From: Polytrichum commune
Lineage: Eukaryota; Streptophyta; Polytrichopsida; Polytrichales; Polytrichaceae
NCBI GenBank assembly: GCA_950295325.1
Contig: OX485803.1
Coordinates: forward strand, 6,016,001-6,080,000
DNA: 64,000 nucleotides
Reading direction: 5' to 3'
Position numbers and translations under genes: made by a program. Positions 1-64,000 of the stretch are shown here, piece by piece; within the stretch, counting starts at the first letter, position 1; each line of letters starts with the position of its first letter. The notes under the pieces are model-generated. The model saw only the letters and a list, made by a program, of their open reading frames with translations. It had not been told where the DNA came from and did no database searches.

Positions 1-569
1 CGCCTGCTTTTGCGGGATCCATTGCAAATAAACCCCAGCCCATGAACGAAAACTTAGAAATTTGAACTTCCCACTTTCTATCATGAAAGTTGAAAGTACT
101 AAACTTTGGTATGGGTCCACCACACCACTGCCCATCGAATTTGTCAACCCTCCAATTCATCAATTTCAGCTCCTCGTTAGTGTAAGTTTTCTTTTGAGGG
201 ACAAGTGTGGGGGTTGTCATCTCTTTAAAAAACTCTTCCATAGCCGTCTTAGCTGCTTCCTCAACAAAAGGTCTTCTTTGTGCCTACACGAATGGAATCG
301 TTATTACATCAAAATTAAAGTGCCTCAATTACAAAACAATAGAATTGAATGAACACAAATATAACACTTACCAATATGGATTTCGTGAATGCGGGATCTC
401 GTTTGTATCGACGGAGATGTTTCCGTATGGTTGCTCTAGACAGTACCTTTCCCCCTGCACACATACTACATGGGCATTGATACTTAACCAATCTTTGTCT
501 GTCTGCTTCTTTTTCCTCCAAGTTCCATAGCTCCAGGTCCAACATTGCGCGCCTTGCAGATCCGTCCAT
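1..569 (-). CDS. Partial transposon-type protein with CPC-x2-C...H zinc-finger-like N-terminus
   Basis: Two exons are seen, and the gene runs off the left edge. Exon 1 is 569-372 (ATG at 569, 66 codons, donor TTG|GTAAGTG). Exon 2 is 283-1 (acceptor GTGTAG|GCACAAAG, open throughout, 94 codons plus one base); the 88-bp intron is phase 0. Exon 1 reads ...YQCPCSMCAGGKVLSRATIR followed by KHLRRY, a Cys-Cys-Cys-His arrangement like the N-terminal metal-binding region of plant CACTA transposase-type proteins. Exon 2 has ELKLMNWRVDKFDGQWCGG and ends FSFMGWGLFAMDPAKAG; I do not recognise it. No stop or frameshift is visible. It diverges from the rightward genes of the same putative element. Family assignment is tentative; the reading frame itself is well supported. 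Confidence 0.55.
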
Positions 570-2299
570 TTTGAATCTGTATTTCAGCAAATAAAATCTT
601 GTTACTTAAAACGGACAGCGTTACTTGATGTAGTAATTAGCATTACTTGACACAGTGAACAACAACTGTAGTTAAGTAATAACTGTATGTAGTTGACACA
701 GTGAACAACAACTGTACGTAGTTATATGTAATTTAATAACCAAAATCGTATAATGTGAGTAGTTCATCAGTTAATTAGATACTTACCATTTTGCGACACA
801 TTTGTAGATATAAACTAGGAAGTCATTGCAAAACCTAGAAACATATGTCGAAGAGCAAATCAGACATGAGTGTATAAGTTTGAATGTGATTCTCAACTGC
901 ATTCATGAAGAATTTTAGATATTAAGTAGATGTGCCCGCAAATAGTAGAACTTCACATAGTAGAACTTCACAGTGATTGATACACCAAAGTGAAGGAGTA
1001 TGTGTTTGATACATGACATTACTCCATGAAGTAAATCACATTACTTCAAAGAGTGACATTACTTCACAGTTGAAGGGGCAATTATAGAACATGTGAAGCT
1101 GGAACCAACACATTAAATCTTATTATATTTAGTGTACATTGTATTGTCAACTACACTTGGGCTAATACTTGGAATTCCGTGTTGATATAGCTTTTACCGA
1201 GAGTGTCCTATCTATTACAAATGAAATAAGTAGTTAGCCGGCGCACTTAATGATATGCTATAACTTAGTTGCTAAAAAAAGTTTCATGTAAAAGGTTATA
1301 GCAACACGTCACTCCAAATGGTAGCCTTCATTACTATACACAACACAATTAGTATAGTTAACTATATTTTTTTCAATACATTCTAGGTAGCCACTACAGT
1401 AAAAACTAAGTATATAACTATAGTTAACATCCATATTCAATGAATTGGACCAAAAATAGCATGAAACATTCAAGTGTGAACGCAAAGTGGTTAGGAAATT
1501 TACTCTTTTAAACTGAGAAGTTGATGCATAGTCTCTGTCTAAAAACAGAGCCAACAAATCCTTGAGAGAGGGGGGAAATATAAGGGTCAGAAAAGTCAAA
1601 TGTTACCCGAGTATTTACCACGGGCAAAATCTGCCCTGCAGCCCTAAAGCACCTCGGGCTCTCGTGTGAACGGCGAATGCCACCGTGTGAAGACTGGGCA
1701 CGATGACCGCAAGACTGGCTCCGACCCTAGGGGAAGCTTGCTAGACGCGGTGACCCTAGCGGAAGCTTGCAAGACGCGGTGGCATCTTTCATCTCGTGGA
1801 CGCAGCGGAGACCCAGCCGTAGAGGTTGTGTGCATCTCGGAGGCAAGGTTCAGAGGTAGTGCAGTGTAGCTTTGAGGTTTCAACGGCATTTAGCGAAGGT
1901 GGGAATGGATGAATTTTGGTTGTTGGCAACGGGCAGGGAAAGCTTAGGGTTTTTTTAGCCACAGTCTTCGCCGGAGTAGCGAGATTTGGTGAGTTTTAGT
2001 GAGCGAATGTTGTCATTCTAATTTCACCTCACAGGCACTTGGAAAGTAGTTCCTAGATATAGTAAGAGAAAGGATGTCCTTCTACTGAGGTAGCCCTAAC
2101 TTCATGTCGACAAATAATAATGTTCTTGATCTGGTTCTGCATTGTTGTTGATGAATTATGTATCGTGGTTTCCACCAGAAATTAGCATACCCTCGTCCTG
2201 GGACTTAAGAAGAAGCATTGAGATTTCTCTTAGGTTTTCCTTCATATAGTTTCGAAATTCTGTCATTCTTGGTTGTCGTCGTAGTAATGGGTTTTAGAG
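570..2299. other. Divergent spacer with short repeats and a possible 5' leader
   Basis: No convincing ORF. At 600-1100 there are many short repeats built on TTACTT, ACACAGTGAACAACAACTGT and related strings, similar to motifs near the element's right end. A perfect-length 29-bp direct tandem duplication with two mismatches lies at 1724-1752/1753-1781. At 1925-1965 the string TTAGGGTTTTTTTAGCC, typical of plant 5' leaders, precedes the ATG at 2300 and may mark transcription of the next ORF. Confidence 0.4.
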
Positions 2300-3225
2300 A
2301 TGGATACCCAACAAGGCCTACATCCTGATTTTGTCACACTTTTATCTACTTTACAGGTGATTTTGGATCTTCTACATAGGGTAGGAGCACTGTCAGATGA
2401 GAAAGTAAAGATAATCTTCATTGATACTTTTCACCTCTTTCCTGAAACACATCAATTTCTTAGCGAGTTGGAGGTAAGAGGCTCAGTCTAATCTCCTTTT
2501 ATTTTAATAGCTCTTACATTTTTAGGAGGATATGCCTACATATGTTGGAAACCCATCTATGCCAGGTATTTATTCCAGGGCCTGATTTGAGAACACCGCA
2601 TCTTAGATGTTCAAGAAAATTTGGTCTACCTGTGGAGGAATACACGCAGACGATGAGTGTCTTGTGTGCCTGTAATTGAATCAAGATTACCTCAATCAAT
2701 TTCTGATCATTTTGGCATGCAGAATCGATATGGATTTAACCTGATGACATTGAAATTAAGTGTCACTTTAAAACATTTCTTGCAACTACTAAAGTTACGC
2801 CTTTGAAGTCATGTAGAATCGTAGGTTAGACAAAGTGTAGGAGGATGTTAATTGAGTGGTTCTGGTGATTTGATTTGCAGGTTGCACAAGGAGAGAGGTT
2901 GGAATTTGGAAGTGACAAGTTTGTGGAGTGTGAGGAGGTGGGAGTAAGGGAATCGTGTCGAGCTGCTTTCGTTCTGGTGGCGGGTGGATTTGCGGAGCGT
3001 CTGCGCTTGAATAGTGGCATTAAGGTGGAATACCTAACCCTTGTTAAATCCAATTCTTTCGAATCCCAATTCTTTCAAAAGACACATGATAACAGGAGAA
3101 TTGCATGCAGAGTCCGAAATTTGGTGGTTGCATCCATCTCCCTTGCAAGTTATTATCCTCTCACCATAATTCTCCATCATGTTCATAAAAGAATTGTGTT
3201 GATGGACAGCTCGAGATGCCGGTGA
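2300..3225 (+). CDS. Short chimeric ORF: LSDE-VK module joined to a UDP-sugar pyrophosphorylase fragment
   Basis: Two exons fit: 2300-2473 (58 codons, donor GAG|GTAAGAGG) and 2881-3225 (acceptor TTTGCAG|GTTGCA, 114 codons and a stop), both phase 0, giving 172 residues. Exon 1 contains [19 protein letters not shown], clearly related to LLREIATLSDEDVKTLFLE in the rightward gene at about 6170, so it appears to be a paralogous element-encoded module. The first half of exon 2 resembles a piece of UDP-sugar pyrophosphorylase; the rest (from about 3028) is unrecognised. Splicing is inferred from site quality and frame; no transcript is available. It may not be translated at all. Confidence 0.35.
2881..3027 (+). 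pseudogene. USP: Captured, decayed exon of UDP-sugar pyrophosphorylase
   Basis: The segment starts at a good acceptor and reads [20 protein letters not shown], then [20 protein letters not shown] and LRLNSGIKV. Plant UDP-sugar pyrophosphorylases carry a very similar stretch that includes the nucleotide-binding signature LVAGGLGERLG followed by SGIK. Here the signature is altered (GGLGERLG to GGFAERLRL) and homology stops abruptly at about 3027; no other exon of the enzyme was found nearby. This enzyme converts sugar-1-phosphates plus UTP into UDP-sugars, but this fragment cannot. It looks like a host-gene piece captured by the surrounding transposon. Confidence 0.6.
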
Positions 3226-5885
3226 ACATGTAAACACAGAGGTTGGTGGCCACTCTGTAGATAATTGTTTACCCCAAGAAACTGGTGGAGTTGGCCGACA
3301 GCCTTTATTAACGAACTAATACTCTATGCTTATTTAACATATCCTCATTTGATATTAAAAAAAAAATTAGCTATAAATTCTGGCCCATATCTATAGTAAT
3401 GTATGTGGATTGTGTTGACATAAATGATTGACGCCTGCACTTGTGACATAAATGATTGATTACCTTTTCACTTGTGCCCTTCGTCCTCAAACAAGTATAA
3501 GACATTGTTCTGGTATTTTGATTGGATTCATTATGATTGACTTGCACATGAGGACCAGATATTTGTGCATCTGTTTGGACAGCCTTGTATGTGGAAACTC
3601 AACATTTCTTTCTTTGTTCATACTTCAGCTGTGGAAGGCCCGAATTTGTCAGTGGATATCACGATTTCTCTTCTCATCGAGCTGGTTTCTGATAATACTC
3701 CTCATCAGGTTTGTGCCAAACTCGCTGAATTGTTCCAATAGAATTTTCTTCATCTCAGTCTCTGTCACGTCTCACTTGGTCCATAGAAATATTGGACCTA
3801 TCAAACATGCTCACACGCTACCAAGTGCTATGTAATGAACTGTCCTCTCAAGCTTGCTAGAAGGTGCTATTATGTGCAGAAAATTCTTCAAACAACTTGT
3901 TGTCTGAAGCCTGAAGAGGAACTCATTATTCAAACTGAATAAGGTTAGACATGTGTAGAATCTTCTGGCCACAACTTGTTGTTGTTGTAGTTGTAGTAGT
4001 AGTTGTAAGACTAGTCTGTTCCTGGATTGATGCAGAGCTCTTCGAATTGTTCTTTTGTGTGCCTTGGTTTTTGTGTGAACTTGGTGAAGGTTAGAGAGCG
4101 AGGAGCAACCATGAATGTGTTATGTAGTTCGGTGTAGATTTTGTGTTGATGTAAATGGAGTAAGATGAGTGGAAGACATGTTTCCGTAGAGTTGTGTGTC
4201 CTTGTGCCTTGGTTTCTGTGTTGGTGTCAACTTGACGAAGGTTGGAGCTGGTAGCTATGATGATCAGTGAGTGCTTATGATGTGTTTCGTGGTTTGGTGT
4301 GGTTTTTGTGTTGATAAGAATGATAGTATGGGGGCAGTGAATGTGTGTAGCCCATGTGTGTATTTGTTGACATGTTTCAATGTGAGGTGAGTCTGGTTAA
4401 GTCACTCAGGTTTTCGTGATTAGTGTGTTGGTATGCATAATCACTGTAGAGGTTACTTTATAATTATTTGTTCATACGGTAGTGAGGAGCTTTATGAGCT
4501 CATTTCTTTAGTGGGTATTGTAACAATGTCAGTGTGCAAGAGCTGCCTAAGAGAGCTAATCAATCCCTGAGATTGTAGTCTACTTAATGTTTGTATTTAT
4601 TTTGGTTATCTGCATGCACATATCCAGGAGTGCATTGTTTGTTTGCTTGAGACATTTGAGTTATCTTTAAAATCTCAAAAACTCATGGTTTGGTAGGGAG
4701 TTTTGGTTCACTTTTGACATTTGATCATGTTCCAGGATTGTTCCGATGGTGTCAGAACTCCCAATGTTAGTGACTTGAAGGGAGGCGTTTGACTTAAGCA
4801 ATAGTCCTGTAACAATCAGGTTCTTCTCCTGCTGACATTCTAATATTTTTCTGGATGTTTCAATGATATGGTCTGTTTTGTTTTTACAGCAATACAAAAT
4901 CACAACTGCAGAGCTCGAGGGTTCACCACTCGAGGATGCAATGACTTGCCGAATTGCTGCCCGTGACGCACTTTGAAACGACTCTGGAATGAAATACGAG
5001 CACTTGTACGAGCTGGTGACACCCCTATTCATGTAATTTAGGGTCAAATTATTTGGTAATGGTGTTCAATCTATGCCACCATGAGCATTCCATATCACAG
5101 CACAAATCAGGTTCTGGGGAGAAATTTTGGGCATAATCAGTCGAGATCCTAGTGTTGTTAAGACCAACTGGTTACATGTTGACATCTTCCAGTTTTTCTT
5201 AATTAAATTGTTCCATGTTCTGTAAAATCCTCTAAAAGTATTGGTAATTTTTCTGAAGTCTTGAATTCCAACTGGTTCATCTGTAACTAGCGGCCAGTTC
5301 TCCATGTTCATTGTCACAAACATCCACCAGTGGACAGCTTGCTATCTTGTGCACTTGCAGGAACAAAGAAATTTCCCTTGATAGAATTTAAGCTTATTCA
5401 TAGTTTGAACGACTTGTTTCATGCTACAATCTTCATGGCCATATGCAACCTCTTCTGCGCTTTGGGGGCCTTAATTAGATTACTTATCTTAATTAAGCAC
5501 CTATATTTGAGTGGTGGGTTGTTAGGTATGGATCTAGGAATAGATACACTAAGGTAAGTGGGCCTGAAATGGACACTATTAGCTCTGCACCCACTTCTCT
5601 GCGGATATCAAGTACACGCTTAGTGCGAGATAATTAGCAAATCCAAATTGAGGCCATAATTTTATGAACATTGCACCTCGTTAACTTGTCGGTTATTGAC
5701 AGTAGTATGGTTAACAAATTTTGAGTGTGCAGTCCAATCTTTTTTAAAAACATGTCTTTTAAAGTTATGCTCAATGGCTGATGCAAACATTTTTTATGTT
5801 TGACCCCGTTCTTCAAATATAAAGTAGATATTATTTTGTGTATTACCTTATTCTGGTCCTCCATCATATGTAGTGTACTTAATTT
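3226..5885. other. Spacer with two unidentified exon-like segments and repeats
   Basis: No complete gene. Two segments look like captured exons. At 3630-3709 an acceptor CTTCAG is followed by an open VEGPNLSVDITISLLIELVS and then DNTPHQ up to CAG|GTTTGT. At 4891-4974 an acceptor TTTTACAG is followed by QYKITTAELEGSPLEDAMTC and then RIAARDAL and TGA. I recognise neither. At 4050-4330 an imperfect ~150-bp tandem duplication surrounds TGTGCCTTGGTTTNTGTGT. At 5110-5310 (minus strand) lies a copy of the AACCGGTT/ACTATGCCCAAAAT repeat family also seen at 35-37 kb and 42.8 kb. Confidence 0.4.
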
Positions 5886-8800
5886 ATGGAAGTGGAGTCC
5901 GAATACGAGCGACTAAGGCGATCTAAAATTGAAGCGAACAGTAGGAAGTTGGAATCCTTGGGACTTCTTGCATTGGCGGCTTCGGTGCAACCGTCAGCTA
6001 TTTTGAAGAGGTAAACTTCCATTACTTGTTGGTATGCCTGAGCTTGTAGTGTACTTTGAGAACTGTTTACACTTTAAATTTATAAACTTAATTTGGAACC
6101 CTCACCCTAGTTCATTTGTCGCAGCTATCCAACTGTCATCAGATTATTATGGAGATTAGGCTGAAAAATTTACTTAGAGAAATAGCAACATTGAGCGATG
6201 AAGACGTGAAGACTTTGTTTTTAGAGGTTCACAAATTTCCCGCAATCAATTCGTCTTTGCTAGCCAAAATGCAAGATCTGCTTGCTAATACTTTCGAGGA
6301 TGCCAGGACCACACAATCCGATTCCCTTCAGCCACCCAGGAGGAGTGTCAGGTTGTCAACTAAACCATTAATTTCAACGCATATAGAGGAAAGGGAGAGT
6401 AGCAAGGAAGATGGTGTGTCTAGTGAGCATAAAATTGATAAGGACATAGACTACAGCGTAGAATCAGCAGAAGAAGAAGAAGAAGAAGACCACAGAAAAC
6501 CCCTTGCAACCCAAGGCAAACCGGTAAGTAATCTTGACCTCTGGCTGCATATGTCACTTTAATTATTGCATGCCTGAAGTTGGTCACTTTCATGCATTTA
6601 ACGCATTCCTAATCTTCATAAGTGTTGTGGGTGGGATTGTAGTCATTTGGAATTGGATCTTACTACTGTCTAGTTGTGCACATTACTTGGTCCAGTTGAA
6701 CCTTACTACACGTAGTTGAACTCTACTATGCAAAGTTGTATGTTAATTGACCCCTTAACTATGCACAGTAGGCAATTTCTATGTGGCCTTGGATGTCACA
6801 ATGTATAGTCAATAAGAATACTGTTTGGGTGTTTTTGCAGAGGAGAGACAATCCTAGAAGCTGGACTTTTAGGAAGAAGAAAATGGCTTCACCTCGCAGA
6901 GGCTCGCAGAGGCTCGCAGAGGCTCGCAGAGGGAAGAGGAAACTACCTGTTGAAGATCCTGAAGGTTGTTCGCAACTACGTGAGAATGAAGAGGATGAGG
7001 ACGAGGAAGAAGAAGATTTCGATTGGACTCAGCCAATCTTGATAGAGGATGGGAGAGACTATGTCCGGGCGCGAGGAAAGCATCCTCAGCGGGATGCTCT
7101 AAGCCCTCCCAAGGATAGTAGTGCAGCCAAGCTGGCTTTAGAGATAGAAAAGAAAGAGTTGTTGATTATAAAACGGGAGTTGGCATTAACATCACGCTGC
7201 CACTCGGTGAGGGAGGATAGCAGCGATGAAGAGGAAGATGGAGGAGAGGGAAAATGGCGAAGGACTACTAATCGCAACTCGCAGATGAAGGCGAAGAGGA
7301 GGGCAGCGAATAAAGCATGCCGGGATGAATTCGATGAGAGAGCAAGGGAGGGAAAGCCAAGATTCGTTGTCGATCTTGACGATAACGATAAACCATATCC
7401 AACTTAGTATTTTATCCAATGTTAATTAGATGTTTTCTTAGGCATCCAAACTTCAAGAACTATCGTTGCATAACATGTTGTCAATAAGAATATGATTCAA
7501 CACAATGATTTTGGTATGATAAGTGTAAACATATTATGCATGCTATAAACTCACGACTAAGTTGAGTGATCTGCATGTTACTCGTTACAGTAACCGAACT
7601 CATTTGCATTCTATAGACTTAGCGAAGTCGATATGTACCTCACTACTTGTAGTAATACGAGACCTTGTTGTCAACGTTACTTGACATAGTAAAGTGTTTA
7701 TCACTCATTGAAGTAAGAGATATAACCCATTACTATATGTATTCACTCTTAGCAGTCGCAGATGATTACTACGTAGAGTTAGTGCCTACTACAACCTGTG
7801 ACAATATAATGTGTATGCCCTTAACACATGACTATTGTTATTTGTTGAAGGAGGTTTGTGGCTGATTCGTATAGTTTTTTGTAGGCAATCCCAGCGGTGT
7901 GTATAGGCCGCAGTGGCTGAACGCGCTGCGAGGCTACTCCAGCGATCTGGACTGGAGCGTGGACAACGTAAACGATCAGTCCGAAACGGCTCTCGACAAC
8001 ATATTCACACGGATGAAGGAGAACTGGGAGTATCGCGGCTCGAGAGGAGAAACGAGGGTGTTGAGGTATGAAGTTTTCAAATCTAACCTAGGTCAGCAGC
8101 TGAAAAGTAAGAGAGCGCAGATGAAGATGCGCATATTAAAAGGTTTATGCAGACCTGAGTCTATTCGATTGGACCACTGGCAGCACATGGTTGAGCTGAC
8201 ACGCGATCCTCACAAAATCTATCAAGCGAATGTGATGAGGGAGGCGAGGAAGTGCGTCAAGAAGGTCTCTACCTTTGGACGCTCCGAAGGGGAGGTCCGA
8301 GCCCAGCTGGTGAGCAAGCTTGAGTTATTAGTGTAAATTCATTGTAATATTTGAGTATCGTTGATTATAATTAGTGTTGTTACCACCCTATTCTTTACCG
8401 TGATGGTAAGTGCTAGACATAAATGTGACCTCCAAATATTAGCATAGTTGAAAACAAGTGTTCAGTTCAAAGTTAATGTTAAGTTGTAGGTTACTATGAA
8501 CCTTTAACTATGCGAAATTGTATGTTACTATGCACCTATAACTATGCACGGTAGACGTGACAATTAGGCTCTGGATGTTACTTTGTACAGTTAACCATCA
8601 GCGGGTAGAGCAAAGATAGGTGTTCAATTTATCTAAATGCGAGTATTTCATGATTGATCTTGCAGGCATCCGAACTAAACAGGGACCCTCGGCAGGACGA
8701 GGTCGAGGATGAACTTGTCCGCGACAAGAACACCTCCAAGTCCAAAGGCGGCCGACCAAACAGTTCCAATATGTCGAGGGGGGGAGTCAGCGACGCCCAG

Positions 8801-10841
8801 TATGAGGGCGGGTTTGGAGTATCGCCGCACGTAAGTCGCACTCGGGATGCCGGAATGGAGGAGAGGAGGGCAGAGGTAGACCTCAGGTTTAATGCCCTAG
8901 AAAATAAATTTAATGCAATGCAGAGCTCGATTGAATTGGTGATGGCCAAGCTTGGCATCACAGTTTCAAGAATGGCCAGCGCTTCCTCAGGTGGAGAGCA
9001 ACCTTCCAGTGATCACAAAGGCAGAGCAGACTCCCGTAGGAGTGTATCACCACCCGCACGCTCTCAGTCGAAGGAGCCGGTAAGCAAGACCCTGGACTTT
9101 GGCAGTGCAGGTGAGAAGGTCACCTCACTGAGCCCAGAGATCCCCTGCGGCTCCCAGAAAGCCTCCTCATTGCATGAGGAGGCTGAACAGGTATGAGGTT
9201 TGAATTGGTTCCGTTGGAAAGCATTGGCATCTGATAAATATGTTTCCATTACGTAAATCTATCATTTCCAAATTTCAAAACCTCATGTGTAATAGTGTAG
9301 TCTTCTTTAGCTCAATGTTGGGCTTTAATGCGCTCTTAATTTGTTGTTGGTTGTAGGCACCGGACGTTTCCAGTGGCGGCGTACCGTCAGTTGTCCAAGC
9401 AACATCGGCTGACGGTGGAAAGCCGGCTTCGAGACCCAGGCCGAAGCGTGCTCGGCTCAGCGAGTCACAGAAACTTACTCTAGAGGCCGGTCCCTTGCTA
9501 CCGAAAGGTAGCCTAAACATAGAATAGTGAAAATAATAGTGAGATAATGCTCATTGTAACTGTTTCTATTTACTACCATAAGTCAATAAGGCTTACTACC
9601 CTAAGTCAGATGAAAGCCAATCCATGTAAACCTCAAGATTTTCAGACTTCATATGACTATGTTATTCAATATCAAAGTGAAGGTCTTGTGCTCTTTAAGT
9701 GGTCATGTAAATTCCCCCAATTATGTTGACTATTGAGCCTAGAATGGCTAATATATTTTGAGCACATAGAAAAATATCTGTTAAATATATGTAGTTTTGA
9801 TTGCACATTGCAGAAAAATCCAGGGGTAGCCCATTAAAAAAGGGCTCGAAGAAAACGGAGAAAGAAGGAGACAAGGAAATGGCGGACAAGCGCCGGGGTG
9901 ACAAACCTCCCCTTGGCACAAAGGCGTCAAAGAAGACATCACCCATTCAGGATTTGGTGAGCATTCGGTCAAACTAATGAAGCCTGGTAGCTAAGTGCAA
10001 GTAAGCACATTAATTCAAGTTTCTCAATTACTTCATTATGGATTTAAGACGCAATTTGTTTACTTAATTCGGCTTAAGGTGGTTGATGCTTTCATTATGA
10101 TTTATATGTTTGATTTGGAAGCACATTTCATATATTTCTGCAGGGTTAATTAAACTGATGATGCATTACTGGACACAGTAAACATTACTGGACACAGTAA
10201 ACATTACTGGACACAGTAAACATTACTGGACATAGTAAACATGACATAGTAAACATTACTAGACATAGTAAACATGAAATAGTAAACATTACTGCACATA
10301 GTAAACATTACTACACATAGTAAACATTACTGCACATAGTAAACATTACTGCACATAGTAAACACTACTGGACATGTCATAGTAAACATTACTTGACATA
10401 GTAAAGAAAAACTGACATAGCAAAGTAGAGATGACGACAATGTAACTTTAGTACTTTGGATTGAATATTTCTTTGATCTGCAAATATCAACACCAACAAA
10501 ATAGTGTGATTCGTGCTCAAAATTTGGAACAGTAACATATGTACGTGAGAATTGTGCAGACTACGGGGGACTTGGTTTACCTGCGTGGCTATGATTATCC
10601 GGATTCGAAAGCGAAAACCATTGGGAAGGGTGTAGTTCAAAATGTAGCAGGTGGGATGCTGCATGGGAAGGTGATTGACAATGGTTATGTATCATTGGCC
10701 GTCACGGAGTCACTTGAAGACAACTATCCTTTGCTCAAACCTCTCACTGGAGACGACCCTCCAGTGACTACTATTGGCAAAGCGAAGGGCCATTACATTT
10801 TTTGGTCAAGCGAATGTGTAAATTTATGTGCGGCTACGTGA
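5886..10841 (+). CDS. Transposase_24 / DUF8039-like transposon protein, 8 exons
   Basis: Proposed exons: 5886-6010, 6160-6523, 6841-7406, 7895-8309, 8666-9190, 9357-9507, 9814-9956, 10560-10841. All phases agree and sum to 857 codons including TGA. Exon 1 carries YERLRRSKIEANSRKLESLG, a motif common at the start of such plant proteins. Exon 2 has the LSDEDVK module and an acidic tail. Exon 3 is highly charged and ends DLDDNDKPYPT. Exon 4 (RPQWLNALRGYSSDL, DNIFTRMKENWEYRG, then HWQHMVEL and GRSEGEVRAQL) resembles Transposase_24 regions of En/Spm elements. Exons 5-7 are Ser/Lys-rich with a short coiled coil (FNALENKFNAMQSSIELVMA). Exon 8 (GGMLHGKVIDNGYVSLAV, then TTIGKAKGHYIFW) resembles DUF8039. 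The 6159 acceptor is weak; the stronger-looking one at 6115 breaks the frame. If exon 1 is dropped, ATG 6149 is an alternative start. Function is probably DNA binding in transposition; no catalytic triad is recognised. Confidence 0.6.
6891..6932 (+). repeat. 10-bp coding tandem repeat, four copies of CTCGCAGAGG
   Basis: Inside exon 3 of the transposon gene the decamer CTCGCAGAGG is repeated about four times head to tail. Because 10 is not a multiple of three, successive copies are read in different frames, producing the Arg/Ala-rich stretch SPRRGSQRLAEARRG. Copy-number change here would shift the frame. Confidence 0.8.
7530..7830 (+). repeat. Intronic copy of a ~300-bp repeat also present at 11,015-11,345
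   Basis: The intron between exons 3 and 4 shares with 11,015-11,345 an ordered series of matching blocks: GCATGTTACT followed by a CAGTAA; GCAGTCGATAT or GAAGTCGATAT; TATGTATTCACTCTT; and ACTACGTA. Each contains palindromic TTACT...AGTAA motifs. Likely element-internal regulatory or transposase-binding sequence. Confidence 0.6.
10160..10410 (+). repeat. 19-bp tandem array CATTACTGGACACAGTAAA with palindromic core
   Basis: About eleven imperfect copies lie between exons 7 and 8. The first copies are identical 19-mers; later ones carry substitutions (TGCACATAG, TAGACATAG) and short truncations. Each core, TTACTGGACACAGTAA, has inverted five-base arms, and the same motif occurs singly elsewhere in the element (for example about 7680 and 10390). 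Confidence 0.85.
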
Positions 10842-11949
10842 GTGTGGAGTGGATTTGTAGACCTAGGTTGATTTGCAGACATTTGGAATTCAGTGTTTAC
10901 CATTGTTAGAAGCAATTTGTGAAACATTCATGACACTATTGGATGAATATGATTTGGTTTTTGAACTAAATGATCATGTTTGCGATGATCCTCGTATGAT
11001 AAATCTCAATATATTGTTAATGCCATAAATTTATGACTATGTTGAGTCAGCCGCATGTTACTAGTTGCAGTAAACGCGCACAGTTGCAGCCTAATCATGC
11101 CACTTAGCGCAGTCGATATTCACTGCAGTACCAGTAATATACACTAAAGACATGTGAAGACCACATAACCTCACAACGTACAACAAAATACCAGAATTTG
11201 TTGTCTACATTACGTTACATAGTAATATAGATATCACGACTTCAAGTAAGAAATATATGCCATCTAAATATGTATTCACTCTTGGTAGTCACAGACACTT
11301 ACTACGTACAGTTACACATACACTTGGCAATATCATGTATACTTCACTGCTAGTAATACACAAAAAAAACATTCGTGAACCACATGACCTAACAACGTAG
11401 ATCATAAACCACTGGTTGAGGTAAACATCACTCCAGACAGTGATGTTTACATGACGACGTGAAGTAAGAAAATATGCAGTTGTTGTATGTATTTACTACC
11501 TAAAGTCAAAGAAGCTAACTACGCAACATTATTGACTACCTACTTGGTTGTCCGCGATTACTGGAATAAGTAATGTGTGAAAATTAATTCAATTAATCTT
11601 AGCCACGTGGTTACATATTTGTTTCAACCACGTTCTTATCGTTCACTAGTAATTTGGAATGTATGTATACGCATTTTTCATTGTATTACTTTGTTCAGTG
11701 AAGTAAACAAAACCTTACATGACTAGTGCCGTGATATTGTATCACTTCGTTGAGTTATATGGACGTGTGTCGTATCTTACTTATATTGCCAAAACATAGT
11801 GAAATAGGACATGACTCTATGAAGTAAGGCACGCGTCGCAAGTCCAACTTCACTGCCATTGGGAACGTATCCATTGGGAACGTCCTGTCCGATATTCCTT
11901 TACTGCTTGTCCGGAGCGACTGGTCGTTTTTCACGTCAGTAAAGTCCTG
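10842..11949 (+). other. Right subterminal region of the CACTA-like element
   Basis: No ORF of note. The stretch holds many TTACT/AGTAA motifs, the second copy of the 300-bp repeat (11,015-11,345), and further spaced motifs (GTTACATAGTAA, CACTCCAGACAGTGATG) up to the terminus. Dense short repeats next to an end are characteristic of CACTA subterminal regions. Confidence 0.55.
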
Positions 11950-11971
11950 GTTTTCTCACTTGTATGAGTTG

Positions 11972-12008
11972 GAAAACCCAGTTGTAAAAGACGTGTTTTG
12001 TAGTAGTG
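11972..12008 (-). mobile_element. CACTA terminal inverted repeat (right end)
   Basis: On the minus strand the end reads CACTACTACAAAACACGTC, then TTTTACAACTGGG. The CACTA start and A-rich continuation match plant En/Spm ends. The three bases following on the plus strand are AGA; the partner copy of this duplication cannot be checked because the left end is not in the window. Confidence 0.75.
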
Positions 12009-13900
12009 AGAAATCATAAACCTTGAGGTGCACATGACTTGATACTTTTAGAAACATTATAGCAAATGATAAGCTTGTCATAATGACTCTTAAAGGGCAT
12101 GACACGCACATTACAGTTTGCACAAACTAATTTCATTTGTATTTTTAAGGCATTTTCAAACCAAAACCCTTTTTAAATACTATACAAATTGTTATAAGCT
12201 CCTATACATACATCAATTTTACTTATGTGTTCTTTAATCCTATCCTTACAATTATGTTTAGAAAGGTTCCTCTTTTGCACTCCTCATTGTTTGACTATTC
12301 TACTTTAAGCCAAATTTCTTTGGCAGTTGGATATTAATGACGATTTGTTAAATAGAAAATAGATACTTAGGCAAAGTTGAATGTTGAGATGGGAATGTGA
12401 TTCAATTCAAATATGAAGTTGACAAAATTTGACTCTTTGATTGTCTCATATTATGTTTTTCCAATAATTTTGATATTAAGATTAGCTTCAAAGAACCCAA
12501 ATTAGTTGCATGGGGGACAACCACATAAGTTTAGAAAATGTACCTTGTTAGCATGGGTGGATGAGAGGTATGTTTGTATGCAACAACTTCCTCTCATTGT
12601 GAAATTGTGAAGGACATATTTATGGTTGGACTTCAATATGACACTCTTGCACAAAACCTATCACATCTTTGTGAAGGGCTTCATTCATTGAAGGGCAATT
12701 TACACATCTAACATGCATTGAAGCCTCCATAATATGCCACAACCTGCATCCATATCAAGAAATAAGTTTTTTTTCTTCAGAATGGTGAGGTTCTAATATA
12801 TGAATACATTACGTTACCAAGAAGTTGGTGCAGAGCTAAAAGTGTGCAAATTAGCTATGCACAAACTTCTTGTAGGATGTGAAACATGCAATTAGTGCGA
12901 GATGATAGCAAATTTGAAATCGTATTCATAGCCATCTTCCTCATAATTTATGGAGCTCATATGAATATTTTTGTCATCATCAATGTGAAGATTCTTGAAT
13001 TCATTAGATGGTCATATAGGTTCTCCCCAATTATGTTGACTATTGAGCCTAGAATAATTAACAAATTATGAACACATCGTCCAATGTCTTTCAAACATAT
13101 GATGTCTTTTTGGTGTCTGTTCTTAAACTAACACCTAACCACTCAAATATAGATGCTCGATAGGAAAAAAAACTGACCATCATAAAAGGCCCACTTACCT
13201 TCTAAGTTATAAACAAGGTAACTTTGAAGTTATTTCTTGAATGTAAGGTAGACGTAACTAATTTTGGTTACTTATCTTAATCACACGCCTATATATGAGT
13301 GGTCACGGTATGTGATTTGGTATGGATCCAAATATGAATACCAAAAGACACGTGTCTTAAAGAGATTTGACTACGTGCTCAAAATCCCAACTGACCATTC
13401 TAAGCTCAACAATCAACACAACTAGGGAGGAACCTATATGACCACTTAATGAGCACGAGAATCTATCTTCACTTTGACAATGAAGTAGATTCTCATATGA
13501 GCTATGGAAATTGTGAAGAAAAGGACTATTAGCCTAATAGATGGGGTTTGAGGCAGTTGTTCAAAGGGCCCGCAATTGCGTTAGCTTCCGCATAGGCTGC
13601 AGTCATGGTGACTTCCAGGGCTGTAGGGCTCCCGACAACAACAACTATAGCATGGGCCTCAGCTGACGCCAATGTGGGCTCGATCGAAATATATAGCACG
13701 TATACATGGACCGAGCGGTAGTAGGGGGGCCTGGCTGAGCTAAGCTCATGCGCAAGGCCCTTTATGGCTTTGATTTTGAAAATGTCTAACGAATCATGTG
13801 TCTTATATCCTACATAGGAGAAGTGGGTTAGACTGAAAAAGTAACCATTTAAGAGCCATCTACCTTAAGGCGTGGATTGGTCCCAACTCCCCAAATAAAC
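12009..13900. other. AT-rich spacer with dispersed repeat family R1
   Basis: No gene seen. The block TTATGTTGACTATTGAGCCT at 13,030 also occurs at 9723 inside the transposon gene's sixth intron, with a diverged relative at 45,300. The flanking string TTAGTGCGAGAT near 12,893 recurs at 5619. These mark an old dispersed repeat. The rest holds no ORF with coding character. Confidence 0.4.
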
Positions 13901-13924
13901 CTCTTGGCCGAATAATGTAATGTC

Positions 13925-13930
13925 CACGTG
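13925..13930 (+). promoter_or_regulatory. G-box (CACGTG) in the presumed AAE3 promoter
   Basis: CACGTGTC at 13,925 is a G-box/ABRE-type site, bound in plants by bZIP or bHLH factors. It lies about 1.4 kb upstream of the AAE3 ATG but shortly before a possible non-coding first exon (up to about 14,115, CACCAG|GTTTGT) that could be spliced to an acceptor at 15,280 (ATTGCAG|GTGTC). The promoter role is inferred from position only. Confidence 0.3.
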
Positions 13931-15317
13931 TCGTCATCCCATTCGCTTGTGTCGATCGATTCCTAAAACACCCACACATTCATGCATGTCGCCACAAACG
14001 CACAAGAAATCCTTCAGAACTTATACTCACACTTCTCCTGCCCTTCGACTCCATCAATCTCCGACTTGAAATCGCCGCCTCAACGAAAAACGGCGACGCT
14101 CAGCTGCTTCACCAGGTTTGTTGGTTGTATGCTTAACTTATGTGTTATGTTGTCTTGTGTTCGGATTTGATATGATGTGAGTTTTGGGATTGTTGTGGTG
14201 CATTTGAATCTGAAGGGTGGAATCGTAGGAGCCTTAATTCGCAAGCATCGCTACTACACCTTCCCCCGCACTCCTCGAACCCTTTGAAATTCACATGAAG
14301 TTGAGATTCTCAGGTTGATCTTCGCTTTGTGTGGCGCCATTTTTGGGTTAAATTGGAATTTCTGGCGTTGATTTGCGCTTATTTGATGGTTGAAGGCATC
14401 CGTCCTCCGTGATCGATCGCGTGTTGTGGTTGTGGTTGTGGTTGAGGTTGTGGTTGAGGTTGTGGTTGAGGTTGTGATTGAGGTTGTGATTGAGGTTGAG
14501 GTTGTGGTGAGAAGTGCGTTGTTTTGGGTTTACTCTGTTTTTGGTGGTTTAGGAATTTCGTCCTTTTGGGAATTTCGCACTGATTCTTCATCAATTTTCT
14601 TTTATAGGGTTCTTGATTTGTTTCCATGCACCTTGCTTCATCTCAGGAATTGGTGGAAGGTGGAGATTCTTGGCGATCCTTTGACTGGAAAAAGTCTATG
14701 AATTGGATGGGGTTGGGCATGGATGAGTTTCTGTGTAGGATTACCAATTTGGGATTCTGTGTGTTTGATTATTTGTGATTTTGTTGTGTTCAGCTGATAA
14801 TTGGATCACGTTTGATGCTGTGGCATGGACGGTGATATAGTTGAATTTTGCTTGTTGTTGCTTCTCTTTCTGAATCCACTGGTCCTCAGTTCTCGAATAG
14901 AAATAACTGATTTTTTTTCTTTTTTCTTTTCTAAAGAGTTATATGAAATCATTGGAATTTTTGTGGAGGAGCGAAATTACTTTATGTTCATGTTAAACCC
15001 TTGCAGAAGGACTCTGGAGCTATTGTCTACCCTGACAAAATTTGCACTTCTCTTTCCCTCTGCAAAAAATTGCTTTGCAAGTGTTGTTCTTTGAATTCAC
15101 ACATGAGCAGGCATTTTCTAGGGTAGGTTAGGTAATTAGCTTGACTTTATTGATTCACTGTGCAAATGCAAGTGGCGATTTCATGTGATTGCCTCCTTTC
15201 AAGAAAAATTACTAGGTGAAGAAAGTTCTTTCTGTTCTATTCACCAGATAGTAATGAAATGTTGCACCCCTCATTGCAGGTGTCATCATTAGTTAGTTTG
15301 AAGAAGAAAACAACATA
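13931..15317 (+). other. Putative 5' leader and first intron of AAE3
   Basis: A possible untranslated exon ends at 14,115 with CACCAG|GTTTGTTGG, and a clear acceptor TTGCAG lies at about 15,275-15,280, 38 bases before the ATG. Between them there is no convincing ORF; T-rich, G-rich intron-like sequence predominates. The open stretch at 13,982-14,170 could be an upstream ORF. Confidence 0.35.
14423..14511 (+). repeat. GGTTGT/GGTTGA hexamer array
   Basis: About fourteen hexamers alternate as GGTTGT, GGTTGA and GATTGA with a 12-bp higher-order period. The G-doublets spaced by four bases could form a two-tetrad quadruplex on the plus strand. It lies in the presumed first intron of AAE3. On the minus strand it reads as a Gln-Pro/Ser repeat, which I take as a shadow. 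Confidence 0.75.
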
Positions 15318-18300
15318 ATGGGACACTTGACTTTAAATGGGTTGCTTGAGAAGTCTGCTTCAGAATTTGGCTTGCAGCAAGCTCTTGTTGCATCGGGTGG
15401 TCCTCAATTTACACACAAGGAGCTTCAGGTGGCCATTGACAATGCAGCTGCTCAGCTTCGCCGGATTGGTGTGAAGCCTGGCAATCTGGTGTCACTTGCA
15501 TTCCCTAACACTCTTGAGGTATGTAATGTCTTGTGGAATTTGACCCTAAATATTGAACATTAAATTTTTCTTTTATTGTTATTGCAGGAAGATAGGTGTC
15601 CAATGTAGAGTATGTTCATCATTAGTAAAATAAATTTGTTGGTATCTTCTCACATAGCATTCTTAAGTGGTGTAGTGGTTAGTCTCCCTAAATGAGCATC
15701 CTGGAGGGTATACACTTGGCGAGATTCCTTTTGCAAGGTCTTTAACTTGAATTTAAATAGATTTATCCTTTATTTCAACAGGACATTTGGTTTCCAGTGC
15801 TTAGTGTGTGGTTTAAATGAAGAACATTCTATGAGGGCCAAACTCATTTTGGCATGCCAAGGGTGATAAAATGAGTTTGGCCCTCCATTAACCAATATAG
15901 AATGTCCTTTGTTCAAACCCCACACCAATTCCAAGCATGCATTGAAAACTTACCGAACATGGAAAGTGTTGTCTGGAAAACATCGGACTCCTGACCAAAA
16001 GTCCTGTTAAATTAGAGGATAACTCTAGTAGATAGGAGAAGGCTTTATCTGAAGATAGATAACAATGAGGTGACCACCAATGAGAGCTTGCCACTTGACA
16101 ATACTCACAATTCATGTGTAAAATCAAGGACCTTGATCTTGGATTTATTCTTGAGGCTAGAATAGAAAGAGAACGTCCTCACACATGCTTAAGAATGCTA
16201 TGCATCTATCAAACCTTTGTTAATCTGTATTTCTCCTCAGTCTATTTTAACACAATTTAATCTCTTGACCCCCTTGTCTGTTGTGGCACAGTTTGTTGTG
16301 GTCTTCCTAGCTGTGACAAGAGTGAAGGCTATAGCTGCACCTTTGAATGCTGCCTACACAGAGGACGAATTTAAATTCTACCTGGAAGATGCAGGTTCTA
16401 CATTGCTTTTAGTGCCTGGTTTGGAGGGAAATAAAGCAGCGGAAGCTGCTGCCACACAGCTAAGCCTTCCAATTGCGGGGGTACACTTGGAGAAAGGGGA
16501 GTCTGGCAGTGGCGAGGTTAAATTGATGCCCAAGGCAAAGCTTGAATTGGCCCCAGAGCCTGAGGTAAAAAAACCTCATGTCCAGCTAAGTTCAATTAAA
16601 GTTTCTGTGAAGGATGACTCTTCCCTTGTTCTCTTTGTGCATTCTGCGAGATAACAGCAGTTATGTAGTTTTTAGAGACTGTAAGGTCACACTGACCCTG
16701 AAAGTGAAAGTTTCAGATCTTTGGTCGGTGAAAGTTACAGTGTCATTCTGTCTTTCCATTTGACTCCTGAATGTGTAGAAGGCCAGTTGTTATCCTCTAA
16801 TTCAACATGTCATTTGGTGGGGAGTTTGCATACAGCACCTTCTATGTTCATTAAGTTTTTGGTGGATGCTTGGAGGCAGTTTGGAGATTTAAACAAAAGA
16901 ACATTCTATATTGGTTCATTGAGGGTCAAACTCATTTTGGCATGCCAAAAAGGTTTTTTAAAATAATTTTAAACCTCAATGAAAAACTGAAAGAGATTTC
17001 TCTTCATTCAAATTCAAACCCTGCCTCCGAGCATGCACCACAAGTAGAAAGAAATAATCGATATTGTATGCAAACCAACACATGGAAAATAATATGGGAC
17101 CAACTCCTGACTAGAAGTCCCATTGAGTTCAAAGATAACTCTGTTATCTGTATTTGTTTGATCCTAACCTCCATGCGGAAAGCAGATGCAATTGGACAAT
17201 AAATGTTGATAAGGTTTCTTATGGAGGAGAGTTTTGACTTGCTTATTGTTATTCTCTCCAGGATGGACCTGGTCCCAAACCGGAAGAGGGAGATGAAGCC
17301 CTATTCCTGCACACATCCGGGACGACAAGTCGCCCAAAAGGCGTACCGCTAACTCAAAAAAACCTTGCATCGTCAGTTTTAAACATTATTGCCACATATG
17401 AATTGCAACCTTCAGATCGGACATTAATTGTGATGCCCTTATTCCATGTTCACGGGCTTATGGCAAGTCTTCTATCGACGCTCGTTTCGGGAGGAGCAGC
17501 CATCCTTCCTGCTGCGGGACGATTCTCTGCATCAACTTTTTGGGCTGACATCAAAAATTACCAAATCACGTGGTATACTGCGGTTCCGACAATTCACCAA
17601 ATTTTGTTGAAATTGCACAAGAGCAAACCCGAGGGCGAGTACCCAAAATTGCGGTTCATTCGTAGCTGTAGCTCCAGCCTAGCGCCTGTGGTGCTTGCAG
17701 ATCTTGAAATGTCTTTTCATGCTCCTGTGCTGGAGGCATATGCCATGACAGAGGCAAGTCATCAAATGACTTCAAATCCTTTACCCAATCACGGAGCCCA
17801 TAAACCCGGAACGGTTGGGAAGGGGACGGGAATTGAACTTGCCATTCTCAGTGACACAGGAGAGATTTTGAAGCCAGGGGAAATTGGAGAAGTTTGCATC
17901 AAGGGGCCCAATGTGACGTCTGGGTACCGGAACAATCCGGATGCAAACAAGACGGCATATGAGTTTGGGTGGTTCCATACCGGTGACCGTGGTAAATTGG
18001 ATGAGGAAGGTTACCTTACTTTGACTGGTCGTATCAAGGAGCTCATTAATCGTGGAGGTATGTAACTGGTTTCTCACGCATGTAGAAAAATGCTCGTGTG
18101 CATGGTTTTAAGGTTTACATGACAGTCTGGGTCCTAGAAGCTTGGGGTCCCAAAAACCCCCTTAATGGACCTTACTTTCAGACTTAAAATTGGACCCGAA
18201 GTTTGAAGATTGGTTTCCCCAAAGATTATTTTCACGAGTGGGGACCGCTGAGATATGGCTGGAAAGTGATGCCACATAAGTGCCACTTCATTTTTTCATA

Positions 18301-19274
18301 CTTAGAACCCTTTTTGCTCAATGTTTTGCTACGCCTGCATCTCTTCAGTACTAAGTGTGTCTCACTAGCAATGAAATCTCCATTCAGGTTGGAGTTGGTA
18401 TTGAGGGTGCAAAGCTCTTGACATTTTGTGTTTTACAGGAGAGAAAATTTCACCACTGGAGATTGATGCTGTTCTGCTCTCACACCCAGCTGTGTCGGAG
18501 GCTGTTGCTTTCGCAGCACCTGATGAACATTACGGCGAAGAGGTAAAAATCTTGAACAATCAATACTGTATGTGGACAACCCTTTTTTTTTTGTCAAGGA
18601 ATCTTTAGGATAAGTAGAGCTATCCTTTAACTCAATTGGCCTTTTCGTTGGGAGTCGGTTCCCTATGATTTGGTGTTGGTTTTTTTTCATAAAAAATCAA
18701 TTTCTTTCCACTTGTGATGCATCCTTGGAGGTAAGTGATTGGATGTAAACAAAGAGCAACTTATTTTAGTATGTAGAGGGCCAAACTCGTTTTAGGACCT
18801 CTTGGTATGCCAAATTGACTTTGATCCTCAATGCACCAATATAGAATGTTCTTTGCTCAAACCTTTACACTACCTCCAAGCATACACTGAAAACTTACCA
18901 AACATAGAAAGTGTTGTATGCAAAACAACCCACTCCCAACCAAAATTCATGTTGAGTTAGGAGAAAACACTAAGTTAGTATCTTCTCGGATTTATATCTG
19001 CAAAATGGTTTGGTACTTGAACTATGAATAAAATCATGTGAAGCTTATTTATGAAAAGGGTCCTTTGGATGTCGCACAGGTGAATGCAGGGATTGTGTTG
19101 AACAAAGGAGCGGAGAATACAACTGAGAAGGATATTACTGATCATTGCAAGAAAAACTTGGCGCCTTTTAAGATACCAAAACGTATTTTCTTTGCAGACG
19201 AGTTGCCACGCACTGCAACAGGCAAGATTCAGAGGCGGATGGTTGCTGAACACTTCCTAAAGCCCTCTGCTTAG
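15318..19274 (+). CDS. AAE3: Oxalate--CoA ligase (acyl-activating enzyme 3), 5 coding exons
   Basis: Exons: 15318-15518, 16292-16564, 17262-18057, 18439-18542, 19080-19274; phases agree and give 522 residues against about 514 in Arabidopsis AAE3. The enzyme adenylates oxalate with ATP and transfers it to CoA, the first step of CoA-dependent oxalate breakdown in the cytosol. Adenylate-forming motifs are all present: ALFLHTSGTTSRPKGVP (exon 3 start), EAYAMTEASHQM, GWFHTGDRG, LTGRIKELINRGGEKISPLE across the exon 3/4 junction, and the C-terminal lysine motif PRTATGKIQRR. The start ATG lies 38 bases after an acceptor and matches the family N-terminus. The exon 2 end is the least certain point: the frame stays open to 16,654 and there reads SSLVLFVHSAR, which may be a decayed relative of the LFLHTSGTT segment. 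Introns 1, 2 and 4 each carry a foldback element. No break is seen. Confidence 0.9.
15758..16030. mobile_element. Foldback element A in AAE3 intron 1
   Basis: Two long arms are inverted copies. The centre has a perfect 18-bp inverted repeat, GAGGGCCAAACTCATTTT at 15,833-15,850 against 15,868-15,885. Outer arms pair imperfectly (GAACATTCTAT with ATAGAATGTCC, and AACAGGACATTTGG with CCAAAAGTCCTGTT). Exact ends and target duplication are not resolved. Confidence 0.75.
16785..17145. mobile_element. Foldback element B in AAE3 intron 2
   Basis: The centre repeats the family core GGGTCAAACTCATTTTGGCA at 16,923. The left arm, reverse-complemented, matches the right arm: CCTCCAAGCATCCACCA with CCTCCGAGCATGCACCA, and TGTATGCAAACTCCCCACC with TGTATGCAAACCAACACA. 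Same family as the elements in introns 1 and 4. Confidence 0.7.
18610..18970. mobile_element. Foldback element C in AAE3 intron 4
   Basis: The core GAGGGCCAAACTCGTTTT at 18,776 and the right arm (CCAATATAGAATGTTCTTTG, CTCCAAGCATACACTG, GAAAGTGTTGTATGC) match elements A and B. The left arm (CTTTAACTCAATTGGCC...GCATCCTTGGAGGTAAG) pairs with it imperfectly. Confidence 0.7.
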
Positions 19275-20094
19275 AGAAGTAAATGATGTCCAAGGATATG
19301 TTGACGGATTTAAATTCCTGTTGTTGCTAGTCTTTGAGGATCACAAAGAGCATGAGGCTGGAGAAATTTTCTTAAAACATGTAAACTCTCAGGTGCTATA
19401 AAATAATTCATCACTGTGATGTCTAAATTACAATGTCACCTTCTTTTAAGTCTTCATGTCCTTTTTTTGTGCTGCAATTTAATACCAATATGTCTACAGT
19501 TCATGATGAAATAGCAAATGTTTGTGTGGGCATTTACTCACAATTTGCTTTAATGTTTTTCACATAAAGTAAAAGTGGTCCTAGAAGCACAAACCTCTGC
19601 AGCACATGAAGAGAACAGTAGCTTTGACTCAAGACTACGCCAACAAGGAGAGCAAAAGTACAAAACAGGATTGAACTCTGATAAAGCAATACACAAGAAA
19701 TGCAGCTTGGGTTTAGGTTGCATGCATAGCACGGTGCACAGGGTAAGCTTGTTCAGTATTCAGAGGTGCCCACTTCTACCAAAGCAGAACTTCAAAGAAG
19801 TTTGTTCGCTGATGAAAGTGGTACGAGCTTAGTGTGGTTAACTTTACCTTGAAGCTCCCCTTTGCTGTTCTTTGCATCCTGCGTCCACTAATTGAATGAT
19901 CATGGAATGACCCCAAAAAAATTGAGAGTTTCCTGTACAGGTAAACAGTATTAGGCAGAGACAGTTGTTCTGCATCCAATTAGAGCATCCGTCATTGATG
20001 AACTGAGTTTTAAGTGTGATGATGTTATTGCAACCCATTCACTATACATACATGAAGAGTGAAAACTCCCAAGTGTTTGAAAGAGTTGAGAAGT
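19275..20094. other. AAE3 3' flank, no gene recognised
   Basis: Contains the presumed AAE3 3' untranslated region (A/T-rich, for example CTATAAAATAATTC at 19,396) and then short open frames without family resemblance. No terminal repeat was noticed. Confidence 0.4.
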
Positions 20095-20097
20095 TCA

Positions 20098-20232
20098 TAT
20101 CTTTGCTGCATCCGGCACAGATTTGGAGGGCCGCCCCAGAATGGAAGTGGGATGGCCCAATTTTGCACAGGCTTTCACACCGTGTTTTCCGATGTACCCT
20201 GTAGCACTTACAACGAGAATCCTGCTCTTGCC
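20098..20232 (-). pseudogene. Fragment of PCBER/isoflavone-reductase-like gene, N-terminal part
   Basis: The minus strand reads KSRILVVSATGYIGKHGVKA followed by CAKLGHPTSILGRPSKS, the Rossmann-fold NADPH-binding start of NmrA-type reductases (phenylcoumaran benzylic ether or isoflavone reductase family, normally GATGYIGKHIV). Only about 45 residues are present, then the frame ends. With the opposite-strand piece at 20,553 it forms a broken, internally inverted relic. Confidence 0.65.
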
Positions 20233-20552
20233 CACCCTGACACCCCAAAATGGAAGAAAGGTTGGAAGAAAGTTTGGTGCACTGAACAACTCATACAACA
20301 GGGTGAATGGTATCAACTCAGATCAGTCGGTGCAGGCTTAAGAAATGGATGTACTATAGTAAAACACACTTTCTAAGACCACAAAACTAGAACCACATGG
20401 TGTGAAGAGACAATTGACATACTGCTCTACACTTATTCACAACAAGAAAATCTGAGGAAATGTAATTACAACTGATTTTGTATGTATGTAAAATTTGAAC
20501 TCAGTTTGTTACTAAGTTCGTACCAGTGAGTACCATACTAAGAATGCAGGGG

Positions 20553-20680
20553 GATCTTTTAAGCAACAAATACTGGCCTTGTGGAGGCTCAGGAGCAAGC
20601 AGATATGGTCATCTCCGCTGTTGGAACGGATCACTTGTTGGACCAGGCTATCCAAGAAGTTGGCCACATCAGGGTTGTAT
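20553..20680 (+). pseudogene. Second PCBER-like fragment, inverted and frameshifted
   Basis: After an acceptor-like ATGCAG the plus strand reads GDLLSNKY and, after a frameshift, LVEAQEQADMVISAVGTDHL followed by LDQAIQEVGHIRVV. In PCBER-like reductases the matching part is a GDL-x-LV-x6-VDVVIS-x-VG segment immediately downstream of the NADPH motif. The orientation is opposite to the N-terminal fragment 320 bp away, so an inversion took place after the gene broke. Confidence 0.6.
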
Positions 20681-20699
20681 ATATTATCCACCAACATTT

Positions 20700-21930
20700 T
20701 TTACCACACAATCATATATACCAGCGATAACTATGATTAAATTCTGTTTACCGAAGTTTTCTTTTTATTTTCACTAAGCTTCATCTCACTAACATTACCT
20801 CTGTTTCATTACATGAGTGCACACCTTGTTTCCCTCCTTTCAGTATTTCTCAATTTTTATGGTACTCTTTCCGAACTATCTATGCAATGTTATCATGCTG
20901 TGAGATATGCAGGTGTTATTCGGTTACTTTTCTTGATCGGACGAATATAATGGATCAAAGAACATATACCATAAACATGTCCGAAGATAGGCGACAATAG
21001 TGAGGTGTCGACTATTTATGAGAGCTTTTCCACTTGACCATGCTCGATGGCATTCATGCATGCAATTTGCAAGGACCTCGTCTCTTGGGAACTTATTCTT
21101 GAAGCAAGGGTTTAAAGTTTAAGGAGTGTCCTTTCCTTACAAGGCTTGAGGTTGCAATGCATACCCTTATGGTCGATTGACTTGAGATTTTTACATCATT
21201 TCTTGATGAAGCATTGTCGAGGAGGAGGCTTATAGGCCTTTCCCGAAATGCACGCCTGTGAGGCGGCCACATCGCTTTCTTTTTTCTAGTTAACTATATT
21301 TAGTTACATAATTATAGTTGTTTGATTTTTTTCTAGTTGACTATAGTTGTTCTTCAATATGGTCTTATTTTTCTCTAGTTGATTATAGTTGTTTTTTAAA
21401 TTGGTTTGAAAATTTTCTAGTTGCTCCCTAAAATGTATTGAAAAAAATCTAGTTAACTATAATTATTTTGGCAGTTGTCCAAGGTCTGCACTATTGTCAT
21501 GGATAATTGTAATTAAGATTAAAAAACACTTAAAAAGTGTCAGGTTATGCAACACTATAAATCTATAATCCCCACAAAAGTTTACAAGGAATGACAAAAA
21601 ATGGGTGGGTTAGCATGTAGTGTTCGTCAAACAAAATAAAACCAAAGAAAGTGAAGTACAACCATCAAAATTACTCCCAAGCACTTACATCTTGTATTAT
21701 AGTTGGGCAAGTCAGATTGGTAATGTGGTCATGGTTCTGATCAATATACTTTGTTTTTCCCTCTCCTTATTCCTCTTAAATAAAACCAAAGAAATCAAAC
21801 CATCAACTTCTGAAACAATAGTTGTGCGCAAACATACATCAAGAATGACCAAAGGCGGAGACATATACTTAATTTGAGGACAATTGAAATAAAAAGACAA
21901 TAAATTAGGTATGCATTCTTTCGTGTGGAT
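20700..21930. other. Spacer with dispersed repeat R2 and a TCTAGTT repeat
   Basis: At 20,913-21,150 lies a copy of repeat R2 (GGTGTTATTCGGTTACTTTTCTT...), also at about 49,150 and 62,263; part of it matches 16,050-16,190 in AAE3 intron 1. At 21,287-21,470 four or five imperfect ~50-bp copies contain TCTAGTTGACTATAGTTGTT. No gene is seen. Confidence 0.45.
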
Positions 21931-21939
21931 TTTAGATAA

Positions 21940-22387
21940 ATTTGTGGGAAATCTAACTCCTCCAAGGCACGTAGGTTGTTTGATCCGGGAGGAAACTCCT
22001 CCAAAGCCTCACATTCTTGCTTGTCAAGTTCTCAAAGACTCCTCAACCCACCAAATCCTTCCGGTATGTTCCTCAAAGATTGACGTTGCAACAAATCCAA
22101 CTCCTCTGAAGGACGTAGGTTGCTTAATCCGGGAGGAAACTCCTCCAAAACCTCACATTCTTCCATGTCAAATTCTTGAGACTCATCACCCCTCCAAGTC
22201 CTTCCATTTTCTTCCTCAAAGACTAACATTTCGACATATCCAAATCCTCCAAGGCACATAGGTTGCTCAATCCGGGAGGGAACTCAACCAAATCTTCACT
22301 ATCTTGAATCTAAAGTTTCTTGAAATTTACCATCCCACAAAATATTTCCCGTATCTTCCTCAAAAAACCACATCCACACAAATTCAA
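21940..22387 (-). pseudogene. Decayed LRR units beyond the NLR stop codon
   Basis: Three degenerate relatives of the 144-bp LRR unit continue past the stop at 22,388, with pieces such as EEFPPGLSNLRPSEELDLLQ and NIPEGFGGLRSL in different frames and interrupted by stops. The present array is therefore the surviving part of a longer one. Confidence 0.75.
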
Positions 22388-24175
22388 CTATTTTGATCCA
22401 AACAAGTTGCTCAATCCTTGAGGAATCTCCACCAAAACCTTACATTCTTGCATGATAAGTTTCTTGAGACTCGTCAACCCACCAAATCCTTCCGGTATCT
22501 TCTTCAAAGACAGACATATCGAGAAATCCAACTCCTCCAATGCACACAAGTTTGTCAAACCGGGAGGAAACTCCTCCAAAGCCTCACATGCTTGCATGAT
22601 AAGTTTCTTGAGACTCGTCAACCCACCAAATCCTTCCGGTATCTTCTTCAAAGACCGACATCTTGAGAACTTCAACTCCTCCAATGCACACAAGTTTGTC
22701 AATCCGGGAGGGAACTCCTCCAAAGCCTCACATTCCCACATGTCAAGTTTCTTGAGACTCGTCAACCCACCCAATCCTTCCGGTATATTCTCCAAACACT
22801 CGCATTTTGAGAAATCCAACTGCTCCAATGCACACAAGTTTGTCAATCCGGGAGGGAACTCCTCCAAAGCCTCACATTCCCACATGTGAAGTTTCTTGAG
22901 ACTCGTCAACCCACCAAATCCTTCCGGTATCTTCTTCAAACACCGGCATTTTGAGAAATTCAACTCCTCCAATGCACACAAGTTTGTGAATCTGGGAGGG
23001 AACTCCTCCAAAGTCTCACATTCCCACATGTCAAGTTTCTTGAGACTCGTCAACCCACCAAATCCTTCCGGTATCTTCTTCAAACACCGACATCTTGAGA
23101 ACTTCAACTCCTCCAATGTACACAAGTTTGTCAATCTGGGAGGGAACTCCTCCAAAGCCTCACATTCTTGCATGATAAGTTTCTTGAGATTCGTCAACCC
23201 ACCAAATCCTTCCGGTATCTTCTTCAAACACCGGCATTTTGAGAAATTCAACTCCTCCAATGTACACAAGTTTGTCAATCCGGGAGGGAACTCCTCCAAA
23301 GCCTCACATTCCCACATGTCAAGTTTCTTGAGAGTCGTCAACCCACCAAATCCTTCCGGTATCTTCTTCAAACACCGACATAGCGAGAAATTCAGCTCCT
23401 CCAATGCACACAAGTTTGTCAATCCGGGAGGGAACTCCTCCAAAGCCTCACATTCCCACATGTGAAGTTTCTTGAGACTCGTCAACCCTCCAAATCCTTC
23501 CGGTATCTTCTTTAAACACCGGCATTTTGAGAAATTCAACTCCTCCAATGTACACAAGTTTGTCAATCCGGGAGGGAACTCCTCCAAAGCCTCACATTCC
23601 CACATGTCAAGTTTCTTGAGACTCGTCAACCCTCCAAATCCTTCCGGTATCTTCTTCAAAGACCGACATCTTGAGAACTCCAACTCCTCCAATGCACACA
23701 AGTTTGTCAATCCGGGAGGGAACTCCTCCAAAGCCTCACATTCCCACATGTCAAGTTTCTTGAGACTCGTCAACCCACCAAATCCTTCCGGTATCTTCTT
23801 CAAACACCGGCATTTTACGAAATTCAACTCCTCCAATGCACACAAGTTTGTCAATCCGGGAGGGAACTCCTCCAAAGCCTCACATTCTTGCATGTTAAGT
23901 TTCTTGAGACTCGTCAACCCACCAAATCCTTCCGGTATCTTCTTCAAACACCGGCATTTTGAGAAATTCAACTCCTCCAATGCACACAAGTTTGTCAATC
24001 CGGGAGGGAACTCCTCCAAAGCCTCACATTCCCACATGTCAAGTTTCTTGAGACTCGTCAACCCACCAAATCCTTCCGGTATCTTCTTCAAACACAGGCA
24101 TTTTGATAAATCCAACTCCTCCAATGCACACAAGTTTGTCAATCCGGGAGGGAACTCCTCCAAAGCCTCACATTC
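22388..24175 (-). pseudogene. In-frame LRR continuation downstream of the nonsense codon
   Basis: Directly after the TAG at 24,176-24,178 the same frame stays open for 595 codons: the rest of the interrupted unit, twelve complete 48-residue double-LRR units, and the tail LVEIPQGLSNLFGSK ending in TAG at 22,388. Not one indel or second stop is present. It would be translated only by readthrough, in an allele lacking the mutation, or if the TAG is a sequence error. Confidence 0.7.
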
Positions 24176-27100
24176 CTACATGTCAAGTTTCTTGAGACTC
24201 GTCAACCCACCAAATCCTTCCGGTATATTCTCCAAACACTGGCATTTTGAGAAATCCAACTCCTCCAATGCACACAAGTTTGTCAATCCGGGAGGGAACT
24301 CCTTCAAAGCCTCACATTCCCACATGAAAAGTTTCTTGAGACTCGTCAACCCACCAAATCCTTCCGGTATCTTCTTCAAACACCGGCATTTTGAGAAATT
24401 CAACTCCTCCAATGCACACAAGTTTGTCAATCCGGGAGGGAACTCCTCCAAAGCCTCACATTCCCACATGTGAAGTTTCTTGAGACTCGTCAACCCACCA
24501 AATCCTTCCGGTATCTTCTTTAAACACCGACATCTTGAGAACTTCAACTCCTCCAATGCACACAAGTTTGTCAATCCGGGAGGGAACTCCTCCAAAGCCT
24601 CACATTCCCACATGTGAAGTTTCTTGAGACTCGTCAACCCACCAAATCCTTCCGGTACCTTCTTCAAACACCGGCATTCTGAGAAATTGAACTCCTCCAA
24701 TGCACACAAGTTTGTCAATCCGGGAGGGAACTCCTCCAAAGCCTCACATTTCCACATGATAAGTTTCTTCAGATTCGTCAACCCACCAAATCCTTCCGGT
24801 ATCTTCTTCAAACACCGGCATTTTGAAAAATCCAGCTTCTCCAATGCACACAAGTTTGTCAATCCGGGAGGGAACTCCTCCAAAGCCTCACATTCCCACA
24901 TGTCAAGTTTCTTGAGACTCGTCAACCCACCAAATCCTTCCGGTATATTCTCCAAACATTGGCATTTTGAGAAATCCAACTCCTCCAATGCACACAAGTT
25001 TGTCAATCCGGGAGGGAACTCCTCCAAAGCCTCACATTCTTGCATTATAAGTTTCTTGAGACTCGTCAACCCACCAAATCCTTCCGGTATCTTCTTCAAA
25101 CACCGGCATTTTGAGAAATTCAACTCCTCCAATGCACACAAGTTGGTCAATCTGGGAGGGAACTCCTCCAAAGCCTCACATTCCCACATGTCAAGTTTCT
25201 TGAGAGTCGTCAACCCACCAAATCCTTCCGGTATTTTCTTCAAACACCGACATAGCGAGAAATTCAGCTCCTCCAATGCACACAAGTTTGTCAATCCGGG
25301 AGGGAACTCCTCCAAAGCCTCACATTCCCACATGTGAAGTTTCTTGAGACTCGTCAACCCACCAAATCCTTCCGGTATCTTCTTTAAACACCGGCATTTT
25401 GAGAAATTCAACTCCTCCAATGTACACAAGTTTGTCAATCCGGGAGGGAACTCCTCCAAAGCCTCACATTCCCACATGTCAAGTTTCTTGAGACTCGTCA
25501 ACCCTCCAAATCCTTCCGGTATCTTCTTTAAACACCGGCATTTTGAGAAATTCAACTCCTCCAATGTACACAAGTTTGTCAATCCGGGAGGGAACTCCTC
25601 CAAAGCCTCACATTCCCACATGTCAAGTTTCTTGAGACTCGTCAACCCTCCAAATCCTTCCGGTATCTTCTTCAAAGACCGACATCTTGAGAACTCCAAC
25701 TCCTCCAATGCACACAAGTTTGTCAATCCGGGAGGGAACTCCTCCAAAGCCTCACATTCCCACATGTCAAGTTTCTTGAGAGTCGTCAACCCACCAAATC
25801 CTTCCGGTATCTTCTTCAAACACCGACATAGCGAGAAATTCAGCTCCTCCAATGCACACAAGTTTGTCAATCCGGGAGGGAACTCCTCCAAAGCCTCACA
25901 TTCCCACATGTCAAGTTTCTTGAGACTCGTCAACCCACCAAATCCTTCCGGTATCTTCTTCAAACACCGGCATTTTACGAAATTCAACTCCTCCAATGCA
26001 CACAAGTTTGTCAATCCGGGAGGGAACTCCTCCAAAGCCTCACATTCCCACATGTCAAGTTTCTTGAGATTCGTCAACCCACCAAATCCTTCCGGTATCT
26101 TCTTCAAAGACCGACATAGCGAGAAATTCAGCTCCTCCAATGCACACAAGTTTGTCAATCCGGGAGGGAACTCCTCCAAAGCCTCACATTCCCACATGTC
26201 AAGTTTCTTGAGACTCGTCAACCCACCAAATCCTTCCGGTATCTTCTTCAAACACAGGCATTTTGATAAATCCAACTCCTCCAATGCACACAAGTTTGTC
26301 AATCCGGGAGGAAACTCCTTCAAAACCTCACATTCTTGCAAGTCAAGTTTCTTAAGACTCGTCAACCCACCAAATCCCTCCGGTATCTTCTTCAAACACC
26401 GGCATTTTAAGAAATTCAACTCCTCCAATGCACACAAGTTTGTCAATCCGGGAGGGAACTCCTCCAAAGCCTCACATTCCCACATGTCAAGTTTCTTGAG
26501 ACTCGTCAACCCACCAAATCCTTCCGGTATCTTCTTCAAAGACCGGCATAGCGAGAAATTCAGCTCCTCCAATGCACACAAGTTTGTCAAACCGGGAGGG
26601 AACTCCTCCAAAGCCTCACATGCTTGCATGATAAGTTTCTTGAGACTCGTCAACCCACCAAATCCTTCCGGTATCTTCTTCAAACACCGGCATTTTGAGA
26701 AATTCAACTCCTCCAATGTACACAAGTTTGTCAATCCGGGAGGGAACTCCTCCAAAGCCTCACATTCTTGCATGTTAAGTTTCTTGAGACTCGTCAACCC
26801 ACCAAATCCTTCCGGTATCTTCTTCAAACACCGGCATTTTAAGAAATTCAACTCCTCCAATGCACACAAGTTTGTCAATCCGGGAGGGAACTCCTCCAAA
26901 GCCTCACATGCTTGCATTATAAGTTTCTTCAAACTCGTCAACCCACCAAATCCTTCCGGTATCTTCTTGAAACACCGGCATTTTGAGAAATCCAACTCCT
27001 CCAATGCACACAAGTTTGTCAATCCGGGAGGAAACTCCTCCAAAGCCTCACATTCCCACATGTTAAGTTTCTTGAGACTCGTCAACCCACCAAATCCTTC

Positions 27101-27187
27101 CGGTATCTTCTTCAAACACCGGCATTTTGAGAAATCCAACTCCTCCAATGCACACAGGTTTGTCAATCCGGGAGGGAACTCCTCCAA
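22436..27187 (-). repeat. 33 x 144-bp tandem LRR-coding array
   Basis: Exactly 33 units of 144 bp (4752 bp) with no indel. Each encodes two 24-residue LRRs: LEEFPPGLTNLCALEELNFS+KCRC and LKKIPEGFGGLTSLKKLDMW+ECEA. Variation clusters at a few positions: A/T after NLC, the D/N/E/K-F and S/V/L pair, the residue before CR, and D/N/H/I/F-M followed by W or Q. Blocks of several units recur in the same order (for example the units with DLSKCLC at about 26,260 and 24,100, fifteen units apart), showing segmental duplication inside the array. Confidence 0.97.
24176..24178 (-). other. Nonsense codon TAG (from TGG) in LRR unit 21
   Basis: The plus strand reads CATTCCTACATGTC where sister units read CATTCCCACATGTC. 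One C-to-T change turns the Trp codon of KLDMWECEA into TAG. All surrounding bases match the array consensus. Confidence 0.95.
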
Positions 27188-30100
27188 AGCCTCACATGCT
27201 TGCATTATAAGTTTCTTCAAACTCGTCAACCCACCAAATCCTTCCGGTATCTTCCTCAAAGATCTACATGTCAAGAAAAATAATTCTTCCAAAGTGGAGA
27301 GGGTGTTCAAATCCTCAGGTATGTTTTCCAATTTGTTGCATCTTGAGATCTTCAATGACTCCAACGTGGAGAATTTAATAACCACATTGAGAATGGTTTC
27401 TATGTTTTGACAATTCAAAAATTGTATTGCCTTCCAGGAGAACCCCTCCAAATTTTGTTGTAACAATGATCCTAATAAGTTGCAATTGGACACCTCGAAT
27501 ATGCGCAAGGATCGGAGATATTGTTGGGAATGATTCCAAAACTTCTCTATGAAATCATTTTCTTTCATTAAAGAGATAGTATTTGGGGATGAAAAGTGCA
27601 TCCTCAACCATTTTACATTAGGTGATGCCTTGACAAGAGATGAAAGTAGGTCAATATTGTTACAACATTGGACATTTAATATACGTAGCTCTTCCATGGG
27701 TTTGAAGTCAACATCCGCTTCATATTTAGATTTGCGTTGCAATTCTTTGAATGATAGGCCTTGGACAAGTTCTATGTCCTACATGCATAAACAAAGGTGG
27801 ATAAGTTTGATTTGTTTTCCATTTCAAATGACAAAATGAATAACCAACCACAATATATAGAACCAAGATACAACTTATCCTACCTAATAAACATATTTCT
27901 CAAGGAAGTTGATATTTCTTAAGCACATTCAAACTTGAATTGCATACCTTTTGTTTACAATGATTGACAAAAGTGGTGTAATTTAAATCCAAAAGTCGCG
28001 TTCCCGCAAATTCTGTTTCTGTGATCATACGACCCATATCACGCAATTGATCGTGCATGTCAAGACGATCCCACTTGTCAACTTTTACCAATGATTTGTT
28101 GTGGAGTCTGTCTAGGATTTCTTGGGCATTCCCATCAAACATTCTAAGAAATGTTTTTTTTGTTATAGACTCATCTTTGGAAAAGAAACAAGTTATGTCT
28201 AGAAACATGTTTTTTTCTTCAATACTTAGCTCATCAAAGCTTATCCTCAATGTCATCCAAAGTTTCTCATTTGGACTTCCATCGTGTCTCGCCCTCAACA
28301 ATCTATGCAACGTTCGCTCCCATATTCTCAATCGTGTCTCCCCTTGCATGCATGTGCCCATCACCTCCAAACTCAAAGGAAGTCCACAACATGCACTCAC
28401 AATCTTTTCAACTACATGTTCCAAATATGGTAAACATAATTTGTTTGTCCCAAAGGCATGCCTTGAAAATAGCCTCATAGGTTGGTTCCCTTCGAGGGTT
28501 TGCATGTCTACTTTGCCAGCCAAGGGTACATGTTGCTTCAAAGTCTCCCAATCACGAGAACTTACAATCAACCTCATGCCAACATCTTTCAACATGCTAT
28601 CTCCCAACAATTGACATAATTGACTTTGCTTGCTTACATTGTCCACCACGAGTAGTATTTTCTTTGTTTTTTGAACACGTTCCAATATATCACGTGTTTT
28701 TCTCAATGTTTCTACTTGAGGAGGTGAGTCTTGCATGTCTCTTGACTTGTGCTTGAATGCAAATGTACATGTTTCATCCTTCAAGTCAATTACAAAACAA
28801 ATTGCATCAAAGTGGTGGGAGATATGGTCACTCAAAGCTTTAGCCAATGTTGACTTGCCAATTCCTCCCATACCCACAATTCCTAGACTACCAACCGTTT
28901 GTAGTTTCTTCTCCAATTGGGACATTTTTTCTTGGACTCCAATCAAACTCAACGATTTCCTCATGTTATTGGCGTTGACCTACAAGAATATCAACATTTC
29001 CAAAGTGAGCGCTGATCAAATGATATATCTGAGGAGGTCTACTAACATCTCCTAATTTTATTCAAAATATTTTGGCTTGATTCACAATTTCAACAACCTT
29101 CTTACCTCCATGATTAACGGATGTGATGAAGTTGGACAATTCTCTTGGACGCTTGAAATTGATGTTGAATTGTCAAAGTGGTGAAGTTGGGGCACAAACC
29201 GCAACCATTGCATGCACTTCAAAAATATATTGCATGATGAAAAAATTTGCCAAAAGCAACCGGTTGTGTCATTTGTAACTCTTGTAATCTCAAGCGAACC
29301 TTTGAGCATTTCGGTTTTCAATCTTGCAAGCCTTTTATGAATATCAAGAAACGTGGGTCTTTTGGATGGATCTAAAGACCAACATTCATGCACTAATGAT
29401 CTCAATACCTCTGAATAGGTTGCTGGGAGCTTTGGCCTCTCGGATTTAAATATATACTCACGATAATCACGAAGCCTTTCAAAACAAGGTTTCTCTCCTG
29501 AAAGAATATCGGAACACAACATGCCGAAACTAAACACATCAGCTTTCAAAGCAGCCACCTCCGACAATTCATTCGCCATGGCCTCAGGCGCCATGTATCC
29601 GAAAGTCCCTATGTTTCGCCCCGTGGGCACTTCTGGAGAATGCTTCACTTCCACCTTTGAAATACCAAAATCCAATAATTTCACATCAATGCACTTAAGA
29701 TGAACCAATTTCGAATCATTTGATGGAGTTACAACAACATTTTTGGGCTTTAGGTCACGATGTGCTACCTTCATATCATGAAGGTAGCACATTCCATTTG
29801 CAATTTGTAACATAATTTCCACGGCATCCATCTCTTTCAGATGACCTCGTGCACTTAAATGTTGTGATAGGGTCGTCTCTCCAAATTCCATTACAAGCTC
29901 AAATTTGTTGTTGGCCTCATGAAAACCACAACACAAAAACCTGATGATATTTGGATGATTCAAACCTCCCAAAATACTCGATTCTTTCCAAAATTGATTT
30001 GCATGCTCACGATCACGAATGTCGATCACTTTTGTTGCGCACTTCACACCCAACCAATTTGTCAAGTATACAGCTCCTCCAATACACTCTCCCAAACTAT

Positions 30101-30716
30101 TCGGTGGATCTCCATATTCAGGGCGAGGATAATTATAAGGAAAAACAATATTATCCAATTCACCACCTTCAACGTGTTGTAAACTCCTTACAAATTCCTC
30201 AAGGTATTGCACAAGTCTGCAGTCTTTGCAATCCTTAGTGTTGCACGAGTCCAAATGCTTGGAAAGCCTTCCACATATTTTCATCCGGTCCTCTTCAACT
30301 GCATTGGTGGATGTTGGGTAGAATGTCGTATCATCCTTAATCACAAGAATTTTTTCCTTTTCATGGGGATTGTAATGGCAAGATATCTCGCACAATGTGT
30401 GGAAACAAGATTCGAAATCCAAAAGTAATTCCCTGAACCACTCTTTATTGTTCAATTGCATCACTGTAGCATCAACCCAATTTTCATTGCAACATTCTTC
30501 AATTAGTACCCTTCCTTTGTTCACAATTCTAAATAAATCTTTTTCAGCTTCATGAAATATTTGAGCTGGACCATTGGTGATGTTGTGCAATATTTCCACA
30601 CCCTTTCGAAAGTTGGAAAGCAAATTCTTACATTGCTTACTATTTAATACTTCTTCCCTCGATAATATATCGGGAAATTCCACAATACCCATTGCTAGCC
30701 GCAAAACATATGCCAT
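24176..30716 (-). CDS. Kinase-NB-ARC-LRR (PNL-type) immune receptor, cut in the LRR array
   Basis: Exons: 30716-29106, 28979-27948 and 27778-24176, with phase-0 introns of 126 and 169 bp; 2081 residues to the TAG. Residues 1-115 are helical and resemble the DUF1221/HeLo bundle of plant MLKL-like kinases (RVLIEECCNENWVDA, CFHTLCEI). Kinase, about 205-470: K229 in CATKVI, E245, HRDLKPKN at 319, DFG at 349, MAPE near 377, so probably active. NB-ARC, about 543-860: P-loop GMGGIGKST at 573-581, LLVVDNV near 650, GLPL near 736, FLDITCFF near 797, MHD near 845. LRRs follow to the end. NB-ARC receptors detect pathogen effectors and trigger defence. Kinase-NBS-LRR proteins are known from mosses. The TAG replaces a Trp codon conserved in sister units, leaving about 20.9 of 33 double units. 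The truncated protein may still work. Confidence 0.85.
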
Positions 30717-33700
30717 TTTGAGAGGTTGGATATAGTTGTAAATAATCTAAATTGCAATACTCAAGGTATTCTTCGCTTGAAGATCGTCTATAATTGTTGA
30801 TGAGCAAGCTCACTAGAATTTAAACCTATAAAACCCACAAGAAACATTAAATTCTAAGGAAAATTTACAACATTGACACTAATTGATGAATGAAGACATG
30901 ACAATTCAACAAGGTGTAGGTGCTAATCTCTATTAGAATATGAAATTTGATAAATAAGAACTGAAATTATTGAAGTAGTGAAATTATTAATTTACAGCCG
31001 TGACAAACTTTTGCTCACCCCATGACATCATTGTAGATCATATGTGTTTATTTTTTCATGAAGCATTTGACATCAAACTTTTGTTGTTCATTAATGTGAA
31101 TTATTTTTGCGATCAATTTTCCTTCATCGGCATCCAATTGTATGACCCAAAAGCGCTCTAACGGTTTGATATACTGGTATACTCTAGTTTCAAGAAAGTT
31201 TCTTGATGATACATGTATTTCAAACAACCCACAGGACATCCAACAAACTATAATTTCAAGACTATCATGGTTGTGTGCATTAAGTTTTCCTCTTTCTTTT
31301 GCTTCCTAAAATCAACTTTCTTTCTCTCTTGATCTTCTCTTACTTGCTTACTTACTTGTATATTTTTACATAATACAATTTGGTATGAACGTTAATTATA
31401 TGAAAACCACACATTATACAAAAACTATTATACTGTTCACTTCAACTAGATCAATATTATTATAGTACAATGGCACTTTTCAAATTTACCAAGTACCAAC
31501 ATCGCTTTTCACAACACTTGTATTCTGCAAAACTAGTCACATGAAAAACAAACTAACACATAAATAGTTTAACATGATCTGACATTTTTGGACTTTCGCA
31601 AAATACCTCCATTATGCTAATATCTATGCCTAAGGAAAACAAAACAAATGTAAGTTCACGATGGTTATTGCTAATTGCATAGATGAGTAAGGCTTATGTT
31701 GATCTTTAATTTACAAACATGTGCCTTAGCAAACAAGATATGAAAAGCTCAATACCATGCTTAAGGAATTTTGGATTGGAGATTTCGTTATCTAAATTTT
31801 CATGTGTTGTGATAATTATGGATGGATGGTACAATCCCATTACATGTAGCCATACACTATGTGAGATGACGACTATTTTCCCATCCATACCATTGGAGAT
31901 GGACAAAATTTCATAATGCTACAAACTAACCATTGAACTTTTCATTCCGTTGACATCAGATATTTTGTGCAACTTCATGTTAACCAAGTCCAAACATAGA
32001 TAATGAATAGAGGTTGACATGGTTCATTCAAGTCCAACACTCATTCAATCACTAACCTAAGCTAGGTATTGACAATGGCAATTCTCAAAATGAAAAAAAT
32101 ATGTAGCATTCCCATTCCTTGTGTTTGATCAACTCAATTTGTGTCATCATCTACATGACAACGACAAGGATAACAATCTAACCATATTTTGCAACTTCCT
32201 ATCACCAAGGAACGTGACAACTACCCGAGAAAATGTTCAACTTCATAAAGGGAGAATGCATACCTAGACATGAAGACAACTTCGATATACTAGGATCGCC
32301 TTTTTAACGCGCAACCGAATTCTCACAAGACATCTTGAACTAAAAGGTATTTCAAAACGTCCTCCCTACTTCCAAGGCTCTTGCAAGTAGGAAAGATCTC
32401 TTAGTAATGTCCATGCTCCACCTTGTCAATGTGCTTAAATACATGAACTATGTTGGTTTTGTAGTAGAATCCCCAACATAATTATTGCTTTACACTGATG
32501 CAGTTGGATTACCCACGAGTAGGTTAACCTTCAAAATCCCAACCCTCGCTACATCCACAATGAGTTCAAAATTAGGAGATATACACAGTACAAGAGAGAC
32601 TAGAAGAGGTGACAAACACATATAATCCACAGGCCCAATGAAAACACACCACATGTTCTAGTCACTTTCTGATATAAGACTCTATCATACGCATGTGATC
32701 ATTTGTAGATCAATTTTTATTTGTTAAGAATGACATCCATATTCATCTGTAACAGATGATAAGGAATGTAATCACAAGTAGACACCAAAATCATGTGTAA
32801 TGATGAGATTCAACTATGTGCTCAAAATGTAGACATCAACCTATATTCAATACGGAACATAATCAAGGGAGACATAGCAATTCAAGTTTTATTTCATTAA
32901 TTGATTCTAAATTGCAAGGACTATGGGTAAATAGGATATCCTTATTTTGTGAATACACGGACGCCTACAACTTTACTAGCAAACAATTCTTGCATTTTCT
33001 ACTAAAGGCAAGTGTGCGCAGTGTCAAAAAACACTATGCACTTCGGTTTTCGAAGTTGATTCTTCATAATGAAATGATGCATCTAATTTGGAAAGAATGT
33101 TGTTCGGCCCACTCAACCCATCTAACCCCTGAACCTTTGGACCGCATTAATCCTAGTACCATTTCCCTTTTCATATCTCACTTTCACCAATGCCGGCTTA
33201 GATTTGCACAAACTAAGGCAACCTCCGAATACTTTGAGCTTCGGCTCAAACATTGTCAAATCAAAGCATCAATCTCCTGATAGTTGCAAGCTCCAGCTCT
33301 CAACTTAAGCTCCAGCGTAAATCATGTTGTAATTTGGAAACTTATTTATGTTGAGTTTAGTGAAGTGGGTGAGACCTTTTGTTTCCAAGCTAAAGCACGG
33401 GATTCAATCCACATTGATGTAAGCAACTTTTGGAAGGCCAACATTGGAAATTTTTATTGGTGGTTGTTATTGGTGTTATCAACAACTTATTTGGAATTTG
33501 AGAATATTTGCTCTCATCATCGAAGTTGTGCTAAACAAAAGGCACGTTTTTCAACTAAACAAGATTGAATAACTCTTGTAATTTTGTGATCAAGGAGGTT
33601 GCCCTAAAACGCTTAGCATTAGTGGAGCCTTAGGAACCAAGTGGTGGAACCAAGACAAAAATTTGAGAGCAACCTCTACAAGAGAGACAAATTATAGGAC

Positions 33701-33840
33701 AGCATCCTAAACACAACAACGTCAACATTAAAGTAGCAGATAGAGTCTGCCAGCATGAATTCACATCTTGCAGGTAGTCAATCCATACAGCAATTGCATA
33801 TTTATCCTGAATTTTAACGAAGGCATATATACAAAATATC
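30717..33840. other. Upstream flank of the NLR gene, AT-rich, no gene recognised
   Basis: The first few hundred bases should hold the NLR promoter, but no clear TATA box or element could be chosen. Longer open frames at 32,816-33,280 and 33,284-33,568 show no family resemblance and no splice-site context, so they are left uncalled. Confidence 0.35.
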
Positions 33841-34743
33841 TTAATGACCATCAACAACTTTGATAATTGATGTGCTTCCCACTATGTGGTCCCATCTGCA
33901 CAGGATTTTGCTTGTTATTGAAGAAGCTGACTTATCTAAAGTACATAAGCTTATCATAACAAAAGGCCACAAAAATATCATGTCACTGAATCCAAGTGCA
34001 ACGAGCAAGTATTCCTATACTTGCATATATCACCCATTGATAGAGCAAGGTGAAAGAGTATACAACTCTCTTGGTCTAACAGTTCCATTTCAAATATAGC
34101 AGAGTGGAACTGAAGTTGTGAGTGCTTACTGTTGGCGTTCCGACCCATAATCCATTATGAGATTAAAGATTTGATCAGCTGGAGCCTTCACCCTAATTGC
34201 TTTCATCACTGGCAGCTGAAACAATTTAAAACAAAAAGAGTAGTCAACAGATGCTCATGCCATCCACAAAAACATTTGGTTTGTATCAGCAGTCATCTTC
34301 AGTTGAAGACGTGCTGAGTTGATCAGGGAACTGCAGAAAGTACAGATCGAGCACATACACTATTGCAAACACCAAGCTTACCTTATACTTGAAAGGGAAA
34401 TCTGCAGTCTCCTCAAAATATCTCAACCCTGCATATCAGTTATATGATACTGGTGAGCCTCTGTTATTTTACCAACTGTCAGGCAATTCAACCTATCACC
34501 TCATCAGCACGGACTCAAGGATAGTTTGACAACATTTCAATGGCATGGCACCGTAAAGTAAAATAGACTCAGTTTGAAATCATGGAACACTTTCAAGATT
34601 GTTGACACTGGAAAAGACCTAAGGGGTACCATTTTCACAACGCGCTAACTTCCACTTTGATGCAGTGCCATAATTTCGTGATTGAGTTTCTGCAAATCCA
34701 CCAAAACTGAAGCTCTTGGAGAGGGTTGGTGATTCTACATATA
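33841..34743 (-). pseudogene. EDR2-like START-domain gene remnant, four exons
   Basis: Four minus-strand exons with good sites and matching phases: 34743-34630, 34428-34382, 34215-34130 and 33895-33841. They read ASKWKLARCENG-LRYFEE, TADFPFKYK-LPVMKAIRVK, APADQIFNLIMDYGSERQQ and WDHIVGSTSIIKVVDGH-stop. The order matches the start of the START domain in ENHANCED DISEASE RESISTANCE 2-like proteins (NGLRIFEE...MKAVGVV...EIFELIM...WD...VVDGHTDI). After the TAA at 33,841 the frame continues DILYIYA, as if the Thr codon of HTDI had become the stop. The N-terminal PH region and C-terminal DUF1336 are absent; repeats begin at about 35.1 kb. EDR2 proteins bind lipid and restrain pathogen-triggered cell death; this copy cannot be functional as seen. 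Family call is from remembered motifs. Confidence 0.6.
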
Positions 34744-35149
34744 CCAACAACAAATTCAGCGACATTTCGTTATGGCAGAGAACCAAGTGTTGCTTTTTGA
34801 AGCACACAGAGACATTTGGTGTCGCTGCTAAACATCCACAAAGTATATTTAGCATTAGTCAAATATGATGACACTAATTAGGTAAACAGAGCAGGAAAGA
34901 GGTTAGCAGATAAGCAAATTAACAAGGGGCTGAAACATTTTGCATAAACAAGAGTATCAATAGGACAGATTAGCAGTTCATCAATGTTAGATTTAGAGTT
35001 AACCAATGATTAAATTAGAGTTGACATTATTAGATTAGTAGTAACCAGAGTTAGGTTAGCAATTAACCAGAGTTAGGTTAACCATTAATCAGCATAGGTT
35101 AGCAATTAGTTCGGTTTACAAAGGAATAGAGGATTCCGGATCCGACACC
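34744..35149. other. Spacer with short GTTAGGTTAGCAATTA repeats
   Basis: At 35,010-35,112 an imperfect ~30-bp repeat (AACCAGAGTTAGGTTAGCAATT) occurs three times. No coding exon upstream of the EDR2-like remnant could be identified here. Confidence 0.4.
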
Positions 35150-37450
35150 AGCACACACCGACGGCAGCAACACTAATCGAGGAGACTCGCAGATGAGTTA
35201 CAGATGAACCAGTTGAGATTGAAAGCACCGGCAGCTAGTTGCAATTGAACTGGTTGAGGGGAGAGAACCAGCCGGCAGCTGGTAATAGATGAACCGGTTG
35301 AGGTGACAGAACCGGCAGCTCGTAACAGAGGACCTAGTTGAGTTGAAAGGTCATCAGGAGCCTTACCAATTGTGCTGCAACTTTAGCAGGCGACTCAAGC
35401 AGGAGTCGGATTTGGATGCGTTTAAGGGCTGCGGCATGGAATAAACTAATCAAAAATGCTAAACTTACCTGCCACGCGGGCCGCAGGCATCAACTTACAG
35501 AATGCGAGCCCTGTCCCACCAGCATGTGCACCACACTTCCGCCACAAAAAGCAACAGATTTACAACAAGTTCTGACTTCCAAATTAATTGTTGCAGGGCG
35601 AATCAGATCAACATGGGACTTGGAAACACCAGGATCTCGACTGATTATGCCCAATCCTCCACCGGACACTCCTTAGGAGCTGCCTTGATATCAGGGATCT
35701 CTCCCTGCTTAAGCACCACTTCCCACACGAGACTGCGGGACGGCGACAGTAAGTTTTATTTTATTTTAAGGCAAGCACACTGAGATGTAAAGTGCACGAC
35801 AATATAATTTTAAAAGCATCCTTAGCTGCTGTTTTGAAATGGGGAGTAGTAGTCAAGGGAAGCAAACGATGATCAGCAAGAGTAGCAGAGAAAATCACCA
35901 GTTGAGACTACAGCTAGTTGCAGATGAACTGGTCGAGGGGAGAGAACCGGCAGCCCTGACCCAGTTAAGTTCAGAGGTCACACATGAACCGGTTGTGGTC
36001 ACAGATTCGGCAACTCGACACATATGAACCGGTTTAAGGCAGTGGATCCGGCAGCTAGTGACAGATGACCCGGTTGAGTTAAGGGGTAACCAATGAAGCA
36101 CAAGGCTGCAACATTACAGAATATGCCTACTTTAATGGAAATTTGAAGGTGGTCAACAGATAGTCGGTTGGACCTCCAAACACTAGGATCTCAACCAACT
36201 ATGCTCCAATATCTCTGCAAACACCAGGATCTCAACAAACTATGCTCAAAATCTCTGCAAAAACTAGCATCTCAACCAACTATGCTCAAATATCTCTGCA
36301 CACACAAGGATCTCAACCAACTATGCTCAAAATCTCTGCAAAAACTAGCATCTCAACCAACTATGCTCAAATATCTCTGCACACACAAGGATCTCAACCA
36401 ACTATGCTCAAAATCTCTGCAATCACTAGTTGGAAACAAACTAACGACGATCTGATCCATTAGCACATACACACACATTGCTACAGAAGAAATCTTCAAG
36501 AGCGGAAATATTCCTAAGCGGCTCCTCCAATGATTCACACAGCAGCAGCTGAAAAGTGAGAGAGCGAGAGCAATCGAGTTCATCTAAGAGAGAGCAGTGG
36601 AGTTGGGTTGAGTTGAATGGGAAAGAGGGACAGGTGCTTCACAGTGGAGCCAGTGGAGAGTTCGGAGCGGGCCAGAGGAGCGTGCCACCTGTTTTTTTCC
36701 CCCAAGTTGAAAATAGCCGTTTCCAATGACGACAGCTAGCTACAGATGAACTAGTTGAGTTCAAGAAAACCGACCGCTAATTACAGATGAACCGGCTAAG
36801 TCAGTGGGCCAGGTCGTGGAGTGGGGCGGCCAGTGGACAGAGTCATTTCCACAGAAGGGGGAAACCAGCTGACAGATACTTGAAGCCATTTATAGCAACA
36901 AATCAATTACAGATGACAGATGACTCGCTTGAATTGAGGGCTTGCTGGGGCAACGAGGTCGTGCCCACCTGTCACCTCCCTAAGAGTTATTTTCAACTCT
37001 AGGAGAGCCGGTAGAGCTATAGATGACCGGCATTTATTTACAAAGGAACATGTTGAATTTGGATTAATTACACAGGAGCTATGTTCGGGAAGAACCGGCA
37101 GATGAATCGGTTGAGCTCGAGAGATAACCGGTTGGATTATAGAACCGTCGGGCTCTTGACAGACTATGCCCAAAAACTTCCTGAACACTGAACGGGAACC
37201 GACAGCTAATTACAGATGAACATGTTTTGTCTGAAGGATAACCGGTCATGGTGAGATATCCGGTTGAGAGATACCCAGTTGAAAGGCAACCGGTTGAGTC
37301 GTAAGATAACCAGCTGAAGCTCAAGACTGCGGGGGTATTACCGACCATTTTAAAGGAGATTATAGAGTATTCTCCAATTCGGTAAAGGGGAACCAAAGGA
37401 TGTCAACATGTAACCGGTTCGACTTGCAAACATTAGGGTCTATACCTCTT
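35150..37450 (+). repeat. R3 repeat region: degenerate ~41-bp minisatellite with AACCGGTT
   Basis: A unit of the form ACAGATGAACCGGTTGAG plus GAGAACCGGCAGCTAGTT recurs many times. Adjacent copies near 35,206, 35,247, 35,288 and 35,327, and near 35,983, 36,024 and 36,064, are 39-41 bp apart. The centre is often the perfect palindrome AACCGGTT. The stretch also contains AGGATCTCGACTGATTATGC motifs. Single, fuller copies at 42,820-43,040 and (minus strand) 5110-5310 show that this is an amplified part of a dispersed repeat, perhaps a retrotransposon LTR; no terminus was found. Confidence 0.65.
36186..36428 (+). repeat. Six 40/41-bp units in three 81-bp dimers
   Basis: Units alternate between 40 and 41 bp: GGATCTCAACCAACTATGCT+CAAAATCTCTGCAAAAACTA and GCATCTCAACCAACTATGCT+CAAATATCTCTGCACACACAA. 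The last four units are nearly identical, so dimer amplification is recent. The 81-bp period is a multiple of three, which explains an incidental open frame across it. Confidence 0.92.
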
Positions 37451-40400
37451 AAAAATTTCTAGAATATATATATATATCCCGATCACATGCCGTTCAAACA
37501 ATTCTGGACAGTTCGGATGGCTCCGCCATATTATTTTCCAAGGCTCCTTAAAATTAGCTTGGAGATGTGTCAAGGAATATCATGCCGATTATGCCACATA
37601 CTGATTGTACGCGGACACACGGGCCAAGGGTCAAGTAAAAATCATGGCAAATGGCAGATATGAACTTTCTTCGACTTTCAAGTTGCATGCAAGAGGAAGA
37701 CATACAAGAGATCCTGAGGACAGGATCTACTCACTGGGGAGGGTAAAATGTTCACCACAATCTCAACGACGAAAGGGGAGAATCACCAAAATCGCCACAT
37801 GAGAAGGATTATGTAATGAGGTTTACGAGGGCCAACGGACCGGTTACCAAATTAGTAAATTAGTAACTACGTAAAGTTAAATGGCCAAAAATTAGTAAGT
37901 CATTTAGATTAGTAGGTTATGTAGGAGGCAAGTAAACATTAGTTAGTTGCTAGGTAATTAGTAAGCCACATAGCGAGCCACCTTGGATTAGTAGGCTCCA
38001 TGTCGGTTAATTACCACCTTAGCCACATAGGTGAGGAGACCGGAGGTGGAAGACAATGTAAGACCAAGAAATGACTTCTTGAACTACTCTCCGAATTACT
38101 CCAAACTTAGATATGCATAAGTAGATTTTAGGAAGCAATCTACCGCATTTTGAAGAAGAAGAATACATGTTCTCCTTATGAGGATTTTGATGGACATTCT
38201 TCAATTACTTAAACAAAAAGAAAGATATAGCAAATTAGGAGAGTGGTACATGTTAGACACCATCTCTCAATATATATAGAGTTAGAATTAGAGTTAGAAC
38301 ACCTAACTTTACTTATTTACGACGATAGGCTACACGAGATCTAGGTCCTTTGTATCTTTACCATTTTGGAATACAAGAGCTTCAAGCTCACACCTTCATC
38401 CTAGTTATTCGAGGTAGAGACAAAGTAAAATTTTAGCTTAGACATAGACAAGTTGAGTGATTGTGAAAGGAACTTGAGCAATTGCAAATGAGACTTGAAA
38501 AGTGTTATAGCAACTTACATGAGGTGAGGTAGTTGTAAGGAAAATTATTATTATAGAAACACACATGAGGTGAGATAGTTGTAAGAAGAATCATAGGAGC
38601 TCACATGAAGTAAGATAGTTGTAAGAGTTGAAAGGAAATTGTGTGATTGAGAGGTTATAGAAACTCACAAGAGGTGAGAGTAATTGTAGTGTTGAAAGGC
38701 AATTGTGTAAATGACTGAAGTTGGTTACCGGAAACTTGTGAGAATTATGAAGTTACGTATATGAGTAAGGATAATAGGAAGTATGCATTAAGGACAATTA
38801 ATGATGACGCATATCTATATACATTCTAAATTTGATTAAGTGGACTTGCTCAAACATAACTAAATCATAATTAATCCTTATATATATATATATATATCTA
38901 CTTCATTCTACTATCATTCCATTCCGTAATGATCACTAAATCTATGACTACATGATCGTATTATTGATTGGCGTATATAAGACCTTCACACAACTAAAGG
39001 TTGTATTAAAATAACATGTATCTATTTATAACTGAAACCTTCAAATAACTAAAAGGCCGTACTAAAAATATTATATATCTATTTATAGACGATACCTTCA
39101 AACGACTAAACAGCTGCATTAAAAATAGACTGTATCTATTTATACGGTAGTTGGGACTGAAATGTAATTTATTACATTGAGAGATGGTTATAAAACGGGA
39201 AAACTAACTTATAGAGAAGAGTTGAAGATTGAGGGACATAGTAAGTCTTAGATAGAAAATGCAAGATGCCATATCAAAAGTTGATAAGGAAATGGGAAGT
39301 TAATATAAGAGTTGATACACATGTGAGAAGAAGTTGATACACACTTGAGGAAGAAGATTTGGATACTTGAAGAAAGTCACGTGTGACTTGGATACTTGTC
39401 ATTTGAAGAAGAAGTTACTTGTTACTCGGTACTTGGCGACTTGAAGAAACTTATGGCCATTCGGATACTTGAAGAAATATCATTAAGAGGTTGTTCTAAA
39501 AATAGATTTTATTTTATAAACACTGAGGAACCAAAGGACACACGAGGGGAAGAAAATTATTATGAGAGGAATAACTAAGTGAGTTAATAAACTCAAGGAT
39601 GCCTCCTCAAGAGCCGATAAGAAAATGGAAAATTAGTATAGGCATTACTACACATGTGACGAGGAAATCTCCTTCACATGGGAAAAGAGTATCTAATAAA
39701 CACTTCATTATTGTTAAAATACTATCAACACATGTTTCAACGGAGGGAAGTTCCGGTGGTGGAAACTAACAATTAGGATACTAAAGATAAGACTTGCAAG
39801 AGAGGGAAGAGTTTTGGAACGATAAGTAACTTGGCTCATTGAAGATGACTACTTGGCTACTTACCGAATATAAAAGGAAGGACAACCGCGAGATGATAAT
39901 AACGCACAACGAGGAAATTAGGTAGTTAGGTCATCATAATCCGGACGACGCTCTAAGTCACTACGATACGGTCATCCCTAGGAACAAGTGGAGGTAGTTG
40001 AGCTCTACAGTCGCCTCCAACCAAAACCCTACATCGACCCAAAAAACATCATGGTGAACCAAACGACAAGCGCACAGAGAAAGCGGCAGAAGCGATGTTG
40101 TGTGAGAGAAGACGCGGAGTACTGCGGCCCACGCGCATCAAGCGGCTTCGCAAATAATGCAAGGATTATGTTTTTTTATTCTTATAATGGTATCATTGGT
40201 AATCGTTTTGAAGTACGCGACCACCCACTTTGAGACCCAAAAGTAGATCACTAAGTGCTTGGAGTTGGACGCTTCTATCCTAGACATGTGGGAAGCATTG
40301 AATGCGGCTTGAGTCTTGTTTTTTGGACATTATGTTTAGATAGATGTGCCAAAAGCACCTCGTACGTCATTTTTAACAACAAGGAAGTACTCAATTTAAG

Positions 40401-40593
40401 CCTATTTTAATTTTTGTTTCTAGGTCTAGATTCAAGTAGTGCGCAGTTTGGGATTCAATGCATCTATGTATTTGAACTCATCCATGATGACTCGAAGGGC
40501 TATAGTAAAAATAATTCCCCTATAAGTTGAGGGCTAGAATCTTGGATGCTATTTCTAAAGTAATTTTTTATGAAAAAAGTACACTAAGTAGTT
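37451..40593. other. Repeat-rich non-coding stretch
   Basis: At 38,507-38,720 about four ~60-bp imperfect copies contain CATGAGGTGAGATAGTTGTAAG-like cores. At 38,985-39,150 three ~62-bp copies contain ACCTTCAAATAACTAAAAGG and ATCTATTTATA. An open stretch at 39,988-40,233 (VELYSRLQPKPYIDPKNIMV) has no recognised family. Short AT runs lie at 37,460 and 38,880. Confidence 0.45.
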
Positions 40594-40595
40594 TA

Positions 40596-40785
40596 TTGAG
40601 TGTCACTTACTATTTGGAATTACACAATGCTATAACTAGGTATTGTATATCTCTCTTTTTTGCCAACAAAGGTCAAAGTGGTTGTTTGGACATTGTAAAA
40701 CTTAAACTTCTTTACTTGATAAATAAATGTACATTAATAGGGAAATATATAGCATGTGTGACTCCAAATAGTATGTGACACTCAA
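40596..40785. mobile_element. 190-bp MITE with TA target duplication
   Basis: Terminal inverted repeats of about 38 bp start TTGAGTGTCACTTACTATTT on the left and, read from the other end, TTGAGTGTCACATACTATTT. Both continue GGA-T-ACACA-TGCTATA. The element is flanked on both sides by TA, as for Tc1/mariner (Stowaway-like) elements. No ORF. Confidence 0.8.
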
Positions 40786-40787
40786 TA

Positions 40788-42815
40788 CAATAGTTATTGT
40801 AGTTTCTAGGTTGTAGAATAGGTCATTTCGTTTTTACCTTCCCCGTGAATGAGTTTACATAGACATTACAAATCTCTAGCCTCGTGTAGCATTTCACTTC
40901 CCAACACCCGTCATTGGTGGTGCAATACATATCTACCCCTATAGGTATATACTATATCTAGAGAAACCTTTAGGGGTAAACCTTTGATATTTAGATTTAT
41001 TAATAAGCCTATTATTTTTGCTAAATTTAACTATGATTCATGTTGAGTAATTCAACACTTTGACTTTGATTAAGGTGTTAATTAGGTGTTAAACCCTGGG
41101 GGGGTTATCCAAGCATTAATATTTTCACTGTCCTTGATGGTAGGTGTTGTGAATATGTACTCCCTCGTACATGTTGAGGATACATATAACAATCAAAGTT
41201 ACCATATGGGGTATTACTCAAACCCAACATTGAACCTCAAAACAACACTATGCACCTGAGTCAAACATTTTGGGGCTATGAATTATATGACTTGCAATAC
41301 ATAGTGTTGGTTCTTGGGTGTGCATGCTTTGATTAAACCTTTGTCTGCAATTCGTGGATTTCATTTGATAAATTAATTTTCAATCCATGAAACAAAAAAG
41401 TCCATCATAGGATAATCCTACCAATTAGAGCTTATTAAAGTTCTTGAATATTGATACAAATAGCCTCACAATGTGGGAATAAAATAAAATAAAATTTAAA
41501 ATAGATGTTGTTTTATGAATTGACGTGAATGGGAGCGTGTTTGTCTGACCTAGTCATGTTCTTCCTAGCTTTAGGATAGGGTCTCACACTATGGGAATTG
41601 TGCAATCTTATTACCAATTCTTTTCAAGAATAATGATATAAAATTTATGAATGTGGATTCACCATCTACCATATTCGTAGATTGTAAAGCTATCTAGTGA
41701 AATATAGCCACAATGTATACTTGATGTAGTGTGGCCCACATTATTCATTATCAACCCATGCAATGATAGTGCAATATGTTCACTCTTGTTGATGCAACAT
41801 GACAATTCATGAAGGCTATTCTAAATTATAGTGAACTTCCCAAGAAGTCAACAATGTCCAAAAATCCCAAGTCTTTTGGTTGATTGACCTACTCACAATG
41901 TCTTGTATTTTTGTAAATTATGTAAACATGAAGAAGAAAAGAGTTGATGTGCCCAAGAGAAAATTTTGAAGGCCATGTACTAGTACCACCATTTTCCCCT
42001 GAAGCAAATTTAACATTTTGTAAGGCTATCAAAAGGCTATTTTGATGTTTAAATGTCCTTAAAATTGTGTGAATCTCCCTATTTACTACTTGCAATACAT
42101 GGACCCTTGGGATCAATGACAAATTTGGCTAAAGATATAGAGTTTACTAAAAGAATGAAAGTAAGCATCCATATATCTTGTCATTACAAAGCCTCCCAAA
42201 AAATTACACTGGGTGGAAATGAAAAATTATAAATACTAATCATCGATTACTTTCTAAAATGGTCATGAGAACTTGGCTAAATTCATCATTCATCCATAAT
42301 AACAAAGTCTTGCAAAAATATGTGTCTTAATAATGGCCACTATTATCACTTGCATTGTTATATTATAGTCTTCCACATGCCAACACTTGGAAGGTTGAAT
42401 ACGTTACTACATATTCCTAACTTTGTGGTTATCCAACCAATACCTCACATTTGTAAGGAAAAGTAAATTAGCTAATGAGTTTGAAGCAAAATTTTAAATG
42501 TTTTGGGCAGAATGAGTTCAGTGTTGACATACCATACGTATTTTACTACCATACTAAATCAGATACATAGTACAATGGTAAACCACACGATTCACGTAGT
42601 GTCATGTAGTTGCCATAACTCTCATAACAAGAATGAGAAAGTTGTTTGCTTGTAAGGCTACTAATATAGGCATGCATTGTCCCAATTCTTTGCACTTGAC
42701 ACATCTTCTTAATTGGTCGCCCCACCTTTCCATAAATTCATAGAATGGTGTGATGATAAACTACCATCACCACCAATTATCCATTTGTATATTAGAATTG
42801 CAAACTATTGAGAAC
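40788..42815. other. AT-rich spacer, nothing recognised
   Basis: No ORF with coding character, no clear tandem repeat and no terminal repeats were seen. The sequence looks like old intergenic DNA. Confidence 0.35.
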
Positions 42816-42819
42816 CAAC

Positions 42820-43040
42820 GGTTAGTTACATATGAATTGGTTGAGTTTGAGAAATAACCGGTTGAAGTTGGAGACTTCAGGAGAATCACCGATCATTTTA
42901 GAGGAATCTATAGAATATACCTCAAATGAATGAAAGCAAAACCAGAATATGTCAACATGGAACCAGCTAGATTTAGAATCACTAGGATCTTGACCGACTA
43001 TGCCCAAAATCTTCCCAGGCACTGCTTGGATTCTCCTATT
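42820..43040 (+). repeat. Single fuller copy of repeat family R3
   Basis: Contains in order ACGGTTAGTTACATATGAAT, ATAACCGGTTGAAG, GACTTCAGGAGAATCACCGA, ATGTCAACATGGAACCAG, and CACTAGGATCTTGACCGACT with ATGCCCAAAATC. The same order is found at 5110-5310 on the other strand and partly at 37,200-37,440. Confidence 0.65.
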
Positions 43041-43568
43041 GAGAACCTTAAATGAAGGAATTGAACAAGCACACATTACATTAAATTGGTGAAGGGTCTT
43101 ATCACAAAAAAATGCTTAGGTTAAAGATCTTTGGTTCACATTTAGATATTGTAATTTGCTTTATGCTAAACATACTTTGAGCCACACAACCTGATGTTGT
43201 GAATGATTTTGATAAGATGTGGTGTGTCAAAGGCCTTACTATCACTAAGAGTGTTATGTGGAAGATTAAAGCCAATATGGGTATTATTACTTGATGCCCC
43301 GTGGGTCCATGGGTGGCGTTTTTTCTCGCAGTGGTTTGTTTTGGTTACATTTAGCAATTGAATCTTTTCGATTTGAACCAAAAAAAAACTAAAAACTCTG
43401 AGCCACACTTTACTCGTAGTTGAAATTTAGCAGTTCCAATATAGTTCAAGGTTCGTATGGGAAAGGTTTTGGAAAATCCTAAAGGTACTAGGTTTGTTTA
43501 GGCAAAATATTACAATAATCATTATAGTTTGGGTAAGGTACAAAATATTCATGTACAATGTTACTTAT
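43041..43568. other. Spacer, nothing recognised
   Basis: No coding frame or repeat was identified in this short AT-rich interval between the R3 copy and LTR-like element 1. Confidence 0.35.
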
Positions 43569-44920
43569 TGTGAGCCCAATATGGTGCCCACATGTGTTCT
43601 TAATCGCAAGGGGTTAACAAAACTTGGACTTTCATTTGTGTTCAAATATTCAAAAACATAAAAACAAGTTGTGTTCTTAGTTATTAGCTGAATTTAGTTG
43701 AAGCTAGGGTGTTAGTACTTGAGTGCTAGTAGGAATGGTTAGAGTTATTTAGAAGTTGGTTAATGGGGTTCCTAGGCTAAAGGCTTAAGATTAGTAAACG
43801 GGGTTTTATTAACCTATATAGATAGTCACTAGATTTTGGCACATCCGCATGTGGATGCGAGTTGTATGTAAGAGACTGGATTAAGGTCTGGACCGACCCG
43901 GGTTCGAATCCGGTTGGTTCCATTGACTGGTGCTATCCCAAGATGAGCTAGTGGTAAAAGCAGGAATAGTCTATAGGCGGATACGGAGAAGAAGTTACTA
44001 CATATGTATAAGTAGAACCTTCTCAATTACTTTTCATATTTTAGGGGCATTTTACTTATATTCACCTAACCGCTCACGGTTTATTAGGTTCGCGGGTTAA
44101 TTGGAAAGGAAGTCAATGGTTCAAATTAAATTTAAGTTAAGTAATTCGTACGAAGAAGTCAAGATACTTGCGAAGGACACAAGGATGGCAACGAACGGAA
44201 GATGAAGACGAATGAAGGATGGCAACGAACGGTGGATGAAGCCGGACGGATGAAGACCGTTTGATCAAGTGGATGGAAGACCAAGACCGTTGGATCTAGG
44301 GATGACGGCTAGGGATAACGGCTAGGGATGACGGCTTGAGTATGATGGCCGGCAATTCCAACCGTTAGATGTGAGTATGGTTAGATCTACGGCCAGTAAG
44401 GCTTGGTGATGGAAGGGGGTAGTCCCCCGAAGGGAAGGGCGGAGGCTCTTTCCCTCGCTCTCACTCTTGCGACTAGGACTATCTCCCTCGCTCTCACTCT
44501 TACGACTATGATTATCTCTCTCTCTCTCTCTCCTTCCTCTCTATGAATGTGAGCTCTTAGAGCTAGAGAATATGTGGGCTTAGCTAGTTGGAGTTAGGAG
44601 AACGGGCCGAGTTAGGAGCCGGGTATGGACCATTGGCGAACCGGCCGATCATGGGGAAGGCCTAAGGACACTAATGACACTTAGATGGTAGGCTATGTAA
44701 TTAGGGATTTAAGTGTTGGTGTGTAAGTAACTTAGGAAGAAGGAAAATAGTATTTTTCAATGCTTGTATCCTTATTATGAAATACATTGGTGTGCAAGAT
44801 TTGATGGGAAATGTAATGGATTCTCACGAAGTTGGTAAGATGGAGTCATGAGAATACGAATGTGATGCCCATTTCTTCACCCGGACTAAGACGCTTAAGG
44901 GTGGGCGGTTTGGCCTCACA
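43569..44920 (-). mobile_element. LTR-like element 1, 1352 bp, target duplication CTTAT
   Basis: Plus strand begins TGTGAGCCCAATATGGTGCC and ends GGCGGTTTGGCCTCACA. It is flanked by perfect 5-bp duplications CTTAT (43,564-43,568 and 44,921-44,925). Reverse-complemented, its ends match those of the elements at 46,407 and 49,882 (CACCCTTAAGCGTCTTAGTC near the start, GTGGGCACCATATTGGGCTC near the end). TG...CA ends and 5-bp duplications fit a solo LTR; no internal region or coding sequence is seen. It includes a CT-rich tract at about 44,450-44,540. Confidence 0.8.
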
Positions 44921-44925
44921 CTTAT

Positions 44926-46046
44926 ACATAAATAAACATTGAATGCTCATGTTTCACACTCTTTATTGCACAAATATCCATATCTTAACCTAAACTCACT
45001 CTACCACTATTCTTATGATTTATTGGATTAACATTATTCTTTTTAATCATGTTTGCATTCACATATAGCAAATCCGAATTTAAGAAGCTATAAGGTAGAT
45101 AGGTCTTAAATGGTGAATTTTTTTACCAACTAACTCACTTCTCATAGGATATTAAATACATGATTAGGAGAAGATAGTTAGAAAATTCAAATTGAGGGTG
45201 TACCCACTTCTTTCATTTATTTTAGATCATAGGAATGTCCTATTCATTATCAAAGTGAAGAGTCTTATACTCGTTAAATGGTCATACATGTTCCCTAGTT
45301 TTGTTGACATTTGATTCTCAAATAAATATGGTAGATTGACAAAGAAATCCAATCTCTTCTAAATTCTTTTAAATTCACATTTGATAATATCAATGAGACT
45401 TTTCTTGCTAAAAAGTGGCACTCTTTCCATCTCTCGGGGAAGAAACTATACTAAATATGATGTTTAGTGTCATCAATTCTAATTATGTGCTCAATACTAA
45501 TAGTGAACCGCAGTATAGGTCACCAACACTAACTGTTAACTCAACATATTTGTCATTCCCTGTAATCTTTTTGGGGGATTATAGATTTACAGTGTTGTGA
45601 TTATCGTTGCTTACCAAGTAGTTTTTCATCCTAATTTCAATCATCCGTGACGATATTTCATCACAAGTTGTTGACTAGAGAGGGTAGGGTTTGGCCAATG
45701 GGGGAACTCATCCATCATCCATGACAATATTTCTTCACTTATTCATAAGAAGTGTTATCCGAAAAGCTTCCATAATGACATAAATATACCATATGAAACT
45801 AAATATCATATTTACTGTAGATTACCTACATCTCAAGGATTTTTTTAAATATAAATGTGAATTGTACTTGAGGCAATCATTGACATCATCACAATACAAG
45901 ATCTTTGTCGCTTACTACGTCTCAAATCACAAACTTGTCATCAAAACTGGTCCACTATCCCTTTCTCTAGAGATAATAGATTATTTCACTCTTGCTCTTA
46001 TAATATGAGGCACACTTTGTACTAGAGTGTCCCCTATACAACCCCA
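44926..46046. other. Spacer with a diverged R1 copy
   Basis: At 45,245-45,340 a diverged copy of R1 (TCGTTAAATGGTCATACATG, then TTTTGTTGACATTTGATTC) is recognisable against 13,010-13,060 and 9700-9745. No gene is seen. Confidence 0.4.
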
Positions 46047-46049
46047 TTA

Positions 46050-48084
46050 GAGCATCCCCACCAGACCGGGCATGGGGCATGCCAACGCCAAAAATGGGGC
46101 ATCCCGGGTTCTTAGGTGGCGGTACCGGCATTAATTGAGCCCCACCAATGTCCGGTCCCCCATAATTTAGAACCGGCCTAGGTATATTAAAGACTCTCCC
46201 CCGCCATAAATGGTTCATATAACGGCCCTCCTCCGGCCCGCCAAGAGATTACTTTAATATCAGATACTCCGATATCCTACTTTATCCCATGTCAGATAAT
46301 AGGTGTCGTTGTCTTATTGATTGCTTCCTATTTATACCGGGGGTATGCCTAGGCTTTGGTGGGCTTTGACTCAAGATGAGCTGCCCCGCCCAAGATGGAG
46401 GGCTCCTGTCAGCCACAAACCCTCCCCCTTAAGCGTCGTAGTCCGGATGAAGGGTTTGCAACTAACATACAATTAATGGACAATCCTTGAGCTAATGAAT
46501 CCCCGTGCCACAATCTTCCATGCCACACTTGATGCACAATTTTTATTACACCAATGCTAACCCAGGTGTTTTGAAAACACTTCACACAATTAGTCTATGC
46601 CTTAGATCCTCCTACTCTATGTGCTAATCTAATCTAACTCACTAATCACCATTCGATCCCATCAATTACATCTTACTGTTCCATTAGCCTAACTAATCAC
46701 TAATCTCCTTTTGCACGCCACTGGACTCGGATATACCCCATGTACTGGCTATTGGCCGGTGTCCAGCCCCTTCCTTTACCCGTCCAGCCGGTCCTCAGTC
46801 CTCTGTATCATTCCCCGAAGGCCACTACCTGCTAGTTATCGACCCTCCCTGGACCTCCACCGACCCAGGTCTCGGCTGTAGCCCCCAGGGCCTCTTGTGG
46901 CCACCTGATTCGGCAGTCGGCCTTCAGTCGCTCAAGGGCTCTCTTCGGCACAACTCGGAGGTCACCTCTCCCCTCAGGGCCTGGCCAGAGACACCAGGCT
47001 ACAACTAGAATCACCCACCGTCTCGCATTTCACTCTCGCCATTCCTTGCCGAGGTATCAGCCCCTTCTGCATAATTCCAGCTCGGCCATCACTCCGACTT
47101 GCCCTTTCCTGTGGCCTACAACCACACGGTCCTACTATCTGTAATGCAGAATCCCACTTCCTTTGGCAATGTAGCATTCCTGGCCGGCCACCTGCTTCAT
47201 ACCACACTCCTGATCTCCTCCATTCCCAACAGTTATGGCCCCTGGTAAGCGTGCACTTGATTGACTCTTCCCAGGGCGCCCTTGTCCTCCGAATCCTCCC
47301 TGCTCATTCCGAAGTCCCTCCCCCCAATTCTCCTTTCCTCGCAGTAATGCTCCCAGCATTTCGTTCAAACCCCGCTCGGCCCTCTCGCCTGATCCCTCCT
47401 CCCTCAGATCTCTTCAGCTTGTGAGTATTTTCCTTTTCCAGCTCATCTCTGATTCGGAGGGTGTCCAAATCCTTACCCGGCAGCTGTTTCCTTCTCCCCG
47501 AGCTAGAATTCCCCTGGCAGGGCTTCCGCGCCCAACCTTCCGTCCTTTTTCCTCATCTAACTCCTTCGACTCTGAGCTCAAATCCCCTCTGGCCGTGAGA
47601 ACCCCTCCTCCCAGTCCGAAGATCCAGTGCAGATAGCCGAAGCTCCTTTCGACCTCTCCTGGCCTTGCACCGCCCCTTCGTCGTCCACCTATCCCCATCT
47701 CTAAATGGACAGTCCCTAACCCGACAACGGTCACCAACCTGGCCCATTTGTTCGTAAAATCCCAGTCCTTGAGGCCCCCAACCCGTGAGTAACACCTAAC
47801 CAGCTATCTCGTAATTAATCCCTTCACCCTTCGTGAATTAATGCCAATTGCATTCAGTGAATCATTAAAACACTCAATACTACCCTAAAGCCTAATTCTC
47901 AATCCAAAACCACAACTTGCACTCTTTTTAGTGTTCGGCTAGCAACAATAATTTAAACACCCAGTCCTAACCAATCTTAAAGTGTTAACCACATCTGTGA
48001 GCACTATTTTGGGCTCATAGCTCCCCAAAGGTATAAAATATTATATACTCTATTTGGCGTGTACCCGATCTGGTGGGGATGCTC
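46050..48084. mobile_element. PIF/Harbinger-like MITE interrupted by a nested LTR
   Basis: The left end GAGCATCCCCACCAGACCGG (46,050) is matched in reverse complement by CCGATCTGGTGGGGATGCTC (ending 48,084). Both ends are flanked by TTA, the target duplication of PIF/Harbinger elements. Removing the nested LTR (46,407-48,019) and one of its duplications leaves about 417 bp. No transposase is encoded, so it is a non-autonomous element. Confidence 0.85.
46407..48019 (+). mobile_element. LTR-like element 2, 1613 bp, target duplication GCTCC, nested in the MITE
   Basis: Begins TGTCAGCCACAAACCCTCCC with CTTAAGCGTCGTAGTCCGG and ends TTTTGGGCTCATA. It is flanked by perfect GCTCC duplications (46,402-46,406 and 48,020-48,024). 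It is pyrimidine-rich in the middle. The 3' end is CATA where the others have CACA, probably a point change. Open frames on the minus strand here are shadows of its skewed composition. Confidence 0.8.
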
Positions 48085-48087
48085 TTA

Positions 48088-49881
48088 GAGATAAGTTTAC
48101 ATCACTATTTGAGAAGTTATTATTAGGGAACCTCAAGTCTTTCTTTCAATTAGACCAACAAGTTAATATTAGCACCTATCTCACGAAGGCCATTGTACTC
48201 TGCCGTTGTAGGGATATTAGCCAGTTTGATGCCACCTTGTAGGTTTTAATCCCATTAGCATTTCGGCTTCCTAGACTCTAACATCAAATTCATTCATTTC
48301 TTTTTTATTTGGAACGTGTCTTTAAGCCACACTGGATCACATACCACTCAATATTTATGTCATATTAAGAAAAACAATTAGTGAATAAGGATTGTCCTCC
48401 TTAGCCACATGGATCCAAGTTGTACATATTTAGAAGATCCATGCAATAATAAAGAATTATGGAAACAAAACCGCTTAATTGAAGTGCACTACAGTAGTTA
48501 TTATAAAACCCGGACCCTATAAACCTAAAACGACAACCTCCTCTTATTACAATCTTGATGAAATTAAGATTATTTTAAACAATTCAGGCTTTATTCTTTA
48601 TGACATGGTAATGTTTTTATAAACGTAATAGAATGATTGATCTTGTAGATTGCACATGGCAAGGATAGATCCTTTAAAAGCAAATTAGTGAGAGCAAGTT
48701 CCTCATGAGAAATGTCGCTAATTTTTTGCGTTTTTGGGGGAAAGAGTCATGTGGTGGCGGATGAAGATCATGAGGTGCTACTTAAATAACGATATTAAAA
48801 GAAAAGGTGGCAAGTGCCAAACACCCATGTGAGGTATCAAGAGACTTGTACTAAATTGAGGATTTACTAATGGGTTCAAAATAGCACGGAGCCTTGGAGC
48901 ATGTGCCCCATGCTAGATCATGTGTCCAAGGTTGGACCCCACCCCGGGCACGCCTCCTTCACTGCTCGGATGAAGCCCATGCTTCCTACCCACTCCGCCC
49001 GACTTTAAAAAAGTTGTTGCTCCATCAAAGTCTTGTGTGTTCCTTTCTTTGAGAACTTTGCATTCTCTTCCATTAATGGGTTAAGTACACAATCAAGAAG
49101 AATAATACAACTTCTACTCATTGTTGTTTGTTTTGAGGCAATAATGTGAGTGTTATTTGGTCACTTTTCTTAACTAGACTCCTACATTCATTGGTGTGTG
49201 GTGCGGTGAGGATAAAATATCAAATACCATAAAGACACATGTTCAAAAGCGATTGGATTATGTCTTAAAGTTATTATTAACTAATCCACACTCAATAATG
49301 AAAATAATTTGGAGGACCTATATATTCAGTTAAGAAACCAACAAATTATGCACATCCAATTAACTAAATCAAGAGATGATTGAATTTCAATCCGATTTTC
49401 GTTGATGCTTCATCGTAGACTTGCTAATACAAGACAAGTTCCGTTGTGTGGATCTAATTGGTAGAAGAGGAGAGCATAAAGAATGAACTAAATAACACCC
49501 ACACACCTTCGATTCTCACCAAGGGTCATGGTGTTGTAGGCACCTTATAGTGAGAGGATGATGAACTTCTAGACGTTGTAACTCTTTCAAGCATTTATGT
49601 TTGGAAAGGTTGGAAGGCAGAACATGATAATTTGGATGTCGTACATTTGTTGGCTCATGTTATAATTCCATATAGAACTTGTCTTCTAGGAATTAACTTG
49701 GTAGGTATTGTGATATGATGAGTGTCATAACTTTGAAAATATTGCATTAAGAAGATCATGAAACAATTTTTTCTTCATGCCTAGTAGGATAATATTGCAC
49801 TTTGGATTCAACTTTCAATCCATGCATTGTTAGCCTTTTGTTGGCTCTTAAATGTATAACGAGCTTGGATTCAAGTCCAGG
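48088..49881. other. Spacer with R2 repeat copy
   Basis: At 49,140-49,440 a copy of R2 is recognisable (GGTCACTTTTCTTAACTAGACTCC, CATAAAGACACATGTTCAAA, TTAAGAAACCAACAAAT, TTCATCGTAGACTTGCTA), best aligned with 62,263-62,560. No coding sequence was recognised. Confidence 0.45.
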
Positions 49882-51455
49882 TGTCAACCCTAAACCCCCA
49901 CCCTTATGCGTCCTAGTCCAGGTGGGAGTCTCAGGCTCACATGAATTTAGTCTTGCCTTACTCAAGCATTGAGCGTGGCTTCCAAGTTGTCTCAAGCAAG
50001 CATTTAAAACAACCAATGTTTATTCCGATGGCCCACGGTGTAAGCATTAATAAACACTCGCTACCATGTGCCTTCAATCGGCTACACCCATGTCAAATCC
50101 CTAATCCCTCCCTTAGTGACTAAGGTTTAAGTAATCTAATCCCAAGTCAGCAATTGACTTGATACTAATGCTACTTCCCAACTCCCTAATAGAGTATTAA
50201 CTTTAATCACCAGCCTCTCCTTAAGGGAGCTAACCTACCCCTTCGGTTTCCGCCCAGGGCCTCACCCTGTTTCGACCCAGTTCAGTTTCTCCCCTGTCCT
50301 CCTACCCTGTGGCCAAACTGCCCAAGGTCTCGGTTTCGGTTACTCCCCCCTGCTGACAGGCACTTCGGCCGCCTGAGAAGGCCACCTGTATCTCAGACCC
50401 CCTCTCTCCATTCCCAGATCTCACCTTCCCCTGGAGTGGCCAGCCGCGGCCGTGGGTACAAAATGCCCATCCGCCAGCAACCTCATCACAACATTCACCC
50501 CTGCATACGCCTCTGAGTTCACCTCTGCTTCGGAATTTTGAGCTCGCCTCTGCCTCCGCATTTGCCCTTGCCCTTGAATCTGAAGCTCAATTTACATTCG
50601 AGTATTTGAATCCTCGCAGCCACATTATAAAACCGGTTTCCCCTCGATCTGTAAGACTGAGGCTTGCCTCCTGAGCTTGCTCAACCCCTGATCTAGCCTT
50701 GTGTCCAGCATTCCTCAATTCAAGCCAATCCAACTGCCGCAGCTCCTTCCCTCAGGACCTTGAGCAATGCAGGATCGTTTCCTGCCGATTTTGTGTAGCC
50801 TCTCCCCTGACTCCTTCGCCATAGCTCCCGGTACCATGGATTCCTCCCACCTCAAGTCTCCTCCTGCTCTCTGTTTTAATGCGAGTGAATCCCCGCAGCC
50901 CCTCAATCCCATCTTACCCGTAGATTCATCAACGCTTCCCAGATTTTTCCCGCAATGTAGCGGCTCCCTCCTTCACATTTGAATGATCTCTATGACCAGT
51001 CCTCCCACTCCTGTTCCGGCCGCCTTCCAGTATCGGTGCCCTTCGGAGAGAGAGCCTCTCTCCTCCCCTGCTCGACTTTCGACCTCCTGCCTCCTGGCTC
51101 TCCGGGGTTCCCGAACCTCATCCCCCTGGGCAGAGGCCTCCCCCTCTCTAATCAGGGTAGCTTTGATCCTAAAACAAATACTACTACTGCCCCAAACCCG
51201 CCACATAATGCAGCTACTAGCTTAAATCCCATTTCAGTAGGTTCTAAGGTTCACCCTTACTTACTTAATCCCCACCTTAACACATCTAACCTTAACACCC
51301 AAGCAATTCCCATATAGCACCCTAACTTAACCCAAAGCAAAACTAGTTATATCACTCTTTTTTATCTTTTTTAAATAACGACTATAGTTTCCAAATCCCA
51401 TTCTAACAACTTGATAAGGTCTAACACACGTGTGGGCACCTCATTTGGGCTCACA
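49882..51455 (+). mobile_element. LTR-like element 3, 1574 bp, target duplication CCAGG/CCATG
   Basis: Begins TGTCAACCCTAAACCCCCAC with CCTTATGCGTCCTAGTCC and ends CACCTCATTTGGGCTCACA. It is flanked by CCAGG on the left and CCATG on the right, a 5-bp duplication with one mismatch. The interior is pyrimidine-rich like element 2. No coding region is recognised. Confidence 0.78.
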
Positions 51456-52076
51456 CCATGCATGTTCAAGCCTCCGGGGGTGGACTCTCCACACTATGTA
51501 TGAACTAACATGAGTGTTATAAGGGGTATTATTTGAGGCCACAGTGTACATAGTATGCATAAGGGAGAGGTAATATATGTCTTTAGTGTGTACGTGCATT
51601 TAAAAAGGCTATTAAGAATCTGGAAGTAAAGGTCGATTTACAAAAGGGGGCTTTAAGGTTAGAGAATTGTTTTGACAAGAGATGTGCTAGTTTCATGTAG
51701 TTAACATTTTCATCCATTATTGTCATACAATAATAGTCCTCAATAACTACCCTATCCATTCTTGTTAGGGTTTGCAATTGGGTTCCAAGCTTTTACAAAT
51801 CCAGGTTCTTGAAGCATTCATGGCTCCCTTGTGTTATGCGCTCTTGATTGTGGCTAAGTTATTATGCTCTTGTTAGTGGTACCAAAGAACCTTCTTGATA
51901 TGAGAATTGTAGAAGTGGTCAAATGTTGATATATGATGGGTATGCCACGGCGAGAAAATATCTATATACGTGAGTAACTTGTTATTTGGGTCAATATATA
52001 TCATTCTAAACCATGTTAATATTGGGGGGCAATTTTTGCCTAGGTATGATGGTTCTTGCATGGTATATAGACCCGA
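51456..52076. other. Spacer, nothing recognised
   Basis: Short non-coding interval; a TGGTATATAGACCC string at 52,059 relates to the adjoining tandem duplication. Confidence 0.35.
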
Positions 52077-52628
52077 ATGGTATTGAAAACAAATTTACCA
52101 TCAAACACTTACTCATACAGTATCTTATTGGTGGCAAAAAATTTGTGAAGTCCTCGCTGTAGATGTTGGAATGGTATCAAAAATGACAATACCAAACCAA
52201 CATTGGTATAGACCTAAGTTGCCATCATAAAACATTTGAAATGTGGAGTTTGAATGAGCCCACTTACAAGATAAACGGATCTAATTCCGTTGCTTTTCTT
52301 AATCCCAAAGCACGTGATCAAGTGAGCTAGAATGTACAATTTTTGTTAACAAATGGTATTGAAAACAAAACTACCATCAAATACTCTTATTTTTATTGGT
52401 GGCAAAAAAAAGAAGTGAAGTCCTCGCTATAGATATCGGAATGGTATTAAAAATGACGATACCAAGCCAACATTGGTATAGACCCAAGCTGCCACCAGAC
52501 TGCATTTGAACCTTGGAATTTGAATGAGCCCACTTGTAACTTAAATGGATACGATTTCACTGCATTTCTTAATCCCAAAGCATGTGATCAAATGTTCTAG
52601 AACGAGCAATTTTCGTTAAAAGGTTCAA
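52077..52628 (+). repeat. Two tandem copies of a 276-bp unit
   Basis: Copy 1 starts ATGGTATTGAAAACAAATTT at 52,077 and copy 2 starts ATGGTATTGAAAACAAAACT at 52,353. They align over the full length, including GTGAAGTCCTCGCT, CCAACATTGGTATAGACC and TTCTTAATCCCAAAGCA, with scattered substitutions and short indels. No function is apparent. Confidence 0.88.
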
Positions 52629-56888
<4,260 letters not shown>

Positions 56889-57999
56889 CTTGAAATCTGA
56901 AGCTCTAAATATACTCTTACGGGCTGCCTGTAAAAAATATTTGGAAAAAATACAATATAAAAAGCCGACGGATGGGCAAGTCTATATGACCCCCCGCTAC
57001 AGAGTGAGAGCTGCCGAAGATAGAGTCAGGAGACGGATGCTTTCTGCTTATAGGAGCTTCTCTTAGATGAGACTCTGAAAACAGTGCCAGGTAGTTGAAC
57101 TTTTGTAACGCTTACAACTAGTTGCAGTAAGTGCACATTATATAACAAGCACAGATTGAGTCTGAGGTGCTTAGAAGAGTGGAAGTAAAAATCTCCGGAA
57201 AGGGAGTCTGGTTCCGACCAGAGTTGATACAGTCTGAGCACTGAGAGTTTCACAATTCAAGAAATCATAGCTACATCAAGATGAGCAAGTCTAACTCATC
57301 CAAGGACGAGTTTAAGGTGTTGATCTATATTTAGTATAACTACACAAATTATACTTATGATGGATAGACTACACTTGAAATCTTGCTTCATACTTGAGTT
57401 TACACAAATCTTGATAAAGTTGCATGGTTATATATCAATCTAAACAATATATGTAGATGATGATTACCTATTTCTAAGGAAGTAGAATAGCCTTGTTGAT
57501 ATCGATAACAAGAAAAGAGGTCCACTAACACCTGTTGTACGCTCTACTAACCTGCTTTATGGTATGTTTGGGGAGCATGGGCAGAGGTGAGGACCTCTTC
57601 TACAAGTGTTGCGCACCTTCCGAAGAATTGGCCACTCTTTACAATTTTCCTAGAAATTTCTCTTTGAAATCCAGAAAATTGACTATGAATATTATCTTTC
57701 TTGATGATAACATTTTAAATCGCTCTACATACTGATTGATACTTGCAATTGTTTTTTACATAAGACAGTTGGGATATATGAACATACTGTGAATACTCAT
57801 AAGCGGCAGAGAAATTCCAATTTACTTCCCTGCTAGATGACTTCGTTTTCAAAATACAGAACTATTCAATGTGCTTTCACTGTGTTACCGAAGAACTAAT
57901 GCATATAGTCCCTGCGAAGTCTCAGTATCATAGAGAGATAGGGATACAGAGAATTTGGTTGTTGAAACTCTCAAAAAAACTTTCAACCTATGCTCGTTC
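56889..57999. other. Spacer, nothing recognised
   Basis: A short open frame starting ATGAGCAAGTCTAACTCATC at about 57,281 ends after 17 codons. The surrounding sequence faintly resembles a retrotransposon leader, but no primer-binding site or polyprotein could be supported. Confidence 0.35.
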
Positions 58000-59240
58000 A
58001 TAATGACCACTTGAGAGCTGGTCATCAGAATATATTGTTGAGGACAAAGATTTTGAGTATATTCATACTCGACATACTTATGCTGACCATTTGAGAGTTG
58101 ATTGAATAAACATATTGCTGTATTAAGTAATTCAGAGGTAGCTCATACTCTCTGGTGATCTATTAACCATATGAGAGATATTCATATAAAAGTGCTTTTC
58201 GAATTAGGAGAATTTTGAAAATACTCATACCCTCTATATTCTCAATGACTTTCTGAGAAAGGGTCACACAAACTATACAATAATTTCGAGGTAACCCAGA
58301 ACTCACGCTCTTCTCAAATATTCAAGAACATATCACAGGGATGTGGTGTCAAGGAACCATATATAAGAAATTTGTAAAGCCTATCTGACCTCAACAGATC
58401 CTTACAATAGGCAGAAATTCGGTTCTCTAAATATTCTCAGAGACTACATGAGAGCTAACTACTCACTGTGTTTTATCATAACTAAGGTAGCAAAGAACTG
58501 AAGTAGTCATTCTCTGAGTATTCTCAGTGAATATATCGGAATGAGCTTTATAAAAATGCTTTTGAAGTTCAAAGATTCTTTCACTCTATGTTCTTGATTA
58601 ATGACCACTTGAGAGTTGATCATAAATATACACCACTAAAGAACTTAGAGTATAATCATACCCAAAGTATTCCTGATATACATCGGAGAGATGGGAGTAG
58701 AGATATACTACTGTATACTGTTCAGAGGAAACTTACACTCTATGGTGGAACAATGACCATATGAGAGATATCTATACATTAATTATTACTTTCAAATCAA
58801 GATGATTCCGAAAATACTCGTTTCTTATATATTCACAAGTAACCATCTGAGAATTGAGCACTTAAACTGAATAGGCCACATGAGAAGCTAGTGTTACAGT
58901 GTGGAAAGAAAATACAAAGATGCTCACATATTTTTTATCAGGACCATTTGGGAGCTGATTATAAAGATGTGCTGGAAAAACTTCGAATACACTCTTACAG
59001 GATGTATTTTTCGAAGAACAAATTGGGAGCCGGTCGATTAGTTGGATACTATATATGTGGAAACTCACTCTTTATGCTGGTTCGATAACCACATATGAGC
59101 TAATTACATAGATGTGCTTTCATAATCTAGCTGATATGCATGCACTAGGCAATCCCAGTAACCATCTGAGCACTGGTTACAATTGATATGTCCTTGAGTT
59201 TAATAAACTGGGGGTAACTCACAACCTATGTGTTTTTCCA
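58000..59240 (+). repeat. Degenerate ~80-bp tandem repeat with GACCATNTGAGAG core
   Basis: The core occurs at about 58,005, 58,085, 58,165, 58,247, 58,442, 58,603, 58,755, 58,841 and 58,942, with spacings near 80 bp or twice that. Between cores, CATACTC, TATTCT and GAACTTAGAG-like strings recur in the same order. It is an old, eroded satellite-like array with no coding function. Confidence 0.65.
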
Positions 59241-61310
59241 AATAACCATTTGAATTGGTCATATCGGGTAGCTTCCAAGCAAACAGGCAATAGGAAATTG
59301 GTTAAAGCATATATAAGAACCAAGGTAGTTCTTTATATATTTCTGCAGGTAGGTGGGCGTAATAAATATATTGCACAGCAATCTGATATTGAGAAATATC
59401 ATGTCTGCAAGAGGTGTTATGAATGACTCTTATAAGACAAACTGGATACCTAGTAATTACAGACGGAAATCACACCAGTTTCTACTTAACAAAGCACTAA
59501 TACATTGAGAAATGTATAATAACGTACCACTTGATTATCGAGACCCTACCTTGACAGGGATGTATGTTGTCAGTAACTCTACTTAACATAACTCTACAAT
59601 AATGATGACATATCCTATTTTGACAAGAGTTTAATCCAGACAAGATTAGTCAACTCTCAGTATTGCCTTTAAACTATATATATAGTAAAATGTGATACTC
59701 TTGACAATTTGATTAGAACCTCCTACAAAGCCTGGAATACTTAGTAGGCTCTACACCAAAGTTAAAACATTACACTACACTTAACCATGAGTTAACTAAC
59801 CATGGTCAAGGAAGTTACCATGCTCCACGATTTAGGGTTTCAGTGACCTTAAGCGGCCACTATACCTTACTAAACCAATACTTAAACCCTAGACTCTTCC
59901 ATGTGAAGACTCTTTGACATATTTGGAGGAGGAAATACTTGGCTTAGATTGTTCAATAAAGCTAAGTAGATACGTGATAAGTGTGGAAGAGTCTCTCTCT
60001 CTCTCTCACGTTTGGCCTTTGGAGGCTTCACACTATGCCCGGCCAAAGGCTCCAGTTCCTATATTTTATTGGCTATGTATTTTCAACCCATTTCTTTGGA
60101 CTCTCAACAAAGTTTGGTTTGTCAATCCCACGGTCTCTCGACTTGGATGGCCATAGTGTGAAGTGGCCCTTAGTGTGGCATCGAAATTGATGTGTCGTGT
60201 TAATAGGAGTACTATCCTTCATGACTATCATGTCACTTAGTACAGTTCATCCATTCATTTTTTATTTCAAAAAACACCCCTAACATGTTCATGGTTGATT
60301 CATCTCAAATGTGTCTCGCTAGGTATAATTTGGGGTCTTTGAAGCAAATTGTAATTTCTGAATGCAATTAAAATGTAACATCCGGGCTTGTACGATTAGG
60401 GCCATTATATATATATTCATAGAAGGTGGCTCATATTCCAATAAGTTTGTCTCACCCAACCACAAGGTGACAACCAGATGGCATGAGACACATGCTCTTA
60501 GAGGATAAGTCCTGAAGGCCACTCAAAACTAGCATGGTGCATCATTTTTGAAAGGGATTATTGGATGAATTAAAAAGGCCTTAAGAGCCAATGGTAGTTG
60601 CTCAATTGTGGCTTCACAAGTTCACGGCTAGGACTTGGGTGTCATGTATAGGGTACCGGAATCTCGGTCAAGCTGGGATCGGATTTCGATTAGGGCAAAA
60701 CCAATAGTGCCATAACACATGTCTTAGTTTTGAGTGCTAAATTAAGGAGGAATGAACAATTAGTATGAGTGGTTATGGCAAAGTAAAAGTGATCGGTAAT
60801 GTGTTCAGGCCAACTTTTGGCTGCAAAAATTCACAGGTTTTTTATGTTAAGGAATAAAATTCCCCCTAAAATATAGCACTCCTCCCGATTTCTATCTTCC
60901 TACGTGGTAAAAAATTGCACCACTTTATACTTCTTCAGAATTGGCACAAAATCTCTTGAGTGATCGGTTATGGGTGCTTCTACTCTAGAGTAGACAAACC
61001 ATTTCCGATGCCCCCCCCTCCTTCACCAGTCTTACTATATAGAATCCCCTAAAGTCATGAAGCTCCACACACATAGTCATCATTTTCTAACGTGATGGAA
61101 CAAGTCACGAATAAGCACGCATCTCACCTTCACGTTCGGCATGATGGAGAAAAAGTAAGTTAAAACGACACAAATTTGGGTTCCTTGAAAAGGGAACTAA
61201 TTATAATCAACTATCCGTCTCCCAATTATTGGGAAATAAGTTGACCTCTACTACAAATATGAGTTGGGAGAGAATCTTGCCTATGAGAATTTACAAAAAT
61301 CTCAAAACTT
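59241..61310. other. Spacer with a weak inverted repeat
   Basis: At 60,020-60,180 GGCTTCACACTATGCCCGGCC is matched in inverted form by GGCCATAGTGTGAAGTGGCC, possibly a small DNA element; no target duplication was resolved. A short CT run lies at 59,991-60,007. No gene is seen. Confidence 0.4.
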
Positions 61311-61469
61311 ACATAACATTATTCAGATCCATAACAGTGTTTTGTGGGACGAACAATATATCATAGAATATTCCCCACATTCCCCACATTCAATTTGAAA
61401 TGGGAGAATATTCCATGAAAATATTGTCAGTCCCACAGAACATTGTAATGGATTTGAATAATGTTATGT
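61311..61469. mobile_element. Hairpin MITE, arms about 72 bp
   Basis: The left arm starts ACATAACATTATTCAGATCC, then GTTTTGTGGGACGAACAATA. The right arm in reverse complement reads ACATAACATTATTCAAATCC, then GTTCTGTGGGACTGACAATA. The arms meet near 61,385-61,395, so the whole element folds into a near-continuous hairpin. Target duplication not determined. Confidence 0.7.
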
Positions 61470-64000
61470 GGAATCAAATTGTGTTGTGTTTGTTAAACAT
61501 TGTGATATCAACATCCAAGCCACACCTGGACTGCACTTTTGCCGAAATGGCTGAAGGTTATCGGAAATAGGTCTGTGTTCTCTGTGATATGGTAACTTTT
61601 AATGAGACTTTAGCCGGCAAGTGGCACTGCCAAGAAGCCCAGGCACATGATGGCTCTGATGTATCACACATGGCAGAGAGTTCATTGTATGTGGCAATAA
61701 TGTGTGATAGCCCTCACCAGGAACCCGGCATGCCTCACCATCATGCACCCTACACTCCGTAATATCAACCTCCATAATGTCACACACACTCCCTAGTATC
61801 CCGAAACCCTAGGGAACGGATGTTGGTACTTCAAATCTCACTCCTTATTGTCACATTTCTCTCCTTTATATCACGAATTTCGTCATTATTGCAAACTATC
61901 CAAGAAGTCAACCCACATCCTCGCATTGCGTCATGTGTCAATATGTGGAGTTTCTTCTTCTTCTTCTTATGCCATTTGTTGAACGTTGGTGCATGCATAT
62001 GCCACATCGCCCAGGAAGGCCAAGTGGAGTGGACCACACCACACCATTACAATGTTGCACTTTGTGTTATTCCATAGTGCCACATGCTACACTAATTCTA
62101 TAGTATCATGCATCCATGTTAACACTACAAAACTCCGTAATATCATGTGCACTTTGGTTGCCACATGTTTGATGCTACGGAATTCATACTGTATAAGCAT
62201 ATATATATATATAAAAGGTAGCATAGACCCATTTCCGCTAACCATAAGCAATAAGGTATGCGGGTGTTATACGGTTACTTTTCTTAATCGGACCTCTATA
62301 TTTGATTGGTATGTGGTGTGTGAGGATCAAAGAGCAAACATCATAAAGACACATGTTTAAAATAGATTGGACAACGTCTTCAAATATTAATAACTTCTCT
62401 ACATTCATTAGTCAACGCAACTGAGAGGACCTATGTATGAAATTAAGAAATCAACAAACATGCACTTTGGTAACCATAACTAAAGCAAGGAAGGTCTGAT
62501 TTTCAATATGGTTTTTGCATATGTTTCATCGTAGATTTGCTATTGCAACACAAGGTTTGAACCCTTGAATTTTATGTTTTATTATTTTCCTTATGCTATA
62601 TCCTTTCAACGATATGGGAGAGGGGGATACTAGTGCTAATGAAACAAGTCTCGAGAGGGGACCCATGGAATACAATGGAACTTTTGCCAAACATTTTTTA
62701 GTTTACATTTGCCTCAATAAGGGTCCACCTGCACCACCTAGTTGAGAGGATCAACTACCTTACAAGTTAGTGAAGATTAGCTAACCAAAATGTTAGCTAG
62801 CTAAAATCATGGTAAAATCGCCCACACCACCTAGGTTAAATGAGAAGAGTTAAGGTTGACTGATCAAAGTTTTACTCAAATTGCCTAAATTTTGAACTTA
62901 ACACTAATTATGAACATTATGATTTTTGTGGCCCACACCATTTGTGTTTCATTATTTAAATTGGAATGAAATATTAAAATTATGCTTAAGTAGTATTTAT
63001 CTCATTTATCTCATTGAGAATGTTATTATATTAATATTTAAACAATAAAAATCTATTTATGACTTGAAATGTATGCTAATTTAGGATTAAGTTAGAAATA
63101 TTGTGGTCCATCTTGTAGTGGAAGGAGAAGAGATGGAGGAAATGAGAGGTGGGAAATCAAGAAATAAATAGAACATTTGTAATAAGTTAGTTAGCATTAG
63201 GGGCAAAAACAAGGTCCCAAAAACTATTGGCTAACTTTTAGTTTGATAACTTATATTTAAACCTTAATTTTAACTATGTGGTGCGGACATAATATTGATT
63301 AGTTCTCATATAGGTTAATTGCCTCATATGTTAATTGATTCTCTTACCAGGTGGTCCACTTATTCTAACCGAAGCCTTGAGCATGAAGTGCAAATGGACC
63401 CTAAATACAAATGCACCACATGTGATGACATATTGCTATGCAAATTGTCTAAATTCTCAACTTAGACTATGCCAACTTGAAGATTCAAGTTGCAAGTTTC
63501 AACTTTACTTAACAATTTTTGAAATAGTTCCAAAAATTGCAGGCAACAAGTACACTGACTATCCCAATTAGTGCGTGTTACTATTCGGAGTTACGCAGCG
63601 TTACACCTATTTAATGAAAATAATTCAGCCCTTAGGATATTCGAGTTGCCAAGAAGTTTGGCAACAATATTAATAGATAATGGTGCATTGAATACATCCG
63701 AGCCTACTATGTTTCCCTCTCTTTGACCATCAAATGGTGTGAACGGGGCCGTCCATATTATAATATGATACCAATTCATATCATAATGAATTGGGAGGAT
63801 GTTGATGAATTTTGAAGATAGTGAGGTGGTATATGTTGAAGGTCACCTCAGTAATCAGATGTAAGCTATTGAACACACTTTGTATTTTATCACGAAGCAT
63901 TTGTGAAATTTGAACACTTTGTGAGGTTTGGCTAACAAGCTTTTCTAGTCCACGGTCAAGCTGAAGTCTTTAGACTCACGTCAATTTCGTTATCGCAACA
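61470..64000. other. Spacer with R2 repeat copy, no gene recognised
   Basis: At 62,258-62,570 lies the fullest R2 copy (GCGGGTGTTATACGGTTACT, CATCATAAAGACACATGTTT, TTAAGAAATCAACAAAC, TTCATCGTAGATTTGC). The open frame at 61,986-62,360 runs into it and is not believed to be a gene. The rest is AT-rich with no recognised feature. Confidence 0.4.

Follow-up and report, generated by a model that had tools for sequence, protein, structure and literature searches.

A moss kinase–NB-ARC–LRR receptor gene with a predicted MLKL-type module in its 5′ exon

We analyzed a 64-kb window of moss DNA (C1:6016001-6080000; "the window" is the whole of this stretch) and followed up a receptor gene on its minus strand. 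We conclude, with a probability of roughly 70%, that the gene encodes a moss kinase-NBS-LRR (PNL) receptor whose 5′ exon specifies a complete MLKL-type module, in which a DUF1221/HeLo-like helical domain is followed by a linker and by a kinase with its catalytic residues intact. The N-terminal region is homologous to a DUF1221 kinase encoded elsewhere in the genome (L051) and the catalytic residues are retained, which together point to an MLKL-type helical domain and kinase fused to an NLR. An MLKL-related module at the start of the receptor would combine the sensing of pathogens and, possibly, the killing of cells in a single molecule; by analogy, the helical region may have a role in cell death.

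Gene structure and the kinase–NB-ARC family

The frame runs from 30716 to 24176 (Table 1), and its start codon lies in the context AAAATGGC. Consensus splice borders flank both introns. From 29330 to 28890 there are 234 GT-AG combinations of at least 60 nt, 31 of which keep the frame open, and among these frame-keeping pairs the chosen intron 1 alone combines a strong donor with a strong acceptor (judged by eye). Four near relatives (L052-L055) agree with the window gene in the opening 12 bases of intron 1 and in where the NB-ARC ORF lies. Their exon 2 is 97.3-98.3% identical to that of the window gene, and the first 540 nt of exon 3 show 95.6-96.3% nucleotide identity to L052, L053 and L054; L055, whose LRR frame starts one base later, is out of register in this segment and was not comparable. 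Given the splice sites, the phase-0 introns and the recurrence in relatives, the kinase and the NB-ARC domain are unlikely to belong to separate genes. The original prediction of a three-exon frame joining N-terminus, kinase and NB-ARC is therefore confirmed, with splicing predicted from the sequence.

Table 1. Coordinates of the receptor gene features in the window, and of the DUF1221 kinase locus L051
Feature	Position	Strand	Details
Exon 1	30716-29106	minus	537 aa
DUF1221/HeLo-like N-terminal region (residues 1-120)	30357..30716	minus	Homology covered residues 14-104
Linker (residues 121-206)	30099..30356	minus	Model helices 140-157 and 168-180 (low confidence, pLDDT below 50 throughout)
Protein kinase domain (residues 207-463)	29328..30098	minus	Pfam; K229, E245, HRD (319-321), DFG (349-351), APE
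Intron 1 (126 nt, phase 0, kinase/NB-ARC boundary)	28980..29105	minus	GAG|GTAAGA ... TTCTTGTAG|G
Exon 2	27948..28979	minus	344 aa; NB-ARC and ROQ1-type winged helix
Intron 2 (169 nt, phase 0)	27779..27947	minus	AAG|GTATGC ... GCATGTAG|G
Exon 3 (LRR)	from 27778	minus	Starts with irregular LRRs ahead of the array, 27233..27778
LRR array	22481..27232	minus	33 near-identical 144-nt units (48 aa, two LRRs each)
In-frame TAG, unit 22	24173..24175	minus	Absent from the arrays of L052, L054 and L055
Degenerate terminal unit with TAA	22388..22480	minus	TAA at 22390-22388
L051	ORF 286-1995	minus	PF06760 match at C1:75400340-75400606

Pfam matched the window protein with Pkinase (1.4e-44), NB-ARC (1.3e-24), LRR_4 (2.8e-106) and WHD_ROQ1 (8.6e-13), the last corresponding to the TNL-like NBS of the moss PNL class. 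The NBS motif strings also look TNL-like, in our estimation. Exon 2 contains a P-loop (GMGGIGKST), kinase-2, GLPL, RNBS-D and an MHD motif (LDMHDQL); P-loop and MHD, like K229, E245, HRD and DFG, were located where they had originally been placed.

The kinase was examined in an alignment (A1) that combined the window protein with those of 27 loci chosen from L010-L050, the 41 others fetched; the remaining 14 were near-duplicates, partial loci or loci with stops. K229, E245, D321 and D349 are invariant across the 28 proteins, and the near-invariant H319, R320 and N326 are replaced by Y, C and H in the single members L013, L046 and L027, respectively. Plant MLKLs are described as pseudokinases, whereas here the central catalytic residues are present and the kinase may be active. 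The glycine-rich loop is degenerate in the window copy (GECIGGAV) and canonical in some more distant relatives (GKGGYGSV), so that the kinase activity of the window copy is less certain than had been implied.

A single-sequence search of the PDB gave 6ka4 as the best match (1.5e-24) and 6lba as the eleventh (7.9e-21). With the family profile, 6lba and 6ka4 came second and third (139.3 and 122.4 bits), below a chain with two EGFR kinase copies (148 bits), with a tyrosine kinase just below 6ka4 (120.2 bits) and the plant kinase CTR1 at 113.4 bits. The entries 6lba ('Protein kinase family protein') and 6ka4 ('F22L4.1 protein') are presumably Arabidopsis MLKLs.

Relatives were sought in 407.8 Mb of genome sequence in 64 contigs, of which C1-C7 together make up about 406 Mb. 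Exon 1 matched at least 86 rows at no fewer than 81 loci, the window gene included, with 49-100% identity (49-97% for the others); the locus count is a lower bound, 81 of 795 first-look candidates having been scored, and it differs from the row count because five relatives were each split over two rows. The helical region and the kinase were matched as a single stretch in most of the 86 rows. Among the 30 loci fetched with flanks (L009-L038, L009 being the window gene), a P-loop was found within 1.5 kb downstream in 28 and was not found at L015 and L034. Scans of viral contigs with exons 1 and 2 and of genome contigs with exon 1, which reach close relatives only, returned none.

The extent of the family bears on the possibility that the module is an integrated decoy, in which a duplicate of an MLKL-type protein, joined to the receptor, would lure effectors directed against MLKL. 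Host-like domains, kinases included, do occur fused as integrated domains in the NLRs of nonflowering plants (PMC11218826), which gives this explanation a precedent. We consider it improbable, because the module sits at the N-terminus across a large family with a PNL-type phase-0 intron and does not appear as a sporadic insertion, and because its central catalytic residues are kept.

The window holds several further features. Two exon-like ORFs on the plus strand at 16193-18065 match AMP-binding (1.3e-08 and 3.7e-51) and are probably one acyl-CoA-synthetase-type gene. Tandem repeats at 10164-10405, 36177-36429, 55708-55803 and 56783-56866 comprise arrays of 19 nt and 81 nt as well as two long runs of CT. 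The window gave no match to Rfam at the gathering threshold and none in a tRNA scan.

The N-terminal region and its relation to DUF1221 kinases

The N-terminus had been proposed to be a DUF1221/HeLo bundle. A genome search with PF06760 (DUF1221), in which all 16 candidates were scored, gave a single match over the cut-off, at L051, whose ORF encodes a DUF1221 region followed by a kinase with HRDL but with HFS instead of DFG. L051 passes the cut-off at its residues 77-165, the very stretch that aligns with the window N-terminus. In BLASTP, the N-terminal 200 residues of the window protein matched L051 with 48 bits (4e-11, 32% identity over 94 positions), and the whole of exon 1 did so with 140 bits (5e-40, 26% identity over residues 14-475). 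A profile of the first 200 codons from 25 of the 28 aligned proteins (A2) scored 38.2 bits against L051, compared with at most 11.0 bits for shuffled sequences (5,000 shuffles of the N-terminal 235 residues, 4,484 reported) and 7.4 bits for the best unrelated ORF among 582 ORFs of at least 80 residues from the window and all fetched loci. At the level of sequence comparison, the homology of the window N-terminus to DUF1221 proteins is shown.

The link to MLKL structures is fainter. The A2 profile scored 13.5 bits against a 6lba fragment, the best of 5,000 shuffles reaching 11.7 (4,725 reported), and A1 positions 16-110 aligned with 6lba residues 20-124 in order with the kinase match, weakly (10.1 bits, i-Evalue 1.8). 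The invariant residues of the N-terminal region in the 28 aligned proteins include L24, N25, Q28, C29, C75, C76, W80 and F94-L98. A single-sequence AlphaFold2 model of exon 1 had a pLDDT of 34.7, too low for reading the fold. We consider it likely that the region adopts a HeLo fold, and we infer that the linker occupies the position of the MLKL brace.

Direct domain searches of the family gave no match over a DUF1221 or MLKL_N cut-off. Neither DUF1221 nor MLKL/MLKL_N passed its Pfam cut-off in the window protein; the window N-terminus matched SPOB_ab alone in Pfam (0.026-0.031), had no match in NCBIfam and, in a phmmer search of the PDB, had none at E<=10. PF06760 did not match any of the 28 aligned proteins, the window protein included, at E<=10, a search in which the HMMER filters drop most weak matches. 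Among the 25 N-termini, MLKL_N was found below the cut-off in five (best 0.0025), the window's own not among them, and comparable below-cut-off matches were obtained with SPOB_ab (eight, best 0.011) and DUF7792 (six, best 0.0032), and one with RPW8 (0.058). From the PDB, at E<=10, the A2 profile retrieved five weak, unrelated matches and not MLKL. The proposed assignment is supported at the level of sequence homology. That the N-terminus passes no cut-off could be the reason that such genes carry no annotation beyond 'protein kinase'.

L051 is itself a candidate moss MLKL and the sole DUF1221 match that we found in the genome. One review describes plant MLKLs as conserved across seed plants.

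A possible though not favored alternative is that the exon encodes an ordinary signaling kinase, which upon NLR activation would phosphorylate downstream substrates, while the helical part would dock to or regulate the kinase and have no activity on membranes. The invariant catalytic residues exceed what a pure executioner needs, and expression data can be read the same way. In the work of Chia et al. (2024; PMC11218826), N-terminal kinase segments that reached as far as the NB-ARC were expressed. A segment of a P. patens kinase-NLR elicited in N. benthamiana a modest response that varied, and what the wheat Tsn1 kinase domain elicited required its HRD motif and G29. Mild ion leakage was reported for every kinase in the test apart from the Tsn1 G29E mutant; this leakage and the P. 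patens response also count in favor of the main explanation. This alternative does not account as readily for a helical region that is conserved, has invariant residues of its own and shares common descent with a DUF1221 region.

The LRR array and its premature stop

The gene had been thought to end at 24176. The stop codon at that point is, however, an in-frame TAG inside unit 22 of the LRR array, beyond which the same frame continues for 11 more units to a TAA. The arrays of L052, L054 and L055 are uninterrupted, and each ends in a similar terminal unit and stop, that of L054 lying two residues earlier. Because the arrays of these relatives lack the TAG, position 24176 marks a truncation and not the natural gene end, and the window copy has probably been truncated by a recent nonsense change.

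The 33 units of the window array have a mean pairwise identity of 93.2%. Non-synonymous changes are concentrated at unit positions 9, 11, 12, 33, 35 and 36, the predicted concave or ligand face. In the window array, pN is 0.273 on these six positions versus 0.028 elsewhere and pN/pS 0.98 versus 0.36, with replacement/silent counts of 61/6 on the face (the TAG, at a face position, is counted in the 61) and 47/38 elsewhere. The corresponding counts, taken against a codon-majority consensus, are 72/11 versus 106/78 in L052 (35 units), 59/2 versus 91/61 in L054 (23 units) and 71/11 versus 80/74 in L055 (30 units); these statistics assume independent units, which array units are not, and P values derived from them are descriptive. 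A face pN/pS close to 1 is compatible with either relaxed or diversifying change, and is not in itself proof of positive selection. Four-gamete tests were positive for 98 of 231 site pairs in the window array, as expected of exchange between units.

In L053 most of the array is gone, leaving four unit-like stretches and an LRR ORF of 357 codons. Its exon 2 is 98% identical to that of the window gene, an indication of how fast array length changes.

Opposite the LRR array, the plus strand at 22422-27410 has open stretches of up to 690 aa, which we attribute to the uniformity of the 144-nt unit and do not regard as a gene.

Whether the window copy is a decaying pseudogene, whose own details would mean little, is a question that leaves the main explanation of the family intact. 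The TAG absent from three relatives' arrays, the internal stops within the match at 7 of the 81 exon-1 loci and the loss of nearly the whole array in L053 all favor decay. On the other hand, exons 1 and 2 and the remaining array are open, 21 complete units remain in the truncated frame, and replacement changes are not significantly enriched in the units past the TAG (Fisher P=0.36, a descriptive value); the TAG may also be a sequencing or assembly error. Decay is in our view a serious possibility, if somewhat short of an even chance. The window copy may be hypomorphic or a pseudogene, with the family as the working entity.

Possible mode of action and comparison with known systems

If the 5′ exon encodes an MLKL-type module, the receptor could act as follows. 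The LRR array would sense a ligand, and the NB-ARC would exchange nucleotide and oligomerize; kinases brought together in this way might phosphorylate one another or nearby partners, and the helical domain could then be released to signal or to permeabilize the membrane, as proposed for MLKL and RPW8-type domains. In its strongest form this would make a major class of moss NLRs a one-molecule necrosome, in which a fast-turnover LRR sensor, an NB-ARC switch, a RIPK-like kinase and a HeLo-like executor in the role of MLKL are fused, and assembly triggers trans-phosphorylation and release of the killing domain. We put this forward as a tentative idea that is rather unlikely to hold in full. Descent from an MLKL-type module would offer a concrete, testable answer to how the N-terminus of kinase-NLRs acts, and would connect the immunity conferred by plant NLRs with proteins of the necroptosis type. 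With LRR units that are nearly identical and vary mainly on the ligand face, in several copies, the family is also a good natural setting in which to study how new specificities arise by unequal exchange.

Arabidopsis MLKL resembles the window gene in having a helical N-terminus collinear with a kinase. Plant MLKLs are described as separate pseudokinase proteins with no NB-ARC-LRR, whereas in the window gene the kinase has K, E, HRD and DFG and forms part of an NLR. NLRs with an RPW8/CC-R (HeLo-like) domain and fungal HeLo NLRs share with it a HeLo-type domain at the NLR N-terminus. In these two groups, no kinase is known to lie between the helical and the nucleotide-binding domains.

The closest counterpart is the moss PNL class. 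As the original prediction stated, kinase-NBS-LRR proteins are reported from mosses; the PNL genes were described in 2012, and the intron that separates their kinase from the NBS was found to be in phase 0 (Xue et al., 2012; PMC3352924). Among the NLRs of P. patens, kinase-NLRs were reported as the dominant class (45 of 65 genes; PMC3352924), and 17 kinase-NLs are listed for this species. The class has an N-terminal Ser/Thr kinase, a TNL-like NBS, a C-terminal LRR, the phase-0 intron and many members (PMC3352924, PMC3991678, PMC11218826), and the window gene likewise appears to join kinase, NB-ARC and LRR in one frame, with a predicted phase-0 intron between kinase and NBS. In the case of PpC24, a member of the class, a stop where the NBS ends was present in every transcript detected by its authors (Tanigaki et al., 2014; PMC3991678). 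Two differences emerge from the descriptions consulted: the moss PNL N-terminus is described as a protein kinase only, whereas that of the window gene starts with a DUF1221-homologous region, and the LRR of the window gene is a long homogenized array, unlike those described. In the literature searched, as far as the sources were available, nothing was found that ties moss kinase-NLRs to MLKL or DUF1221.

Wheat Pm13 offers the other half of the comparison. It combines an MLKL-type helical N-terminus (MLKL_NTD) with an active-type kinase that has its catalytic residues, like the window gene, and confers resistance; it is described without an NB-ARC-LRR, and its kinase belongs to the DLSV subfamily (PMC10951266). 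The two parts of the proposed architecture are thus already known separately, kinase-NLR fusions from mosses (PMC3352924) and an MLKL_NTD with an active-type kinase from wheat Pm13 (PMC10951266).
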